Source: Collibacillus ludicampi (GTDB lineage: Bacteria > Bacillota > Bacilli > Tumebacillales > BOQE01). From it: a stretch of DNA of 64,000 bases. Both the position numbers and the translations under genes were made by a program. Within the stretch, counting starts at the first letter, position 1. Every line of letters starts with the position of its first letter. Under the pieces are notes generated by a model. The model made no database searches. It was not told where the DNA came from and saw only the letters and a list, made by a program, of their open reading frames with translations. Of this stretch, positions 1 through 64,000 are shown one piece after another. The stretch covers positions 1,253,341-1,317,340 of the forward strand of contig NZ_BOQE01000001.1 in assembly GCF_023705585.1 (NCBI RefSeq), written 5' to 3'.

Positions 1-1110
1 AATCTGCTGATAAACCGCCGTGGTTTGCGCGAGAAGGCGTTCCGTGGAGAATTCCCTGTAGACCTTTTCCTGGCCGGCGAGCCCCATTTTCTTCATGCGT
101 TCCGGGTGGGAGAGCGCATCGCGGATCGCTTCCGCCAGCGCAGCAGGCGCTTGCGCAGGTACCAGGATACCGTCCACCTGATGAGTCACGATCTCCGGCG
201 AGCCTCCTACCGCTGTCGTAATGACAGGCACACCAGCGGCCATCGCTTCCAGGATCGCCACGGACAAACCTTCCGAGATGGAGGGAAGGACAAAGAGATC
301 CAGTTGCGGCAAGAGGTCAGGCACATCTTTGCGCACGCCGAGGAAATGGATCACGTTCTGCAGCCCCGCCTGTTGCACTTGCTTCTCCAGATCCTCGCGA
401 AGCTCCCCGCCGCCGATCCATACGTAGTGTACGTCCGGCCACTGTTTGACGAGTTCGCGGATCGCTTGGATCAGGTAAATGTGTCCTTTGACCGGGTGCA
501 TTCGCGCGACCGTCCCGACAAGCACCGTATCCTGCGAAAGGTTCAGTTCGTCGCGCAGAGTGGAATGTTTGGCTCGCGACGGACGAACCGAAGGCAATTC
601 GATCGCATTGTGGATGACGCTGATGCGGTCACTTGCGACTGTTTTGCGAAATTCCCTCTCCATCGCATGGGATACGAGTATGAAATGGTCGACATACCTT
701 CCCGTCCATTCTTCCAGCCGCCCGAAGAGCCAACGTTTCCAGGCCACCGGGTAATCGAGCGCGAGGACGCTGTGCACCGTGGTGATCAGTTTGCAAGGCG
801 TGCCTTCCAGCCTGTTGGCGATACGGCCGACCAGATTGGCGCGTACGCCGTGCGTATGAATGATCTCCGGGCGGAAGGTACGGATCAGGCGGCGCACCTC
901 GGTTAGACCAGAGAGAATCAAATAGCTCTTCCCCGGTCCCAAAACGGTGACTGGGACATGATACTCACGGACGCGCGCAGCGAATTCCGCATCGTAAAAA
1001 ACCGCTACGTGAGGCTTATATTGAGTTGGATCGAGGGACTTGACGAGACTGAGCAGGTGCTGCTCAGCACCACCAAATTCCCCGCCCCCGATGATATAAA
1101 GAATCCTCAT
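1..1110 (-). CDS. GT4-family glycosyltransferase, 3' end cut by window edge
   Basis: 370 codons are visible from the ATG at 1110 to the first base of the window, so the C-terminus is missing. The protein starts MRILYIIGGGEFGGAEQHLL, a typical GT-B Rossmann opening with a glycine-rich acceptor loop. The second domain has GTVARMHPVKGH and the nucleotide-sugar signature SISEGLSVAILEAMAAGVPV followed by TAVGGSPEIV, whose glutamates are the retaining-GT4 E-x7-E pattern. It probably transfers a sugar from a UDP- or GDP-sugar to a cell-surface glycan or lipid at the cytoplasmic membrane. The donor and acceptor cannot be read from sequence. The SD is weak, and an in-frame GTG two codons upstream is an alternative start. 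No partner gene is visible on this side. Confidence 0.9.
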   Translation of the reverse strand, partial: MRILYIIGGGEFGGAEQHLLSLVKSLDPTQYKPHVAVFYDAEFAARVREYHVPVTVLGPGKSYLILSGLTEVRRLIRTFRPEIIHTHGVRANLVGRIANRLEGTPCKLITTVHSVLALDYPVAWKRWLFGRLEEWTGRYVDHFILVSHAMEREFRKTVASDRISVIHNAIELPSVRPSRAKHSTLRDELNLSQDTVLVGTVARMHPVKGHIYLIQAIRELVKQWPDVHYVWIGGGELREDLEKQVQQAGLQNVIHFLGVRKDVPDLLPQLDLFVLPSISEGLSVAILEAMAAGVPVITTAVGGSPEIVTHQVDGILVPAQAPAALAEAIRDALSHPERMKKMGLAGQEKVYREFSTERLLAQTTAVYQQI

Positions 1111-1255
1111 GGGCACATCCACTGTATTCCGCCTCAGCTTTCATTAGTTCTCGTGTTCATTGTAACGGGGTGCGGTTCAATCGTCAAATCCCTTCTCTCT
1201 TGCGCCTCACTCGACTGTCAGGTAGCATAGGGAATTGAACGTACGATTGAAAATC

Positions 1256-1450
1256 AGTGCTTGGGTGGGTGTATCGCTTTGCGCTTGGGTTCGATGAAGG
1301 TCATTCCGCTCGAATTCCTTACAGAAGTTGCGGAACGACCTTCAACTCACCTCTACGCCGCAAAGCGATACAACCCACCCAAAAGCCACTTCGTTTCTTA
1401 TGCGACCTTAATCCTCTCTTTACGCCAAGCAACTTTTCATACTTCGATTG
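1256..1450. repeat. Type-A palindromic intergenic element plus linker
   Basis: An imperfect inverted repeat. The left arm begins TGCTTGGGTGGGTGTATCGC (1258) and the right arm ends GCGATACAACCCACCCA followed by AAAGCCACT (to about 1390). Internal arms carry GCGCTTGGGTTCGATGAAGG and GCGGAACGACCTTCAACTC. The same sequence recurs in the opposite orientation at 50.3 kb and in deleted form at 3.9 and 56.3 kb. The stretch to 1450 resembles the linker seen beside the other copies. Neither strand gives a conserved protein. Confidence 0.85.
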
Positions 1451-1478
1451 AGCCATTTGTTGAATGAAACTCCCTTTG

Positions 1479-1697
1479 GCCGGGCGTAGTGCTTTGCGTG
1501 AGACAGCGACTTTGGAGATCGTCTCGCTTCCTTTTGGGCAGTAAGGGGTATATGCTTTGCGCGTAATATCGACTTTGAAGGTCGTCTCGCAACATTTGAT
1601 CATATTCTGTACGAGACGACCTTCACGGAGCATGAGCGCAAAGCATATACCCCGTAAGACGACCTCCACGGAGCACGAACGCAAAGCATACGCCCGG
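1479..1697. repeat. Type-B palindromic element interrupted by a second type-B copy
   Basis: The outer arms are 1479-1527 (GCCGGGCGTAGTGCTTTGCG and onward) and 1658-1697 (ending GCAAAGCATACGCCCGG). With the inner insert (1545-1653) and one GTAA removed, the remaining roughly 106 bp aligns along its full length with the reverse complement of the intact copy at 24463-24571. This indicates that one element transposed or was copied into the loop of another. Confidence 0.85.
1545..1653. mobile_element. Inner type-B element flanked by 4-bp direct repeat GTAA
   Basis: A 109-bp near-palindrome from GGGGTATATGCTTTGCGCG to GCGCAAAGCATATACCCC with central loop AACATTTGATCATATTCT. The bases GTAA directly precede (1541-1544) and directly follow (1654-1657) the symmetric ends, as a target-site duplication would. 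It has no coding capacity, so it would be a non-autonomous (MITE-like) element moved by an enzyme encoded elsewhere. Mobility is inference; the nesting and the duplication are seen in the sequence. Confidence 0.7.
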
Positions 1698-1758
1698 TAC
1701 AACACAGATGATCAATCGACCGTCCATACACTTACATTCCAGAGAGGAGGCAACTCCC

Positions 1759-2409
1759 ATGATCCCATCGTATCGCACGATTCACGGCTACGGGGAAGAA
1801 ACCATCATCATAAAAAAATCCAAATTCATCGGCTACGCGATGCCCGTAACGTCTGAAGAAGAGGCGGTCGCGTTCATTGAAGAGATCCGCAAAAAACATT
1901 GGGACGCCACACACAACTGCTACGCCTACCAAATCGGCTACCATGACGAGATCCAGAAGTCGAGCGATGACGGCGAGCCGTCCGGGACGGCAGGCAAGCC
2001 TATCCTCGAAGTGATCAAAAAAGAACGTTTGAAAAACGTGGTCGTCGTGGTGACCCGCTATTTCGGCGGGATCATGCTCGGAGCGGGCGGACTCGTACGC
2101 GCCTACGGGCAAACGGCAGCCTCGGGACTCAAGGCCGCCGGCATCGTCACGCGCCTCTTATGTAACCAAGTGCATATTTCAATCGACTATACGTGGCTCG
2201 GAAAAGTGGAACATGAGATGCGCGCCCATCAATTTCTCATCCATCACATCGACTATGCGGAGCGGGTACATGTGACCGCATGGGTGCCTGTTGACGATAC
2301 GGACCGCTTAGTCAATCTTCTTACAAACGCCACAAGCGGGCGTGCGGAAATTACAATCGGGGATTCCCTCTACGCTTCGGTTGACGAGAACGGACAGTTG
2401 GTTCACTAA
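1759..2409 (+). CDS. yvyE: YigZ/IMPACT (UPF0029) family protein YvyE
   Basis: 216 aa. The ATG at 1759 follows AGAGAGGAGG with ideal spacing; an upstream in-frame start at 1708 has no SD. The diagnostic family motif is present: VVVVTRYFGGIMLGAGGLVR near residues 93-112, preceded by the DDGEPSGTAGKP loop. The N-terminal half is the IMPACT domain (ribosomal S5 domain 2-like fold) and the C-terminal half the DUF1949 ferredoxin-like domain. Family members bind nucleic acid or interact with translation factors, and no enzymatic reaction is established. The repeat cluster lies immediately upstream. The 3' end overlaps the 3' end of the convergent ComK-like gene by 102 bp. Confidence 0.93.
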   Translation: MIPSYRTIHGYGEETIIIKKSKFIGYAMPVTSEEEAVAFIEEIRKKHWDATHNCYAYQIGYHDEIQKSSDDGEPSGTAGKPILEVIKKERLKNVVVVVTRYFGGIMLGAGGLVRAYGQTAASGLKAAGIVTRLLCNQVHISIDYTWLGKVEHEMRAHQFLIHHIDYAERVHVTAWVPVDDTDRLVNLLTNATSGRAEITIGDSLYASVDENGQLVH

Positions 2410-2982
2410 CCGTTCCCGTCTTTTCTTTTTTCCGAAGTTCCAGTTCGTCAAGAGGTGTTCATAGCCGAACATCCTCGCGTGATAAAACATCTCTATGATG
2501 CGCGCTCTGCATAACTGTTCCTCCACATAACGTGCGCTTTGCATACAATGGATCTGTCGTCCGTTTGTTAGGAGGATGGCCGAACCGCCACTCCCTGTCT
2601 GAACAACCTCCTCAATCTGCTGATAAACCACGTATCCCGTCGCCGAGTCGGATGCCACGCGCGGCGTGCGGCATTTGCAAGGGATGAATAGTATCTTCGG
2701 CGATAACGGAAGAGGCACATGCTTCTTCCTGCTGATAATGTCACCGTAACACCTGCGCAACGAAGTCAGGTTGCTTCCTGTAAATGTGGCAATATGCTCC
2801 ATCACATGTTGGATCGGACGACGATCATATTTGCTCGTCCCATCATTCAGAATGACTTCTGTCACATCTCCGTAACCATCCATGTACAAAGGTATGCATC
2901 CTGCAAGTTTCCCCCAGTATTCTTCGACATCCAAAACACGTGGAATCGGGACGATACCTTCCATCACCAGCATACCCCTCAT
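2308..2982 (-). CDS. comK: ComK-like competence transcription factor
   Basis: Up to 224 aa. Residues 60-175 follow the ComK pattern: a basic stretch TSLRRCYGDIISRKKHVPLP, then LSPKILFIPCKCRT, then ILLTNGRQIHCMQSARYVEE, matching the IFLFPT...NGKTMELPISYNSF region of Bacillus ComK. ComK is a minor-groove DNA-binding activator of DNA-uptake genes. The frame can start at 2982 (AGGAGGAAATG, spacer short) or at in-frame ATGs 2973 or 2964, which have better spacing. A consensus sigma-A promoter lies upstream. The last 34 codons run antisense through the end of yvyE and look unlike ComK, so the C-terminus is extended. The overall match is distant, and competence function is inference. Confidence 0.72.
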   Translation of the reverse strand: MRGMLVMEGIVPIPRVLDVEEYWGKLAGCIPLYMDGYGDVTEVILNDGTSKYDRRPIQHVMEHIATFTGSNLTSLRRCYGDIISRKKHVPLPLSPKILFIPCKCRTPRVASDSATGYVVYQQIEEVVQTGSGGSAILLTNGRQIHCMQSARYVEEQLCRARIIEMFYHARMFGYEHLLTNWNFGKKKRRERLVNQLSVLVNRSVEGIPDCNFRTPACGVCKKID

Positions 2983-3015
2983 TTCCTCCTATGGAAAATT
3001 AATACTTTTTATTCA

Positions 3016-3044
3016 ATTGTATAGGATAATGAAGGGATTTTCAA
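3016..3044 (-). promoter_or_regulatory. Sigma-A type promoter of the ComK-like gene
   Basis: On the minus strand TTGAAA (3044-3039) and TACAAT (3021-3016) are separated by exactly 17 bp, about 35-60 bp before the candidate starts. The surrounding DNA is very AT-rich, with an AAAA-N7-TTTTT pattern at 2995-3010 that resembles half of a ComK box (AAAA-N5-TTTT) but with the wrong spacing. Confidence 0.65.
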
Positions 3045-3220
3045 TCAGATTTGTTAATCAATTCATTTTCTTTAAAAAACAGGACCGCTTCAGCCTTGGA
3101 TCACATCCGTTAAATCCATTGACGACGGCGATTCCCTTTTCGACGCTTGTCCCATTTCCTCGTACCCTGAGGGTGACGCGCGTACACTGATTTCACGGGC
3201 CGGCCCTGAAAGGGGAACTT

Positions 3221-3805
3221 ATGAAACAAGCGAACATCCAATCGCGGGAAGACTTGCAAGAAACGATTCGCATGGCGCAAACGGGAGATCCGCAGGCGAT
3301 GATCCACCTGCTGGAACAGTTTGAGCCACTGGTGCAACGAGCCGTCGCCATCCGCTATCCGAAGAAACAAGAGCGCGAAGATTTGCTTCAGGAGGCGTAT
3401 GTGGCGCTCATTCGTGCGATCCAACTGTACAATCACGGGGAGGTCAGCTTCCCTCATTACGCCAAACAGATTGTATACGGCGCCACATGGAGTGCCACGC
3501 GCAGGAACTCCCGAATTCGGGGGAAAGAAACTCCCGACGGCACGCGCAATGAGGACGGGGAGACGTTAAGCATCTTTGACCGCATTCCCGATGAGCAAGC
3601 CGCTGCCGCCTACATGGAGCCGGAACTGGAAAGCTATCTGATGACCCTCTCTCCACGGGAACGGATGGTAGTCGTCGAGGTCGTGTTCGGAGGCATGCGC
3701 ATGGCGGATCTCGCACGACGGGAAGGCGTATCTCTCGATACGGTCAAAGTGTGGAAAAAACGGGCGTTCGCGAAAATTCGTAAGAGCGTAGAGAAGGATT
3801 TATAA
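3221..3805 (+). CDS. Small sigma-70 family RNA polymerase sigma factor
   Basis: 194 aa with only regions 2 and 4. Region 2 spans about residues 20-95, with the core-binding helix REDLLQEAYVALIRAIQLYN and the -10 recognition helix FPHYAKQIVYGA. Region 4 is at 136-190, with LSPRERMVVVEVVFGGMRMA and the helix-turn-helix MADLARREGVSLDTVKVWKK. The 40-residue acidic linker is poorly conserved. The start follows GAAAGGGGAACTT. There is no anti-sigma gene next door. Size and architecture fit the SigH/ComX or ECF-like class. Lying divergently next to a ComK-like gene, it may belong to a competence or stationary-phase circuit, which is inference from context only. Confidence 0.88.
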   Translation: MKQANIQSREDLQETIRMAQTGDPQAMIHLLEQFEPLVQRAVAIRYPKKQEREDLLQEAYVALIRAIQLYNHGEVSFPHYAKQIVYGATWSATRRNSRIRGKETPDGTRNEDGETLSIFDRIPDEQAAAAYMEPELESYLMTLSPRERMVVVEVVFGGMRMADLARREGVSLDTVKVWKKRAFAKIRKSVEKDL

Positions 3806-3837
3806 GTAGCCATCCATTCGGGTAGACGGCACACTCA

Positions 3838-3943
3838 AGGATGAACAGTTTCTTTTTCGGAAAGTGAAGTTTCAGGCAGTCCCAAGAACGGAGTAGCTTT
3901 TGGGTGGGTTGTATCGCAAAGCGATGCACCTACCCAAGCACGA
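3838..3943. repeat. Type-A element, internally deleted copy
   Basis: The flank GGATGAACAGTTTCTTTTTC corresponds to the module C-linker junction. It is followed by GGAGTAGCTTTTGGGTGGG and TTGTATCGC joined directly to AAAGCGATGCACCTACCCAA. Both termini remain but almost the whole interior seen at 50.3 kb is gone. It lies downstream of the sigma factor gene. Confidence 0.75.
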
Positions 3944-4019
3944 ATTACGACAACCGATCTCTTCAAACACAAAAAAAGCGCGTACCACATGGTTACGCAC
4001 ATCGATCCCTTTTATTTGA

Positions 4020-4397
4020 TTATCCCATGACTGCCTTTCGAATCTTCCTGACAAATTGAAGATCTTCTTCGTATTCTTTCAGATGAGATACATCTTCTTC
4101 TAATCTACGTACATCCGCCGTTAATGCATCCAATCTTGCGTTTATGAGATCTTGTCCATGGCGCACGGAAAGGACAATTTCCTTGATTTCATCTTGGCGC
4201 TGTTCCAGGCGATCCATGCGTTGTTCCAGGCTGTCCATGCGCATTTCTATGCTGTCCAAGCGCTGTTCCAAGCGATCCATACGCTTTTCCATACGGTCCA
4301 TGCGTTGTTCCAGCCGATCGAAACGGTCTTCAAATCCTGACATGCGGTCGTTGATCTTTCTGACTTCTTCTAAAATCAGTTTTAATTCATCCGCCAT
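4020..4397 (-). CDS. Small heptad-repeat coiled-coil protein
   Basis: 125 aa, preceded by GGGGGAGGG and an ATG at 4397. Residues 26-68 are six consecutive seven-residue units of the type DRLEQRM/DSIEMRM, seen in DNA as near-identical 21-bp repeats. This predicts one uninterrupted, highly charged two-stranded coiled coil, continuing less regularly to residue 115. There is no signal peptide or membrane segment. No specific family function can be named; similar short proteins are annotated only as hypothetical. The repeat number is likely to vary between strains by slippage. Confidence 0.8.
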   Translation of the reverse strand: MADELKLILEEVRKINDRMSGFEDRFDRLEQRMDRMEKRMDRLEQRLDSIEMRMDSLEQRMDRLEQRQDEIKEIVLSVRHGQDLINARLDALTADVRRLEEDVSHLKEYEEDLQFVRKIRKAVMG

Positions 4398-4530
4398 CCG
4401 ACGACCCTCCCCCGCGATATAAGATTCATACTACTATGATTGTACCATACGGCTTGTCCGCGTACAGATATAAAGTGTTCTTTAAAATGGACTCAGATCA
4501 TTTATAGGAATGTCTTTCGTACCAAGCAGT

Positions 4531-4568
4531 AAAATAGGCACGGTTGACCTCTACGGGTAACCGCGCCT
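4531..4568 (-). terminator. Hairpin downstream of fabZ
   Basis: AGGCGCGGTT and AACCGTGCCT form a stem with one mismatch (read on the minus strand), followed by ATTTT. It sits about 90 bp after the fabZ stop. Confidence 0.6.
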
Positions 4569-4658
4569 TTCCAATGCAAATGCTGGATCCGTGTATCATA
4601 TAACCGAGCGCGTATGAACGAACAGCGAATCCTCCATCGCTATTTCAGAGTGAGGCAT

Positions 4659-5096
4659 TCACCGGCTCTCTTGTTTCTGCAGGGCGAACATCAGCTCCCC
4701 TTCGCAGACCAATTTGTCGCCGACATACGCCTTGCCTTGGCCTTTGCCGATGGAACCTTTGGATTTGATGATTTCCACTTCCAAGCGCAACGTATCCCCT
4801 GGACGCACCTGCTCGCGGAAACGCACGCCGTCGATCCCCGCGAAAAATGCCAGGCGCCCGCGGTTCTCTTCCATGGAGAGGAGCGCTACACCGCCGACTT
4901 GCGCCAGGGCTTCAACGATCAGTACACCTGGCATCACCGGGTAGCCCGGGAAATGCCCCTGAAAAAACGGCTCATTCATCGTGACATTCTTGATGCCAAC
5001 CGCCCGTTTCCCCACTTCCAGTTCGACGATGCGATCCACCAGCAAAAAAGGATAGCGATGGGGGATGATCGACTGAATCTCATCGATGTTCAGCAA
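4659..5096 (-). CDS. fabZ: 3-hydroxyacyl-ACP dehydratase FabZ
   Basis: 145 aa, the normal FabZ length. It carries the hot-dog-fold active-site signature [20 protein letters not shown], whose histidine (in GHFPG) and following glutamate (VEALAQ) are the catalytic pair. It dehydrates beta-hydroxyacyl-ACP to trans-2-enoyl-ACP in cytoplasmic type II fatty-acid synthesis. The start is TTG at 5096, seven bases after AAAGGAGG, giving [20 protein letters not shown], the expected FabZ N-terminus. In Bacillus the gene (ywpB) is also found near mbl and flhOP, so the location is conserved. It has its own terminator region on both sides. Confidence 0.97.
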
Positions 5097-5198
5097 GGGA
5101 TATCCTCCTTTGCATATAGCATTTCATTCCAGTATAGCACACCCTTGTCCCAGACAAAATACAAATACCTTCTCGGGGTAAGCTCGAGAAGTTCATAT

Positions 5199-5241
5199 AA
5201 AAAGCACCTATAGCCACGCGGCGGGTGGCAGGGTGCTTTTT
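5199..5241 (-). terminator. Bidirectional terminator after the phosphatidyltransferase gene
   Basis: AAAAAGCACC at the left pairs with GGGTGCTTTTT at the right around a 22-bp loop that itself contains GCCAC/GTGGC. A T-run follows in either direction. Confidence 0.85.
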
Positions 5242-5251
5242 ATCCGTTCTT

Positions 5252-5776
5252 TCACAATAATGTGCGGTTGTTCAGTTTGACAAACTGGCCGAGGTAGACG
5301 AAACTTGTGACCAGCGACAAGAGAATCGTGCACCACAATAAAGAATCGGCCAGCGGTAATTGAAACATGATTGCCACCAGGGATATGTAATAAAAAACGG
5401 TCGTCGTTTTGCCCCAGATCGTGGCAGGAACCGTTTTCTTGCCGCGCAAGTGAAAGACTCCAGACACGACGATCATCGCGACATCGCGGGTGATCAGCAG
5501 GGCGGCGGCAAGCCAGGAGATTCTTCCGGAGATAATAAATGAGAGAATGACTGCCAACATCGTCAGTTTATCCGCCAAAGGATCCAGCATGATGCCGAGT
5601 TCCGTGACAAGCTTGTATTTGCGGGCGAGATATCCGTCCAAGATATCGGTCAATCCGGCGAAGAGCAAAACGGTGAGCGCCCATATCATGTTGTAAGGAC
5701 TATCCGAGAAGAACGCAAGGAAGTAAACGGGAATCAAAGCAAATCGAATCAGAGTTAACAGGTTCGGAAGATTCAC
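5252..5776 (-). CDS. pgsA: CDP-alcohol phosphatidyltransferase (PgsA type)
   Basis: 174 aa integral membrane enzyme with about six hydrophobic segments. It carries the full CDP-alcohol phosphotransferase signature in DILDGYLARKYKLVTELGIM then LDPLADK (D-x2-D-G-x2-A-R...G-x3-D-x3-D), with four metal-binding aspartates. The N-terminus MNLPNLLTLIRFALIPVYF is typical of PgsA, which makes phosphatidylglycerol phosphate from CDP-diacylglycerol and glycerol-3-phosphate. The start is GTG at 5776 after AAGGAGGG. Because the housekeeping pgsA of Bacillus is near recA, this may be a second paralogue with another alcohol substrate; the fold is certain, the substrate is not. Confidence 0.85.
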   Translation of the reverse strand: MNLPNLLTLIRFALIPVYFLAFFSDSPYNMIWALTVLLFAGLTDILDGYLARKYKLVTELGIMLDPLADKLTMLAVILSFIISGRISWLAAALLITRDVAMIVVSGVFHLRGKKTVPATIWGKTTTVFYYISLVAIMFQLPLADSLLWCTILLSLVTSFVYLGQFVKLNNRTLL

Positions 5777-5852
5777 AATGGGCCCTCCTTACGTCTAAAC
5801 AGGGTTTATTATATCAGATTCGCTCCCGATTACAAAACGGTATGGAGTCTAC

Positions 5853-5879
5853 AAAAAATCCCGCGGCCTAGCCGCAGGA
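5853..5879 (-). terminator. Terminator of the mbl-flhO-flhP operon
   Basis: On the minus strand TCCTGCGGC, a TAG loop and GCCGCGGGA are followed by six T. It begins 9 bp after the flhP stop. Confidence 0.92.
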
Positions 5880-5887
5880 CTTTGCTC

Positions 5888-6721
5888 TTATGCACGCATG
5901 CTGTTCGCCATCCCCATCATCTGATCTTCCGTCTCGACGGCGCGCGCATTGAGTTGGTATACCCGTTGCGCTTTGATGAGATCGGTCATTTCATGAACGA
6001 GATCGACGTTGGACTGTTCGAGAAATCCTTGACGGATCGCGCCTTCGTTCCCATGGATGCCGCTCCCGTTTCGATTCGCCGCTACCACAGCCACGTTCCC
6101 CGCGACTGTAGGAACGAACAATCCGTCTCCCATCGGCTGGAAGATCCCTTCAGGCGCCATCAGTTCCTCTTGGGCTCCCGTATTTCGTACGGGAACGAAA
6201 ATGCCGATCTGATGAGGCTCTGTCAATCCGGGATGACGGATCGTCCCGTCCGCCTCAATGGCCGCTCTCCCTATGGACGGTTTGTCCACGTGAATCACTT
6301 GTCCATGGGTATCCAGCACACGAAACCCCTGATCATTGACCAGATATCCGTCACGATCTAATTGAAACTTTCCGTTCCGTGTGTAATAGACATTCCCCGC
6401 CGCATCTTCCACGGCAAAGAATCCAATCCCGTCGAGAGCCAGATCATACTCCAATCCCGTTTCCTTGAGTGCCCCTTGCGCAAAAGACGCCTCCTGATCG
6501 ATCGGGCGCACGCCATGTCCCAGCGGCAAATCATAAGCCAGGGGAAGATTCGGGTCTCTTTGCTCCGGATCCCGCTTCAACGTTTGTGTGAGCAGATCGG
6601 CAAACTGCACATCGGACGATTTGTATCCTGTCGTGTTGACATTCGCCACATTGTTGGCAATGACATCGATCTTGGTTTGCATGCTGCTCAAGCCCGAAGC
6701 GGATGCCCATAAAGCTCTCAT
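5888..6721 (-). CDS. flhP: Flagellar basal-body rod protein FlhP
   Basis: 277 aa. It starts MRALWASASGLSSMQTKIDV and IANNVANVNTTGYKSS, the conserved N-terminal rod/hook helix (ANNxANxxTxGYK) shared by FlgB/C/F/G. The centre contains LDGIGFFAVED and YYTRNGKFQLDRDGYLV (FlgG-like D1 domain), and the C-terminus VDLVHEMTDLIKAQRVYQLN is the second rod helix. As the partner of FlhO in Bacillus it builds the distal rod, exported by the flagellar type III apparatus. It lies 38 bp downstream of flhO in the same operon as mbl. Confidence 0.93.
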   Translation of the reverse strand: MRALWASASGLSSMQTKIDVIANNVANVNTTGYKSSDVQFADLLTQTLKRDPEQRDPNLPLAYDLPLGHGVRPIDQEASFAQGALKETGLEYDLALDGIGFFAVEDAAGNVYYTRNGKFQLDRDGYLVNDQGFRVLDTHGQVIHVDKPSIGRAAIEADGTIRHPGLTEPHQIGIFVPVRNTGAQEELMAPEGIFQPMGDGLFVPTVAGNVAVVAANRNGSGIHGNEGAIRQGFLEQSNVDLVHEMTDLIKAQRVYQLNARAVETEDQMMGMANSMRA

Positions 6722-6759
6722 GCCTGTTCACCTTCTTTGTGCTTGTTCCTATCGCGCGC

Positions 6760-7587
6760 TTACACTTTTCCAACTTCGTTGACCGCTTTCTGCAAGGTCT
6801 GATCGAGTGTGCGCACGACGCGTGTATTCGCTTCATAGCTTCGCAAGACGTTCATCATGTTGACCATCGTTTGTGTGAGATCGACATTGGAGTCTTCCAC
6901 AAAGCCTCTCTTCAATTGCGCTTGTGAAGGGGGGAGAGCTGCCGTTCCCGGATCGTACAGGTTGTTCCCCAATTGTTTAACTTGCTTCACATCCACATCC
7001 ACGACCATGCGTCTCTCCACATTGGTGATCGGTTGCCGTGTCACCGGATCGACCGCCGGTTGCCCCGTTGTGAGGTCGATCGCTTGGAGTGCCGAGCCTT
7101 CCATGTAGACACGCACCTGTTTCAAAGCCTGTCCATTCTCGTCCACTATCAGAACCGGATTCCCGAGCGAGTCCACCAGAGATCCGTCCCGATCCTGATG
7201 AAAAGAGCCGTTGCGCGTCAATTGCACCGTATCGCCCACAAGCACCGGAAAGAATCCGTGGATGTCACCACGTGCCGGGTCGTCGATGATGGCAAAATCG
7301 GTCGATTTTCCCGTTTCCCTGAGGGGCCCCGGAGTGAAACGCGGTCTCGAGTCGAGAATTTGCACGCCCAGTCCTAGAGTACCGACCCTTTCATTCGTGT
7401 TCAATACCGGACCGGAAGCGGAGTGGTCGTTCATCCGATACAACAGCATCTCCTCGAAAGTCCCTTGGATCCCGTCATCGCTTTTAAACCCGGGCGTTTC
7501 CGCATTGGCAATATTATTGGCGATGATCTCCTGTTGCTTCTCATTCGCGAGGATGCCCGAAGCGGCTGTCATCAACCCTCGAATCAT
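6760..7587 (-). CDS. flhO: Flagellar basal-body rod protein FlhO
   Basis: 275 aa. The N-terminus MIRGLMTAASGILANEKQQE and IIANNIANAETPGFKSD is the rod-protein helix. TRNGSFHQDRDGSLVDSLGN lies mid-protein, and VDLTQTMVNMMNVLRSYEAN is the C-terminal rod helix. It is secreted through the flagellar export gate to form the rod with FlhP. The ATG overlaps the mbl stop (ATGA), so translation is coupled to a cytoskeletal gene, the same arrangement as in Bacillus subtilis. FlgF/FlgG paralogues could be confused by sequence alone; the neighbours decide the name. Confidence 0.93.
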   Translation of the reverse strand: MIRGLMTAASGILANEKQQEIIANNIANAETPGFKSDDGIQGTFEEMLLYRMNDHSASGPVLNTNERVGTLGLGVQILDSRPRFTPGPLRETGKSTDFAIIDDPARGDIHGFFPVLVGDTVQLTRNGSFHQDRDGSLVDSLGNPVLIVDENGQALKQVRVYMEGSALQAIDLTTGQPAVDPVTRQPITNVERRMVVDVDVKQVKQLGNNLYDPGTAALPPSQAQLKRGFVEDSNVDLTQTMVNMMNVLRSYEANTRVVRTLDQTLQKAVNEVGKV

Positions 7588-8612
7588 AGTCCAATCCCTG
7601 CCTTACGCGTATTGAAGAAGGAGCGGGAGATCTTGTCCAATTGTTCAAGCGCGATTCCCGTTCCCTTCACGACACAGGCCAACGGGTCTTCCGCGATATG
7701 AACCGGTACGAGCAGTTCCCGTTCCATCAAGCGATCCAGCCCGCAGAGGAATCCCCCGCCTCCCGTGATCACGATGCCTTTGTCAAAAATATCGGCTGCC
7801 AGTTCCGGCGGTGTTGTCTCCAGTACGCTTTTCGTTGCCGCGATGATCGCTTCGACCGATTCTTCCAGCGCCTCGCGCGTTTCTTCGGAGTGGATGGTCA
7901 ACGTTTTCGGCAGTCCTGTCAGCATGTCGCGTCCGCGAATCTCCATCGTCTCGTTGCGTGCCCCCGGAAACACGGAAGCGATCTTCATTTTTATGTCTTC
8001 CGCCGTTCGCTCCCCGATGAGCAAGTTATATTTCATCTTTATGTATCTGGCGATCGCTTCATCGAACTTGTCCCCAGCGACTCGAATAGAATTGGAGGTG
8101 ACGATATCGCCTAATGAGAGCACGGCAACATCTGTCGTTCCTCCGCCAATATCCACGACCATGCTGCCACTGGGTTCGAAGATCTCCAGTCCAGCACCGA
8201 TCGCAGCAGCCTTGGGCTCTTCGATGAGGTAGACTTGTTTCGCACCTGTACGCATGGCCGCTTCCCGAACGGCTTTCTGTTCTACGGATGTAATTCCTGC
8301 TGGTACGCAGATCATCACACGAGGTCGCATCATAAAGCCTGTGCCGACTGTTTTTGTGATAAAATGTTTCAACATCGTTTCCGTGATCTCAAAATCTGCA
8401 ATCACTCCGTCCCGCAGCGGGCGGATCGCCAAGATGTTTCCCGGAGTCCGTCCGAGCATGCGGCGCGCTTCTTCTCCAACCGCAAGCACTTTTTTCGTTG
8501 TGCTTTCTATTGCCACGACAGAAGGTTCGTTCAAAACGATCCCTCGTCCTTTCATGTACACTAATACGTTGGCCGTCCCGAGATCCACACCTATGTCTTT
8601 GCCGAAGAGCAT
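7584..8612 (-). CDS. mbl: MreB-like actin homologue Mbl
   Basis: 342 aa bacterial actin. It carries phosphate 1 loop DIGVDLGTANVLVYMKGRG, phosphate 2 loop VVDIGGGTTDVAVLSLGDIV, and adenosine motif IVITGGGGFLCGLDRLMERE. It polymerises on ATP under the membrane and directs the Rod (elongasome) peptidoglycan synthesis machinery along the side wall. The paralogues MreB and MreBH are excluded mainly by context: mbl sits between spoIIID and flhOP in Bacillales. The SD GGAGG lies 12 bases before the ATG, a rather long spacer. Confidence 0.95.
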   Translation of the reverse strand: MLFGKDIGVDLGTANVLVYMKGRGIVLNEPSVVAIESTTKKVLAVGEEARRMLGRTPGNILAIRPLRDGVIADFEITETMLKHFITKTVGTGFMMRPRVMICVPAGITSVEQKAVREAAMRTGAKQVYLIEEPKAAAIGAGLEIFEPSGSMVVDIGGGTTDVAVLSLGDIVTSNSIRVAGDKFDEAIARYIKMKYNLLIGERTAEDIKMKIASVFPGARNETMEIRGRDMLTGLPKTLTIHSEETREALEESVEAIIAATKSVLETTPPELAADIFDKGIVITGGGGFLCGLDRLMERELLVPVHIAEDPLACVVKGTGIALEQLDKISRSFFNTRKAGIGL

Positions 8613-8733
8613 TTTACATAAAATCCTCCCTTATGCTTGAAGATAAAGTAGTGCGAAATCTTCGACAAAGGCGTCCCCATCGCTCGTATTCGTCTTGTCT
8701 CTCTATGCCCAAGAATTCGCAAGTAAGATTTTT

Positions 8734-9042
8734 CTACAACGAAGAAGAAACTCCTTTTTCCAAGGCGAGGTTTTTCGACGTTTTTCGTTTGGTTTCGTCT
8801 CTGCGGTATTTTTTCTTCGTTGCTTCGCCACCGCGCAAATGGCGAATCGACTTGTGGTATTCCAGGATTTCTTTCACGCGGTTCGCCAATTCTGCGTTGA
8901 TCTCAGGCAAACGTTCCGTGAGATCTTTATGCACGGTGCTTTTGGAGACACCAAATTCTCTTGCGATCGTGCGAACCGTATTTCGCGTCTCCACGATGTA
9001 TTCGCCAATCTTAAGGGTCCGCTCTCTGATGTAATCGTGCAA
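8734..9042 (-). CDS. spoIIID: Sporulation transcription factor SpoIIID
   Basis: 102 aa. MHDYIRERTLKIGEYIVETR followed by the helix-turn-helix IAREFGVSKSTVHKDLTERL and the basic motif HKSIRHLRGGEATKKKYRRD are nearly identical to known SpoIIID. It is a mother-cell DNA-binding protein that activates or represses sigma-E genes and leads to sigma-K. The start is TTG at 9042 after GGGAGG. The C-terminal 15 residues are not conserved. It is located upstream of mbl with a 121-bp gap. Confidence 0.97.
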   Translation of the reverse strand: MHDYIRERTLKIGEYIVETRNTVRTIAREFGVSKSTVHKDLTERLPEINAELANRVKEILEYHKSIRHLRGGEATKKKYRRDETKRKTSKNLALEKGVSSSL

Positions 9043-9195
9043 TCCCCTCGCCTCCCCTTCTGTACAGTCTGGTACATTATATGAGGGGGTGTTTCACATA
9101 TGCCAAAAATAGCGTGTTGACATGCTATCATGGGCATTTTTCTTGTCCTCTCTCGTTTTTCTTCGCCTTGACAAGCGGATGGAGTGTATAAGAAA

Positions 9196-9221
9196 AGAAA
9201 AAACCAGGCATTTCTGCCTGG
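9196..9221 (-). terminator. Terminator of spoIIQ
   Basis: CCAGGCA, loop GAAA, TGCCTGG and then TTTTTTC on the minus strand, about 50 bp after the spoIIQ stop. Confidence 0.93.
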
Positions 9222-9268
9222 CCGGTGGATGATTTCCTGCTATGTACCGGGAGGATTCCCGGATGGTA

Positions 9269-10249
9269 TTATGGTTGGGTGCTCGTGCTGCTGGATTGCT
9301 GAGACGTGCCCTGTTGTTGAGAGCGATCCGGTTGCTGTGTCGAACCTTGCGGTTGAGATCCGCCAGGCTGTTGTGTGCCGGTGGATGGTTGCGTACCGCT
9401 TGGCTGCGTACCGGAAGGCGTTTGTTCCTTCGCGTCTTGTTTGTTTTTCGCGTTTTGATCACCGGTGGACGGTTTGCTCGTGTCTGCCGGTTGATCTTTG
9501 CCCGTCGCTTTGTCTTGGGATGACTGCGTTTGGGCTGCGTCGCCGCGCATCGGCAACACCGTCATCGGGTCGACATTCTTGCCGTCTTTCTTCACTTCAA
9601 AGTGAAGGTGATTTTTCTGGGAGGCTTCCAGTTTGTTGTTGCCCGATTTACCGATGGGTTGGCCTTGCAATACTGCATCGCCTTCCTTGACATCGACTTC
9701 GGCAAGCGAAGCGTAGTACGTGACATAACCGTTGTCATGCGTGATTTCTACCGCTTTTCCGAGAAGCGGATTGTCTTCGACACTGGTGACTTTCCCCGAA
9801 GCGGCTGCCACAACGGTGAACGGTTTGTCGTTTTTCAGCCCCATGACGATCCCGTTTTGCGTATAGAAGGTGTCGTTAAATTTCAGCAACGAAGCGGCTT
9901 GCGCAGCTTTGTCCTTGGTATCGTCAAAGAAGTTCATCGTGACGTTTGCACTTTGCCCGTCTTCACCAACCGGCCATACCCACTGGGGAGCGTTCACCGG
10001 AGCGGAAGGAACGGTCGTGTTGTCACCTTGCGACAGATGATTCGGCATGTCCGTTTGCGATTTGGAAAACGGAAAGGCGTCTTGTGATTTTGCATACATT
10101 AAGCCGATGATCAATGCCGCAGACCCCAAATAGACTACAGGATACATCCACCTTTTTGCGAAGAATGCTCTCCATACACTCGGTTTGGTTTCGCTTCTTG
10201 GAGTCAATCCTTCATGGTTTGATTGATTTTGATTTTTTTCTTGCGTCAT
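9269..10249 (-). CDS. spoIIQ: Stage II sporulation protein SpoIIQ (degenerate LytM/M23 domain)
   Basis: 326 aa. Residues 33-51 form one transmembrane helix after a short basic cytoplasmic tail. A LytM/M23-like domain covers about 85-225 with GYVTYYASLAEVDVKEGDAV and KNHLHFEVKKDGKNVDPM. The first zinc motif of active M23 peptidases (HxGxD) is replaced by TQNGIVMG, so it should not be an endopeptidase, as in Bacillus SpoIIQ. In the forespore membrane it zips to SpoIIIAH during engulfment. The final 90 residues are an unusual Gln/Ser/Thr/Pro/Gly tail made of GTQPSGTQPST-like units. It has SD GAGGTG 8 bases before the ATG and sits next to spoIID. Confidence 0.92.
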   Translation of the reverse strand: MTQEKNQNQSNHEGLTPRSETKPSVWRAFFAKRWMYPVVYLGSAALIIGLMYAKSQDAFPFSKSQTDMPNHLSQGDNTTVPSAPVNAPQWVWPVGEDGQSANVTMNFFDDTKDKAAQAASLLKFNDTFYTQNGIVMGLKNDKPFTVVAAASGKVTSVEDNPLLGKAVEITHDNGYVTYYASLAEVDVKEGDAVLQGQPIGKSGNNKLEASQKNHLHFEVKKDGKNVDPMTVLPMRGDAAQTQSSQDKATGKDQPADTSKPSTGDQNAKNKQDAKEQTPSGTQPSGTQPSTGTQQPGGSQPQGSTQQPDRSQQQGTSQQSSSTSTQP

Positions 10250-10339
10250 TTTCCCATCACCTCACTAGCCATTCTGGACAGGAATAGAACAGCTTATACG
10301 AGGGGATACTCATTTGATGGGAAAAATTTTGTTTTTTTC

Positions 10340-11323
10340 TTATTTATTTTTCCACACTTGATGATAGTCCTCGATTTGCACCCCTTTATAGAAGTAGTTG
10401 AGGATCTCTTTGTAATCGTGGCCTTCTTTCGCCATGCCATCCGCCCCGTATTGGCTCATGCCGACTCCATGGCCGAATCCATGCGTGACAAACGTGATCT
10501 GTCCGCCTTGGATTTGCCAACTGAAGGCGGTTGAATTTAAACCGAGCGCCTCGCGGAATTGGCGCCCCGTGAATGTCTTGTCCCCCACTTGGATGCGTTT
10601 GACGCGGTCGGAGGATGTTTCTTCTACGACATGCAAAGGAGGCGATGCGGAAACGGGTACGGTTTGGATGCCGAGCAATCGATCCATGTCGGCGAGCGCC
10701 ATCGTTTTCTTATCGGTTGCGTGCGGGGCTGTTTTGTCCCAGGGAACCGACACGGAGCGCAAATACGGGATCGTTTTCCCCCAGTAATTCTCTGACGCTT
10801 CCGTATAGCCGTTCGAGGTTGAAAAGAACGAAGCTTCGATCGGCTCATCGTTGTATGTGAGGATCTGCCCTTGTGTTGAAGCCACCGCCTCGGTGATCTT
10901 TTTCATGTTCAGTTCGTATTGGACAACGCCCCATCGCGCCCGCAACTGTTCATCCGTGCTGTACGCCTGGAAACTGGTATAATCATCGGTAATGTCTGCG
11001 CCTTCAGGGGTTTTCAGCCCTTTTTTCAGGCGCCCCACAATGTTTGTACGTGCGGCCACCGCTTGCGCTTTTAAAGCCTCCAGCGAAAAGGTGACCGGCA
11101 TCTCCGCGGCTACCACCCCTTTTACGTACTGCTCCAAGGGGAGAGAAACGATCTGCTTTTTTTTCGTAAGGTAGATTTTTACTTGCGGCCCGTCATTCGG
11201 CAGGGTCACCGCCGCCTCCTTGGGTGGGGAATGTTCATTTTTTCCGAAAAGAACAACCAGTACAGAGGGGACTCCCATCATCACGAGGAGAACGACGAGG
11301 ATCAACGGTATCCATTTTTTCAA
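10340..11323 (-). CDS. spoIID: Stage II sporulation protein SpoIID (lytic transglycosylase)
   Basis: 327 aa from a TTG start at 11323, chosen because GGAGG sits seven bases before it; the in-frame ATG 18 bases upstream has no SD and includes that GGAGG. One N-terminal membrane anchor (KKWIPLILVVLLVMMGVPSV) precedes the SpoIID domain. The domain has the catalytic glutamate in VKGVVAAEMPVTF, the motif AFFSTSNGYTEASENYWG-like, and the C-terminal THGFGHGVGMSQYGADGMA. It cleaves denuded glycan strands and drives septal thinning and engulfment with SpoIIM and SpoIIP. It lies between murA and spoIIQ. Confidence 0.95.
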   Translation of the reverse strand: MKKWIPLILVVLLVMMGVPSVLVVLFGKNEHSPPKEAAVTLPNDGPQVKIYLTKKKQIVSLPLEQYVKGVVAAEMPVTFSLEALKAQAVAARTNIVGRLKKGLKTPEGADITDDYTSFQAYSTDEQLRARWGVVQYELNMKKITEAVASTQGQILTYNDEPIEASFFSTSNGYTEASENYWGKTIPYLRSVSVPWDKTAPHATDKKTMALADMDRLLGIQTVPVSASPPLHVVEETSSDRVKRIQVGDKTFTGRQFREALGLNSTAFSWQIQGGQITFVTHGFGHGVGMSQYGADGMAKEGHDYKEILNYFYKGVQIEDYHQVWKNK

Positions 11324-11420
11324 AAGTATGCCTCCATTCATTCCACGACTCTAGTACATCTATATGCCTGGAATGATGGGGTATCACTCGTTCACAAGAT
11401 TGTTACAGTTGATAGAAAAT

Positions 11421-11462
11421 AAAAAACCGCTGGAAACACACGCTTCTGTGTTCAGCGGTTTT
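11421..11462 (-). terminator. Terminator of murA
   Basis: AAAACCGCTG at one side and CAGCGGTTTTTT at the other, with inner ACACA/TGTGT pairing and loop GAAGCG, followed by a T-run on the minus strand. It separates murA from spoIID. Confidence 0.93.
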
Positions 11463-11531
11463 CACCTGCTCAAAAACATGTTTGGGCAGAAGAACAACAA
11501 GTTCCTATTTGATGCATTCCTATTTCTGTGT

Positions 11532-12800
11532 CTAATCTTCTTCCACACGCTCGATATCCGCACCCAGAGCGCGAAGCTTGCCTTCGATATCGACATACCC
11601 GCGATCCACATGATGCAAGCCGTACACCTCGGTCGTCCCTTCGGCGACAAGTCCGGCGATGATCAAGGCGGCGCCCGCGCGCAGATCGCTCGCTGTCACG
11701 GAAGCCCCGTAGAGGGTATCGACACCTTCAATCAACGCGGTTCGGCCTTGGGTGCGAATGTTGGCCCCCATTCGATTCAGCTCTGCGGCGTGCATGAAGC
11801 GGTTTTCAAAAACGGTTTCCGTAACCAGGCTTCGGCCAGGGGCGATCGTTAAGAATGCCATCATCTGTGCCTGGAGGTCAGTTGGAAAACCTGGATGTGT
11901 CAATGTTTTCACTTCCAGCGGCCGCATGGCAGGCCCGCCGGTCACGCGGATTCCACTGACATCATCTTCAATCTTGACGCCCGCTTCCTGCAGTTTGGCG
12001 ATCAACGCTTGTAAATGGTCGGAGATCGCGCCTTCCACATACACGTCTCCGCCCGTGATCGCCGATGCGATCAAATATGTACCCGCTGTGATCCGGTCAG
12101 GGATGACGGCGTGTGTGGCTCCGCGAAGCGTTTCCACACCTTCAATGCGGATCACGTCGGTTCCCGCACCGCGGACATGCGCACCCATCGCGTTCAAATA
12201 GTTGGCGGTGTCCACGATTTCCGGTTCTTTCGCCGCGTTCTCGATGATCGTGGTGCCTTCCGCCAACGTGGCCGCCAGCATGATATTGATCGTGGCGCCT
12301 ACGCTTTTGATATCCAAGTAAATGCGTGTTCCTCTCAGCTTTCGTCCCTTGGGAACTCTCACCTCAACAAACCCGTAGGCGGTTTCCACTTCTGCGCCCA
12401 AGGCTTGAAACCCTTTTAGATGCTGATCAATCGGCCGGGAACCGATCGCGCATCCGCCCGGTTGAGCGACACGGGCTCGTCCGAGCCGGCCTAAGAGTGA
12501 GCCCATGACCCACTGAGAAGCCCTCATTTTGCGCACCAGTGCTTCAGAGGGTTCCACGCTGTTAATATTCGCTGCTTGGATGCGAATCGCATGATCTTCC
12601 TTCGAGACTTCCGCACCCAAACCTTGTATCACTTCACTCATCGTCTTCACGTCTGTCAGTGCAGGAGTTTCTTCAATGACACTCTCGCCTTCGCCGGCCA
12701 ATAAAGAGGCCGCCAGAATGGGCAATACCGCGTTTTTTGCTCCTTCAATTTTCACTGTACCTGAAAGACGGTTTCCACCGCGAATCACATACTTTGCCAA
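11532..12800 (-). CDS. murA: UDP-N-acetylglucosamine 1-carboxyvinyltransferase MurA
   Basis: 422 aa, standard length. It starts [20 protein letters not shown] with the conserved [10 protein letters not shown]. The catalytic loop [20 protein letters not shown] carries the active-site cysteine that fosfomycin alkylates. It transfers enolpyruvate from PEP to UDP-GlcNAc, the first committed peptidoglycan step, in the cytoplasm. The start is TTG at 12800 after CGGAGG (spacer 8); a later GTG/ATG would cut the first strand. It follows ywmB as in Bacillus, where this locus is murAA. Confidence 0.97.
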
Positions 12801-12834
12801 AATCGAAACCTCCGTTGCAGGACCGAAGCCCTAA

Positions 12835-13593
12835 TTACTCGGTCGAAACGATAGGTGTTCCAACGATGATTTGAGTTTTCCGCTTCGAGGCATCGTCGCG
12901 AAGAATGATTTGGATATTCGTCTTCTTCCCGCCTACGAGCGAATACTCTTGGGATCGTGGGGAATAACCCGAAATGATCGTCATTCCGTCAGAACGAATC
13001 GTCTCCCTCTCTTCCAGTTTAAGGAATCTGAAAATTTTGGAGAAGAGGTCATTTCGTCCCATACTGTCCATTCTATCATTTGAAAATCCATTGATACAAG
13101 TGCTAATTTGTGGGGTCTTCGACGTTTGGCTCACCGTATCGCGTACCGTTTGGATGGAATCTGGCAAATCGGCGATATCCTGTGATGATTTTTCCACGCG
13201 GATGACCAAAGTGGTTTGCGGCTGGTGACCAGTAAAGTTTGTGGATGTAATGACGAGAGAGACTTTCGTATCGGGTGCCCAAACGCCGTAGATTTGATAG
13301 AGGTTTTGGCTTCCGTCTTGCACACGATAGGTTTGGGGATTCCGTATGGAAAGTGTACGATTAAGGGAGGCTGCCATTTCCTCTAGTTTGTTCATGGAAA
13401 GAAACGTGCGATTGATCTCGGAAAAGGCATACACTCCGTATCCTTCCGCGGTGGCACCTGTGAGATCGAACGTTTGCTTGACAATATCGCTCATAGGAGC
13501 AGACTCAGCCATCGTACGATTCACGGGTAACATCGAGAGGCTCATGATACAGAGAAGAAGAACAAATACGCTTACGCCGACTTTTTTCACCAT
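12835..13593 (-). CDS. ywmB: YwmB-like secreted protein (TATA-box-binding-like fold)
   Basis: 252 aa from the ATG at 13593 preceded by AGGGGGAACATCC. The N-terminus KKVGVSVFVLLLCIMSLSML followed by a polar region ending in MAES looks like a signal peptide. The rest matches the YwmB family (DUF1779) in length, position (upstream of murA) and general pattern. The family has a structure resembling TATA-binding protein but no known function. An acidic, Ser/Thr-rich middle and two cysteines (TCINGF only one visible; one in the signal) give no catalytic hint. Recognition rests on synteny as much as on sequence. Confidence 0.82.
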   Translation of the reverse strand: MVKKVGVSVFVLLLCIMSLSMLPVNRTMAESAPMSDIVKQTFDLTGATAEGYGVYAFSEINRTFLSMNKLEEMAASLNRTLSIRNPQTYRVQDGSQNLYQIYGVWAPDTKVSLVITSTNFTGHQPQTTLVIRVEKSSQDIADLPDSIQTVRDTVSQTSKTPQISTCINGFSNDRMDSMGRNDLFSKIFRFLKLEERETIRSDGMTIISGYSPRSQEYSLVGGKKTNIQIILRDDASKRKTQIIVGTPIVSTE

Positions 13594-13696
13594 GGATGTT
13601 CCCCCTGAACCCAATCTGAAAGAGGTTTACACACGCTTCAAACGTTACCATTCTAGTCTTTTCCGGCTGGATATATACGATCCACCTGCAAACGAC

Positions 13697-13942
13697 CTAT
13701 GATTTGAGCAACAAGGTGGAATTGATATACGCGAGGATAAATTGTACGCATTGATAACCGATCGCGATCGCGAGGAGAAGGCGCAGCGTACTCGCTTTGC
13801 CTCCGCGCGGTTTATGGAGAAATAGATCCCATTTCACGGCACCCAACGCGAACCAGGCGATCGATATGCCTATAAGATAAAGTATGAGGTTCACTAATCC
13901 CGCTATGCCTGCTGACAAGGAAAGGATTGAATCCATGACCAT
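13697..13942 (-). CDS. ywzB: DUF1146 family membrane protein YwzB
   Basis: 81 aa with two hydrophobic helices (residues 9-33 and 53-77) around a conserved middle, ALGAVKWDLFLHKPRGGKA. DUF1146 proteins are conserved in Bacillales between the ATP synthase or nuo genes and ywmB, as here. No function is known. No strong SD is visible, so the exact start (13942 or the ATG two codons on) is uncertain. Upstream, at 14045-14084, TTCGAC and GTCGAA bracket an imperfect hairpin of unknown role. Confidence 0.85.
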   Translation of the reverse strand: MVMDSILSLSAGIAGLVNLILYLIGISIAWFALGAVKWDLFLHKPRGGKASTLRLLLAIAIGYQCVQFILAYINSTLLLKS

Positions 13943-14094
13943 CTGTACACATCCATTTCATCATATTTGAATAGGCAATGGCAACAAATAGGTATCGAGA
14001 GGATTCTACATGGTTAAACAGTTGTCGACGCAAATATAATATGTTCGACCCGAAAGGAAAAGTTCCTCTCCGTTCGTGTCGAAAAATATTTCTT

Positions 14095-14125
14095 TAAAAA
14101 ATCCCGGGATCGCGTCCCGGGATTT
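14095..14125 (-). terminator. Terminator of the nuo operon
   Basis: ATCCCGGGA, loop CGCGA, TCCCGGGAT then six T on the minus strand, 15 bp after nuoN. Confidence 0.95.
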
Positions 14126-14139
14126 CTGTTTTCACACGT

Positions 14140-15630
14140 TTATCCAAACCATTTGAGATTGTTCAATACATTCATTAGCAGGTTCGGCACGATACCGAGC
14201 ACGACCGTAACCAGGAGGGAGATCCACACGGTCACGGAAACGCTGCTGTCCACGCGTACGGCAGAAACAGGCAAAGCCGTTTCAAAGTCGACAAACATCC
14301 GTTTCATCACACCGATGTAATAATAGAACGAGGCGACCGACGTGACGAACATGATCGCTGCCAACCAATAGAAGCTTCCGTTGATCGCACCGAAAATGAT
14401 GAACACTTTGCCGAAAAATCCGGCGGTGATCGGCAGGCCGGCCATCGAGAGCAGGAAGAAGCTCATCGCGATCGCGAGGAATGGCGACCGTTTGTACAGT
14501 CCTGCGAACGAATCGATCGTCTCGTTACCCGCGTCACGGTTGACCACTGAGATGATGGCAAATGCGCCCGCTGTCGCAAAGATGTACGCAGCCAGGTAAA
14601 AGACCATCTGCGAGATCGATTGCCAGAGGTTGAACTCCCCTTTCGCATGGCCGAGCACAGCCAGCGGCACGAGGAGATATCCTGCCTGCGCGATCGAAGA
14701 GTAGGCCATCATGCGCTTGATGTTTTTCGCCGTCATCGCGGCGAGATTGCCGACGATCATGGAAAGCGCCGCCAAGACCACCAGGAACATATACCACTCC
14801 TTAATGTTGGCCGAATATCCCCAGATGAAGATGCGGAAGACGAAAGCGAATCCTGCCGCTTTCGACACCGTAGCCAGGAAGGATGTGATCGGTGTCGGCG
14901 CACCTTCGTACGTATCCGGCGTCCACATGTGAAACGGAGCGATCGACAACTTGATGCCTATGCCTGCGAGAATCAATACGAAGGAAATGAGGATCAGTAC
15001 CTTGTACTGAAACCAAAGGCCGTACAACGCTTGGGACGCTACGGCGATATTGGTCGTGCCGCTCAATCCGTAGACAAAAGACGCGCCGTAAAGGAAGAGC
15101 GCGGATGCCACCCCTCCGATGATCAAATACTTCATCCCGCCTTCCGTCGCCTTCGCATTCGAGCGATGGATCGCCACCAGGATATAAGAAGAAAGCGACA
15201 ACAATTCCAGACCGACGAAAAGGGTGATCAGATCGAGGGCACTCGCCATGAACATCGCGCCCACGGTTGCAAAAAGCAGAACGTACGTATATTCCGGTTT
15301 GGGGATCTTCACATGTTGCGCAAAATCATGCGACATCAGGAGTGTAAGGAACGTCCCCGCAAGAAACAATAACTTGAACATGTTCCCGTAGTCATCCGTG
15401 ATGACCATGATATTCGCCAACTGATCCGTCTTGCCGAAGTGAGTGAGCACCAGTCCGAACGATACGGCCAGCGCGAGAAGTCCGAGCACGGGCAAATAGG
15501 TTTTTTTCTGTTTCGGAAGGAACAGGTCGAGCACCATGATAAGAAACCCTGTCAATACAAGGACGACCTCCGGGCTCAACACTGCCCACACGCGTGCGAA
15601 CGTTAAAGTAGGATCATACATCGGAGCCAT
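14140..15630 (-). CDS. nuoN: NADH-quinone oxidoreductase subunit N
   Basis: 496 aa antiporter-like membrane subunit of complex I with about 14 transmembrane helices. The conserved proton-channel region contains LSIAPFHMWTPDTYEGAPTP and the key lysines and glutamate in LFVGLELLSLSSYILVAI and NIKRMMAYSSIAQAGYLLVP. It is the last gene of the operon, with AGGAGGGTAACCC as SD overlapping the end of nuoM. It couples quinone reduction to proton translocation at the cytoplasmic membrane. Confidence 0.97.
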   Translation of the reverse strand: MAPMYDPTLTFARVWAVLSPEVVLVLTGFLIMVLDLFLPKQKKTYLPVLGLLALAVSFGLVLTHFGKTDQLANIMVITDDYGNMFKLLFLAGTFLTLLMSHDFAQHVKIPKPEYTYVLLFATVGAMFMASALDLITLFVGLELLSLSSYILVAIHRSNAKATEGGMKYLIIGGVASALFLYGASFVYGLSGTTNIAVASQALYGLWFQYKVLILISFVLILAGIGIKLSIAPFHMWTPDTYEGAPTPITSFLATVSKAAGFAFVFRIFIWGYSANIKEWYMFLVVLAALSMIVGNLAAMTAKNIKRMMAYSSIAQAGYLLVPLAVLGHAKGEFNLWQSISQMVFYLAAYIFATAGAFAIISVVNRDAGNETIDSFAGLYKRSPFLAIAMSFFLLSMAGLPITAGFFGKVFIIFGAINGSFYWLAAIMFVTSVASFYYYIGVMKRMFVDFETALPVSAVRVDSSVSVTVWISLLVTVVLGIVPNLLMNVLNNLKWFG

Positions 15631-15633
15631 GGG

Positions 15634-17151
15634 TTACCCTCCTATCCTCGTGACGAGTGACTGCAACGTCTGGTTGACAAGGTCGCCGAGGATCGCCGGA
15701 TATACACCGATGAGAATGATCATCGCCAAGAACAACACCATCGGAACGTATTCCAACGCAGTCGCATCACGGATACCCTCTCGTGCGGCTCTTACAGGCC
15801 CAAACGTGGTTCGCTGCATCGCCCATAACAGGTACACAGCCCCCAGAATGATACCTAGAGTCCCGCAAGCCGCCAATTTCGGGAACGTGGCGAACGCGCC
15901 CATGAAAGAGAGAATCTCCGAGACGAAGCCGCTCATCCCGGGCAATCCCAACGATGCCAAAGCGCCTGCCAGCAGGAACCCGGAGAGTACGGGCATCGGT
16001 TTGGAAAGACCGCCGAGCTCCCGGATTTCGAGCGTTTCGGTCCGCTCGTAAATCGCACCTGTCAGGAAGAACAGAAGCCCCGACAGAAGACCCGAGGAGA
16101 CGATCATGAACATCGCCCCTTGCAAACCTTCCGGTTTCAGTGATGCCAACCCGATCAAAAACACGCCCATGTGCGAAATCGTGCTGAAAGCCAGCAAGCG
16201 TCTCCAATCGTTCTGTACCATAGCGACCAAAGCACCATAGATAATATTGATCACGCCGAGCGCCGCGATGAGCGTGCCGTAATGCTGTACGGCATCAGGC
16301 AACACGCCCACGCCTACACGCAAGAGCACGTATGCGCCAATTTTCACTAACACGCCGCCGAGTACCATCGATACGGCTGACGGTGCCTGCTCGTGCGAAT
16401 CCGGCAGCCACGTGTGAAAAGGAACGAACGCTTCCTCGATGAGAATCGCCAGAAAGAGCAAGAGGAAGAGTCCTTGACGCATGCCTGTGGAGATCACATC
16501 GGCGCCCGCCTGTTTAAACGTTTGCGCGATCTGCAACACGTCGAGAGTGATCGTGCCTGTCGCATTCGCCGCCTGATAAGCCAAGCCGATGAACGCGATC
16601 AATATGCCGACCGACGCCAATCCACGGTAGATCAAAAACTTGACGGCGACAGGCCCTCTTCGCTCCCCGCCCCAGATCGCCAACAGGAAATACATCGGGA
16701 TCAAAGTCATTTCGAGGAACAGGAAGAACAGGAACAGATCCAGCGCTGTGAAGACCCCGAACATCCCGGTGACGAGAATCAGGAACCAGATAAAATACTC
16801 TTTCGCCCGCTTTTCGATCCGCCAGGAAGCGACGACCGCAAGCACACTGGTCATCGCCGTCAACAGGACGAGCGGCATCGACAATCCGTCAATTCCCATG
16901 TTGTAACTGATCGCGAGGGACTTGTCGAGAAACGCATTACTGATATGGATCCATTCTTTGTTCACCGTGTATTGCATATCAGGCGAGCCTGATTGGAATC
17001 CCGCAAAAGCGACGAGCGCCAACACCAGTGAACCGAGTGTAGCGAGAAACGCCACCGCGCGAATCAGAGAACGGCTTTCACGCGGAACAAAAAACAGAAT
17101 CACAGCGCCCAGCAACGGGAGAAACGTCAGTACGGTCAAGAGTGTGAACAT
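15634..17151 (-). CDS. nuoM: NADH-quinone oxidoreductase subunit M
   Basis: 505 aa from the ATG at 17151, MFTLLTVLTFLPLLGAVILF, the normal NuoM N-terminus, with its own SD AGGGGG seven bases upstream. It is an antiporter-like proton-pumping subunit with FLFFLFLEMTLIPMYFLLAI (key glutamate) and FVPFHTWLPDSHEQAPSAVS. In this sequence the frame is open into nuoL with no stop between them, so the literal reading is a 1133-aa NuoL-NuoM fusion (15634-19035). The junction contains five G, and with four the upstream gene would end TGA overlapping this ATG. Treated here as a separate gene. Confidence 0.9.
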   Translation of the reverse strand: MFTLLTVLTFLPLLGAVILFFVPRESRSLIRAVAFLATLGSLVLALVAFAGFQSGSPDMQYTVNKEWIHISNAFLDKSLAISYNMGIDGLSMPLVLLTAMTSVLAVVASWRIEKRAKEYFIWFLILVTGMFGVFTALDLFLFFLFLEMTLIPMYFLLAIWGGERRGPVAVKFLIYRGLASVGILIAFIGLAYQAANATGTITLDVLQIAQTFKQAGADVISTGMRQGLFLLLFLAILIEEAFVPFHTWLPDSHEQAPSAVSMVLGGVLVKIGAYVLLRVGVGVLPDAVQHYGTLIAALGVINIIYGALVAMVQNDWRRLLAFSTISHMGVFLIGLASLKPEGLQGAMFMIVSSGLLSGLLFFLTGAIYERTETLEIRELGGLSKPMPVLSGFLLAGALASLGLPGMSGFVSEILSFMGAFATFPKLAACGTLGIILGAVYLLWAMQRTTFGPVRAAREGIRDATALEYVPMVLFLAMIILIGVYPAILGDLVNQTLQSLVTRIGG

Positions 17152-19035
17152 CAGAACGCCCCCTACATACAAACTGATCGCCACGAGAATCGCTACACCC
17201 AGCGTTGCGAGAAGACCGTACGTTTGAATCTGGCCGTTTTGCCCATATTTCAAACCGAGTGAGGTTATGTATGCCGCCTCACCGACGAGTGCAACGATGC
17301 CGTCAACGATCCAGCGATCGATAAAGTTGAGAATCTTGCCGATCCACACCACGGGTTTGACGATGACCGAATGATACATTTCATCGATCAGGAACTTGCG
17401 GAACGATAACGTATACAAAGGCCCGGCCGATTGGGCCACCCGTTCGGCGGAAACGGAACGCTTGCCGTACATCATCCACGCAAGCCCGATACCCGCAAGA
17501 CCGATCAGCGAAGTGACAGCCATAAGCCCAGGGCTGGAAGCATACTCATGCCCCCACTCCCCGCCAGAAAGCAGGAATGCCGCCAATGGACTTCCCATAA
17601 ACGGAGCATTGAAAAAACCGGATACCAAGGCGAGAACCGCGAGCAAAACCAGCGGAACCGTCATCACCGCGCCGCTCTCATGCGGCTGCCTTCCGCCGCC
17701 CCCGCGATATTTCCCCGTAAACGTCAGGAAGAATACGCGAAAGATATAGAAAGCCGTGAAAAACGCGGCGATCAAAGAGAGGATCCCGAGGAACGCATGG
17801 CCGCTGGCAAAAGCGGCGCCAACGATCTCGTCTTTGGACCAGAACCCGGCGAATGGCGGGATCCCGGAAAGCGCCAAGGCTCCGAACAGGAATGTCCATG
17901 CGGTCACCGGCATCTTGCGCCATAAACCGCCCATTTTGTGAATATCCTGCGTATCCGTCGCATGTATCACCGAACCGGCCGCAAGGAAGAGCAATGCTTT
18001 GAAAAAAGCGTGGGTCATCAGGTGGAAAACACCCGCCACATAAGCGCTGACTCCGAGGCCCAGCATCATATAGCCAAGCTGCGAAACCGTCGAGTATGCG
18101 ATCACGCGTTTGATATCATTCTGTGTCAAACCGATCGCAGCGGCAAAAATCGCTGTAAACCCGCCGATGACCGCCACGACGGTCATCGCGGACGGCGATG
18201 CCGCAAACAACGGGAAGCTGCGCGCCACAAGGTATACACCGGCCGCCACCATGGTTGCGGCATGAATCAGAGCGGATACAGGCGTAGGGCCTTCCATCGC
18301 ATCCGGCAACCACACATGCAACGGAAACTGTGCCGATTTTCCGACGGCGCCGACAAACACGAGGATCGCTGTCAGCGTAATCAGCGTTTCCGGCGACATC
18401 CATTGGATCGCGAACTGCTTCGCTTCCACCGCTTTAAAAATCCCGTCGTAATCAAACGTTCCCGTCGCCAGATAAAGGAGGACAATGCCGATAAAGAGAC
18501 CGACATCGCCGATTCTGGTGACGATGAACGATTTCTTCGCCGCAGCGGCCGCCTCCGGTTTGAAGTACCAGAAACCGACGAGCAGGTACGAACAAAGACC
18601 TACCAATTCCCAAAAGATATAGAGTTGCAACAGGTTGGGCGAGATGACCAGCCCCAGCATCGAGAAGACAAATAAGCACAAATACTGATAAAACACATGA
18701 AAGCGATCATCGCCATGCATGTATCCCTTTGAGAACAAAAGCACAAGAGTGGACACAAATGTAACCACAACGAGCATTAACGCATTCAATGGATTGACTT
18801 CAAAGCCCATCGTGAGTGTCTGTTTGCCGATCGTCAACCAATGGAACAGATACGGGGCTTCCGTACCGTTCTTTGCAATGGTGAAGAGGATCGGAAGGGA
18901 GACGATAAAGGACGCAAACGTACAAAGCACTCCGATGGCCGTGACGAGACCTTCTTGCGCACGTTTCCCCAAAACCAGCAGTAACAGGTAGGCAACCAGC
19001 GGGAAGAGGGGAACAAGCCAGGCATATGCTACCAT
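17152..19035 (-). CDS. nuoL: NADH-quinone oxidoreductase subunit L, in frame with nuoM
   Basis: About 628 aa from the ATG at 19035 (SD AAAGGTGATCAT). It is the largest antiporter-like subunit of complex I, with LYIFWELVGLCSYLLVGFWY, AQFPLHVWLPDAMEGPTPVS and a C-terminal lateral helix region. No stop codon separates it from nuoM: the boundary reads ISLYVGGVL then MFTLL. If one G of the GGGGG at 17157-17161 were absent, the frame would end VGAF-stop with TGA overlapping the nuoM ATG, as is usual for tightly packed nuo genes. Whether the fusion is real, programmed or a sequencing artefact cannot be told here. Each half is full length. Confidence 0.88.
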
Positions 19036-19064
19036 ATGATCACCTTTCTCCTGAGTTCAGTGTC

Positions 19065-19373
19065 CTACCATTTGTTGAGATCCATATCTCGGACATCGCT
19101 GCTGTTTCGGTTCCGGTAGATGGCGATCAAGATTGCCAGCCCTACCGCGATCTCACAAGCGGCAATGACCATTGTGAAAAGAGCGAAAACCTGACCGTTA
19201 ATATTCGGCGTTAACCCCATTCTAGCGAACGTGACGAGATTGATATTTGCCGCATTCAACATCAACTCGATCGATGCGAGCACGATGATGATGTTGCGTT
19301 TCGTTAAGACTCCAAAAAGGCCGATCGTAAAAAGAATGGCACCTAACGCCAGGAAGGAACCGATCGGTACCAT
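19065..19373 (-). CDS. nuoK: NADH-quinone oxidoreductase subunit K
   Basis: 102 aa from the ATG at 19373 with SD GGGAGGA. It is an MrpC-like three-helix membrane subunit. [20 protein letters not shown] and [20 protein letters not shown] carry the two buried glutamates essential for proton transfer. An upstream in-frame start overlaps the end of nuoJ and is not needed. It forms the membrane arm of complex I with NuoA, J, H, L, M and N. Confidence 0.97.
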
Positions 19374-19374
19374 G

Positions 19375-19899
19375 TCATTCTTCCTCCCTTCGCGCAAGTA
19401 TGACCGCACCCACCAGAGCGACGATCAGAACAATGGAAACCAGCTCAAACGGTATGGTGTAGTTATTGAAGATCGTCTCCGCCACCTGGTTCACCGAACT
19501 GCCTTTCCATGCGGATTCCGCGCTTTGCGGCCAGTCGGTCGCGCCGATTCCGCGGATCGCCCACATGAGGACTCCGAGAAATCCCGCCGCACCGATGGCG
19601 CTTACCACCGTATGTGCATTCCACTGATATTCCAGTTCGGAAGAGTCATGGTGTGTAAGCATGATGGCGAACAACATCAGAATGGTGATCGCACCCGCAT
19701 AGAGCAAGACTTGTGCAAACGCCACAAATTCGGCGTCCAAAAGGACGTAAACACCGGCCACCCCGATGAACACCCCGCCGATCGCCAGCGCCATATAGAT
19801 CACTTTGCGCAGATTGAGCATGGCAATGGCCGAAGCGATGATGAGCAGCGAGATGATAAAGAACGTGATCAACTGGCCGGACCACGGCAGATTGAACAT
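19375..19899 (-). CDS. nuoJ: NADH-quinone oxidoreductase subunit J
   Basis: 174 aa with five hydrophobic helices; [20 protein letters not shown] is the conserved helix 3 with its pi-bulge region. The ATG directly follows the nuoI stop (TAGATG), and the TGA stop ends 1 bp before the nuoK ATG, so translation is coupled. It links the quinone site to the antiporter-like subunits. The C-terminal ARREEE tail is short. Confidence 0.96.
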
Positions 19900-20376
19900 C
19901 TATTTTTCCCCCGCTTTCCCGGCAACTTCGTCCGTATCATTCGCATCATGAACGGACGCCTCACCGATCAATCCTTTTCGTTGCGCGTGCTGTTTTCCGT
20001 TTTCCACTAACCATTCCATGTTCTTATACAAGGCGTCACGGTTATATTCGGCCAGCTCGAACGTATCGGTCATTTGAATCGCTTCCGTCGGACAAACTTC
20101 TGTACACAGATCACAGAGAATGCAGATTTCAAAATTGATATCGTACGTTTCGATATGCAGCTTCTTATCTTCCCCACGGCTCCCCGACAAGGATATACAA
20201 CTCGTCGGGCAGATCCGGGCACACTGATTGCATACGATACATAGGTTGGGATTGAATTTGTGGACCCCCCGGAAACGATCCGGCCAATTGGGTTTCACAT
20301 CCGGGTACTGCAGGGTCACTTTCTTCTTCGGAATCTGGCTGACGGTGACACCGAATCCTTTCAATAATCCAAACAC
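19900..20376 (-). CDS. nuoI: NADH-quinone oxidoreductase subunit I (two 4Fe-4S clusters)
   Basis: 158 aa ferredoxin-like subunit. Two complete motifs, CIVCNQCARICPTSC and CILCDLCTEVCP, ligate clusters N6a and N6b that pass electrons toward NuoB. The start is GTG at 20376 after AGGGGTGAG. The C-terminal 35 residues (from about 125) are an acidic, Ala/Lys-rich tail not seen in short NuoI proteins. In an operon lacking nuoEFG, this subunit is a likely docking point for the unknown electron donor. Confidence 0.97.
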   Translation of the reverse strand: MFGLLKGFGVTVSQIPKKKVTLQYPDVKPNWPDRFRGVHKFNPNLCIVCNQCARICPTSCISLSGSRGEDKKLHIETYDINFEICILCDLCTEVCPTEAIQMTDTFELAEYNRDALYKNMEWLVENGKQHAQRKGLIGEASVHDANDTDEVAGKAGEK

Positions 20377-20433
20377 AGTCTCACCCCTACATGTTGAGGT
20401 TGTTCAAAAGCCTTCTATTTGTACATGGTCACG

Positions 20434-21435
20434 TTAGAAGAAGATTTTCCATGTTGCCGTTAGCAACAAATTGAGAAGAGCCAAGGGAATCAAAACTTTC
20501 CAGGAAAAACTCATCAATTGGTCCACGCGGATTCGCGGCATGGTTGCACGCGTCCAGAACATCAAGAAGATAAACGCTCCCGCTTTGATCACATACCATA
20601 ACCATCCGGGGAGAAGCGGGCCGGACCAACCGCCAAAAAATAACGCGGCCGCAAGCCCTGACATCGCGATCAGGTACACGTATTCTGCCAGCATGTAGAA
20701 AGCGAAACGGAAGCCGGAATACTCGGTGAAGTAACCGGAGACGAGTTCCGATTCGGATTCGGGCAAGTCAAAAGGCGCACGGCTGAGCTCCGCCGTAGCC
20801 GCAATGAGAAAAACGATAAATCCGAGAATCTGCGGAACGACGTACCAGACGTATGGGAAATTCTTTTGCGCTTCCACGATCTTGACAATGTTCAGCGACC
20901 CGGCCATGAGCACGACACCGAGAATCGACATGGCGAGCGGAATTTCGTATGAAATCATCTGTGCGGCTGAACGCAAGGCACCGATGATCGCGTATTTGTT
21001 GTTGGATGCCCAGCCGCCAAGCACGATCCCGATAACGGAAATCGCCGAAAGAGCGATGTAATACAGAATGCCTACGTCGAGTCCCGCTGTAAACAAGTGT
21101 GACGCCGTGAAAGGCACGACGGCAAGCACCATGAATGCAGGCGCGTAGGAAATGATCGGGGCGATCGCGAACAGCGTTTTGTCCGCTTTGTTCGGAATGA
21201 TATCTTCCTTTAAAAGCAATTTCAAAACGTCCGCGATCGTTTGAAACAGTCCCCACGGACCGACCCGGTTCGGACCGATGCGCAACTGCATGTAACCGAT
21301 GATCTTACGTTCTAATAAGATCGCGTAGGTGACACATCCAAGGACGACCCCGAGGACTATGAGGCTCCCGATCAACATCGCCAAGAATGTTTGTACATTT
21401 AGGGGATGGGCACTCCAGTCAAACCAGTCGAACAT
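20434..21435 (-). CDS. nuoH: NADH-quinone oxidoreductase subunit H
   Basis: 333 aa, about eight transmembrane helices. LLERKIIGYMQLRIGPNRVG and WGLFQTIADVLKLLLKEDII are the conserved quinone-chamber segment, and AELSRAPFDLPESESELVSG is the charged loop that forms the E-channel. It anchors the peripheral arm (NuoB, D, I) to the membrane. The ATG overlaps the nuoD stop by 1 bp (TAATG). Confidence 0.97.
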   Translation of the reverse strand: MFDWFDWSAHPLNVQTFLAMLIGSLIVLGVVLGCVTYAILLERKIIGYMQLRIGPNRVGPWGLFQTIADVLKLLLKEDIIPNKADKTLFAIAPIISYAPAFMVLAVVPFTASHLFTAGLDVGILYYIALSAISVIGIVLGGWASNNKYAIIGALRSAAQMISYEIPLAMSILGVVLMAGSLNIVKIVEAQKNFPYVWYVVPQILGFIVFLIAATAELSRAPFDLPESESELVSGYFTEYSGFRFAFYMLAEYVYLIAMSGLAAALFFGGWSGPLLPGWLWYVIKAGAFIFLMFWTRATMPRIRVDQLMSFSWKVLIPLALLNLLLTATWKIFF

Positions 21436-22538
21436 TATGCATCCACCTCCCCGAGGACGATGTCTACCGCACCCAAGATGGCGATCATATTCGCCACGTT
21501 CTGCCCTTCCAATAACTTCGGCAGCAATTGAAGATTCACGAACGACGGGCGGCGGAACTTCAAACGATAGGGCTTATCCTTTCCTTCCGAGACGATATAG
21601 ACCCCGAGTTCCCCTTTGGCTGCCTCCACCGCATAATAGTACTCGCCCGCGGGTACGCGGAGGATCTTCGGGACTTTTCCCATGACAGGACCCGAAGGAA
21701 TCTGTTCGACCGCCTGCTCCACGATCTTGAGCGACTCTTCCATCTCCAGCATGTGGCACATATAGCGGTCGAAACAATCGCCGTTTTTGCCGACAGGGAT
21801 GTCAAAATCGAACCGGTCATAAATCGAATACGGCTTGTTTTTGCGCAAATCCCACTTGAACCCGGTGGAACGAAGGTTGATCCCGGAGAGACCGTAATTC
21901 AAAGCGGTCTCCGTATCAAAGACCCCTACATTCTTCACGCGGTTGAGAAAGACTTCATTTCCGGTCACCAGATCATGATACAGTTTCAACTTCTCGCGGA
22001 AATGGGGGATATATTCACGTACTTCGTCGAGCCATCCTTCAGGCGCGTCCCACTTGACACCCCCGACGCGCATATAGTTGTACGTCAGGCGTGCCCCCGA
22101 GATTTTGTTAAACATCTCACAAATCCGTTCACGCTCATGGAAGGCGAACAAGAACGGACTCATCGCTCCGAGGTCGAGCAAATAAGCGCCCAGGAACAAG
22201 AGGTGAGAGGCGATCCGGTTCAGTTCCGCCACGATGACGCGAAGGTATTCCGCACGCTCGGGAACCTGAATGTCCATCGCTTGTTCCACCGCATTCACCA
22301 ATGCATGGTTATTCAGCATCGCTGCCAGATAATCCATGCGGTCGGTATAGGGAATGATCTGCGTGTATTGCAGATCTTCCGCCAACTTCTCGGTGCCTCG
22401 GTGCAGATAACCGATCACCGGGGTGGCTTCACGCACGATTTCCCCGTCCAATTTGACTACCAGGCGGAGGACACCGTGTGTGGACGGATGTTGGGGACCC
22501 ACGTTGAGCAAGATTTCTTCAGAACGCAGTTCAGCCAT
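21435..22538 (-). CDS. nuoD: NADH-quinone oxidoreductase subunit D
   Basis: 367 aa from the ATG at 22538 (SD AGGAGGG); longer in-frame starts run back over nuoC without an SD. LNVGPQHPSTHGVLRLVVKL contains the conserved quinone-binding histidine loop, and YLHRGTEKLAEDLQYTQIIP follows the hydrogenase-like 49-kDa subunit pattern. The nickel-ligating cysteines of hydrogenases are absent, as expected. With NuoB it forms the ubiquinone or menaquinone reduction site at the base of the peripheral arm. Confidence 0.97.
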   Translation of the reverse strand: MAELRSEEILLNVGPQHPSTHGVLRLVVKLDGEIVREATPVIGYLHRGTEKLAEDLQYTQIIPYTDRMDYLAAMLNNHALVNAVEQAMDIQVPERAEYLRVIVAELNRIASHLLFLGAYLLDLGAMSPFLFAFHERERICEMFNKISGARLTYNYMRVGGVKWDAPEGWLDEVREYIPHFREKLKLYHDLVTGNEVFLNRVKNVGVFDTETALNYGLSGINLRSTGFKWDLRKNKPYSIYDRFDFDIPVGKNGDCFDRYMCHMLEMEESLKIVEQAVEQIPSGPVMGKVPKILRVPAGEYYYAVEAAKGELGVYIVSEGKDKPYRLKFRRPSFVNLQLLPKLLEGQNVANMIAILGAVDIVLGEVDA

Positions 22539-22548
22539 TGTGACCCTC

Positions 22549-23355
22549 CTACTCGTCCCATACACTATAATCTTTACGCAACGGATGGCCATTGAAGTCA
22601 TCCGGCAGCATGATTCTTTTCAGGTCGGGGTGATCGGTAAACTTGACACCGAGCAGATCGTAAATTTCGCGCTCTTCCCAGTTCGCTCCCGCATACACCG
22701 GCACCAACGAAGGGACTTCCGCGTGGTCACGGGGTGTACGTGTCTTGACCGTGATACAGAGTCCCGTTTTCATTGAGTACAAATACACGACGACTTCGAT
22801 GTACCCCTGCGCCGGATAGTCCGTTCCCGCGAAAGCTTCCGGGTAATCGAATGCCAGCGAAGGTTCTAAGCGAAGGAAATTGACGACCTCTCGCCAATGC
22901 TCTCTTTTGATGACAAACGTCGGCTGATACTTTTTGAGCATCGTTTCCTCAAGAACATCTTCGCCAAATTGCGCGACAATCTTACCTTTCACGAGATCGA
23001 GAACTTTTTGCGCCGCTTCCGTCTTGGCGATCGCTTCAGGTGACGGCTCTTCCTTCTTGGCTGCGGCAGGTTTAGCGGCAGGTGCGGCAGTCGTCGCTTT
23101 TGGCGCGGCCGGTTTCGCAGGTACATCCTTCGTTGCAAGCGCTTCCGTTGCGACGTCCCTTGATTTTTCGGCAGCGGGCGCTTTGGCGTCCATCTTTTCC
23201 GCTGTCGGGTTCTCCGTGGAGTTCGCACCTTTTGCCTCTGCCGATCCCGTTTCTTTCGGAGATTGTGGTTCTTTCTTCGCTTCCGATGTCGAATTTTCGC
23301 CAGTTTTTCCGGAAATTTGATCTTGATCTACCGTTTGTTTCTTTTCATCGCTCAC
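22549..23355 (-). CDS. nuoC: NADH-quinone oxidoreductase subunit C with long N-terminal extension
   Basis: 268 aa. Residues 116-268 are the normal NuoC (30-kDa) fold, ending with the signature [20 protein letters not shown] and [20 protein letters not shown]. Residues 1-115 are low-complexity, rich in Ala, Lys, Glu, Pro and Thr, with runs such as [16 protein letters not shown], probably disordered. GTG start overlaps the nuoB stop (GTGA). Such extensions occur in some Bacillales NuoC. The tail may shield or tether the missing NADH module's surface, which is speculation. Confidence 0.95.
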
Positions 23356-23900
23356 GTTCGAGGCACCCTCTTTCCTTTTGCCTCAAGGCGGATCTTTTCC
23401 TGCAGCTTATTCAAACCGTAAATAAGAGCCGGCGGAGAAGGTGGACAACCCGGAATGTAGACATCGACGGGAATGATCTGATCCACGCCTTTCACAACCG
23501 AATAGGAACGCACATAAGGACCGCCGGCCGTCGCACAAGATCCCATCGCGATCACCCATTTGGGATCGGGCATCTGTTCGTACAGCCGTTTGATCAGCGG
23601 TCCCATCTTTTTCGTAACGGTACCTGCGATAATCACACAGTCGGATTGGCGGGGAGATGCACGGAAGATGATCCCGAATCGGTCGAGGTCATAATGGGCG
23701 GCACCCGTTCCCATCATTTCGATGGCACAACAAGCCAGACCGAATGTCATCGGCCACAGGGAGTTGCTTCGCGCCCACCCTTTGATCTGTTCCAATGCGC
23801 CGATAAACACTCCGCCTTTCTGCAGTTCCATCGATTCTTCCGGCGTAAACCCTTCAAATTCGATGCGCGGTTGTTGGGAATAGCCCTTGATCACTTCCAT
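23352..23900 (-). CDS. nuoB: NADH-quinone oxidoreductase subunit B (cluster N2)
   Basis: 182 aa. [35 protein letters not shown] and [16 protein letters not shown] supply the four cysteines (two tandem) that ligate 4Fe-4S cluster N2, the last carrier before quinone. The start ATG overlaps the end of nuoA by 10 bp, and the stop overlaps nuoC by 4 bp. Confidence 0.98.
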
Positions 23901-24259
23901 TCCAACACCTTCTTCTTCCAGGCGTAAACAAGCCCGATAATTAAGAAAAATAAAAAGAGGAACACTTCCGCATATCCAAATACGCCTAGCTTTTCAAACG
24001 ATACAGCCCAAGGGTAGAGAAATAGGATTTCCACATCAAACACCACAAACAAGAGCGCGAACAAGTAATAACGGACATTATAACGCACTTGCCCTTCCCC
24101 GACCGGTTCCAGACCGCTCTCATATGTACTGAGCTTCATCGGGTTCGGTTTCTTTGGGCGTAACAACGGCCCTAAAACGTACAATGCGCCTACAGGCAAA
24201 GCGATACCCAAGATGAGGAACAACGTCACAAACAGGTAGTTGTTCCAATACGTGAACAT
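23891..24259 (-). CDS. nuoA: NADH-quinone oxidoreductase subunit A
   Basis: 122 aa from the ATG at 24259, which follows GGAGG with a 7-base spacer; the open frame extends 32 codons further upstream without support. Three transmembrane helices and the conserved [20 protein letters not shown] loop plus [17 protein letters not shown] are typical. It is the first gene of the nuo operon. An approximately 800-bp repeat-bearing gap separates it from atpC, and I could not pick a convincing promoter there. Confidence 0.96.
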
Positions 24260-24462
24260 AGGGCCCCCTCCATTGAGAAAATTTAGATTTCGTTTTACAT
24301 AATTATAGCAAAGCCATCCATCTGTGTAAAACGACCATAAGGTCAATGGAACCATTGGGGAACCTTTTCCTTAGTCAAGCAAAAAGGCAACCTGACTCAG
24401 ATTGCCTCCATTCCAGCTACGCTATATGACGTTCCACTATCTTGAAAAATGTGTAGCTTGGC

Positions 24463-24571
24463 GGGCGTATGCTTTGCGTTCGCGCTCCGTGGAGGTCGTC
24501 TCGCATGGAACAATGATCAAATGTCGCGAGACAACCTCCAAAGTCGCTGTCTCACGCAAAGCATTACGCCC
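24463..24571. repeat. Type-B palindromic element, intact copy
   Basis: 109 bp from GGGCGTATGCTTTGCGTTCG to CACGCAAAGCATTACGCCC, with arms GGAGGTCGTCTCGC and GCGAGACAACCTCC and a loop containing ATGATCAAATGT. It lies just upstream of nuoA on the operon's 5' side, so it would be in or near the nuo leader. The loop sequence recurs in the copies at 1.6 and 42.9 kb. Confidence 0.88.
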
Positions 24572-24581
24572 ACTCGAAGAC

Positions 24582-24617
24582 ACTTTTCATCCTCTGATGG
24601 TGCCACTTGCGGCATGG
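24582..24617. repeat. Module C, exact 36-bp match to 50266-50301
   Basis: Begins ACTTTTCATCCTCTGATGG and ends ACTTGCGGCATGG. Its reverse complement is identical over 36 bp to 50266-50301, and similar sequences sit at 42.74 and 44.45 kb. In each case it borders a type-A or type-B palindrome on the same side. Confidence 0.88.
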
Positions 24618-24939
24618 GGGACTATCTTCTTACTAAGAGGACAAAACCGGAAACGCTTGTCGTACGTCCTCGCGCGAAAATGACAAACCCATTTCTCACC
24701 AGACACCGAAGGGCACTGGACAACAATCCTCCATCTCGCAGCGTGTCTTCACAGGGTCTCGCGGAACCGATTACACAAGATTGCACGATACGACGCATCG
24801 ATCCGGGTCTCAAGGGATTTCTCTCCCAAGATATTAAGACAAGATCTGCAGGCTTCGGAATCTGTGGCATCTGTGGCATATTCATCACCTCTCAATCATC
24901 TTCATTGATGTATTCAATGCAACAGGAGGTGAATTCGAT
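24618..24939. other. Noncoding gap between nuoA and atpC
   Basis: No credible gene. A minus-strand frame at 24622-24888 starts MMNMPQMPQIPKPADL after GAGAGGTG but shows no conserved pattern. No clear sigma-A promoter for nuoA was found, although one is expected here or just downstream of the repeat. Confidence 0.4.
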
Positions 24940-25071
24940 ATGGTCGGTCATCATCAGAATCACCGAATCGTTAAAGATGAGGCGTCACGGACTCCGCGCC
25001 ACCAGATTCACGAAGCCAACAGCAATAAAAAACCCACCGGCCAAAGCCGATGGGTTTCGTCGATCGGTTAA
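24940..25071 (+). CDS. Possible 43-aa peptide with strong SD
   Basis: ATG at 24940 is preceded by AGGAGGTGA with a 10-base spacer, one of the best SD sites in the window. The 43-aa product MVGHHQNHRIVKDEASRTPR and onward is basic and His/Asn/Ser-rich with no hydrophobic segment, which is compatible with a small spore or DNA-binding peptide but matches no family I know. Its 3' end runs through the atpC terminator and 4 bp into atpC, which argues against it. Low confidence. Confidence 0.3.
   Translation: MVGHHQNHRIVKDEASRTPRHQIHEANSNKKPTGQSRWVSSIG
25027..25057 (-). terminator. Terminator of the atp operon
   Basis: AAACCCATCGGC, loop TTTG, GCCGGTGGGTTT and TTT on the minus strand, 11 bp after the atpC stop. 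Confidence 0.95.
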
Positions 25072-25496
25072 CGTTTGTCGTCGAAGGGGCCTTTCTTCGC
25101 CACTTGCAGACGGTTCAACGCTCTTTGCAAAGCGAGTTCCGCACGTAGATAATCGATGTCTTCCCTTCCCGCTTCGGATAAGCGTCGTTCTGCGCGTTCT
25201 TTCGCGCGCTGTGCCCGCTCAACATCGATCTCTTCGGGAAGTTCTGCCGCTTCGGCAAGGATCGTGATCCGGTCCGGCTTCACTTCTAAGAACCCGCCCG
25301 ACACGGCTACACGACTCTCGTTGCGATTATCATTCGTAAAAATCCGTACGGCAGAAGTTTTCACCGTGGTCACAAGCGGAATGTGGCCAGCCATGATACC
25401 TACGTCACCGTCACCGCCGCGGACGATGACCATGCTCACATCGCCACTGTACACTTTACGCTCGGGCGTAACGATTTCCAATGGTACGTTTCTCAT
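25068..25496 (-). CDS. atpC: ATP synthase F1 subunit epsilon
   Basis: 142 aa, two-domain epsilon. The N-terminal beta sandwich has VRGGDGDVGIMAGHIPLVTT. The C-terminal helical hairpin (AQRAKERAERRLSEAGREDI and onward) can extend into the F1 head and inhibit ATP hydrolysis. It has SD AGGAGGAGAGCAAG and is the last gene of the operon, 28 bp after atpD. Confidence 0.97.
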   Translation of the reverse strand: MRNVPLEIVTPERKVYSGDVSMVIVRGGDGDVGIMAGHIPLVTTVKTSAVRIFTNDNRNESRVAVSGGFLEVKPDRITILAEAAELPEEIDVERAQRAKERAERRLSEAGREDIDYLRAELALQRALNRLQVAKKGPFDDKR

Positions 25497-25524
25497 CTTG
25501 CTCTCCTCCTATGGTCAAATCGAC

Positions 25525-26961
<1,437 letters not shown>

Positions 26962-27816
26962 CTACTTCAACGCTTCCGCTCCGCCAACAATTTCCGCGAT
27001 CTGCAACGTGATTGCAGCCTGGCGTGCACGGTTGAGATCCAGTGTCAGTTTCTTGATCATTTCGGATGCATTATCGGTTGCGTTGCCCATCGCTGTCATG
27101 CGTGCACCGTGTTCGGATGCTTTCGCCTCAAGAAGGGCCGAGTAGATCAACGTCTCCGCATATTTTGGTAACAGCTTTTCCAGAACCGCTTCGGCAGAAG
27201 GTTCGTAGATATAATTGGTGACTTTCGCATCCTCGCCGCCCACTTCTTCCAACGGAAGGATCTTCTTCGCGACCGGCCGTTGCTGAATCGGTGAAATGAA
27301 TTCGTTATAAACCAAGATGACCTCGTCCACTTCACCCTTTTCGTACATGGATACGACCGCTTGTGTCACCCGCTTGATATCCGCAAATGTCGGGAAATCG
27401 GACAATCCCGTAATCTCTCCTGCCAGCGGGTATCCTCTGCGCGCGAAGAAATCGCGTCCCTTGCGTCCGACCGCAAAAATCGCATATTCGTTTTCCTTTT
27501 TGTCCTTCAGGCTTGCCATCGCATGACGGATGACCTGCGCATTATAGGAACCGGCCAACCCGCGGTCGGCGGTGATTAACACATATCCGGTGCGCTTCAC
27601 AGGACGCTTCACAAGCATCGGATGGGATGCCCCTCCCGCTTTCGCGATGCTTCCGATCACTTCTTCCATTTTCGCTGTGTAAGGACGGGCTTGCGTGACG
27701 CGTTCCTGCGCACGGCGCAATTTGGCGGCAGATACCATCTTCATCGCTTTGGTGATCTGCTCCGTATTTTTAACCGATTTAATTCGACGTTTAATATCGC
27801 GACTACTTGCAGCCAT
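26962..27816 (-). CDS. atpG: ATP synthase F1 subunit gamma
   Basis: 284 aa central rotor shaft. N-terminal helix RDIKRRIKSVKNTEQITKAM followed by KMVSAAKLRRAQ, and C-terminal helix ARMTAMGNATDNASEMIKKL are the two coiled-coil strands inside the alpha3-beta3 ring. TADRGLAGSYNAQVIR is the conserved Rossmann segment. SD AAGGTGGTGAATAAGA. Confidence 0.97.
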   Translation of the reverse strand: MAASSRDIKRRIKSVKNTEQITKAMKMVSAAKLRRAQERVTQARPYTAKMEEVIGSIAKAGGASHPMLVKRPVKRTGYVLITADRGLAGSYNAQVIRHAMASLKDKKENEYAIFAVGRKGRDFFARRGYPLAGEITGLSDFPTFADIKRVTQAVVSMYEKGEVDEVILVYNEFISPIQQRPVAKKILPLEEVGGEDAKVTNYIYEPSAEAVLEKLLPKYAETLIYSALLEAKASEHGARMTAMGNATDNASEMIKKLTLDLNRARQAAITLQIAEIVGGAEALK

Positions 27817-27849
27817 TCTTATTCACCACCTTTGTCCGAATGGTGCTGC

Positions 27850-29364
<1,515 letters not shown>

Positions 29365-29374
29365 TCACCCCTAT

Positions 29375-29923
29375 CTACCGTACTTGGTACCGCTTGAGCG
29401 ACTCGCGAAAACGATCTAACTGTCCTTTCACGCTGGCATCCAAGACGCGATCGCCAATGCGGATCCGCGCTCCGGCGATCAAATCCGGATTGACCGATGC
29501 TGTCAGTTGAACCGTCTTCCCGCATGAGGCGCCAAGTTTATGCTCGACGGAAACGAGTTCCGTTTCCGCAAGTGGATATGCCGTTTCGATATGTGCTTTC
29601 ACACGTCCGCGCGCTTCATCAACCCGGCGAACGTACTCGCGTTTGATCGCTTGCAATTGATTTTCCCGATGACGATCAAGCAGCAATTGCAAAAAATTCA
29701 CGACAATCGGCGATAGAACCGTGCCGAACAGTTGGCGAATTTGCTCCTTCTTCACATTCGCGTTGATGACCGGATTCAGCAAAAACCGAGCCATATCCGG
29801 GTATTCTTCCAGCGTTTTGGTCACCGTTACGAGGTCGGCTTCCACCTGTTCCACGATATCGCGCTCGACAGCAAGCGTATACAATGCATCTGCGTAGCGC
29901 TTCGCCACACCCCCGCCTAGCAT
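29375..29923 (-). CDS. atpH: ATP synthase F1 subunit delta
   Basis: 182 aa stator subunit on top of F1. The N-terminal helical domain begins VAKRYADALYTLAVERDIVE, and the C-terminal half ends with the conserved GARIRIGDRVLDASVKGQLD. The ATG at 29923 overlaps atpF by 7 bp. The GTG five codons later would give the usual short N-terminus, so the start is uncertain by five residues. Confidence 0.96.
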   Translation of the reverse strand: MLGGGVAKRYADALYTLAVERDIVEQVEADLVTVTKTLEEYPDMARFLLNPVINANVKKEQIRQLFGTVLSPIVVNFLQLLLDRHRENQLQAIKREYVRRVDEARGRVKAHIETAYPLAETELVSVEHKLGASCGKTVQLTASVNPDLIAGARIRIGDRVLDASVKGQLDRFRESLKRYQVR

Positions 29924-30408
29924 ACGCGAGCCCCCATCTCTTTCACCGCTTCATCGAACAGCGCCTTGTGTTTGCTCTGATCGATCTCTTTCGCGATGAG
30001 TTTCTTCGCCAACAACACGGACAGTTCGCCTACTTGTTCGCGCAGTTCCGCAAGCGCGCGTTCTTTTTCACGATTGATTTCAGCCGTCGCTTCCGCTTGA
30101 ATGCGCTTCGCTTCCGCTTCGGCAGCCGCGATGATCTCAGCCGCCTGTTTCTCACCGTTACGGCGCGCGTTCTCAAGCAAATCACGCGCTTCTTTCTTCG
30201 CAGCTTCCAACGCTTCGCGATGCTCGCGCGCGAGTCTCTCAGCTTCTTGGCGATTCTGTTCTGCAGTGGCAATTTGATTTTCGATATATTCTTGACGTTC
30301 CTTCATCACCCGCATGATCGGTCCGAAGGCCACGCGTTTCAAAAACCAGAACAACAAAAGGAAAATGATTAATTGTAATAACATCGTGCCAAATTGAAGC
30401 TCCACCAA
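29917..30408 (-). CDS. atpF: ATP synthase Fo subunit b
   Basis: 163 aa. One N-terminal membrane helix (LLQLIIFLLLFWFLKRVAFG) is followed by a long charged helix, EYIENQIATAEQNRQEAERL onward, that dimerises as the peripheral stalk to delta and alpha. The start is TTG at 30408 (GGAG, spacer 6) or GTG one codon later. Short C-terminal dimer tail. Confidence 0.96.
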   Translation of the reverse strand: MVELQFGTMLLQLIIFLLLFWFLKRVAFGPIMRVMKERQEYIENQIATAEQNRQEAERLAREHREALEAAKKEARDLLENARRNGEKQAAEIIAAAEAEAKRIQAEATAEINREKERALAELREQVGELSVLLAKKLIAKEIDQSKHKALFDEAVKEMGARVC

Positions 30409-30538
30409 CGTTCACTCCTTTCGTCAAGGCGAGGGCACAAGGAAGGCGAGGTCAAACTTGCCCCGCCGTCCGCTGAGCCAGGTTCATGCTTGGCATATTC
30501 AGGCTATCCAATTGCATCCATTATGTTCAACTTTTCAC

Positions 30539-30826
<288 letters not shown>

Positions 30827-30861
30827 TCAGAAAACTGGGTAAACGGATGAAAAACTTACTC

Positions 30862-31605
30862 TTAATGATTCTCGTGCGGCACCTTTTGGCCGATGTATAC
30901 CAATGTCAAAACGGTAAATACGAACGCTTGAATGGTACCGACAAACAGCGAATAAGCCAGCCAGATAAACATCGGTATCGCTCCTACCGGAAACCAACCA
31001 CCCAGGATCGGTATTTGGAGAATGATGGCGATGAGTACTTCCCCGGCAAAGATATTACCAAAGAGACGAAGGCCAAGAGTCAAGAATTTCGGGAGTTCTT
31101 CAATCAGATGGATGGGCAACATCCAGGCCGGCGAAACGTAGTGTTTGAGATACTGACCCGGCTTGCGCAAACCTACCCCGTGTGAGTACAAGACCATCGC
31201 GATCCCCATCGCCATGGCGACCGAGATATTCGCCGTCGGGGACATAAACCAGGCGATTTCTTGACCCGGTTCGACGCCAAACTGAGGGAGACCTGTTTCC
31301 GACTTGGTGACGATGTTTGTGATCAAGCCCATCTGATTGGACACGAACATCCAAATGATCAATGTCAAACCAAGAGGAACGTAGGTTTCCGCGCGTTCGC
31401 CAATCGTGTCTTTCGCCAATCCTTTAATAAAATCGGTAAGCCATTCAAAGAAGTTCTGCATGCCACGCGGATGTCTCATATCGAGATGTTTTACCGCAGC
31501 GAGCGCGAGAAGAGCGACTATAATCGATACGAGAAGACTCATGGCGATCACAGTCAGATCGACCGTCATGCCCAAAAATTGAACATGGAGATGCGCTTTT
31601 TCCAT
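30862..31605 (-). CDS. atpB: ATP synthase Fo subunit a
   Basis: 247 aa, five to six membrane helices. LTLGLRLFGNIFAGEVLIAI carries the essential arginine facing the c-ring, and FVFTVLTLVYIGQKVPHENH is the last helix. It forms the two proton half-channels. SD AGGGGTGAAACGGA, 28 bp after atpI. Confidence 0.97.
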   Translation of the reverse strand: MEKAHLHVQFLGMTVDLTVIAMSLLVSIIVALLALAAVKHLDMRHPRGMQNFFEWLTDFIKGLAKDTIGERAETYVPLGLTLIIWMFVSNQMGLITNIVTKSETGLPQFGVEPGQEIAWFMSPTANISVAMAMGIAMVLYSHGVGLRKPGQYLKHYVSPAWMLPIHLIEELPKFLTLGLRLFGNIFAGEVLIAIILQIPILGGWFPVGAIPMFIWLAYSLFVGTIQAFVFTVLTLVYIGQKVPHENH

Positions 31606-31633
31606 TCCGTTTCACCCCTTCCGCTTTAAAAAT

Positions 31634-32008
31634 TCAGTTCCCTTTGCCCCTGCCAAGGATCATTCCTACGAACAGGATCACCTGATGGGTGTATAGCCCG
31701 ACCAGAAACGACCAAATACTAGGATACCCGAGGCGATGGATCGCCATAACACCCAGGGCGATCATGGCGATGCGCGAAACCATGGCCACGATCGGTTTCT
31801 TCTTTTTCTGCCCTAGGGCAACGGCCGTCGCCATCTCGGTCTGTCTGGCAAGGCTTACGGCAAAGTACAAACTAACTGCCGACCCTATGGTGAGGCCGGC
31901 AAAAATTGATTTCCATGGATCAAAGAGCAGCCAGAGAACACCCAAAAAAACGGTTACATAGAGTGTTCGCTTGACAACTTGACGTACAACGCCATGAAAG
32001 TCATCCAT
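31634..32008 (-). CDS. atpI: ATP synthase accessory subunit I
   Basis: 124 aa with four hydrophobic helices and YPSIWSFLVGLYTHQVILFV near the C-terminus, typical of Bacillales AtpI. AtpI assists c-ring assembly or Mg2+ uptake in related species and is not a stoichiometric subunit. First gene of the atp operon, with SD AGGAAGG 12 bases before the ATG and a hairpin-bearing leader. Confidence 0.93.
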   Translation of the reverse strand: MDDFHGVVRQVVKRTLYVTVFLGVLWLLFDPWKSIFAGLTIGSAVSLYFAVSLARQTEMATAVALGQKKKKPIVAMVSRIAMIALGVMAIHRLGYPSIWSFLVGLYTHQVILFVGMILGRGKGN

Positions 32009-32047
32009 AGTGCGCGAGTACCTTCCTGTTCATGATCCCTGCAGCAA

Positions 32048-32102
32048 CGGCCCCTGGTGTTTCACACTATAAAACGGGTGTACTTCATTGTGAAACGGGC
32101 CG
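32048..32102 (-). promoter_or_regulatory. Stem-loop in the atp operon 5' leader
   Basis: On the minus strand CGGCCC-GTTTCACA pairs with TGTGAAAC-ACCAG-GGGCCG (5-base bulge) around a 22-base loop. It starts at or just after the predicted transcription start and ends about 40 bases before the atpI ATG. No U-run follows, so a role in mRNA stability or protein binding is more likely than termination. Confidence 0.55.
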
Positions 32103-32107
32103 AGTTT

Positions 32108-32137
32108 ATACTACAATATTTCTGTACGGTTTGTCAA
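32108..32137 (-). promoter_or_regulatory. Sigma-A promoter of the atp operon
   Basis: TTGACA (32137-32132), 18-bp spacer, TAGTAT (32113-32108) on the minus strand, about 100 bp before atpI. Confidence 0.7.
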
Positions 32138-32143
32138 CGCAAA

Positions 32144-32165
32144 GAAACCCGTTTTCACGGGTTTC
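32144..32165 (-). terminator. Terminator of the thiolase gene
   Basis: GAAACCCGT, loop GAAA, ACGGGTTTC then TTTG on the minus strand. The T-run is short. It abuts the atp promoter. Confidence 0.7.
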
Positions 32166-32240
32166 TCGCAGTTTTCGGCCGTTTTTCACAATATTGACAA
32201 AAACGCGGTGTATAAAGTGTACAGTGACGGGTTATACTGT

Positions 32241-33428
32241 TCAAATTTGTTCGACGATCAAAGAGACCCCTTGTCCGCCACCGATGCAAAGAGTTGCCAA
32301 TCCGCGTTTGCTCTCACGTTTCTTCATTTCGTGCAAGAGTGTCACCAAGATACGCGCTCCGCTCGCACCGATCGGGTGTCCCAAAGCGATGGCCCCGCCA
32401 TTGACATTGAGCTTCTCTTTCGGGAACTCCAGGTCTTTGCCGACAGCGAGTGCCTGTGCCGCAAACGCTTCATTCGCCTCGATCAAATCGATATCGTTGA
32501 TGCTGAGTCCCGCTCTTTCCAATGCTCTGCGTGTGGCGTTGATCGGACCGAGCCCCATGACCGAAGGTTCTACGCCTGCGGAAGCATACGCGACAATGCG
32601 TGCTAACGGCTGCAAGCCGAGTTGGTGCGCTCTTTCCGCCGACATGACCACAAGTGCCGCTGCACCGTCATTGATTCCAGAAGCGTTCCCCGCCGTCACC
32701 GTTCCGTCCTTCTTGAATGCAGGACGAAGCTTGGCGAGCGTTTCGACCGTGGTGCCTGCACGCGGGAACTCGTCTTGTTGGAACAGAACCGGTTCGCCTT
32801 TCTTCTGCGGAATTTCCACCGGGACGATCTCATCGGCGAAACGCCCTTCCTGAATGGCCTTTACCGCTTTTTGCTGGCTCCAAGCCGCAAATTCGTCTTG
32901 TTCTTCACGCGTTAACCCATAGCGCTCTGCGATATTCTCAGCGGTAATACCCATGTGTACATCGCAGAAAGCACACCAGAGACCATCGCGGATCATGGAA
33001 TCGACGACTTTCTGATCACCCATGCGATATCCTTGACGTGCACCTTCCAAGAGATAAGGTGCACGGCTCATGCTCTCCATACCACCTGCTAATACAACAT
33101 CCGCTTCGCCGGCTTTGATCGCTTGGGCGGCGAGCATGACCGATTTCAAACCGGAACCGCAAACTTTGTTGATGGTCATCGCCGGAGTGGAATCCTGAAA
33201 TCCCGCTTTGATCCAAGCTTGCCGAGCCGGGTTTTGTCCGAGTCCCGCCTGCAAAACGTTCCCCATGATCACTTCGTCCACTTGTTCATGCGATACATTC
33301 GCGCGTCTCAATGCTTCCTTCGCGACGATCGCCCCTAATTCCGTTGCGGGAAAACCTGCAAGGCTTCCTTGGAAATTTCCGATCGCTGTACGGACTGCAC
33401 TTACAATGACTGCATCTCGGTTTGACAT
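32241..33428 (-). CDS. Acetyl-CoA C-acetyltransferase (thiolase)
   Basis: 395 aa from the ATG at 33428, preceded by AGAGGAGAACGAAG; the 25 codons upstream are not conserved. Active-site residues are all present: nucleophilic Cys in [20 protein letters not shown], His in [20 protein letters not shown] and second Cys in [14 protein letters not shown]. It condenses two acetyl-CoA or cleaves acetoacetyl-CoA in the cytoplasm. It stands alone, not with other beta-oxidation genes, so the biosynthetic (ThlA/AtoB/YhfS-like) role is likely but unproven. Confidence 0.95.
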
Positions 33429-33760
33429 CTTCGTTCTCCTCTCTCTTACTCCACGGATGTTCATCGTTTTGTACCGGCTTGTTTTCCTTCTGTTTCTCTC
33501 CATTTTTCATGAAAACAAACCTGATTCATAAATTCTCTGCGGAATCCTTTTTTCCTGCCAAAGAACCTGACAATTTACGGAAAAATTACATGATTCGACG
33601 TATTACGACCTTTTCCACCCCACTTGTCACAGAGTTTTCAATAAGAATCTGTATGTAGATATATATTTTTCGACAGCGGGAGGATGTGGCGCATTTACTT
33701 GTAGAATCCTATACAAGAGCGTGTTGAAAACGGAGGACGAACCAGGGAGGTGTTCCTGTC
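33429..33760. promoter_or_regulatory. AT-rich divergent intergenic region
   Basis: 332 bp between the thiolase and DUF2203 genes. It must hold both promoters. CTTGTAGAATCCTATACAAG (about 33698-33717) is an inverted repeat (CTTGTA/TACAAG) containing a TATACA -10-like hexamer for the + gene. No convincing -35 boxes were found. Confidence 0.4.
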
Positions 33761-34153
33761 ATGACTAAATATTTTACCGTGGACGAAGCGAACCGACTGT
33801 TGCCTTTGATCAAAGAAAAAATCCAAGTGTTGCAAGACATCAAGCAGAAATTCGAGAGAAAGTTTCATGAATTGCAAGTCTATAAGCAGGGACTTGCAGA
33901 TACGGACGCCGCAAGCGATCTGATTTTTAAATGGGAATGCGATTTGGAATTCATGGAGATGGAAGCGCAGATACATGTGAAACAAATCCATGAGACCGGC
34001 GCACAAGTCAAAGATATCGATTTTGGACTTGTTGACTTTCCCGCGTTCATCAACGGTGAAGAAGTTCTCTTGTGCTGGAGACAAGGAGAAGATACGATCA
34101 CCCATTATCATGGCCTTCATGAAGGGTTTGCCGGAAGGAAACCGCTCGCGTAG
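33761..34153 (+). CDS. DUF2203 family protein
   Basis: 130 aa with SD GGGAGGTG. The N-terminal two-thirds is helical, YFTVDEANRLLPLIKEKIQV onward. The end carries the family signature VKDIDFGLVDFPAFINGEEV then LLCWRQGEDTITHYHGLHEG and FAGRKPL. DUF2203 proteins are small cytoplasmic proteins of unknown function common in Firmicutes; the conserved Cys, Trp and His residues in the C-terminal strand suggest a binding site. Single gene, convergent with the next small minus-strand gene. Confidence 0.85.
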   Translation: MTKYFTVDEANRLLPLIKEKIQVLQDIKQKFERKFHELQVYKQGLADTDAASDLIFKWECDLEFMEMEAQIHVKQIHETGAQVKDIDFGLVDFPAFINGEEVLLCWRQGEDTITHYHGLHEGFAGRKPLA

Positions 34154-34159
34154 ATGCCC

Positions 34160-34396
34160 CTATTCGTTTTGGAGATGCGGACAATATTTTTGCATCAACT
34201 TGATCGTCTCCAGATCCGATCTTTTCCCGCGTTCTTGCAACCCATCGACAACTTTTTCGAAACGATGGGGCTGCAAGTTTTGCCCAAATTTGAACTTTGC
34301 GGATATCTCTTCTACGGTTAATCGAACCAAGGCGACTCCCGCCAGATTCTTCGCGTATCTCCTTTCAGAACATTCTAATACATATATTGACAGCAT
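34160..34396 (-). CDS. Small hypothetical protein
   Basis: 78 aa if started at the ATG 34396. A TTG at the LVRLTVEE position, preceded by GGGAG, would give about 56 aa. The sequence RLTVEEISAKFKFGQNLQPH and RSDLETIKLMQKYCPHLQNE reads as a helical, charged cytoplasmic protein. No family recognised. It lies downstream of wecB and converges on the DUF2203 gene with a 6-bp gap. Confidence 0.5.
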   Translation of the reverse strand: MLSIYVLECSERRYAKNLAGVALVRLTVEEISAKFKFGQNLQPHRFEKVVDGLQERGKRSDLETIKLMQKYCPHLQNE

Positions 34397-34564
34397 GAAA
34401 GAACCTTTTTTACCGTGATTTTTAGAGATCAAATGACGAAGATGATTTTTGAATGGAATGGCATGTGTACGAGAAGAGCTATCAGACGGATACGAAAACG
34501 AAGAAGGGGGCGAAAAGATGAGACAGATTTGGGAAGATTCTGCTGTGAAAAAAGATCAGGAACC

Positions 34565-34633
34565 GAATGAAAGAAGGGCGGGGGTACCCCGAACTCCCAA
34601 TCCTTTGTTGGAAGTCGGTACCCCCGTTCATTC
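34565..34633 (-). terminator. Large hairpin after wecB
   Basis: CGGGGGTACC and GGTACCCCCG form a perfect 10-bp stem 18 bp after the wecB stop, extended by GAATGAA/TTCATTC. The loop contains a second GGTACCCC and a small CCAA/TTGG hairpin. No U-run follows, so it may be a rho-type or processing signal. Confidence 0.55.
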
Positions 34634-34650
34634 AACGATTCCGGAAAAAA

Positions 34651-35799
34651 CTACTGTTTCGGGACAAACGGTTCCGGCCGCGGTGCCCCTGTAAAATGAT
34701 GCAAAATCGCTTGCACGATTCTCTCGGATGCGCGTCCGTCCCCGTACGGATTGGATGCAACGGCCATCTTGTTGTGTGCGATCTCATCACGCAGGAGATG
34801 ATCCGCTAACCGATAGACGGTCTCCTCGTCCGTTCCCGCCAGCTTGAGCGTGCCTGCATCGATTCCTTCGGGACGTTCGGTGGTATCGCGCAAGACGAGG
34901 ACGGGGACGCCGAGTGAGGGCGCTTCTTCTTGAATACCGCCCGAATCTGTCAAAATGAGATACGATCGTGCCATAAAATTGTGGGTATCCACCACGTCGA
35001 GCGGGTCGATCAAATGGATGCGCGGATGCCCGCCCAGGATCTCATGGGCTGGTTCTTGTACGGCAGGGTTCAAGTGTACTGGGTAGACGAGAACGATATC
35101 TTCATGCTCTTCCACGAGCCGCCGTGTGGCACGGAAGAAGCTTCTCATCTTTTCTCCGATGTTTTCACGACGGTGTGCCGTCATAAAGACGAGCCGTTGA
35201 CCTGTCGCCATCTGATCCAGGATGGGATGCTTGTAATCTTCTTTCACTGTATAGGCCATCGCGTCGATCGCCGTGTTGCCGGTGACAAATATCCTTTCCG
35301 CAGGTTTGTTTTCCCGAAGCAAGTTCTCGGCCGATGCCCGTGTCGGCGCGAAGTGCAGGTCGGCAAGCACGCCTGTTAACTGACGGTTCATCTCTTCCGG
35401 GAACGGGGAATATTTGTCAAATGTACGCAGTCCCGCTTCCACATGGCCGACCGCCACTTGCTGATAGAATGCAGCCAATGCGGCAACAAACGTTGTGGTT
35501 GTATCCCCATGCACCAATACGATGTGCGGTTTCACTTGAGTAATGACTTCTTCCAAACCTTTCAGCGCTTTCACACTGATTCCTGTCAACGTTTGCCGCT
35601 CTTCCATGATATCGAGGTCAAAATCCGGTTGGATCTGAAAAATATCCAGAACTTGATCGAGCATTTGCCGATGCTGAGCGGTAACACAGACCTTGGAGTC
35701 GATCGCTTCTCCCGCGCGTTCCAACGCTTTCACGAGAGGAGCCATCTTGATCGCTTCAGGCCTCGTCCCGAAGACTGTCAATATGCGAACGCGTTCCAT
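34651..35799 (-). CDS. wecB: UDP-N-acetylglucosamine 2-epimerase (non-hydrolysing)
   Basis: 382 aa from the ATG at 35799 after AGGAGGACATTC. It has a GT-B fold: VRILTVFGTRPEAIKMAPLV, VGHVEAGLRTFDKYSPFPEE, FMTAHRRENIGEKMRSFFRA and LTDSGGIQEEAPSLGVPVLV are the family motifs with catalytic Asp/Glu/His residues. It interconverts UDP-GlcNAc and UDP-ManNAc for wall teichoic acid linkage units or capsule. In Bacillus the equivalent is mnaA. It directly follows upp. Confidence 0.96.
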   Translation of the reverse strand: MERVRILTVFGTRPEAIKMAPLVKALERAGEAIDSKVCVTAQHRQMLDQVLDIFQIQPDFDLDIMEERQTLTGISVKALKGLEEVITQVKPHIVLVHGDTTTTFVAALAAFYQQVAVGHVEAGLRTFDKYSPFPEEMNRQLTGVLADLHFAPTRASAENLLRENKPAERIFVTGNTAIDAMAYTVKEDYKHPILDQMATGQRLVFMTAHRRENIGEKMRSFFRATRRLVEEHEDIVLVYPVHLNPAVQEPAHEILGGHPRIHLIDPLDVVDTHNFMARSYLILTDSGGIQEEAPSLGVPVLVLRDTTERPEGIDAGTLKLAGTDEETVYRLADHLLRDEIAHNKMAVASNPYGDGRASERIVQAILHHFTGAPRPEPFVPKQ

Positions 35800-35810
35800 G
35801 AATGTCCTCC

Positions 35811-36467
<657 letters not shown>

Positions 36468-36589
36468 TTATACCGTACCATTATAACAAAGGGAAATGGG
36501 CTGTGCTAGTTATCTACAGAAGCAATCAGGAATCATTTTCCTCCCGGTTGGAATACTAACGACAGTTTCTTCTGAGGGAGGTCTTCCGA

Positions 36590-37810
36590 TTGCCAAACCG
36601 GGAGTTTGTTGTGTTATGCACTGTTTCTTTTTTATTGCGTCTCGGATTGAACATACCGCTCGCCTTTTTTCCGTATTTCGTACGCCACCTGGGAGTCAGC
36701 CGCACGTCGGATGTCATCTTGTGGTCCGGGGCCTTGATGACCGCATCCTATTTGACGGCAAGCCTGATGTCCCCATACTGGGGAAAATGGATCGACCGTT
36801 TCGGTTCGCGTCTCTTGATCACGACGACCTCTCTGGGCATGGGGATTATCGTTCTCATGATGAGCGTATGCACGTCCCCGTTCATGTTACTGCTTTTGCG
36901 CCTGATGGTCGGTATCCTGATGGGAGGCCATATCGTCATCGTGACACTCGTGGCCAGAAACTCGCCTCCGGAACAAGTGGCCCGTTCCATGAGCCGTCTG
37001 GAAGCCATCGGTTTGCTCGGCGCCATTACCGGTCCCATTTTTGGTGGTTTGCTCGAACGTTCAGTTTCATATGGAACGTTTTTTCTGATGACCAGTATCC
37101 CTTTTTTCATCGTTGCGATCATCAGTCATACTTGGATAGTAGAATTCGCCTGTGTAAAAAAGGATGACGCCCCTGCATCCCCCACGCTTAAGGGCAGAGA
37201 GATGCGCACCATCTTTCAGTCGGAGATGTTTTGGGTTTGTGTCAGTACGATGGCCATCGCCCAATTCGCCGTTCTCTCCGTTGAACCGAATCTTCCCCAT
37301 CTATTGCGCTATCTGCACATACACACCCGTTCGCCGGAATTGGTCGGGTTTCTCTTCGCTCTCCCAAGCGCGGGAACGTTTCTCTTTCTCTACCTGATCG
37401 GCCCTTTCCTCAATCGCTGGAAACTCGTAAAAGTCCTGCAAACAGCAATTTTCGGAATGGTTCTCGCTTACGTGAGCCAGATGTTTGTCAGCAACTTGAC
37501 GGAGCTCTTGTTGATCCGTCTGGTCTTGGGCTTATGTATCGCTACCACATTGCCAGTGGTCAATAGCTTGTTGAAACTTTCTTTTCCCCCGGAATTGCAC
37601 GGGCATGTGTTCGGTTATAACCAGCGCGCCTATTTTTTGGGGATGGTCAGTGGAGGTCTGTTGGGTTCGTGGCTTATCACGCTTGCGGGAATCAATCGGA
37701 TGTTGGAAATGACAGCGGGATTCATCGCCATCTGCTCTTTTTATTTACTGATGGCGTTCCGGCGCATGGCTGTTCCTCTGAGAGAAGAAGCGAAAGCCCC
37801 GATGAAATGA
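36590..37810 (+). CDS. MFS transporter, drug-efflux type
   Basis: 406 aa with 12 predicted membrane helices. Loop 2-3 carries MFS motif A as GKWIDRFGSR (residues 65-74). RLMVGILMGGHIVIVTLVAR in TM4 resembles motif B, and IGLLGAITGPIFGGLL in TM5 matches motif C of proton-drug antiporters. The start is TTG at 36590 after GGGAGG (spacer 8). It is transcribed away from upp, and no regulator is adjacent. Substrate unknown. Confidence 0.88.
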   Translation: MPNREFVVLCTVSFLLRLGLNIPLAFFPYFVRHLGVSRTSDVILWSGALMTASYLTASLMSPYWGKWIDRFGSRLLITTTSLGMGIIVLMMSVCTSPFMLLLLRLMVGILMGGHIVIVTLVARNSPPEQVARSMSRLEAIGLLGAITGPIFGGLLERSVSYGTFFLMTSIPFFIVAIISHTWIVEFACVKKDDAPASPTLKGREMRTIFQSEMFWVCVSTMAIAQFAVLSVEPNLPHLLRYLHIHTRSPELVGFLFALPSAGTFLFLYLIGPFLNRWKLVKVLQTAIFGMVLAYVSQMFVSNLTELLLIRLVLGLCIATTLPVVNSLLKLSFPPELHGHVFGYNQRAYFLGMVSGGLLGSWLITLAGINRMLEMTAGFIAICSFYLLMAFRRMAVPLREEAKAPMK

Positions 37811-37826
37811 TCTCCATCGGGGCTTT
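37793..37826 (+). terminator. Hairpin overlapping the MFS stop codon
   Basis: AAAGCCCCGATG and CATCGGGGCTTT form a perfect 12-bp stem with a 10-base loop that includes the TGA stop. It also works for the convergent ABC island operon. Confidence 0.85.
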
Positions 37827-37831
37827 GAATG

Positions 37832-38539
37832 TTAAAAGAAACCGACTCTTTTATTATCTTTTCTCAACATGTTTGTCAACACCTCATGTTTGAGGGTATT
37901 GTATTTGTTGACAACATCCTCCTCTTGGGTGATCACATCCAAATCTTTAACTTGCGTGTAACTTACCTCTTTTTCTTTTGGAATCACAATCGCGCTTTCC
38001 GCAGATTTCACGGGATATTTGCCGTAGTACGTAGAAACGGGAATGAACGAGATCGCCTCGTTGCCTTTGTATCTATACCCTTCAGGGATTTTTATGTGCT
38101 TGAGGAAGACGATGTATGCTTGATCTTCATGCATGATGTTATATCCCCCCATCACGCAATAGGATGAAGCAAAGAAATTACTGGGTTCATAGATATAAAT
38201 AGAATCCCCTTTTTGCACATCGTTTCCTTTGTACACATCCAAAACGTTCACCTTTGAAAGAATCGCCCGCATGTGGTTCAATCTTTCGTTTGTAAGCCTG
38301 ACTTTGACGATCACGTCCGATTGATCTTCTAGTTGCGACAGGGTAGCGATGGAATTATTAAAATAGATCCCTAAATATGCAGGGTCATCATTAAAGGAAA
38401 CCTTATATGTATCCCCATTTTCTAAATAATTCCCAACGCTGACATCGTTTGCGAAAGAAAATCTCGTAAAAACCCCGAAGACTACCGAAAGAAGAATCAT
38501 AATACCTAAAGAAACGAGATATATTTTATGTCTTCTCAT
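37832..38539 (-). CDS. Membrane-anchored accessory protein of the ABC operon
   Basis: 235 aa. Basic N-terminus MRRHKIYLVSLGIMILLSVV gives one membrane anchor or uncleaved signal with no lipobox. The rest is an extracytoplasmic mixed-beta domain (VIVKVRLTNERLNHMRAILS, YEPSNFFASSYCVMGGYNIM) with a single cysteine. No family was recognised. The ATG overlaps the ATPase stop (ATGA), so it is translationally coupled and probably acts with the transporter, for instance as a substrate-binding or immunity factor. AT-rich codons like its operon partners. Confidence 0.75.
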   Translation of the reverse strand: MRRHKIYLVSLGIMILLSVVFGVFTRFSFANDVSVGNYLENGDTYKVSFNDDPAYLGIYFNNSIATLSQLEDQSDVIVKVRLTNERLNHMRAILSKVNVLDVYKGNDVQKGDSIYIYEPSNFFASSYCVMGGYNIMHEDQAYIVFLKHIKIPEGYRYKGNEAISFIPVSTYYGKYPVKSAESAIVIPKEKEVSYTQVKDLDVITQEEDVVNKYNTLKHEVLTNMLRKDNKRVGFF

Positions 38540-39195
38540 TGTATATCCTTCCTTTGATCCTTGAAGGGAATCAGCTTCCCCTCATGAATCTGAAATTTTT
38601 CATCGGCCAGGATCTCGATATCATCTTTGTTATGGCTTGCAATCAGGATCGTTGCTCCTCTTTCTTTTTCTTCCAGTAGAATCTCTCGGACCAATTCGAC
38701 TCCTTCTTCGTCCAAAGCGTTTGTGGGTTCGTCCAAGACGAGAAGATCCGGTTTTTCCATAATCGCTTGGGCGATCGCCAAACGTTGTTTCATCCCCAAG
38801 GAATACTTTTTAAATGTGCGCTGGTCTTCTGGATCCAATCCCACTCTTTCTATGGATTTTTTGATGTCCTCAGCGGAAATTTGTTGTTTTATGCTTGCCA
38901 ACACTTTCAGATTTTCAAACCCTGTATAGTGGCTCCAAAATCCTGGTGATTCAATAAGAACGCCGACACTTTCCGGAAACGAGATGTCCCTATGAAGAGT
39001 TTTTCCATTAATTTTAATCTCGCCCGATGTGGGTTTAATCAAGCCGCAAACAGCCCGAAATAGCATGGTTTTCCCCGAACCGTTCCGACCAAAGAAACCA
39101 TATATCTTTCCGTGTTCCAAGATCATATTGATGTTATTCAATATTTCTTTGTCCCCAATCTTTTTACTTACATGGATGACCTCAACCGCATTCAT
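38536..39195 (-). CDS. ABC transporter ATP-binding protein
   Basis: 219 aa from the ATG at 39195 (SD AAGGAGG). Walker A GFFGRNGSGKTMLFRAVCGL, signature KYSLGMKQRLAIAQAIME (SLGMKQR replaces LSGGQ, typical of bacteriocin- and antibiotic-type exporters), Walker B LLVLDEPTNALDEEG, and H-loop ILIASHNKDD. It powers the membrane proteins encoded just upstream. Its short form and signature fit the CcmA/BcrA-like class of ABC-2 ATPases. Confidence 0.95.
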   Translation of the reverse strand: MNAVEVIHVSKKIGDKEILNNINMILEHGKIYGFFGRNGSGKTMLFRAVCGLIKPTSGEIKINGKTLHRDISFPESVGVLIESPGFWSHYTGFENLKVLASIKQQISAEDIKKSIERVGLDPEDQRTFKKYSLGMKQRLAIAQAIMEKPDLLVLDEPTNALDEEGVELVREILLEEKERGATILIASHNKDDIEILADEKFQIHEGKLIPFKDQRKDIQ

Positions 39196-39208
39196 GGCGT
39201 GAACCTCC

Positions 39209-40024
39209 TTAAAGAATATCCAAGTTTTCAACCTTTCGCAGAGCTATGTAAACGAAAGCGATACAGAGAACGACCATATAGATGACCGAAAACGCAACGT
39301 TAAAGTCTTGAATGGAAAAGAGAATAGACCCACCGACTCTAGAAGAAATGTCCGAATGCCAAGACGCGATCCCTTGCGTAAAAGGAAGCCACTTGATGAT
39401 TTCCGAATATCCCTTGTAAAATTCATAAACGACACCCGAAAGAAAGAGACAAAACAAGTGCGCAACGAATACACTCACAGTGCTGATTGATACAGGGATG
39501 CTCAATGACAGAAGATTGATCATGAGTATGATCATGTAGTTTAATAAAACCAGCAGTACGAACTCCTTCAAGATGATCGCAATTCCCGAAAGCCCTTCCA
39601 ATACGTTATAGCCCAAAATCCACCCCATAGTGCCAACAACAAGAAACTGTAAAAAATAATACAAAGCTACATAAAAAAACAAGCTCAATATTTTTGCAAT
39701 CAGCCATGATCTCCGCCGATCGGTTCTGGTAAAAATGTATATCGCATTTCTCTCCAGATCGTTTGAGACATAATCGCCTAAGAAATAAAACATGAATGTT
39801 TGAGGAGCTAACCAAAAAAGTACAGGGATGACATATTTCACGTCCCGAATCTCCAAATTTCCATATGTTAACACCAAGAAACATTCCAATAACTTGCATG
39901 ATTTCATTTCAGCCCATCGGCTGTAATACAAACCTAAAAATACCGCCACACACACTCCTGACAAGAGAAGCTTGCGAAGTCTACTGAACTCCGTAATAAA
40001 AAAAGCTTTCAATCGATTACTCAC
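39209..40024 (-). CDS. ABC-2-type membrane protein (third of three)
   Basis: About 271 aa from a GTG at 40024 that overlaps the preceding stop (GTGAGTAA); a TTG at 40012 is an alternative. Six hydrophobic segments, with the motif YVSNDLERNAIYIFTRTDRR between helices 2 and 3, the place where ABC-2 permeases carry the coupling element. C-terminus VYIALRKVENLDIL is cytoplasmic. No named family. Next to the ATPase, 13 bp gap. Confidence 0.78.
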   Translation of the reverse strand: MSNRLKAFFITEFSRLRKLLLSGVCVAVFLGLYYSRWAEMKSCKLLECFLVLTYGNLEIRDVKYVIPVLFWLAPQTFMFYFLGDYVSNDLERNAIYIFTRTDRRRSWLIAKILSLFFYVALYYFLQFLVVGTMGWILGYNVLEGLSGIAIILKEFVLLVLLNYMIILMINLLSLSIPVSISTVSVFVAHLFCLFLSGVVYEFYKGYSEIIKWLPFTQGIASWHSDISSRVGGSILFSIQDFNVAFSVIYMVVLCIAFVYIALRKVENLDIL

Positions 40025-40766
40025 TCCAGTAAAAGTCTTTCTCTTTGGATACGACCGCTCCCATAAAATACAGAGATGCAAATACCAAGAACAAGCAAAA
40101 AACAGCGATGAAATCGGTTGCGACTAAATGGATCTCACCCGCATTCCATTTATATTGCAAGGACATATACCCTTGTAATGTAGTAAACCCTAATTTATGA
40201 ATCGTTTTGATAACATCGCTGAAAATAACAATCAACAGGGTAGCCAAAAGGCCAATATATGGATGCGAACATATGAGCACCACGAAGTGATAAAAAGTCC
40301 CTATAATCATGAAGCCGATGAATTGCATCACGAAACCGAACAAAAAGAAACGGAAATCAGCCCCATTCATGTCCCCTGCATGTCCGCTCATGATAAAGGC
40401 TCCCAAAATCAACCCATTCACCACGAGCGTATACATGATGACAAAGAGACTTACGGCAGCTATTTTCTCTCTCCACCATCGATTGGCGTTTTTATATTTG
40501 AGCAGCACTTTGCAATTATCGAAAACTTGCGTTATCAATCCATTCATCATTAAAAAGACGGGAATGAAGAGAAACGAAAGAAATTTTTCGTTCATGATCG
40601 CAAAGTAAATATCGAATACAATCGATTCTAATTTTTGAAGATGCCCATTTGCGTACAGCGAATGGATGATCGCTTTAGCAGAGAGCGCTCCTAATATGAA
40701 TAAAAAAAGAAAAAATCTCTTGGAAACGAGTAGCTTTCTCACTAAAACAGCATGAATCGGTTTCAT
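40017..40766 (-). CDS. ABC-2-type membrane protein (second of three)
   Basis: 249 aa from the ATG at 40766 (GGGGG, spacer 5; the preceding ATG is also possible). Six membrane helices. VFDNCKVLLKYKNANRWWRE after helix 2 parallels the ERNAIYIFTRTDRR and DYQSGVYKSILTRTDTKTYI segments of its two neighbours. The three permeases therefore share topology but little sequence. The 27 codons upstream overlap the previous gene and are not used. Confidence 0.76.
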   Translation of the reverse strand: MKPIHAVLVRKLLVSKRFFLFLFILGALSAKAIIHSLYANGHLQKLESIVFDIYFAIMNEKFLSFLFIPVFLMMNGLITQVFDNCKVLLKYKNANRWWREKIAAVSLFVIMYTLVVNGLILGAFIMSGHAGDMNGADFRFFLFGFVMQFIGFMIIGTFYHFVVLICSHPYIGLLATLLIVIFSDVIKTIHKLGFTTLQGYMSLQYKWNAGEIHLVATDFIAVFCLFLVFASLYFMGAVVSKEKDFYWSE

Positions 40767-40777
40767 CATAACCCCCG

Positions 40778-41599
40778 CTATTTCGCTTCGAATCGATAAG
40801 ACTGTCCCGCGATCATAACGATACCGAGTACGAAAAGAATACTGATCCATAACAACAAAACACTCAAAGACCCTTGATTACCCGATTGCAGAAGATTGAT
40901 CAGAGAGAGTCGAAAAGATCCCCATGCAGTCACGGCCATCTCAACCACCACATAGAGTGAAAACACACCAGCAATGGTCGCGAATCTCCCCTTTTTGAAA
41001 ACCGAAAAGGCTCCATAGGCAAAGACGGCAAATAAGGCGGCGACCAGACTGATTAGAAACATGTAGAGAAGGTTGTAGAGGAGTGGAGACTGAACTCTCA
41101 GAAGATCGAACATAAATGTATTGTTATAATTCTGAGTTCCTATGTCATAAGGGGGAAGAGCAAATCGGTTGTCAAATCCTTCTGTAGGAAAGGTAATCAG
41201 GCACAACAATTGGTTCCATAATAAAGGAATCAAAAATACAAAAAACGTAACGCCAAAAGTGACAATTCCTTTTGCCCATATGTACGTCTTTGTATCCGTT
41301 CGGGTGAGAATACTTTTATACACACCCGATTGATAGTCTACATAAAACGAATCGGAATAAATGATGGAAGCAATCAACGGTATAAGTATACACTCGACAG
41401 AGAGTAAGACATGGACCGAAGTTCCCTGTATGAGGCTCATTTCATAAGCGGATCGGATATTCGTCATGCCCATACCGTAAAATCGTGAGCATTCCAACAA
41501 AAAACCGCCAATGGAGATCAACATCAAAAAGGAAAAAACAAATTTGATCTCCTTGCGATGCAAACAATTACGGAGCTCAAGCATTAACATTCTACTCAC
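40778..41599 (-). CDS. ABC-2-type membrane protein (first of three)
   Basis: 273 aa. Start GTG at 41599 after AAAGGTG. Six helices with YVDYQSGVYKSILTRTDTKT in the second cytoplasmic loop, matching the coupling region of ABC-2 permeases, and a long extracellular stretch (TFPTEGFDNRFALPPYDIGT) before helix 4. First gene of the five-gene operon; upstream palindromes may control it. Confidence 0.76.
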   Translation of the reverse strand: MSRMLMLELRNCLHRKEIKFVFSFLMLISIGGFLLECSRFYGMGMTNIRSAYEMSLIQGTSVHVLLSVECILIPLIASIIYSDSFYVDYQSGVYKSILTRTDTKTYIWAKGIVTFGVTFFVFLIPLLWNQLLCLITFPTEGFDNRFALPPYDIGTQNYNNTFMFDLLRVQSPLLYNLLYMFLISLVAALFAVFAYGAFSVFKKGRFATIAGVFSLYVVVEMAVTAWGSFRLSLINLLQSGNQGSLSVLLLWISILFVLGIVMIAGQSYRFEAK

Positions 41600-41764
41600 A
41601 CATTTTCACCTTTCCAATCTGTTTTTTCTTTTGAGCAAAACGATCGATTAAGATCAAATCCCCTCAATGACTACCTTTTATTGTTACTTCCCTAAGTCAG
41701 CGTGGGCTCTTAACGCTGTCAGCAGAGTATTCAATAACAGGAATTAAGAGAGGTATAACAATGA

Positions 41765-41780
41765 GAATTAGTACTAATTC
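41765..41780. promoter_or_regulatory. Perfect 16-bp palindrome upstream of the ABC operon
   Basis: GAATTAGT followed by ACTAATTC, 166 bp before the first permease. Candidate operator for a dimeric regulator such as the adjacent orphan OmpR-type protein. Confidence 0.5.
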
Positions 41781-41791
41781 CTGATCAATAT

Positions 41792-41809
41792 ATTAATTTG
41801 GTAATTAAT
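41792..41809. promoter_or_regulatory. Second inverted repeat upstream of the ABC operon
   Basis: ATTAATT-TGGT-AATTAAT, 12 bp beyond the first palindrome. A third, TTTAGATT-G-AATCTAAA, lies at about 41829-41845. All could be operators or, for the last, a terminator of the regulator gene. Confidence 0.42.
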
Positions 41810-41852
41810 TCTTGTCCTTACATAAATGTTTAGATTGAATCTAAAATTTTTG

Positions 41853-42590
41853 TTAGCAAATATTGATGAAGTCCACGTTTTGTGAGAGAACATACAAAAG
41901 TGAATGGATCGTTACGAACGAAGATAATAGTTTGTTTAGTTGAATTTTATAGCCTTTCCCCCGTTTCGTAACCAAAATAGTAGGATGACGGGGGTCTTTC
42001 TCGATTTTCTCTCGCAGCCTTTGGATATGGACGTAAAGGCTAGAAGGCCCAATCAGATTAGCAAGATGGATTAACTCATCAGCTTTAAACGTTTGTCCCA
42101 TATTTCTGGTTAATATGTATAAAAGTTTAAATTCTGTGCTTGACAGTGGTAAACGTTCACCATGATTGATAATACAATGTCCTGTGATGTCGAAAATTAC
42201 TTGGGGCGCTAATTCAATACAATTTTCAAGGCTATCTCCTTGATGTGTCGTACTATGTACCTGATGTAAACGAAGAAGTACGTTTGCCAGGGGTTCGGTC
42301 AAATGAATAGATGCTTGTTGTCGTAAAAGTACACGGTTCACTTCATTTGTATCTGAACTGATGGTTAGAACAGGTATTGGCGTTATATGTAACAAATTTC
42401 TCCAATAGAGCAAGTCATCCATAGTAGGATTGGGGAGATCAAGAACAACCGCTATAAACTCTTGCCTTTGAATCATAGATTCTATTTGTTCACGATCGGT
42501 GACATGATAAACCTCTATCTTATGAGATGTAAGGATACATCTAAACAATGATACAGTCGATTGGTTTTTGGAAAATAGTAAAATACGCAT
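41853..42590 (-). CDS. Orphan OmpR/PhoB-type regulator with degenerate receiver
   Basis: 245 aa from the ATG at 42590 (GGAGGG); the frame upstream is not supported. Residues 1-105 follow a receiver fold: Asp51 is kept in FIAVVLDLPNPTMDD, but the acidic pair is replaced by Ser7-Lys8 (ILLFSKNQ) and the conserved Lys before Pro by Glu99 (HLTEPL). Residues 140-235 are a winged helix, LPLSSTEFKLLYILTRNMGQ through YVHIQRLREKIEKDPRHPTI and LVTKRGKGYKIQL. No kinase gene is adjacent, so phosphorylation-independent DNA binding is likely. It probably regulates the ABC operon 253 bp downstream. Confidence 0.85.
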   Translation of the reverse strand: MRILLFSKNQSTVSLFRCILTSHKIEVYHVTDREQIESMIQRQEFIAVVLDLPNPTMDDLLYWRNLLHITPIPVLTISSDTNEVNRVLLRQQASIHLTEPLANVLLRLHQVHSTTHQGDSLENCIELAPQVIFDITGHCIINHGERLPLSSTEFKLLYILTRNMGQTFKADELIHLANLIGPSSLYVHIQRLREKIEKDPRHPTILVTKRGKGYKIQLNKLLSSFVTIHSLLYVLSQNVDFINIC

Positions 42591-42736
42591 TCGACTGACC
42601 CTCCGATATTTCTTACGAGATTCTCGAAAATGGAAAATAATATGAGATTTACAATATCCGAATTTTAACACATTAACCAATTTGGTGGTCAAGAGTAATT
42701 CTTTAGAAACTAAAATGGACAAGAAGTTATTTCTAC

Positions 42737-42990
42737 ATGTGGAGCCATCAGAGAGTGAAATGTTTCTTGTGCGGGGGAAGAATTTTGAGGCTGCCACAAG
42801 AGAGGGAGTGGCTATTGTGTGGATTGTATCGCTTTGCGACGCAGCGGTGAGCGGAAGGTCGTTCCGCTTCTTTTTTGGTCGTTATGGGTATATGCTTGGC
42901 GTGAAAAAGCGACCGTGGAGGTCGTCTCGCAACATTTGAACATATTCTGCGAGACGATTTCTCGGAGCACGAACGCAAACCATATACATA
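42737..42990. repeat. Composite element: module C, half of type A, and type B
   Basis: Module C-like CCATCAGAGAGTGAAATGTT, then linker, then type-A left half (GGAGTGGCTATTGTGTGG through GGAAGGTCGTTCCGC, to about 42870). After that comes a 108-bp type-B copy (42883-42990) with loop AACATTTGAACATATTCTGC. The right half of type A is missing, so B seems to have replaced or interrupted it. It separates the island from glyA. Confidence 0.8.
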
Positions 42991-43048
42991 AAACAAGGGT
43001 GTCCCCTCTATGTAACACGGCCACATATAAATCGAGCGGGACACCCCT
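42990..43048 (-). terminator. Terminator of glyA
   Basis: GGGTGTCCC (43046-43038) and GGGACACCC (43005-42997) on the minus strand around a 32-base loop, followed by TTGTTTT. About 40 bp after the glyA stop. Confidence 0.75.
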
Positions 43049-43086
43049 AAAAATAGTTGCTGTATTAACGTATGGCTCAGGCAGAC

Positions 43087-44334
43087 TTAAATCTCAAATC
43101 CTTCGTACAACGGGAAGCGGGCACACAAGTCGCGCACTTTCGCCATCGCTTGGTTGATCGAGGGCTGATGGTCTTTATTCTTCAATGTCAATTCGATAAT
43201 CTCCGCGATTTCAACCATCGCGTCGGTTGTAAAGCCGCGTGAAGTAACTGCAGGCGTACCGATCCGGATACCGCTGGTAACAAACGGGCTTTGCGTTTCA
43301 AACGGAATGGTGTTTTTATTCACCGTGATCCCGACTTCATCGAGTAAGTGTTCCGCTTCTTTCCCAGTCAAACCGAGGTTGCGCAGATCGACCAGCAACA
43401 GATGGTTATCCGTTCCGCCGGAAACGAGGGTAAATCCGCGATCCATCAGCGCTTTTGCCAACGCTTGGGCGTTGTCGATCACCGCTTGGGAATATTGAGC
43501 GAATTCGGGACGCAGCGCTTCGCCGAACGCTACCGCTTTGGCGGCGATCACATGCATCAAGGGACCGCCTTGCGTTCCCGGGAAGACCGCTTTGTCGATC
43601 TCTTTCGCGTATTGTTCTTTGCAGAGGATCAAGCCGCCGCGGGGTCCGCGCAATGTTTTATGAGTGGTCGATGTGACGAAATCGGCATAAGGAACCGGGC
43701 TCGGATGGTGACCGGTCGCCACCAGGCCTGCGATATGCGCCATGTCGACCATCAGGTAAGCGCCCACTTCGTCAGCGATTTCTCTCAACTTGGGGAAGTC
43801 GATCACGCGGGGATAAGCGGACGCACCAGCGACGATCATTTTCGGTTTATGTTCATGCGCCAATTGGCGAACCGTTTCATAATTGATCCGATGTGTATCT
43901 GGATCCACGCCGTAGGGAACGAAGTTGTAATACTTACCGGAGATATTGACTGGGCTGCCGTGAGTCAAATGGCCGCCATGGGACAAGTTCATGCCCAGAA
44001 CGGTATCGCCCGGTTTGAGAAATGCGAAATAGACGGCTCCGTTCGCTTGTGCCCCCGAATGAGGCTGCACATTGGCATGTTCCGCATTGAACAGCTTTTT
44101 TACACGCTCGCGTGCCAACTCTTCTACGATGTCCACGTATTCACAGCCGCCGTAATAACGCTTGCCAGGATACCCTTCCGCATATTTGTTTGTTAGAACG
44201 GTACCCATCGCTTCCATCACGGCACGGCTCACGAAATTTTCCGACGCGATCAGTTCGATTTTGCTGCGTTGGCGGCCCAGTTCCTTCTGTATCGCTTCCG
44301 CAACATCCGGATCAATCAAACGAAGATGGCTCAT
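43087..44334 (-). CDS. glyA: Serine hydroxymethyltransferase
   Basis: 415 aa from the ATG at 44334 (GGAGAAGGAGAGAGACC). PLP lysine in [20 protein letters not shown], substrate motifs [20 protein letters not shown] and [20 protein letters not shown]. It converts serine and THF to glycine and methylene-THF in the cytoplasm. A longer in-frame start at 44442 translates the palindromic repeat that lies in its leader and should be ignored. Confidence 0.98.
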
Positions 44335-44372
44335 GGTCTCTCTCCTTCTCCTGCAATGGAAATGTATGGTAT

Positions 44373-44482
44373 GTTGGGTGTATGCTTTGCGCTCATGCTC
44401 CGTAAAGGTCGCTATTACGCGCAAAGCATGACGTCCGGCCAAAGGCCGTTTTCAGTCCTCCGATGGCGCCGCTTACGGCATG
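44373..44482. repeat. Deleted type-B element plus module C upstream of glyA
   Basis: Type-B ends GTTGGGTGTATGCTTTGCGC and GCGCAAAGCATGACGTCCGG enclose only about 25 bp (44373-44440), so the central loop is gone. A module-C relative, CAGTCCTCCGATGGCGCC to CTTACGGCATGG, follows at 44448-44482. It lies 39 bp before the glyA ATG on the transcript's 5' side. Confidence 0.75.
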
Positions 44483-44553
44483 GTGAGCTATAATCTCATG
44501 GGTGGAACATGTAAAGCGTCGCCTATGCGGCATAAACGGCTATTTTTATCGAT

Positions 44554-45102
44554 TTACGGCTTCAGCACATAGACGGCCCGCTCACCGCCGATGAGTTTCG
44601 GACGTGTACGCGCCATCGTCACGTGTGCCGCACCGATCGTCTTGATACTTGGACGAACGGGAACAACCACGGGACGCAGATGCATGCCGATGAATGTATC
44701 GCCGATGTCAATCCCCGCGTGTGCCTGAATCCGTTCAACCATCACTGGGTCGTGCAAACGGCGGAAAGCTTCTGCCGCGACCGCACCGCCCGCATGCAGA
44801 ACCGGCACCACCGTGACCTCCTCCAACTGGAATGCGCGCATCGTTGACCGCTCTACGACGAGCGCGCGGTTCAGATGTTCACAGCATTGAAACGCTACCT
44901 GAAAACCATATTGCTCTCTCGCTTCCAATACTGCGTCCACAATCGCTTTGGCTGTGTCGGCCGAGCCAGCTGTCCCAATCTTTTGACCGATGATCTCAGA
45001 GCTCGATGCACCGACTACCAAGATCTGTTCCTCCGTCAGACGTGCATGCTCCTGCAGCTCATCGATCACTTGCCGTGTCTGACGGCGGATTTCGTCTAGC
45101 AT
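44554..45102 (-). CDS. ywlG: UPF0340/TIGR01440 family protein YwlG
   Basis: 182 aa, single domain. [34 protein letters not shown] and [20 protein letters not shown] then [20 protein letters not shown] are the family motifs. The protein is conserved in Firmicutes between rpiB and glyA, and function is unknown. The ATG overlaps the rpiB stop by 7 bp with SD GAAGGGG, so both are in one operon. Confidence 0.93.
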
Positions 45103-45566
45103 CCTCGAACCCCTTCCTCTTGACCGTATTCTTGTTCAATTTGGCGGATCTTGTCCAAACGTCTCGCATGACGGCCGCCTTCGAATTCAGTCGTCAACCA
45201 TATACGCACAATCTCCTCGGCCAGTCCGGGTCCGATCACCCGTCCACCCATAGCAAGGACGTTGGTATCGTTGTGTTGTCGCGTCGCCTTCGCGGAAAAA
45301 CAATCATGTACGAGCGCACAACGGACGCCAGGTACTTTGTTGGCAACAATAGACATCCCGAGGCCCGTACCGCAGAAGAGGATTCCGCGATCATATTCCC
45401 CGTTCGCGACCGCTTTGGAGACCTGAAGACCGTAATCCGGATAATCAACAGACTCTTCCGAATAGGTACCGAAATCCTTGTAAGCGAGGCCCATTTGATC
45501 GAGCACCGTCTTGATATGCTCTTTCAACGCATAACCCCCATGATCTGCTGCGAGCGCTATTTTCAT
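45096..45566 (-). CDS. rpiB: Ribose-5-phosphate isomerase B
   Basis: 156 aa from the ATG at 45566 (GAAGGAGGGAGACTG). [20 protein letters not shown], catalytic Cys in [20 protein letters not shown] and [20 protein letters not shown] are complete. It interconverts ribose-5-P and ribulose-5-P. Operon with ywlE and ywlG. Confidence 0.96.
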
Positions 45567-45666
45567 CAGTCTCCCTCCTTCCTTCAGGATCGCTGGAACA
45601 CCTACGGAATTCACTTACCAGAACCACAATGATTTTATTGTATCGTTCGTACGGATATATCCGCAA

Positions 45667-46140
45667 CTAGTTGTCCGCATGTTCACGCAGTTTCTGCAAT
45701 AATCGTGAGAGTACTTCTTCCAATTCACGTGCACATGCTTCATAGATTGTATCATCGCCGCCGTAAGGGTCATAAATGTCTGCTGTTGGATCATCGTCAA
45801 CAAATTCCTTCAAAGTGAACGTCCTGTCCATGGCAAAAGGGAATAGGTGAACGACCGCTTTTTTGTGCGAACCGGTCATCGTCAGAATCAGATCGGAAGA
45901 ACGAACGAGATTTTCATCCAGCGGTTTGGATACATGTGTGTCACCTGGGATGTTCCGTTTGGCCAACGCTTTAATCGCACCTTCCGAAGCCGATCCTCCC
46001 GGGATCGCAGCAACTCCGGCCGATCGTATCTCAATCCCTTTGATCCCTTCCTGTTCCAAACGGTGGCGGAATAGCGCTTCCGCCATCGCACTGCGACAAG
46101 TGTTACCCGTACAGACAAAAAGAACGCGATACAAGATCAT
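45667..46140 (-). CDS. ywlE: Low-molecular-weight phosphatase, probable protein-arginine phosphatase YwlE
   Basis: 157 aa. P-loop VCTGNTCRSAMAEALFRHRL with Cys10 and Arg16, general acid Asp in DIYDPYGGDD. The Thr in CTGNTCRS (Thr14 here, Thr11 in Bacillus YwlE) is the residue known to select phosphoarginine over phosphotyrosine. It would reverse McsB kinase marking of proteins for ClpCP. Same synteny as Bacillus. Confidence 0.94.
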   Translation of the reverse strand: MILYRVLFVCTGNTCRSAMAEALFRHRLEQEGIKGIEIRSAGVAAIPGGSASEGAIKALAKRNIPGDTHVSKPLDENLVRSSDLILTMTGSHKKAVVHLFPFAMDRTFTLKEFVDDDPTADIYDPYGGDDTIYEACARELEEVLSRLLQKLREHADN

Positions 46141-46303
46141 CCCCCATTTCCGCCTTCTCCTTGCTTAGTGTAAGTATATCCCGCGATCATTTCATGATGC
46201 AATGAGGAGATGAGTGATTGACTTGAAGATGGTTGGTTGGGCGGGCATATGGCAACCTGGGGCAGTTTTCATCCATCGGTGAACCCCTGAAGCATAAAGC
46301 TAC

Positions 46304-46861
46304 TTATAAAAGAAATTTGAGGCCGAGCGTAAACAAAATGGCCCCGCCCACAATCTCACCGTATTCACCGAACAGGCGGCTGACTCGGCTGCCGATGGAC
46401 AGTCCCAGGGCGGCCATACAGGCTCCCACGATCCCAAATAACGAGACGACGAGTCCTACCGGTGCCTCAAACAGCCCCAATGAAAAACCGACAGACAAAG
46501 CGTCCATGCTGACACTCATGGAAAATAGCAATAACCCGATACCGGCGGTCCGGTCGAGCGATACGGTTTCTTGATTCTGTTTCACCGATTGCCAGACCAT
46601 ATGGATCCCCAGACCGATGAGCATCAAGGCCCCCAATATTTTGGCGATTTCTCCTACCACACGGCTAAGATAGATCCCTACAAACATGCCCACTAGCGGC
46701 ATGAGGACGTGAAACCCTCCGATGGTTACGCTGATTCGTCCGATCTCCTTTTTCGTTAATCCCTGCATGCCAAGTCCGAGACAGAGGGAGAAAGCATCCG
46801 TGCCAAGCGCGATCGCAATCAACATGAGGGTGAGCATTTCTCCTGTTAGTTGTTCAACCAT
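46304..46861 (-). CDS. mntP: Manganese efflux pump MntP
   Basis: 185 aa from the ATG at 46861, the normal MntP length; longer in-frame starts lack an SD. Six helices with the two acidic repeats AIALGTDAFSLCLGLGMQGL and FSMSVSMDALSVGFSLGLFE. It exports Mn2+ across the cytoplasmic membrane. No yybP-ykoY manganese riboswitch was recognisable upstream. Corresponds to Bacillus ywlD. At 46225-46290 upstream of its 3' neighbour a weak B/C repeat remnant may exist. Confidence 0.92.
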   Translation of the reverse strand: MVEQLTGEMLTLMLIAIALGTDAFSLCLGLGMQGLTKKEIGRISVTIGGFHVLMPLVGMFVGIYLSRVVGEIAKILGALMLIGLGIHMVWQSVKQNQETVSLDRTAGIGLLLFSMSVSMDALSVGFSLGLFEAPVGLVVSLFGIVGACMAALGLSIGSRVSRLFGEYGEIVGGAILFTLGLKFLL

Positions 46862-47035
46862 TTGCCCGTTCACATCCCGTAGTGATAGTCTGTCCCTAGC
46901 CAATGTATGCGTATCCGGGAGTTTCCATACCATGAGGGGCCGATGAAAAAATAACCGCTTCCTAACCGACCACGAGTACGTTCCATTTTATTCGGAACAC
47001 GCAAAGCGTCTATCTTTTCGTGGAGAGATTCCATG

Positions 47036-47060
47036 AAAAAAGAGGCCCTGCAAGAGCCTC
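47036..47060 (-). terminator. Terminator of the cheY-cheA-cheW operon
   Basis: GAGGC, loop TCTTGCAGG, GCCTC and TTTTTT on the minus strand directly after the cheW stop. Confidence 0.9.
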
Positions 47061-47066
47061 CCTGCG

Positions 47067-47435
47067 TTACAGTTGTATGAGAATCACGAGCTTTTCCCCG
47101 CGGCGAATGACGCCTTTAAAGTACTTGTTATCCGTTTCATATGATTGGATGTCCTCATCATCACAGTCGATCACATCATGCGCCTCGTCTACCAGATACG
47201 CTTTATCGTCCACGATCAACAAGCGATTAAGCGGAGTCAGTTCTTTCGCCGGCGCCCCGAGCATCGTCCGCAGATCCATCACGGTGATCACGACGCCGCG
47301 CAGGTTCATGACTCCAAGGACGTGCTGCGGAGAAAGGGGGACCGGACGAATCGGCTGAACCGTTTCGATGGAGCGTACCTTCTCGATCGGCAGGGCATAT
47401 GTTTCATTACCTACCTCAAATAAAACCAATTTCAT
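47067..47435 (-). CDS. cheW: CheW-like chemotaxis coupling protein
   Basis: 122 aa, one CheW (SH3-pair) domain, slightly shorter than usual. LVLFEVGNETYALPIEKVRS, VLGVMNLRGVVITVMDLRTM are the canonical strands. It bridges receptors and CheA at the membrane arrays. SD AGAGGAG; 15 bp after cheA. The C-terminus is acidic (DCDDEDIQSYETDNKYFKGV). Confidence 0.92.
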   Translation of the reverse strand: MKLVLFEVGNETYALPIEKVRSIETVQPIRPVPLSPQHVLGVMNLRGVVITVMDLRTMLGAPAKELTPLNRLLIVDDKAYLVDEAHDVIDCDDEDIQSYETDNKYFKGVIRRGEKLVILIQL

Positions 47436-47450
47436 CTGCGATTCTCCTCT

Positions 47451-49742
47451 CTATGACGCAAAAAAAGCGTTTGTATCCAAGATCAATGCAACCGTACCGT
47501 CTCCCAAAATGGTTGCTCCCGAGAAATAGGGGATTTTTTTCAATTCGCGATCCAACGATTTCAGAACCACTTCTTGCTGACCGAGCAAATCGTCGACAAC
47601 GATGCCCATTTTCTGTTGCCCTTTTTGTATCAGAATCAGATTTCCTTCTTCTGATCGCTTTCCGCCAAATACTTCGCCGACATATTCGACCGGGACGACC
47701 TGATCCCGCCAAACGGTCACTGGCTTGCCGTGAACGGTTTTGATTTCGGGAATGTCCGTAACTTCCGCGATCGTTCCGATCGGCAGTACATAGGGATTCT
47801 CTCCGATCTTCACCAAAAGTCCGTCGAGAATCGCCAATGTCATCGGAAGCTGAATGACAAATTTCGTTCCTTTGCCTGGTTGGCTATGTATCTCTACTTT
47901 TCCTGACAGAGATTCGATCTTGGCTTTGACCACATCCAGCCCGACCCCCCGGCCGGAGATATCGCTGATCGTATCGGCCGTAGAAAACCCGGAAGAAAAG
48001 AGCAACTGGTACACTTGTTGGTCTGTCAACGAATCGTTCGCATCGACGATCCCTTTCTCCCTCGCTTTTCGCAGCACTTTCTCACGGTCGATACCACCGC
48101 CGTCGTCCTCCACTTCGATGAACACATAGTTGCCGGAAGGATAGGCACGCAATTGGATATGGCCGGCATCTGGTTTGCCGCGTTTTCTGCGCTCTTCAAC
48201 CGGTTCGATCCCGTGATCGATCGAGTTGCGCAGCATGTGCAAGATAGGATCGCCGATCTCTTCGACAACGGTGCGATCCAATTCCGTATCTTCGCCGCTG
48301 ATCGTGAATTCGATCTCTTTGCCGAGTTGCTTGGCTGTGTCACGCACCATACGCGGAAACCGTTGAAATACGCTTTCGACAGGAATCATGCGGATCGACA
48401 TGATCAACTCCTGTAACTGATTGGAAATCCGGCTCATATGGTCGATCGTTTGTTGCAGACCGTCATGCCTTACCTCTCCGCGAATCTGCTCGAGACGTGT
48501 CTTGTCAATCACCAATTCGGAGAAGAGGTTCATCAATTCGTCCAATTTCTCCGTATCGACACGAATGGTACTTCCTTTTTTCCCTTCAACTGCTGACTGT
48601 TTTTGCTTTGTTTTCTTGACCACATTCTCCGAGCGTTCCAGTCTTTCATTTTCTTGTTTCCATTCACGCAATTCGACCAGTTCGATTTCGGAGACAGATT
48701 CGATCGCGTGACGGATCTTTTCGATGGATTCGTGCGACCATAAAATAAACAAGACATCTTGTTCGAGTTGTTCTTGTTCGATCGCATCCATCGGCGGTTT
48801 GGTAAAGAGAAGATGATCCTGTCCACCGATCGCTTCGAACACCAAGTACATCCGGGCCGATTTCATTTGCGTCGTCGGTGCCAGGCGTACACCCGCCTCA
48901 TACACCCGAAACCCTTTCGCCAACGCTTGTTGGATCACATATTGGACATGTTCATCATCGGTGATCCGCTCTTTCGGAAGCAAATTTCCGGTACGCACTG
49001 ATTGGTTCCCCTGCTTCTGCCATTCGGCGAACATGATGATCTTGACTTCCGATACACGCAGGATCTCGTTTGCGATCTCTTCCGCATCCAGGTCGGAAGC
49101 GAGGACAAAGCGTATATTTCCATTGTACTCCCCCGCATCCAAGACAGCGGGTTCCGGATCGGTGTGAAGCAGTTTGTCTTCATCGAACGTTTGTCTTACC
49201 TGCGCCCAGCGGGCCATCGGCATCAAGCAATCCTCGCTGAAACCGATCTCGATTTCATACACGCGTTGGCCCTGTTCCATGGCGGTTTCGGCAATCGTTT
49301 GCACGATCGTTTTCGTCGAGGAAGCCGCTGCCATCTCCTCACGCGCAGGATTCTCAGACGTCTCCTCTTGTCTCAAGACGCGGTCCAATTCCTCGAGAAG
49401 CGCGCTCCAGTCATGCGAACGCTCCTCTCCGAACTCCTCAACCTCCTCTAAAAGTGTTTCTAATGCATCCAATGCATGAAACAAAGCATCGACAACAGAG
49501 GCAGACAAGGGGAGAAGTCCATTCCGGATCTGATCCAACAGGTTTTCCGCATGGTGAGTGATGTCACCCATGTGGGTGAACCCCATGGTCATCGACATCC
49601 CCTTGATTGTATGAGCAGCACGAAAAATGGTAGGGATGACCGCCAAATCTTTCGATTTCTCGATTTCCAACATCCCATCCGACCATGCTTGCAAATGTTC
49701 TCTCGTTTCATCGATAAACATGGACAAATATTCTGCGTGCAC
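47451..49742 (-). CDS. cheA: Chemotaxis histidine kinase CheA with two P2 domains
   Basis: 763 aa, longer than typical (about 670). P1 HPt domain with phospho-His44 in RAAHTIKGMSMTMGF. Two consecutive CheY-binding P2 domains at about 159-240 (VYEIEIGFSEDCLMPMARWA) and 277-360 (FRVYEAGVRLAPTTQMKSAR). Dimerisation P3 from 393; P4 kinase with N box HMLRNSIDHGIEPVEERRKR, G1 EDDGGGID and G2 SGRGVGLDVVKAKIE; CheW-like P5 at the end. GTG start at 49742 after GGGGG. It phosphorylates CheY in response to receptor state. Confidence 0.96.
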   Translation of the reverse strand: MHAEYLSMFIDETREHLQAWSDGMLEIEKSKDLAVIPTIFRAAHTIKGMSMTMGFTHMGDITHHAENLLDQIRNGLLPLSASVVDALFHALDALETLLEEVEEFGEERSHDWSALLEELDRVLRQEETSENPAREEMAAASSTKTIVQTIAETAMEQGQRVYEIEIGFSEDCLMPMARWAQVRQTFDEDKLLHTDPEPAVLDAGEYNGNIRFVLASDLDAEEIANEILRVSEVKIIMFAEWQKQGNQSVRTGNLLPKERITDDEHVQYVIQQALAKGFRVYEAGVRLAPTTQMKSARMYLVFEAIGGQDHLLFTKPPMDAIEQEQLEQDVLFILWSHESIEKIRHAIESVSEIELVELREWKQENERLERSENVVKKTKQKQSAVEGKKGSTIRVDTEKLDELMNLFSELVIDKTRLEQIRGEVRHDGLQQTIDHMSRISNQLQELIMSIRMIPVESVFQRFPRMVRDTAKQLGKEIEFTISGEDTELDRTVVEEIGDPILHMLRNSIDHGIEPVEERRKRGKPDAGHIQLRAYPSGNYVFIEVEDDGGGIDREKVLRKAREKGIVDANDSLTDQQVYQLLFSSGFSTADTISDISGRGVGLDVVKAKIESLSGKVEIHSQPGKGTKFVIQLPMTLAILDGLLVKIGENPYVLPIGTIAEVTDIPEIKTVHGKPVTVWRDQVVPVEYVGEVFGGKRSEEGNLILIQKGQQKMGIVVDDLLGQQEVVLKSLDRELKKIPYFSGATILGDGTVALILDTNAFFAS

Positions 49743-49754
49743 GAAAACAGCCCC

Positions 49755-50114
49755 CTACGCTAAAACTTTATTGATCGCTTCCAATACGCGTTCCGGCTGA
49801 AACGGCTTCACACAGAAATCTCTGGCCCCTGCTTGAATCGCTTCGATGACCATCTGTTGTTGTCCCATCGCGGAACACATGATCACTCGCGCATCAGGAT
49901 CCAATGCTTTAATTTCCTTTAATGTCTGAATGCCGTCCTTTTCGGGCATCGTGATATCCAGTGTGACAACATCGGGTTTGTAATTTTTGTACATTTCAAT
50001 CGCTTCGTTCCCATTGCTGGCTTCGGCGATGACATGATGTCCACTTTTCGTAAGCATATCCTTGATCATCATCCGCATGAATGCAGCATCGTCAACCACT
50101 AAAATATTGGCCAT
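49755..50114 (-). CDS. cheY: Chemotaxis response regulator CheY
   Basis: 119 aa receiver only. Acidic pocket VVDDAAFMRMMIKDML, phospho-Asp in DVVTLDITMPEKDGIQTLKE, Thr/Ser in VIMCSAMGQQ, Lys in FCVKPFQPERV. Binds the flagellar switch when phosphorylated. First gene of the operon; SD GAGGGG. Confidence 0.97.
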   Translation of the reverse strand: MANILVVDDAAFMRMMIKDMLTKSGHHVIAEASNGNEAIEMYKNYKPDVVTLDITMPEKDGIQTLKEIKALDPDARVIMCSAMGQQQMVIEAIQAGARDFCVKPFQPERVLEAINKVLA

Positions 50115-50265
50115 AATACCCCTCTTTTTCTATTTTTTGTAATACACCCTTATAAGCCTTTCTAAAACTGAAAAATTCTCCATTCTCAAGCGCAATTCCT
50201 TTTTATTTCGTGAACTTGTCAGCCAAATTTCTCAGTTCTTCAGCATTTTTTGACAAGGAAGCCCT

Positions 50266-50478
50266 CCATGCCGCAAGTGGCACCATCAGAGGATGAAAAG
50301 TTTCTTGTGAGGGAAGAAGTATAAGGCTATCTCAAGAAACGGAGTGGCTTTTGGGTGGGTTGTATCGCTTTGCGGCGCAGAGGTGAGTTGAAGGTCGTTC
50401 CGCAACCTCTGTTAATAATCCCAGCGGGACGACCTTCATCGAACCCAAGCGCAAAGCGATGCAACCCACCCAAGCACT
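50266..50478. repeat. Composite element: module C, linker and intact type A
   Basis: Module C (50266-50301) begins CCATGCCGCAAGTGGCACC and is an exact inverted match to 24582-24617. A 41-bp linker follows, then type A (about 50343-50478) from GAGTGGCTTTTGGGTGGG to CAACCCACCCAAGCACT, with inner arms GAAGGTCGTTCCGC and GCGGGACGACCTTC. This is the best preserved full-length copy. It lies between cheY and ywlC. Confidence 0.88.
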
Positions 50479-50511
50479 AGTTTTCAAGGAAGTCACCCTG
50501 CCGCACCCAAT

Positions 50512-50545
50512 AAAAAAAGACCCTTGGCCATTAACCCAAAGGTCT
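50512..50545 (-). terminator. Terminator of ywlC
   Basis: AGACCTTTGG and CCAAGGGTCT around GTTAATGG, followed by seven T less one on the minus strand, 22 bp after the stop. Confidence 0.92.
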
Positions 50546-50566
50546 TCCTACCTATCAGAAAAGTAT

Positions 50567-51607
50567 TCAGGTCAATACGCGATACCCAGCCGCTTTCATC
50601 AAACGATTCATAATCGCGAGTCCGATTCCTTCCCGTGGAAAACTTTCCGCATAGATCCGTTCGATACCCTGCTGATCAAACGCGCGCAAAGCGGCATAAA
50701 GGCCTGCTGCAACTGTGGACAAATCACTCCTCTGTCCACAAGAGATCACCGCATCTGCCCGATACATATCCACATGTTCATCAGTTGTCAACACACCCAC
50801 ACGCGCACCTTCTAAACGTGACCGATCCACATAGGACTGGATACGGGAGACCACGGAGTTGTCCTCCCCCGAAACAATCCACATATCCCCGCGCGGTGCA
50901 TAATGTGTGTATTTCATCCCTGGAGACTTGGGGGGCTGTTTCAGCTCTCTAGGTGACGTTTGTTTCAATGCCGGATCCAAAAGCACATCACCAACCACGT
51001 GCCCGATTTGTTCCTGCGATATGCCTCCGGGCCGTAAAATCATGGGCACTGGAGAGGTGATATCCACAACCGTCGATTCTACCCCCACGCCCGCAGGACC
51101 GCCATCGATCACAGCGGCGATCAAATGATCCAAATCTTCGAGCACATGTTCCGCGGTGGTTGGACTGGGACGTCCCGAACGGTTTGCGCTCGGCGCGGCG
51201 AGAGGCACTCCGGATGACTCGATCAACATGCGCGCCACCGGATGGTTCGGCATGCGAATCCCGACCGTATCAAGCCCCGCCGTCACCTGATCTGGGATTC
51301 CATCTTTTTTGGGAAAAATTAATGTCAAAGGCCCCGGCCAGAACGCATCCATAAGCTTTCGCGCCGTGTCGGGGATTTCCTTAACTAAGCGCTCCAAATC
51401 ACGCTCTGACGCAATGTGGACAATCAGTGGATTATCGGACGGCCGCCCTTTTGCTTGAAAAATTTTATCCACAGCCGCCGGATTCGTCGCGTCCGCGCCG
51501 AGCCCATAAACCGTTTCCGTCGGAAAAGCAACGACTTCCCCATTCCGGATCAGTGTTCCCGCATAGGCGATGCTTTTCTCGTCGGCAGTTAATCGCTTCG
51601 TTTGCAT
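50567..51607 (-). CDS. ywlC: L-threonylcarbamoyladenylate synthase (Sua5 type)
   Basis: 346 aa. N-terminal YrdC/TsaC domain, VAFPTETVYGLGADATNPAA, FQAKGRPSDNPLIVHIASER, LAAPSANRSGRPSPTTAEHV, joined by a linker with SPGMKYTHYAPRG to a C-terminal Sua5 domain. It makes threonylcarbamoyl-AMP from threonine, bicarbonate and ATP for t6A37 of tRNAs. Ortholog of Bacillus ywlC. SD GGCGGG. Confidence 0.96.
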   Translation of the reverse strand: MQTKRLTADEKSIAYAGTLIRNGEVVAFPTETVYGLGADATNPAAVDKIFQAKGRPSDNPLIVHIASERDLERLVKEIPDTARKLMDAFWPGPLTLIFPKKDGIPDQVTAGLDTVGIRMPNHPVARMLIESSGVPLAAPSANRSGRPSPTTAEHVLEDLDHLIAAVIDGGPAGVGVESTVVDITSPVPMILRPGGISQEQIGHVVGDVLLDPALKQTSPRELKQPPKSPGMKYTHYAPRGDMWIVSGEDNSVVSRIQSYVDRSRLEGARVGVLTTDEHVDMYRADAVISCGQRSDLSTVAAGLYAALRAFDQQGIERIYAESFPREGIGLAIMNRLMKAAGYRVLT

Positions 51608-51736
51608 AAAAATACCCGCCTTTCAACGATAGTATATCAAAAAGGCAGGTTTTTAGGCATAATCCTTCATCATTCGACAGAATACGAGAACGACTGTTCT
51701 ATTTTATTCACATTATCCACATCCATCTGTGGATAA

Positions 51737-52180
51737 TTAGTGAGTTATGCACCGTTTCCTCATCGGCACACCTCGTCCAATCTGTTGGATCGCATGCGGA
51801 GAATCCTGAATAGAAAGGGGAATCTCATCAAACTCGATCTCTTCAAATCCCATGTGGATAAATATATGTGGAACAGCTGTGAATAAGTAGAGTTCTTCCA
51901 CACCCTCCGTTTCTGCATAGGAGAGAAAGAGTTGGATCAGTTTCATTCCTTCCGGTTCCGTCGCGATCTCTTTCGTCAAGACCAGCGAACGCAGCAAGCA
52001 ACTGTTTCCGTATCGTTCCACACCAACGGTCCCCACCATGTTGCCTGTCTCGTTGTTCAATGCGATCAGAAAATGGTCAATCCACTCTTGTACACCCGCG
52101 TTACCCACACCTGCCGCCATGAGCAATTCCTCAACTTGCTCCACATCTTCGATGGTGCCTCGGCGTATTTGTATGGCCAT
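51737..52180 (-). CDS. GNAT N-acetyltransferase (YwlB/ArsN-like)
   Basis: 147 aa from the ATG at 52180 (AGGGGG). AIQIRRGTIEDVEQVEELLM, GNMVGTVGVERYGNSCLLRS LVLTKE-like core strands and ELYLFTAVPHIFIHMGFEEI fit the small GNAT subgroup that includes YwlB and ArsN. The acetyl-CoA pyrophosphate loop (Q/RxxGxG/A) is weak: EIATEPEGMKLIQ has no clear glycine pair. Position between ywlC and spoIIR matches ywlB. Substrate unknown. Confidence 0.82.
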   Translation of the reverse strand: MAIQIRRGTIEDVEQVEELLMAAGVGNAGVQEWIDHFLIALNNETGNMVGTVGVERYGNSCLLRSLVLTKEIATEPEGMKLIQLFLSYAETEGVEELYLFTAVPHIFIHMGFEEIEFDEIPLSIQDSPHAIQQIGRGVPMRKRCITH

Positions 52181-52267
52181 GCTGATATCCCCCTGGTATG
52201 AATCTCGTATTCTACTGCCATCATTAATGATACATATGAATGAGTCAAGGATCATAGACCTTCTCGC

Positions 52268-53527
52268 CTATATTTCTTTACGAGATGATTGAGGCAAAAT
52301 GATAGAGAAGCAGGTTCCTTTCCCTTTCTCGCTGTCTACTTGAATCTTGCCGTTCATCAATTGTACAATCCGATAACTGGCCATCAATCCCAACCCTGTT
52401 CCTTTCTCTTTTGTCGAATAAAATGGGGTTCCCAACCGGTTGATTTCATCCCGTGTCATTCCGACACCCGTATCGATGATCTCGATAATCACATGTTCAT
52501 CTTTACGGCAAACGAATACTTGAAGCGTTCCGCCCTTGGTCATGGCTTCAATTCCGTTTTTCATCAAATTGACCAACACCTGACTAAACCTGACTTGGTT
52601 GGTCGTCAGTGAACAAGAACTGTCCCCTTTCATTTCGATTTCCACATTTCGCGGTTTCGCACAAGAAGATAATACATTTGCGATATGTCGAACATGCTCC
52701 ACGACATCGAATGTTTCCGCTTTCTCGATTTGCGGTTTCGTGAGAGACAAGTAATCGTTGATGATCTCTTCGGCCCTGTCCAACTCATCGATGATCAATT
52801 TCATATACCGTTTGTCTTCTTCACTTACCTCCCGCGAGCATAAAAGCTGGACAAACCCCCGAACCACCGTCATGGGATTGCGGATCTCATGTGCGATGGA
52901 GGCGGCAAGCTCACCTAACACATGCAACTTCTCCGCTTTTTGCATCTCGATTTCCATCGCCTTGTTTTCCCGCATATTTTCAATCAAATGAACGGAGACC
53001 CACATGGCAAGAACATGAAGAAAACAAAAACCGGCGAAGAAAACCAGTATGTTTTCCTTACTGTCGGGAACCAGTTCATGGATTCGATAGTATCCGATGA
53101 GCGCAATGAGCAACGACGTGGAAAAAGCGATGGCCATGGCCGTCAGAATTCTGCGCTTTCGATTCAAGGTTTGATACAGGGGAACAAAAAAAACGGTCAA
53201 GCCCACCAATGCGATCGCACTGTATAGCGCCGTATAGAATCCGTACCCACCCAATCCATAACGATAAAGAAGGGCTGCCAACAGATCTGCAAGGCCCACT
53301 TCATATCCTCCGTACAAGAAACCGAGAAGGATCGGTATCGAACGCAGATCATATATGTTCCCAGGCACGATCGTAAACGGAAAAATCATGCATGCGACTG
53401 TTGCGGTCACAGAAATCAACCCGATGATTAATTTTTGAAATCGCTGTTCGATTTTAATGGAGTAATAGATTAAGATCCCTATGATGATGATCAGGATATT
53501 CAGTAAAAGATCCTTGATGCCAAACAT
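52268..53527 (-). CDS. KinB-like membrane sensor histidine kinase
   Basis: 419 aa from the ATG at 53527 (GGGGTG, spacer about 7). Residues 1-185 contain six hydrophobic helices resembling the 5TMR-LYT sensor of LytS/KinB (SIPILLGFLYGGYEVGLADL). HisKA phospho-His in LAASIAHEIRNPMTVVRGFV, N box LVNLMKNGIEAMTKGGTLQV, G1 IIDTGVGMTRDEI, G2 GTGLGLMASYRIV. No response regulator is adjacent, as for sporulation phosphorelay kinases. Next to spoIIR, it may feed Spo0F, which is inference. Confidence 0.9.
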   Translation of the reverse strand: MFGIKDLLLNILIIIIGILIYYSIKIEQRFQKLIIGLISVTATVACMIFPFTIVPGNIYDLRSIPILLGFLYGGYEVGLADLLAALLYRYGLGGYGFYTALYSAIALVGLTVFFVPLYQTLNRKRRILTAMAIAFSTSLLIALIGYYRIHELVPDSKENILVFFAGFCFLHVLAMWVSVHLIENMRENKAMEIEMQKAEKLHVLGELAASIAHEIRNPMTVVRGFVQLLCSREVSEEDKRYMKLIIDELDRAEEIINDYLSLTKPQIEKAETFDVVEHVRHIANVLSSCAKPRNVEIEMKGDSSCSLTTNQVRFSQVLVNLMKNGIEAMTKGGTLQVFVCRKDEHVIIEIIDTGVGMTRDEINRLGTPFYSTKEKGTGLGLMASYRIVQLMNGKIQVDSEKGKGTCFSIILPQSSRKEI

Positions 53528-53579
53528 CACTCTCACCCCTGTACACGAAAAAACAGGTTCCGATAAAGAACCCGGTCAT

Positions 53580-54287
53580 CTATGAGTGAAACAGTTTGTG
53601 AAAGAAACTGCTGATCCTTGTAAACATACGGATGATCTCATCGAGAATGGCGGAACGAACTTGGACTTTCTGTTTATGGGAGGGATTACCGTAAGAGACT
53701 TCGATCGTACCGAGAGGTTTGACGGAAGCGTCCATATCTTTCGGTTTGACCTGTACGGCATCTCCATTCGCGATGTCCACGAAACATAAGGAAGGAAATA
53801 AAACGCACCACCAGTTCTGTCCGTCTCCTTTGCCGATAACAATGCGCAGCGCTTCATAATTGCCTGCCGGATATACTTTATCCCCATAGATCTTTGTCGG
53901 AAAAGGGACGATCCCATACTCGGTTTTCACCGGATAGGAAGAACCTTTCTCCCGCAGCACTTCTTTTGCGATTCGGTCGATCTCCGATATATCTCGTTTC
54001 AGAATCTGCCTCGCTTCTTCTTCCGTTTGTACGCGGTACAGTTTTTTCCCTACTTCTTCAATGACACGGTCGCGAACCTCTCGCTTCAGCAGCTGATCTT
54101 CCGGTGAATCCGAGTTGGCAATGACGCGAAAGCGAATGGCATGATCGGGAATTTCAGAAACGGATGATCCAATGACTTCTTCCTGTTCTGCCAAAGCGGT
54201 AAGACCGCCAAATGTCGTCTGCCATCCGCTACCCGCCATCGTGACCAGCATTGTTAAAGCAAGTCCGAACATGATTTTGACCCGCAT
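53580..54287 (-). CDS. spoIIR: Stage II sporulation protein SpoIIR
   Basis: 235 aa. Signal peptide RVKIMFGLALTMLVTMAGSG, then the conserved IRFRVIANSDSPEDQLLKRE and GNYEALRIVIGKGDGQNWWC VLFPSLCFVD-like core. It is secreted from the forespore and triggers SpoIIGA to process pro-sigma-E. Of two adjacent ATGs the second is favoured by the GGAGGG spacing. Same locus as Bacillus, upstream neighbour prmC. Confidence 0.96.
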   Translation of the reverse strand: MRVKIMFGLALTMLVTMAGSGWQTTFGGLTALAEQEEVIGSSVSEIPDHAIRFRVIANSDSPEDQLLKREVRDRVIEEVGKKLYRVQTEEEARQILKRDISEIDRIAKEVLREKGSSYPVKTEYGIVPFPTKIYGDKVYPAGNYEALRIVIGKGDGQNWWCVLFPSLCFVDIANGDAVQVKPKDMDASVKPLGTIEVSYGNPSHKQKVQVRSAILDEIIRMFTRISSFFHKLFHS

Positions 54288-54358
54288 CATGAAGCCCTCC
54301 CCTGATACTTTTGCTTGATAGATTCAGTATCTCCGGGAGGGCTCTTGAATATACTTTT

Positions 54359-55243
54359 CTAGCAAAACCAATTGATAGATTCACGCCAGCCGATCACGAC
54401 ACGACCGATCCCTTGCCAATCGGGTATGATTGTCGTTTTCGCCGGCGGCCATCCTTGTTCGATCAAGCGGGCGACTGCTTCCGCCTGATGGATGCCGACC
54501 TCAAACGCTACGAGGGCAGGACCTTCTTCCCGCATTACAAGAGGCAACTGCGTGACCATCATGCGATAGGGACTCAATCCGTCTTCTCCGCCGTCAAGCG
54601 CCAATAGCGGTTCATAGCAACGGACTTCTTCGTCGAGGTGTTGCACATCTTCACTCGGGATATAAGGAGGATTCGAAACGAGTACATCGACTCGCTGGCC
54701 TTTCCGCAAGATCGGTTCAAGCAGATTCCCCTGAAGGAAAGATACGGAAGCTCTGAGACGCGCTGCGTTTTCCTGGGCGACGAGAAGAGCATCCTTTGAC
54801 AGATCGATCGCCAACACTTTCGCTTCGGGCCACTCCAGTGCCAGCGTAACGGCAATCGCGCCTGAGCCGGTACCGACATCCACGATCACCGGATGACCGG
54901 TAAACATCTCTTTCCGTTTACAGACTTCTTCAACCAAGATCTCCGTTTCCGGCCGGGGGATGAGAACCCCTTTACGCACGATGAAATCGCGCCCAAAAAA
55001 CTCCTGATGCCCCACGATATATTGCAACGGTTCATGCGACCCGCGCCGCTTGATCAACCGTTCGTAAGTCTCGCGGCTTTCTTCGGGAAACTCCATGTGC
55101 ATTTCCGCAAGCAGTTGATATTTCTCCCACCCCAATACGTGTTGCAAGAGAACTTCCGCATTTAAGCGCGGGTGGCGAATCCCTTTGTCCTCTAAAAAAC
55201 GGGATGCCCTTAAGATGACATCCCGTATCGTTTCCTTAGTCAT
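54359..55243 (-). CDS. prmC: Release factor glutamine methyltransferase PrmC
   Basis: 294 aa. N-terminal helical RF-binding domain; SAM site [20 protein letters not shown]; catalytic [13 protein letters not shown] (NPPY). Methylates the GGQ glutamine of RF1/RF2. The ATG overlaps prfA's end by 8 bp, an operon with its substrate. Confidence 0.97.
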
Positions 55244-56309
55244 TGCCCGCCGCCTTCAACTGTTCACTGCGCTCTGCCGCGATCAACGTGTTAATAATCT
55301 CATCGAGATCGCCTTGCAGAACCGCGTCCAATCTGTGCAATGTCAGTCCGACCCGATGATCGGTGACACGGCTTTGCGGGAAATTGTACGTACGAATGCG
55401 TTCGGAGCGGTCACCTGAACCCACTTGACTCTTGCGCGCGGCAGCCAATTCGGCTTGTTGCTCCTGTTGTTGCTTTTCATAAAGGCGTGCACGTAACACT
55501 TTCAACGCCTTTTCTTTATTCTTCAATTGGGATTTCTCGTCTTGGCAGGAGACAACAATCCCGGTGGGAAGGTGGGTGATACGGATCGCCGACTGCGTGG
55601 TATTCACAGACTGCCCGCCGGGACCCGTCGAGCAAAACGTATCGATCCGCAAATCTTTCTCGTGAATCTCCACTTCCACCTCTTCGACTTCCGGCAATAC
55701 GGCAACAGTCGCCATCGATGTATGAATGCGTCCTCCCGATTCGGTTGCCGGAACCCGCTGTACACGATGACCGCCCGATTCGAATTTCAGCTTGGAATAA
55801 GCCCCTTTGCCATTGACCATGAAGATGATCTCTTTATAACCGCCGAGGTCTGTTTCCGCCGCGTCGATCACATCGATTTTCCAACCGTTTCGTTCTGCAT
55901 AACGCGTATACATGCGGAACAAATCACCTGCGAACAATGCCGCTTCTTCCCCTCCTACGGCACCGCGGATCTCGACGATGACGTTCTTGTCATCATTCGG
56001 ATCTTTCGGCAATAAGAGAACGGTCAGTTTTTCCTTTAAATCGGCTTCCCGTTCCGTCAGTTCGTCAAGCTCCATCTTGACGAGTTCGCGCATTTCGTCG
56101 TCGAGTTTTTCCTGAAACATAGATTTCGCGTCCGCAATCCCTTTCACAACTTTTTTGTATTCGCGAAAGACTTGCACGGTTTCCTCGATATCGGCTTGCT
56201 CTTTGGCATACGTGCGCAACTTCTCGGGATTGTTGATGACCTCAGGGTCACAGAGAAGATCGGATAGTTGGTTATATCGGTCTTCGATCGCTTGCAGACG
56301 ATCGATCAT
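55236..56309 (-). CDS. prfA: Peptide chain release factor 1
   Basis: 357 aa from the ATG at 56309 (AGGTG, spacer 7). GGQ loop [26 protein letters not shown] anticodon-like region [20 protein letters not shown] includes the RF1-type tripeptide area. Terminates translation at UAA and UAG. Followed by prmC. Confidence 0.98.
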
Positions 56310-56337
56310 ATACAATCACCTCACTGCTATTGAAAGT

Positions 56338-56385
56338 CGTGCTTAGATGGCTATATCGCCTTGCGCCCAAAAGTCACTCCATTCC
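56338..56385. repeat. Remnant of a type-A element
   Basis: CGTGCTTAGATGG and TATATCGCCTTGCG joined directly to CCCAAAAGTCACTCCATTCC: the two ends of type A with the interior lost. Between prfA and yqhQ. Confidence 0.6.
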
Positions 56386-56388
56386 CCG

Positions 56389-57300
56389 CTATCCTGTCGC
56401 CGACTCATCCGTATATGAAGATCCGGCGCGATCATCTTCGGTATGCTCCTCAAGAATCGCTTTCACGGATGCGATCGCCACTTCGATCTGTTCGTCATCG
56501 GGTTCGCGCGTCGTCATGCGCTGCATCCAAAAACCCGGCGTAACAAGTGCGAGCAACAGCGGGTTTGTCGTGGATGCGGACAAACGGATCAACTCGTAGG
56601 ACAGCCCCGCCACGACAGGCAATAAAAGTATCCGGGCAAGAACTTTGTACAGCAAAGGTAACGTTTGCCCAGAGAAGAAGGAAAACAAAACGATCGAAAA
56701 AAGAAAAACAAACAGCAGGAAACTGGTTCCGCAACGTCTATGAATCAACGTGTGTTTGCGCACATTCTCAACGATCAATTCCTCTCCGGCCTCAAAGCAA
56801 TTGATCGTTTTATGCTCGGCTCCGTGGTATTCGAAAGTCCGCCGGATGTCTTTTATGAAAGAGATCGCCCCGATATACCCTATAAAAAAGGCCAGGCGCA
56901 ATCCCCCTTCCACAAGAGCAAATCCGACTCCACTTGTCGTTACCCATTTGGCGATAAAAACTGGCAGCAATATAAAAAACCCGATTCCGAACACGAGTGA
57001 CGAGAAGATGGTCACCGCCAGTTGCCAAGGCGACATGGCTTCCTCACCTTCATCAAATGCAAGGTGAGAAGACTTTGTCAGTGCCTGCATCCCAACGACC
57101 ATCGACTCATAAAGCACTGCGCATCCCCTCAGGATCGGCCAACGCAGTAGCGGATACTTATCAGCCAAAGACTCGCGCGTTTCCATATCGACATGAATGT
57201 CGCGGTTCGGTTTGCGCACGGCGACGGCAACTTTGTCGCCCCTGCGCATCATAACTCCTTCGATCACGGCCTGACCGCCAATATACATCTGTGGCTCCAT
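56389..57300 (-). CDS. yqhQ: DUF1385 family membrane protein YqhQ
   Basis: 303 aa from the ATG at 57300; no ideal SD (GGGGC is 17 bases away), so a few residues are uncertain. Family motifs: YIGGQAVIEGVMMRRGDKVA, RRTFEYHGAEHKTINCFEAG and RRCGTSFLLFVFLFSIVLFS. About four membrane helices. The conserved His, Glu and Cys cluster suggests metal or cofactor binding but no function is established. It is commonly found next to prfA in Firmicutes. Confidence 0.93.
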   Translation of the reverse strand: MEPQMYIGGQAVIEGVMMRRGDKVAVAVRKPNRDIHVDMETRESLADKYPLLRWPILRGCAVLYESMVVGMQALTKSSHLAFDEGEEAMSPWQLAVTIFSSLVFGIGFFILLPVFIAKWVTTSGVGFALVEGGLRLAFFIGYIGAISFIKDIRRTFEYHGAEHKTINCFEAGEELIVENVRKHTLIHRRCGTSFLLFVFLFSIVLFSFFSGQTLPLLYKVLARILLLPVVAGLSYELIRLSASTTNPLLLALVTPGFWMQRMTTREPDDEQIEVAIASVKAILEEHTEDDRAGSSYTDESATG

Positions 57301-57371
57301 CGTTTGTTCACACGCCCCTTCTAGTAAACAAGGCGAGACATCTGATTCCCTTATTGTATCATAATGCAAAC

Positions 57372-57394
57372 AAAAAAGCAGGGGGTATCCCTGC
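57372..57394 (-). terminator. Terminator of the lipoprotein gene
   Basis: GCAGGG, loop ATACC, CCCTGC and six T on the minus strand, 20 bp after the stop. Confidence 0.92.
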
Positions 57395-57414
57395 CTCCCA
57401 AACTGGCCGGTGGC

Positions 57415-58425
57415 TCATCTCAAAAGCATGTAGTTATTGATGACACCGTTTGTCTTATACCAAACTTCCGATATCTTCTTTGTCGTTTCATCATAATAAC
57501 AAATCGCTTTTGGTTTGGATTGATAGCCCGCTTGATCATGCATCGTTTCGCCGTTTTCCTTCGTGGCTAGAAAATAGATTCCTTTGCCGTCAGAAGAAAA
57601 CTGCGCTTGTTTGATCTGCGTATACGTGTCTGAATCTGAGAAAAGGGGAACCGAGCGACCGGAATCCAGATCCAACTGATATACGGTATGTTTGGCATGT
57701 TCGTCGAAGGAATCGGCGACGGTGAAAAGGGCCTTTTTACCGCCGGTTGAGATGGACACATCGGTCACATCTTTGTTTATGGTTGTGATTTCTTTGCCCT
57801 TTTTATCGTTCGGCTGAAAAAGGGTCAGATGATAGGTGGGCGGTTGGGGCACCGCCTGATTCTTGTTGGCTTGTTCGACCTTCGTAAAATCATCTTGCAA
57901 AGAATAGGTTAACGATAAGATCTGATCGGAAGACGGATCGTAATCAAAGTATTTGACACTCAAATCTTTTTCCGCGGCATTCCAAACATCAACTGTTTGC
58001 GTCCGGATATCATATGTAGCCAGATGAAAGTTTCGCTCACCCGGAAGAACCACCCGCATATAGATTTTCGAATGTTTCGGGTCGATACGGAGAAAATCCA
58101 CATTCGCCAGACGGTCGGTGAGCTGCTTCCTTTCCTTCGTAGCGAGATTCCATTCGAATAATTGAATAAGTCCTTTCTTATCCCGCCCCGTATAATATAA
58201 GATCTTCCGATCGGCTGACGGAACGGCCGTCGGATAGTTGGTCAGTTGCTGCTGATCCAAAAGCTGAGTCTGATTCTTTTCCGGGTTCGTATCATAAAAC
58301 TGCACTCTGTCATTTGTATCCGAAAAAGCGACGAGCATTTCTTGATCGGATCCTCTGCCGCAGCCGGTAGCGAGCCATACGGAGAACATACATGCAACAA
58401 ATGAGAGTAGAATTTTTCTTGTCAT
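57415..58425 (-). CDS. Lipoprotein with TolB-like beta-propeller
   Basis: 336 aa. Signal peptide with lipobox LATGC (Cys22), then repeated beta-propeller blades such as YPTAVPSADRKILYYTGRDK, FLRIDPKHSKIYMRVVLPGE and QAQFSSDGKGIYFLATKENG. Membrane-anchored outside the cell. No enzyme motif; binding or scaffolding is possible. SD AGAGGTACCGAT. Upstream DNA contains two large inverted repeats. Confidence 0.85.
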   Translation of the reverse strand: MTRKILLSFVACMFSVWLATGCGRGSDQEMLVAFSDTNDRVQFYDTNPEKNQTQLLDQQQLTNYPTAVPSADRKILYYTGRDKKGLIQLFEWNLATKERKQLTDRLANVDFLRIDPKHSKIYMRVVLPGERNFHLATYDIRTQTVDVWNAAEKDLSVKYFDYDPSSDQILSLTYSLQDDFTKVEQANKNQAVPQPPTYHLTLFQPNDKKGKEITTINKDVTDVSISTGGKKALFTVADSFDEHAKHTVYQLDLDSGRSVPLFSDSDTYTQIKQAQFSSDGKGIYFLATKENGETMHDQAGYQSKPKAICYYDETTKKISEVWYKTNGVINNYMLLR

Positions 58426-58449
58426 ATCGGTACCTCTAGGTTATAGCCG

Positions 58450-58513
58450 GTACAGTCCCAATCAACCGAAACCCTAAGCCGTTTTCGTATGGAAGTTTCG
58501 TTAGGCACTGTAC
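58450..58513. promoter_or_regulatory. Structured element in the lipoprotein gene leader
   Basis: GTACAGT (58450) and ACTGTAC (to 58513) pair as an outer 7-bp stem. Inside, CCGAAAC and GTTTCG form a second stem, with AGCCGTTTTCG at the apex. It starts 25 bp before the lipoprotein ATG. No U-run, so it is not a plain terminator. Confidence 0.5.
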
Positions 58514-58545
58514 GAACGCATCGTGTTATAAAGCTAGCAATGTGA

Positions 58546-58602
58546 CATTCGGAACGTATACGTTATCCAAAACACATCCCTTCATGTATACGTTCCTGAA
58601 TG
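58546..58602. repeat. Inverted repeat with 11-bp perfect arms
   Basis: CATTC-GGAACGTATAC and GTATACGTTCC-TGAATG, one unpaired base, 24-base loop. Lies upstream of the structured element. Role unknown. Confidence 0.6.
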
Positions 58603-58605
58603 TTT

Positions 58606-58650
58606 AAAAATACAGAAGCAAAGGGATTCATGCATCTCTTCACTTCTGTA
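58606..58650 (-). terminator. Terminator of the RlpA-like gene
   Basis: TACAGAAG and CTTCTGTA with partial inner pairing, then TTTTT on the minus strand, 39 bp after the stop. Confidence 0.82.
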
Positions 58651-58688
58651 TCTTCAATCGGATCTACGTATCTATTGTACGCAATCCA

Positions 58689-59069
58689 TTAATCATGGAA
58701 ATAGCGTCCGTGTATGATTCCATAATAGGTGTCTTGCCCCAAAATATTCGAGAAAACGTATGGCATAACGTCCAAGACGGCGTTCGGCAATGATCCTCGA
58801 TCCCATTTATACACGAATGCGAGCCGATTGTTATCCAAGTTTCGAACCGCTATGCGCGTACCTGCCGGCGGTTCATCGAATCCTATTTTCGTTGCACAAT
58901 CATAAGAGGACAAGACTTTACCGTCGGCGCCTATTTTTCCTTCACCATTGTAGTAAGTAATATTTCCATAGACGACCTGACCAGCCAGGTTCGGTTCGGC
59001 GAAAGCTGTGCCTGTTATACCTCCCAGTAAAGTTGCTCCCGTTAAAATCGATACGATTGTTCTCTTCAT
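58689..59069 (-). CDS. Secreted RlpA-like double-psi beta-barrel protein
   Basis: 126 aa. Signal peptide KRTIVSILTGATLLGGITGT then AFA. The mature 100 residues match the RlpA/expansin fold: GNITYYNGEGKIGADGKVLS, then a conserved cysteine in SYDCATKIGF, PAGTRIAVRNLDNNRLAFVY and KWDRGSLPNAVLDVMPYVFS in place of the RINDRGPF...DLS motif. RlpA relatives cleave or bind denuded peptidoglycan; the second catalytic Asp lies in DRGS. Monocistronic with terminators on both sides. Function inferred from fold only. Confidence 0.8.
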   Translation of the reverse strand: MKRTIVSILTGATLLGGITGTAFAEPNLAGQVVYGNITYYNGEGKIGADGKVLSSYDCATKIGFDEPPAGTRIAVRNLDNNRLAFVYKWDRGSLPNAVLDVMPYVFSNILGQDTYYGIIHGRYFHD

Positions 59070-59164
59070 CCTATTCTCTCATTCCTCCTCACTTTTTTTA
59101 CTATAATTTTCGACATTTCGTTGCGTTTTTTGGGTGTACAATACCATTCATGTAAATATTCAAT

Positions 59165-59192
59165 AAAAAAATCCCCTTCCATGGGAAGGGGA
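59165..59192 (-). terminator. Terminator hairpin
   Basis: TCCCCTTCC, short loop, GGAAGGGGA and a T-run on the minus strand; ends transcription from the small coiled-coil gene at 59.4 kb. Confidence 0.88.
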
Positions 59193-59342
59193 AACATCTA
59201 TCTCCGCGTTTTTACGAGGAGAAGAAACAAGGGTTATCTTTATTATATCCAAGTCTATACGTTTTTTATTACGTTATTTATGGTAATTGAGCCTTTCGAA
59301 AGCAGGTGAGTCGTTAAATGGCAGGTATGAGCTTGTTTCGTG

Positions 59343-59582
59343 TCAAAGTCTTGACTGTAAAGCCTGCATTTGAATTTTTTTGGCGTTTTCTTGTAAGAAA
59401 GACAGGGCTCGGTCAGCTTCCTCGTAACAGTTACGCACGGTTTGATGAATCCTCTCCAATTGTTGGTGTTGTTGGCGGATCGGAGCATTCAACGTACTTT
59501 CCACTTGCACATAGATGTTCTGCATCGTTTGCGTAGCTTGCCGCAGTTGCTGAAGCGCTGACAGAGAAAGGTTTTGCTGCAA
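59343..59582 (-). CDS. Small coiled-coil hypothetical protein
   Basis: 79 aa from a TTG at 59582 placed 9 bases after AAGGAG. QQNLSLSALQQLRQATQTMQ, QQHQQLERIHQTVRNCYEEA and DRALSFLQENAKKIQMQALQ are amphipathic helices rich in Gln with no Gly or Pro runs. No signal or membrane segment, no family known. Own terminator downstream. Divergent from the next gene. Confidence 0.6.
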   Translation of the reverse strand: MQQNLSLSALQQLRQATQTMQNIYVQVESTLNAPIRQQHQQLERIHQTVRNCYEEADRALSFLQENAKKIQMQALQSRL

Positions 59583-59796
59583 ACGGATCAACTCCTTGAA
59601 AAGATAAGACCGTTATTTTGGGCTCTATCGTATACTTTTCCGACAGAGTGGCAAACATAGTGTAACCGTTCGGGCGGAAAGTTTTTCACCGAATGCTTTA
59701 TTTTTATCGATGAAGGCCATTCACTCGATAATAACAGATGAAATGGTTCATATTACATCTAAGAAATACAACCCCACGCACAGGAGAGATATGCAG

Positions 59797-60084
59797 ATGG
59801 AATTCAAAAAAGGAAAGCCTGAAGACGGCTTGGACGAGTGGGCTAAAGATGCTGAAATCATCGGAGAGAATGTATATGAACGAATGGCTTCGAATCATCG
59901 GTTACGCGGAGATGCTGTTCACTTCAATGAAACGTTCGAACATGCGGGAGAACGACCGAATCGGTCGGAAGCTTCGAAGGACAGAGGATTAGAAGCTGCA
60001 GAAGAGGTGATTCTCGGCGACTTTGTCGTGGAGCCGGCCGTGAAGAATCAAAATAACGATGAGTTTTATCAAGAGGATCTTTAA
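59797..60084 (+). CDS. Small acidic hypothetical protein
   Basis: 95 aa from the ATG at 59797 (AGGAGAG, spacer about 8; the ATG six bases earlier is too close). EFKKGKPEDGLDEWAKDAEI, NVYERMASNHRLRGDAVHFN and GDFVVEPAVKNQNNDEFYQE are very hydrophilic and acidic. No family recognised; the composition resembles small sporulation or stress proteins but this is only an impression. Convergent with tdk. Confidence 0.6.
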   Translation: MEFKKGKPEDGLDEWAKDAEIIGENVYERMASNHRLRGDAVHFNETFEHAGERPNRSEASKDRGLEAAEEVILGDFVVEPAVKNQNNDEFYQEDL

Positions 60085-60090
60085 ACACAG

Positions 60091-60145
60091 AAGCTCCTAA
60101 GAACGGCTTCTACAATTCCCCCAGGAGGAAACCGTTTTAGGAGCT
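60091..60145. terminator. Shared hairpin between convergent genes
   Basis: AGCTCCTAAGAACGG and CCGTTTTAGGAGCT pair over 14 bp; lies 6 bp after one stop and 15 bp before the tdk stop. No long T-run. Confidence 0.7.
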
Positions 60146-60159
60146 GATCTTGATCTTCT

Positions 60160-60759
60160 TTACTCGCTCACATGAACAGCAGGGCGTACAGGCACTTCAT
60201 GACAATGTCTGCAGCGGGCTTCATAACTTTCTGCAGCGCCTACCAGAATTACGGGATCGCTCGCATACGCCGGATGCCCATTGATCAGACGTTGTGTACG
60301 GTTAGCAGGATTGCCGCATTTAACACAGATGGCCTGCAATTTATCCACATATTCAGCCATCGCCATTAACACTGGGGTCGGCCCGAACGGTTTGCCGCGA
60401 AAATCGAGATCCAATCCCGCAACGATGACGCGAAGCCCGCGATCTGCCAGCGAATTGCATACGTCGATAATCTGTTCATCGAAGAATTGCACTTCATCGA
60501 TCGCAACCACTTCCGTATCCGGATCGACCAACTCCATGATCACGGCTGCCGAATCAACGGCCCATGCATCTTCCTGTGTTCCGTTATGCGACACAACTGC
60601 CGAATGATGATAGCGAACATCGATCGAGGGCTTGAACACTTGAACCTTCTGTTTGGCGATACGCGCCCGATTCACCCGCCGAATCAGTTCTTCGCTCTTA
60701 CCCGAAAACATACTGCCACAAATGACCTCAATCCACCCCGATTGTTTAACAAAATACAA
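60160..60759 (-). CDS. tdk: Thymidine kinase
   Basis: 199 aa type II enzyme. P-loop [20 protein letters not shown], catalytic Glu and Walker [17 protein letters not shown], lasso with two zinc Cys pairs (CVKCGN and CRHCHE). Phosphorylates thymidine for salvage. TTG start at 60759 after AGGAGAG. Between small genes and rpmE as in Bacillus. Confidence 0.97.
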
Positions 60760-60913
60760 CAGGATCTCTCCTCCTACAAGGACACCCCAAAATTGCTATC
60801 GAGACGCCGATAAGGCGGCTATGTAAACAAACGTTGATAAGTAGCTACGTAAAAAACTTCGTTCGAAGCGCTCATCATGAAAACATGTGTATATCATTGC
60901 GATTCATACGTTG

Positions 60914-60939
60914 AAAAAGCCGAGCAAATTGCCCGGCTT
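60914..60939 (-). terminator. Terminator of rpmE
   Basis: AAGCCGGGC, loop AATTT, GCTCGGCTT and TTT on the minus strand. Confidence 0.92.
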
Positions 60940-60953
60940 CATCTGCTTGCGCA

Positions 60954-61151
60954 TTACAAGTTGTATTTCTTCTTGAAACGATCCACACGACCGCCCGCAT
61001 CGACAAACTTCTGTTTACCGGTGAAGAAAGGGTGGCATTTCGAGCAGATCTCGACGCGGAGGTTCTCTTTGACAGAACCTGTTTCAAACTTGTTACCACA
61101 TGCGCAGGTAATTGTCGTGATCTTGTATTCCGGATGAATACCTTGTTTCAT
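60954..61151 (-). CDS. rpmE: 50S ribosomal protein L31 (zinc-binding form)
   Basis: 65 aa from the ATG at 61151 (AGAGGTGACAACA). [20 protein letters not shown] and [20 protein letters not shown] keep the C-x1-C and C-x2-C pairs of the zinc-containing (C+) form. Structural protein of the large subunit central protuberance. Between rho and tdk as in Bacillus. Confidence 0.97.
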
Positions 61152-61262
61152 TGTTGTCACCTCTTTCCGGCCATAGTATTTGCCATAGCCTAAAAATCAA
61201 CTGAATGGTATTATAGCACGTACTTACTGGCAATGACAATGTGGATGAAAAGGAAAATTCCG

Positions 61263-62528
61263 CTACATGACTTTCTTTCTGCGAAACTCTACTGGCGGTA
61301 CATGTGTGAAGGAACCGATTTCCGTATGGGGGCATTCGGCGCGGAAGATATCCATCATCGTTTTCATGCCGAGAATATCCCCTTTCGGTTTCGGGATATG
61401 CGTCAGATAGTATTCCGGATCGATGTTCAGGTTCCGCATCTGAATCAAGCGGATCCCGTTCTTGTTGATAAAATCGATCATCGCTTCGATCTCTTCTTCA
61501 CGGTCTGTGACACCCGGAAACACAAGGTAGTTGATCGATACATAGACGCCTTTGTCCGAAGCATACTTGGCCGATGCGGCCACATCTTCAACGCCGTAGC
61601 CGCGCGGGCGATAATAAGCGTTGTAATGTTCGGGAATCGCCGAAATCGTGGAGATACGCATCAAATCCAGCCCTGCATCGACAATTTCCCGAATCATGGG
61701 TGTGAGTCCCGCATTTGTATTGATGTTAATAAACCCGCGATCCGTGATTGCCCTCGTCCGCCGGATCGCCTCGGCAATATCACGTCCCCGAGTGGACGGC
61801 TCTCCTTCACATCCTTGTCCGAAAGAAATGATCCCGTCTTCTGCCGCTTGCAGATGGTTGACCATCACTTCAACCATTTCATCCACTGTTGGCTTAAACT
61901 TCATGCGCACTTGCGGGGATGGGAACGAGGATTCTTCCGGCTGTTCGGAGATACATCCGACGCAGCCTGCATTACAGGTTGACGACACGGGCAAAGCGCC
62001 TTCATAGCGTTGCAAAAATGTATTTTGAGACGTCAAACAGCCGTAGACGAGTGAGCAGTGGCTCAAATGCTGGTAAATCCGATTCTCGCCATAAGCATCC
62101 AGCATCTTGTTCACATGCTTTTCCACATCGGGATAATTCAACGGATTCCACCTTTCCCTCAGTGCATCAGTGGCATCCGCAGCCACATAGAAACGATTCT
62201 TGTGCCACACGACGGCTGTATAACCGAATAAGGGAAGCGGTTCCGCCCCTTCGCGCTTCACATAGCCGGGCAGTAAGAGTCGTGTATACCCTTGTGGAAG
62301 CAATGCGCCCACAGCGGACACATCCCCGGGCATCACTACCGTCTCTCCTGTTTTCTTATCGATTCCGACGGCCTTGGTTCCTGGAAGCGAAACCAGGGTG
62401 GCTCCCTCGGGTAAAGGTATTAATTCTTCTTCAAGGATGTCTGTCAGCATATTCCCTGTACGCCCCAAGGGCGCAAGAGCAGGATCATCAAAGATCTGGC
62501 CCTCTTTATCTGCATAAACGATGTTCAC
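61263..62528 (-). CDS. Radical SAM protein next to rho
   Basis: 421 aa. GTG start at 62528 after AAGGAAG. The cluster motif is CNAGCVGC (C-x3-C-x2-C) at about 195, followed by GIISFGQGCEGEPSTRGRDI (GGE-like) and NINTNAGLTPMIREIVDAGL. N-terminal 180 residues hold a separate domain (VSLPGTKAVGIDKKTGETVV). It should cleave SAM to a 5'-deoxyadenosyl radical; the substrate is unknown. Such proteins occur beside rho in several Firmicutes. Not in Bacillus subtilis at this place. Confidence 0.88.
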   Translation of the reverse strand: MNIVYADKEGQIFDDPALAPLGRTGNMLTDILEEELIPLPEGATLVSLPGTKAVGIDKKTGETVVMPGDVSAVGALLPQGYTRLLLPGYVKREGAEPLPLFGYTAVVWHKNRFYVAADATDALRERWNPLNYPDVEKHVNKMLDAYGENRIYQHLSHCSLVYGCLTSQNTFLQRYEGALPVSSTCNAGCVGCISEQPEESSFPSPQVRMKFKPTVDEMVEVMVNHLQAAEDGIISFGQGCEGEPSTRGRDIAEAIRRTRAITDRGFININTNAGLTPMIREIVDAGLDLMRISTISAIPEHYNAYYRPRGYGVEDVAASAKYASDKGVYVSINYLVFPGVTDREEEIEAMIDFINKNGIRLIQMRNLNIDPEYYLTHIPKPKGDILGMKTMMDIFRAECPHTEIGSFTHVPPVEFRRKKVM

Positions 62529-62553
62529 ATGAATCTTCCTTTCAATTGTCCTC

Positions 62554-62588
62554 CTTTTTGAACACTCATTCAGAGGATGTTCAAAAAG
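62554..62588 (-). promoter_or_regulatory. Stem-loop before the radical SAM gene
   Basis: CTTTTTGAACA and TGTTCAAAAAG, perfect 11-bp arms, 13-base loop; its right arm touches GGAGG ahead of the radical SAM start. Could end rho transcripts or mask ribosome access. Confidence 0.5.
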
Positions 62589-62603
62589 TCCGGATACTCG
62601 CTC

Positions 62604-63872
62604 CTACCGCGATTTTGACAACTCGCGGCCTTCCTTCATGCCCTCCAGTGTAGCAAGGAACTCCTCGTTTGTCTTTGTTTCTTTCAACTTCTTTAGGAAG
62701 ATATCGGTAAAGTTCGGGTCATCGCTCATTGCTTTGCGCAGAGCCCAGATCTTATCCAGTTCTTCCGGCGTTAGCAGCAATTCTTCACGCCGCGTACCCG
62801 ATTTGCGAATATCGATCGCCGGAAAAATCCGCTTCTCTGCCAGACGCCGATCCAGATGCAGCTCCATGTTTCCGGTGCCTTTAAATTCTTCGTAGATCAC
62901 ATCATCCATGCGTGAACCCGTTTCCACCAATGCAGTCGCGAGGATGGTCAGGGATCCGCCCTCCTCAATATTTCTAGCCGCACCGAAGAATCGTTTCGGA
63001 CGGTGGAAAGCGGCCGGATCAATCCCCCCCGACAAGGTGCGTCCCGATGGAGGAATCACAAGGTTATACGCCCGAGCAAGCCGCGTGATCGAGTCGAGCA
63101 AAATGACCACATCCCGCCCGTGTTCCACAAGGCGCATCGCCCTCTCAAGCACCAGTTCCGCTACTTTAATATGGTTTTCAGGAACCTCGTCAAATGTCGA
63201 TGCGATGACTTCTCCACGCACCGAGCGTTGCATATCGGTCACTTCTTCAGGCCGTTCATCAATCAGCAGCACGAAAAGTTCAATATCGGGATAATTCGTG
63301 GAAATCGAGTTAGCAATCTGTTTGAGCAAGAGGGTTTTACCGGCTTTAGGAGGAGCTACAATCAAACCGCGCTGACCGAGGCCAACAGGTGCTAGCAAAT
63401 CAATAATCCGAGTGGAGAGGTTTTCCGACGTGGTTTCCATGACCAATTTCTTTTGTGGAAACAATGGGGTCAAGGCTGGAAAATGCACTCGTTCCGCCGC
63501 CACTTCCGGGGCTACGCCATTCACGGCTTCCACTTGCAACAATCCGAAGTATCGTTCGTTTTCCTTCGGCGGTCTCACTTTTCCTGAGACTTTGTCACCC
63601 GTTCGCAGGTCAAAGCGTCGAATCTGCGAAGCCGCAACATAAATGTCATCACCGCTTGGGAGATATCCGATCGGGCGGAGAAACCCGTATCCATCCGGCA
63701 TGATTTCGAGAACGCCTTCCATAAACATATAGCCTTCTCGCTCCGCTCTCGCCCGGAGGATCGCGAAGATCAATTCCTTCTTCTTCAGCGTCCCGTAGTA
63801 AGGGATCTGATATTCTTTCGCGAGTTTATAGAGCTCTGTCAATTTTTTGGCTTCCAATTCAGAAATGTGCAA
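62604..63872 (-). CDS. rho: Transcription termination factor Rho
   Basis: 422 aa. N-terminal helical domain, cold-shock RNA-binding domain ([20 protein letters not shown]), Walker [21 protein letters not shown], Walker [18 protein letters not shown]- and R-loops [20 protein letters not shown]. Hexameric RNA translocase ending transcription. TTG start at 63872 after AAGGTG. It lacks the long N-terminal insertion seen in high-GC bacteria. Confidence 0.98.
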
Positions 63873-64000
63873 ACTTCTTTCACCTTCTCTTTCAGCTTCT
63901 CTGATACTTATTATATCATGTTTACCCGACCATTCCTATCTTATTCGCTGCTAGATTACAAGAGGAAAAGAAAAATTTCCGAACCGTTTCAACGAAGGAT
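63873..64000. other. Upstream region of rho, no gene seen
   Basis: 128 bp to the window edge, AT-rich, with AAGGTG serving as SD for rho. No complete promoter could be assigned. Confidence 0.4.

Follow-up and report, generated by a model that had tools for sequence, protein, structure and literature searches.

A single reading frame across nuoL and nuoM in Collibacillus ludicampi probably reflects two ordinary complex I genes and a small indel at their junction

We analyzed a 64,000-nucleotide stretch of the Collibacillus ludicampi genome (contig NZ_BOQE01000001.1, positions 1,253,341 to 1,317,340; here called the window), in which the complex I genes nuoL and nuoM form a single stop-free frame of 1133 codons. 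The frame lies on the minus strand (19035-15634), starts with an ATG at 19035 and its stop codon ends at 15634. By comparison with NCBIfam models, the frame encodes a complete NuoL in its first 628 residues and a complete NuoM in its last 505. The match to NuoL model NF005141 spans residues 3-624 (model positions 3-612 of 615; score 834.5, cut-off 556) and that to NuoL model TIGR01974 residues 5-620 (3-628 of 630; score 784.2, cut-off 407.5), while NuoM model TIGR01972 is matched by residues 633-1129 (1-484 of 486; score 655.6, cut-off 263.8). The curated cut-offs are thus exceeded across the whole model for both subunits; background on the family was drawn from part of PMC11123200. The length of the frame and the completeness of its halves, both noted in the initial annotation made from the sequence, are thereby borne out. 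nuoL (17152..19035, minus strand) has 628 codons and no stop of its own, whereas nuoM (15634..17151, minus strand) has its own ATG, 505 codons and a TAA. Each half resembles a gene along its full extent, and the sole missing element is the nuoL stop. The remaining nuo genes tested (C, D, H, I, J, K and N) match their models through the C-terminal end; NuoC (22549-23355, minus strand) additionally carries a long Ala/Lys/Pro-rich N-terminal extension ahead of its conserved domain. The genome assembly (7 contigs, 4.09 Mb, main contig 3.99 Mb) contains the identical junction sequence, and its sole match to the whole 1133-residue protein at E <= 1e-100 is this locus.

On the minus strand the junction reads TATGTAGGGGGCGTTCTGATGTTC. 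The nuoM ATG (17151-17149) is preceded by a Shine-Dalgarno sequence, AGGGGG (17159..17164, minus strand), which overlaps the Gly-Gly codons of nuoL, and by the 7-base spacer CGTTCTG (17152..17158, minus strand). These start signals had been recognized in the initial annotation and are confirmed. The run of five G also described there exists, at 17159-17163 and not at 17157-17161, a difference of two bases. In a sample of long open reading frames from the same genome, a set that includes spurious frames, only 49 of 6530 internal ATGs were in frame with a 6-base Shine-Dalgarno sequence at that distance, and the nuoM start position is the same as in relatives (MFTLLTVLTFLPLLG vs MMGNLLTLIVFLPLLG and similar). 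With such an ATG this rare and its position shared by relatives, the nuoM start signals go beyond chance. It had further been argued that four G instead of five would let nuoL end in a TGA overlapping the nuoM ATG (TGATG), exactly like the other tight junctions of the operon. The arithmetic is right, but the same overlap results when a single base is deleted at any of the 12 positions from -14 to -3 relative to the ATG, so the argument is not special to the G run. The likeness to the other junctions holds only in part: nuoD and nuoH do overlap by one base (TAATG), whereas I/J, J/K, M/N and K/L are separated by 0, 1, 3 and 29 bases, respectively.

The same junction was then surveyed in related genomes, a check which the initial annotation had proposed and which returned a nuoL stop at every junction read. 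Of 90 relative loci entered, 84 had a readable junction, and in all 84 nuoL ends in a stop codon; the six set aside were incomplete or had non-adjacent genes (L010, L025, L073, L074 and L086) or came from a genome already represented (L085, from the genome of L028). Whole-genome searches with the 1133-residue protein covered four overlapping sets, each containing the window's own genome: 101 genomes (95 with a match), a phylum set of 398 (129 with a match at E <= 1e-100), an order set of 14 (all 14 with a match) and a class set of 398 (174 with a match at E <= 1e-120). A first mixed alignment was dropped because NuoM rows had been placed on the NuoL half. Full-length matches rank at the top of the match lists, and among the matches listed only the window's genome gave a full match without a stop. 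A search of plasmid DNA gave no match. The nearest relatives compared share the order but not the family or genus: identity per subunit is 62-79% in these 13 genomes, two of which lose the junction at contig ends, and the only named close loci are from Alicyclobacillus and Brevibacillus. At this depth of comparison the open frame is private among the genomes searched.

Both genes lie in one frame and one alignment in 40 other genomes (5 from the 101-genome set, 29 from the phylum set including two partial alignments, and 6 from the class set), each with at least one stop. The junction was read in 17 of the 40, and none of the 40 shows a fusion, though a single stop is often the sole barrier. 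That genes sharing a frame (e.g. L003, L004, L005, L006 and L007) stay unfused may point to selection against fusion. Several genomes whose reported open frame was longer than 1100 residues despite a partial match or stops were compared as candidate fusions and none is fused: G119, G400, G460, G285 and G439 contain stops, G055 has no nuoM beside the nuoL in question, and the one-contig genome G053 appears to have a frame break within nuoM near a six-G run. This last apparent break (L085, G053:C1:858800-863200, class Bacilli) is independent of the junction, though it affects the same pair of genes.

To locate the length difference, the two possible NuoL ends were compared with those of relatives. 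With five G, NuoL ends LYVGGVL directly ahead of the nuoM Met; with four G it would end LYVGAF. Relatives in the order end in e.g. LYLGGVIG, LWMGGVIQ, LYIGGVLQ and YAVGGVK, and an Alicyclobacillus MAG (L033) ends in SIGGVL. Among the 24 loci whose NuoL is at least 60% identical, 20 carry a GG[VI] tail, three WGV and one RGY, while neither GA at the NuoL end nor an LYVGAF ending was found in any of them. GGV is present in 11/11 readable loci of the same order, contig ends having truncated a further two. Counted across the full set of 84 loci, 29 have GG[VI], 61 have GG and 2 have GA. A tail profile built from 22 relatives scored 96.4 bits for five G, 94.2 bits for four and 96.2 bits for six; it thus favours five over four G by a modest 2.2 bits and cannot tell five from six. 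Many relatives carry six or seven G at this position and end nuoL by an ordinary stop. Since four G breaks the conserved NuoL tail, the G run is probably not the lesion, and since that tail fits five G, the G-rich stretch is, judging from these alignments, probably ancestral, doubling as Gly-Gly codons and nuoM Shine-Dalgarno sequence. The change that removed the stop more likely sits after the G run and ahead of the ATG, a gain of one base or a loss of two, which would make the spacer its likeliest site. At this place L033 reads GTCCTGTAATG where the window reads GTTCTGATG.

The reliability of the assembly was assessed by applying a coding-potential frame model to the window and 80 further 20-kb stretches of the same genome (1.66 Mb in total). 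The model found 83 of 100 planted single-base indels, a sensitivity measured before it was retrained on more sequence; it replaced an earlier scan that had found 23 of 60, and looser settings, which found 94-96 of 100 at the price of many more events, were not used. The scan flagged 16 frame-break events in the window and the first 40 stretches and 22 in the remaining 40. Sorting by eye, a weak point of this analysis, removed normal gene overlaps, transposases, phage-like or low-support events, a comG pair and a degraded ABC ATPase (L108), and left about 11 conserved non-mobile genes, besides nuoL-nuoM, that seem to be split by a frame change. Five of the 11 were confirmed with Pfam, the two pieces falling on consecutive parts of one profile, and are errors or pseudogenes: a DAHP synthase (its chorismate mutase part), BioY, a Na/H exchanger, an SSF symporter and a ketoacyl synthase (in this order, L111:1589-2714, L111:13494-14117, L115:1741-2983, L137:15466-17030 and L148:6924-8191). 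A histidine kinase and an ABC exporter appear split by eye, with Pfam-scanned pieces that do not contradict this, and a ROK protein, a bile-acid-type symporter, an MFS transporter and a penicillin-binding protein are split as judged by eye alone. Two control genomes of the order, sampled at 400 kb each, gave 5 events each, of which one and none, respectively, were convincing by eye. Small indels, erroneous or real, are therefore common in this genome. The split genes may also be real pseudogenes in a sound assembly, because no obviously essential single-copy gene is among them and the DAHP synthase has an intact paralogue.

Taken together, we consider it probable that the locus holds two ordinary complex I genes and that a small indel at their junction, either an assembly error or a recent mutation private to the sequenced strain, accounts for the open frame. 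An assembly error by itself comes close to an even chance, whereas a private mutation by itself is possible but rather unlikely. The ancestral state would have been a tight junction of ordinary, separate nuoL and nuoM genes, from which a small indel would have removed the nuoL stop codon, most plausibly by adding one base or deleting two after the Gly-Gly codons and ahead of the nuoM ATG, and not in the G run. That an indel is the cause, where it lies and whether it is recent or an error are all matters we infer. NuoM would presumably still be made from its intact Shine-Dalgarno sequence and ATG. In support of an indel, nuoM keeps a Shine-Dalgarno sequence, spacer and ATG that would be needless in an old fusion. 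On the other side, the conserved NuoL tail is evidence against a simple homopolymer error, which is the most common type, and the single other frame event found in the window itself is an ordinary gene overlap. Supposing that every one of the 11 breaks is an error, we roughly put the probability that one would open the nuoL-nuoM junction at about 1e-4. Since no NuoL-NuoM fusion was found in the genomes searched and PMC12361115, in the portion consulted, names only CD and BCD, the rate of real NuoL-NuoM fusion seems low as well, perhaps a few in 10,000. These two priors are, again roughly, alike. What tilts the balance to an error or recent private change is that nuoM keeps an intact start and that the open frame is missing from every relative junction read, even where stops are the sole barrier; overall, loss or gain of one or two bases at a tight junction seems to explain the pattern better than an established fused pump protein does.

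A true recent fusion had been among the options of the initial annotation, and an established one, giving a 1133-residue double antiporter subunit in which two proton-pump modules are built together, possibly along with separate NuoM from the internal start, appears unlikely to us. The open frame in the assembly does cover both subunits and preserves the conserved NuoL end right to the Met of nuoM, both domains are built by AlphaFold2 within a single chain (pTM 0.80), and complex I subunit fusions of the CD and BCD type exist according to the consulted part of PMC12361115. The fusion is, however, shared by none of the 84 relative loci and by no other full match among those listed, even where the genes share a frame, and the nuoM start signals are fully kept. 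Further, the models leave almost no linker between the last predicted NuoL helix (codons 602-624; 17164..17232, minus strand) and the first predicted NuoM helix (632-649), although the former is poorly placed both in the fused chain, where residues 591-630 have pLDDT block means of 39-44, and in NuoL alone, where pLDDT is 43-64 over residues 591-628. As summarized in the part of PMC3274701 consulted, truncations that take away the last NuoL helix in E. coli were highly deleterious in one study, with little activity left, and milder in another, in which similar mutants kept 80-85% of quinone reductase activity. The portions searched of PMC12361115, PMC9040806, PMC4938563, PMC3274701 and PMC10212512 describe no natural NuoL-NuoM fusion. 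Were the fusion real, which we doubt, a one-genome lineage would have a linker-free NuoL-NuoM of about 30 helices whose internal start still supplies NuoM, i.e. a dual-product gene in complex I.

A homopolymer error in the G run itself, one form of assembly error and counted within the estimate for it above, seems still more doubtful. Here, the true run would have four G, with NuoL ending LYVGAF and its TGA overlapping the nuoM ATG. Besides the TGATG which four G yields, several of the split genes of this genome, though not the Na/H exchanger, break, as judged by eye, at runs of 4-5 identical bases, and long-read assembly errors are mostly short homopolymer indels according to the part of PMC12007338 consulted. 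The conserved tail outweighs this, with GA in 0/24 and GG[VI] in 20/24 close loci and a better profile score for five G. The suggestion of an indel artefact hence remains likely, but the G run that had been named as its site probably is not. Programmed slippage at the G run, yielding both NuoL and a fusion, is highly improbable: the five G do overlap an SD-like element exactly at the junction, but ending NuoL there requires a +1 shift on a run of only five G, a -1 shift continues 24 codons beyond the nuoM ATG, the surrounding RNA has no excess structure (z = +1.03; 164/200 shuffles at least as stable), and relatives with six or seven G end nuoL by an ordinary stop, so that a slip run with downstream RNA structure and a need for the shift was not found at this junction and slippage was rejected for the +1 requirement and the lack of structure.

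The preferred reading, two genes and a small indel, carries a caution for the interpretation of similar loci. Tight gene junctions sit one or two bases from an apparent fusion, and a homopolymer there need not be the cause. A true fusion would join membrane subunits in a way that the matches listed show for no other genome searched, and would put the accepted place of the last NuoL helix to the test, because NuoM must start directly at the helix end.

Among known systems, the separate nuoL and nuoM genes of order-level relatives such as L008 and L011 and of the Alicyclobacillus MAG L033, with their overlapping or abutting junctions, are like the window in gene order, full subunits, GG[VI] tail, a Shine-Dalgarno sequence within the nuoL end and the place of the nuoM start, and differ in having the junction stop that the window lacks. 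The NuoCD and NuoBCD fusions, as described in the consulted part of PMC12361115, likewise join adjacent complex I genes in one frame, but those proteins are hydrophilic, widespread and lineage-fixed, while the open frame of the window involves membrane subunits in one genome and, unlike them, has no linker and keeps intact second start signals. The gene-changing assembly indels covered in the consulted part of PMC12007338 resemble the present case in a length difference of 1-2 bases at a normal gene and in the presence of other split genes in the genome; they differ in that the window joins two genes instead of splitting one and in that its conserved NuoL tail points away from a homopolymer.
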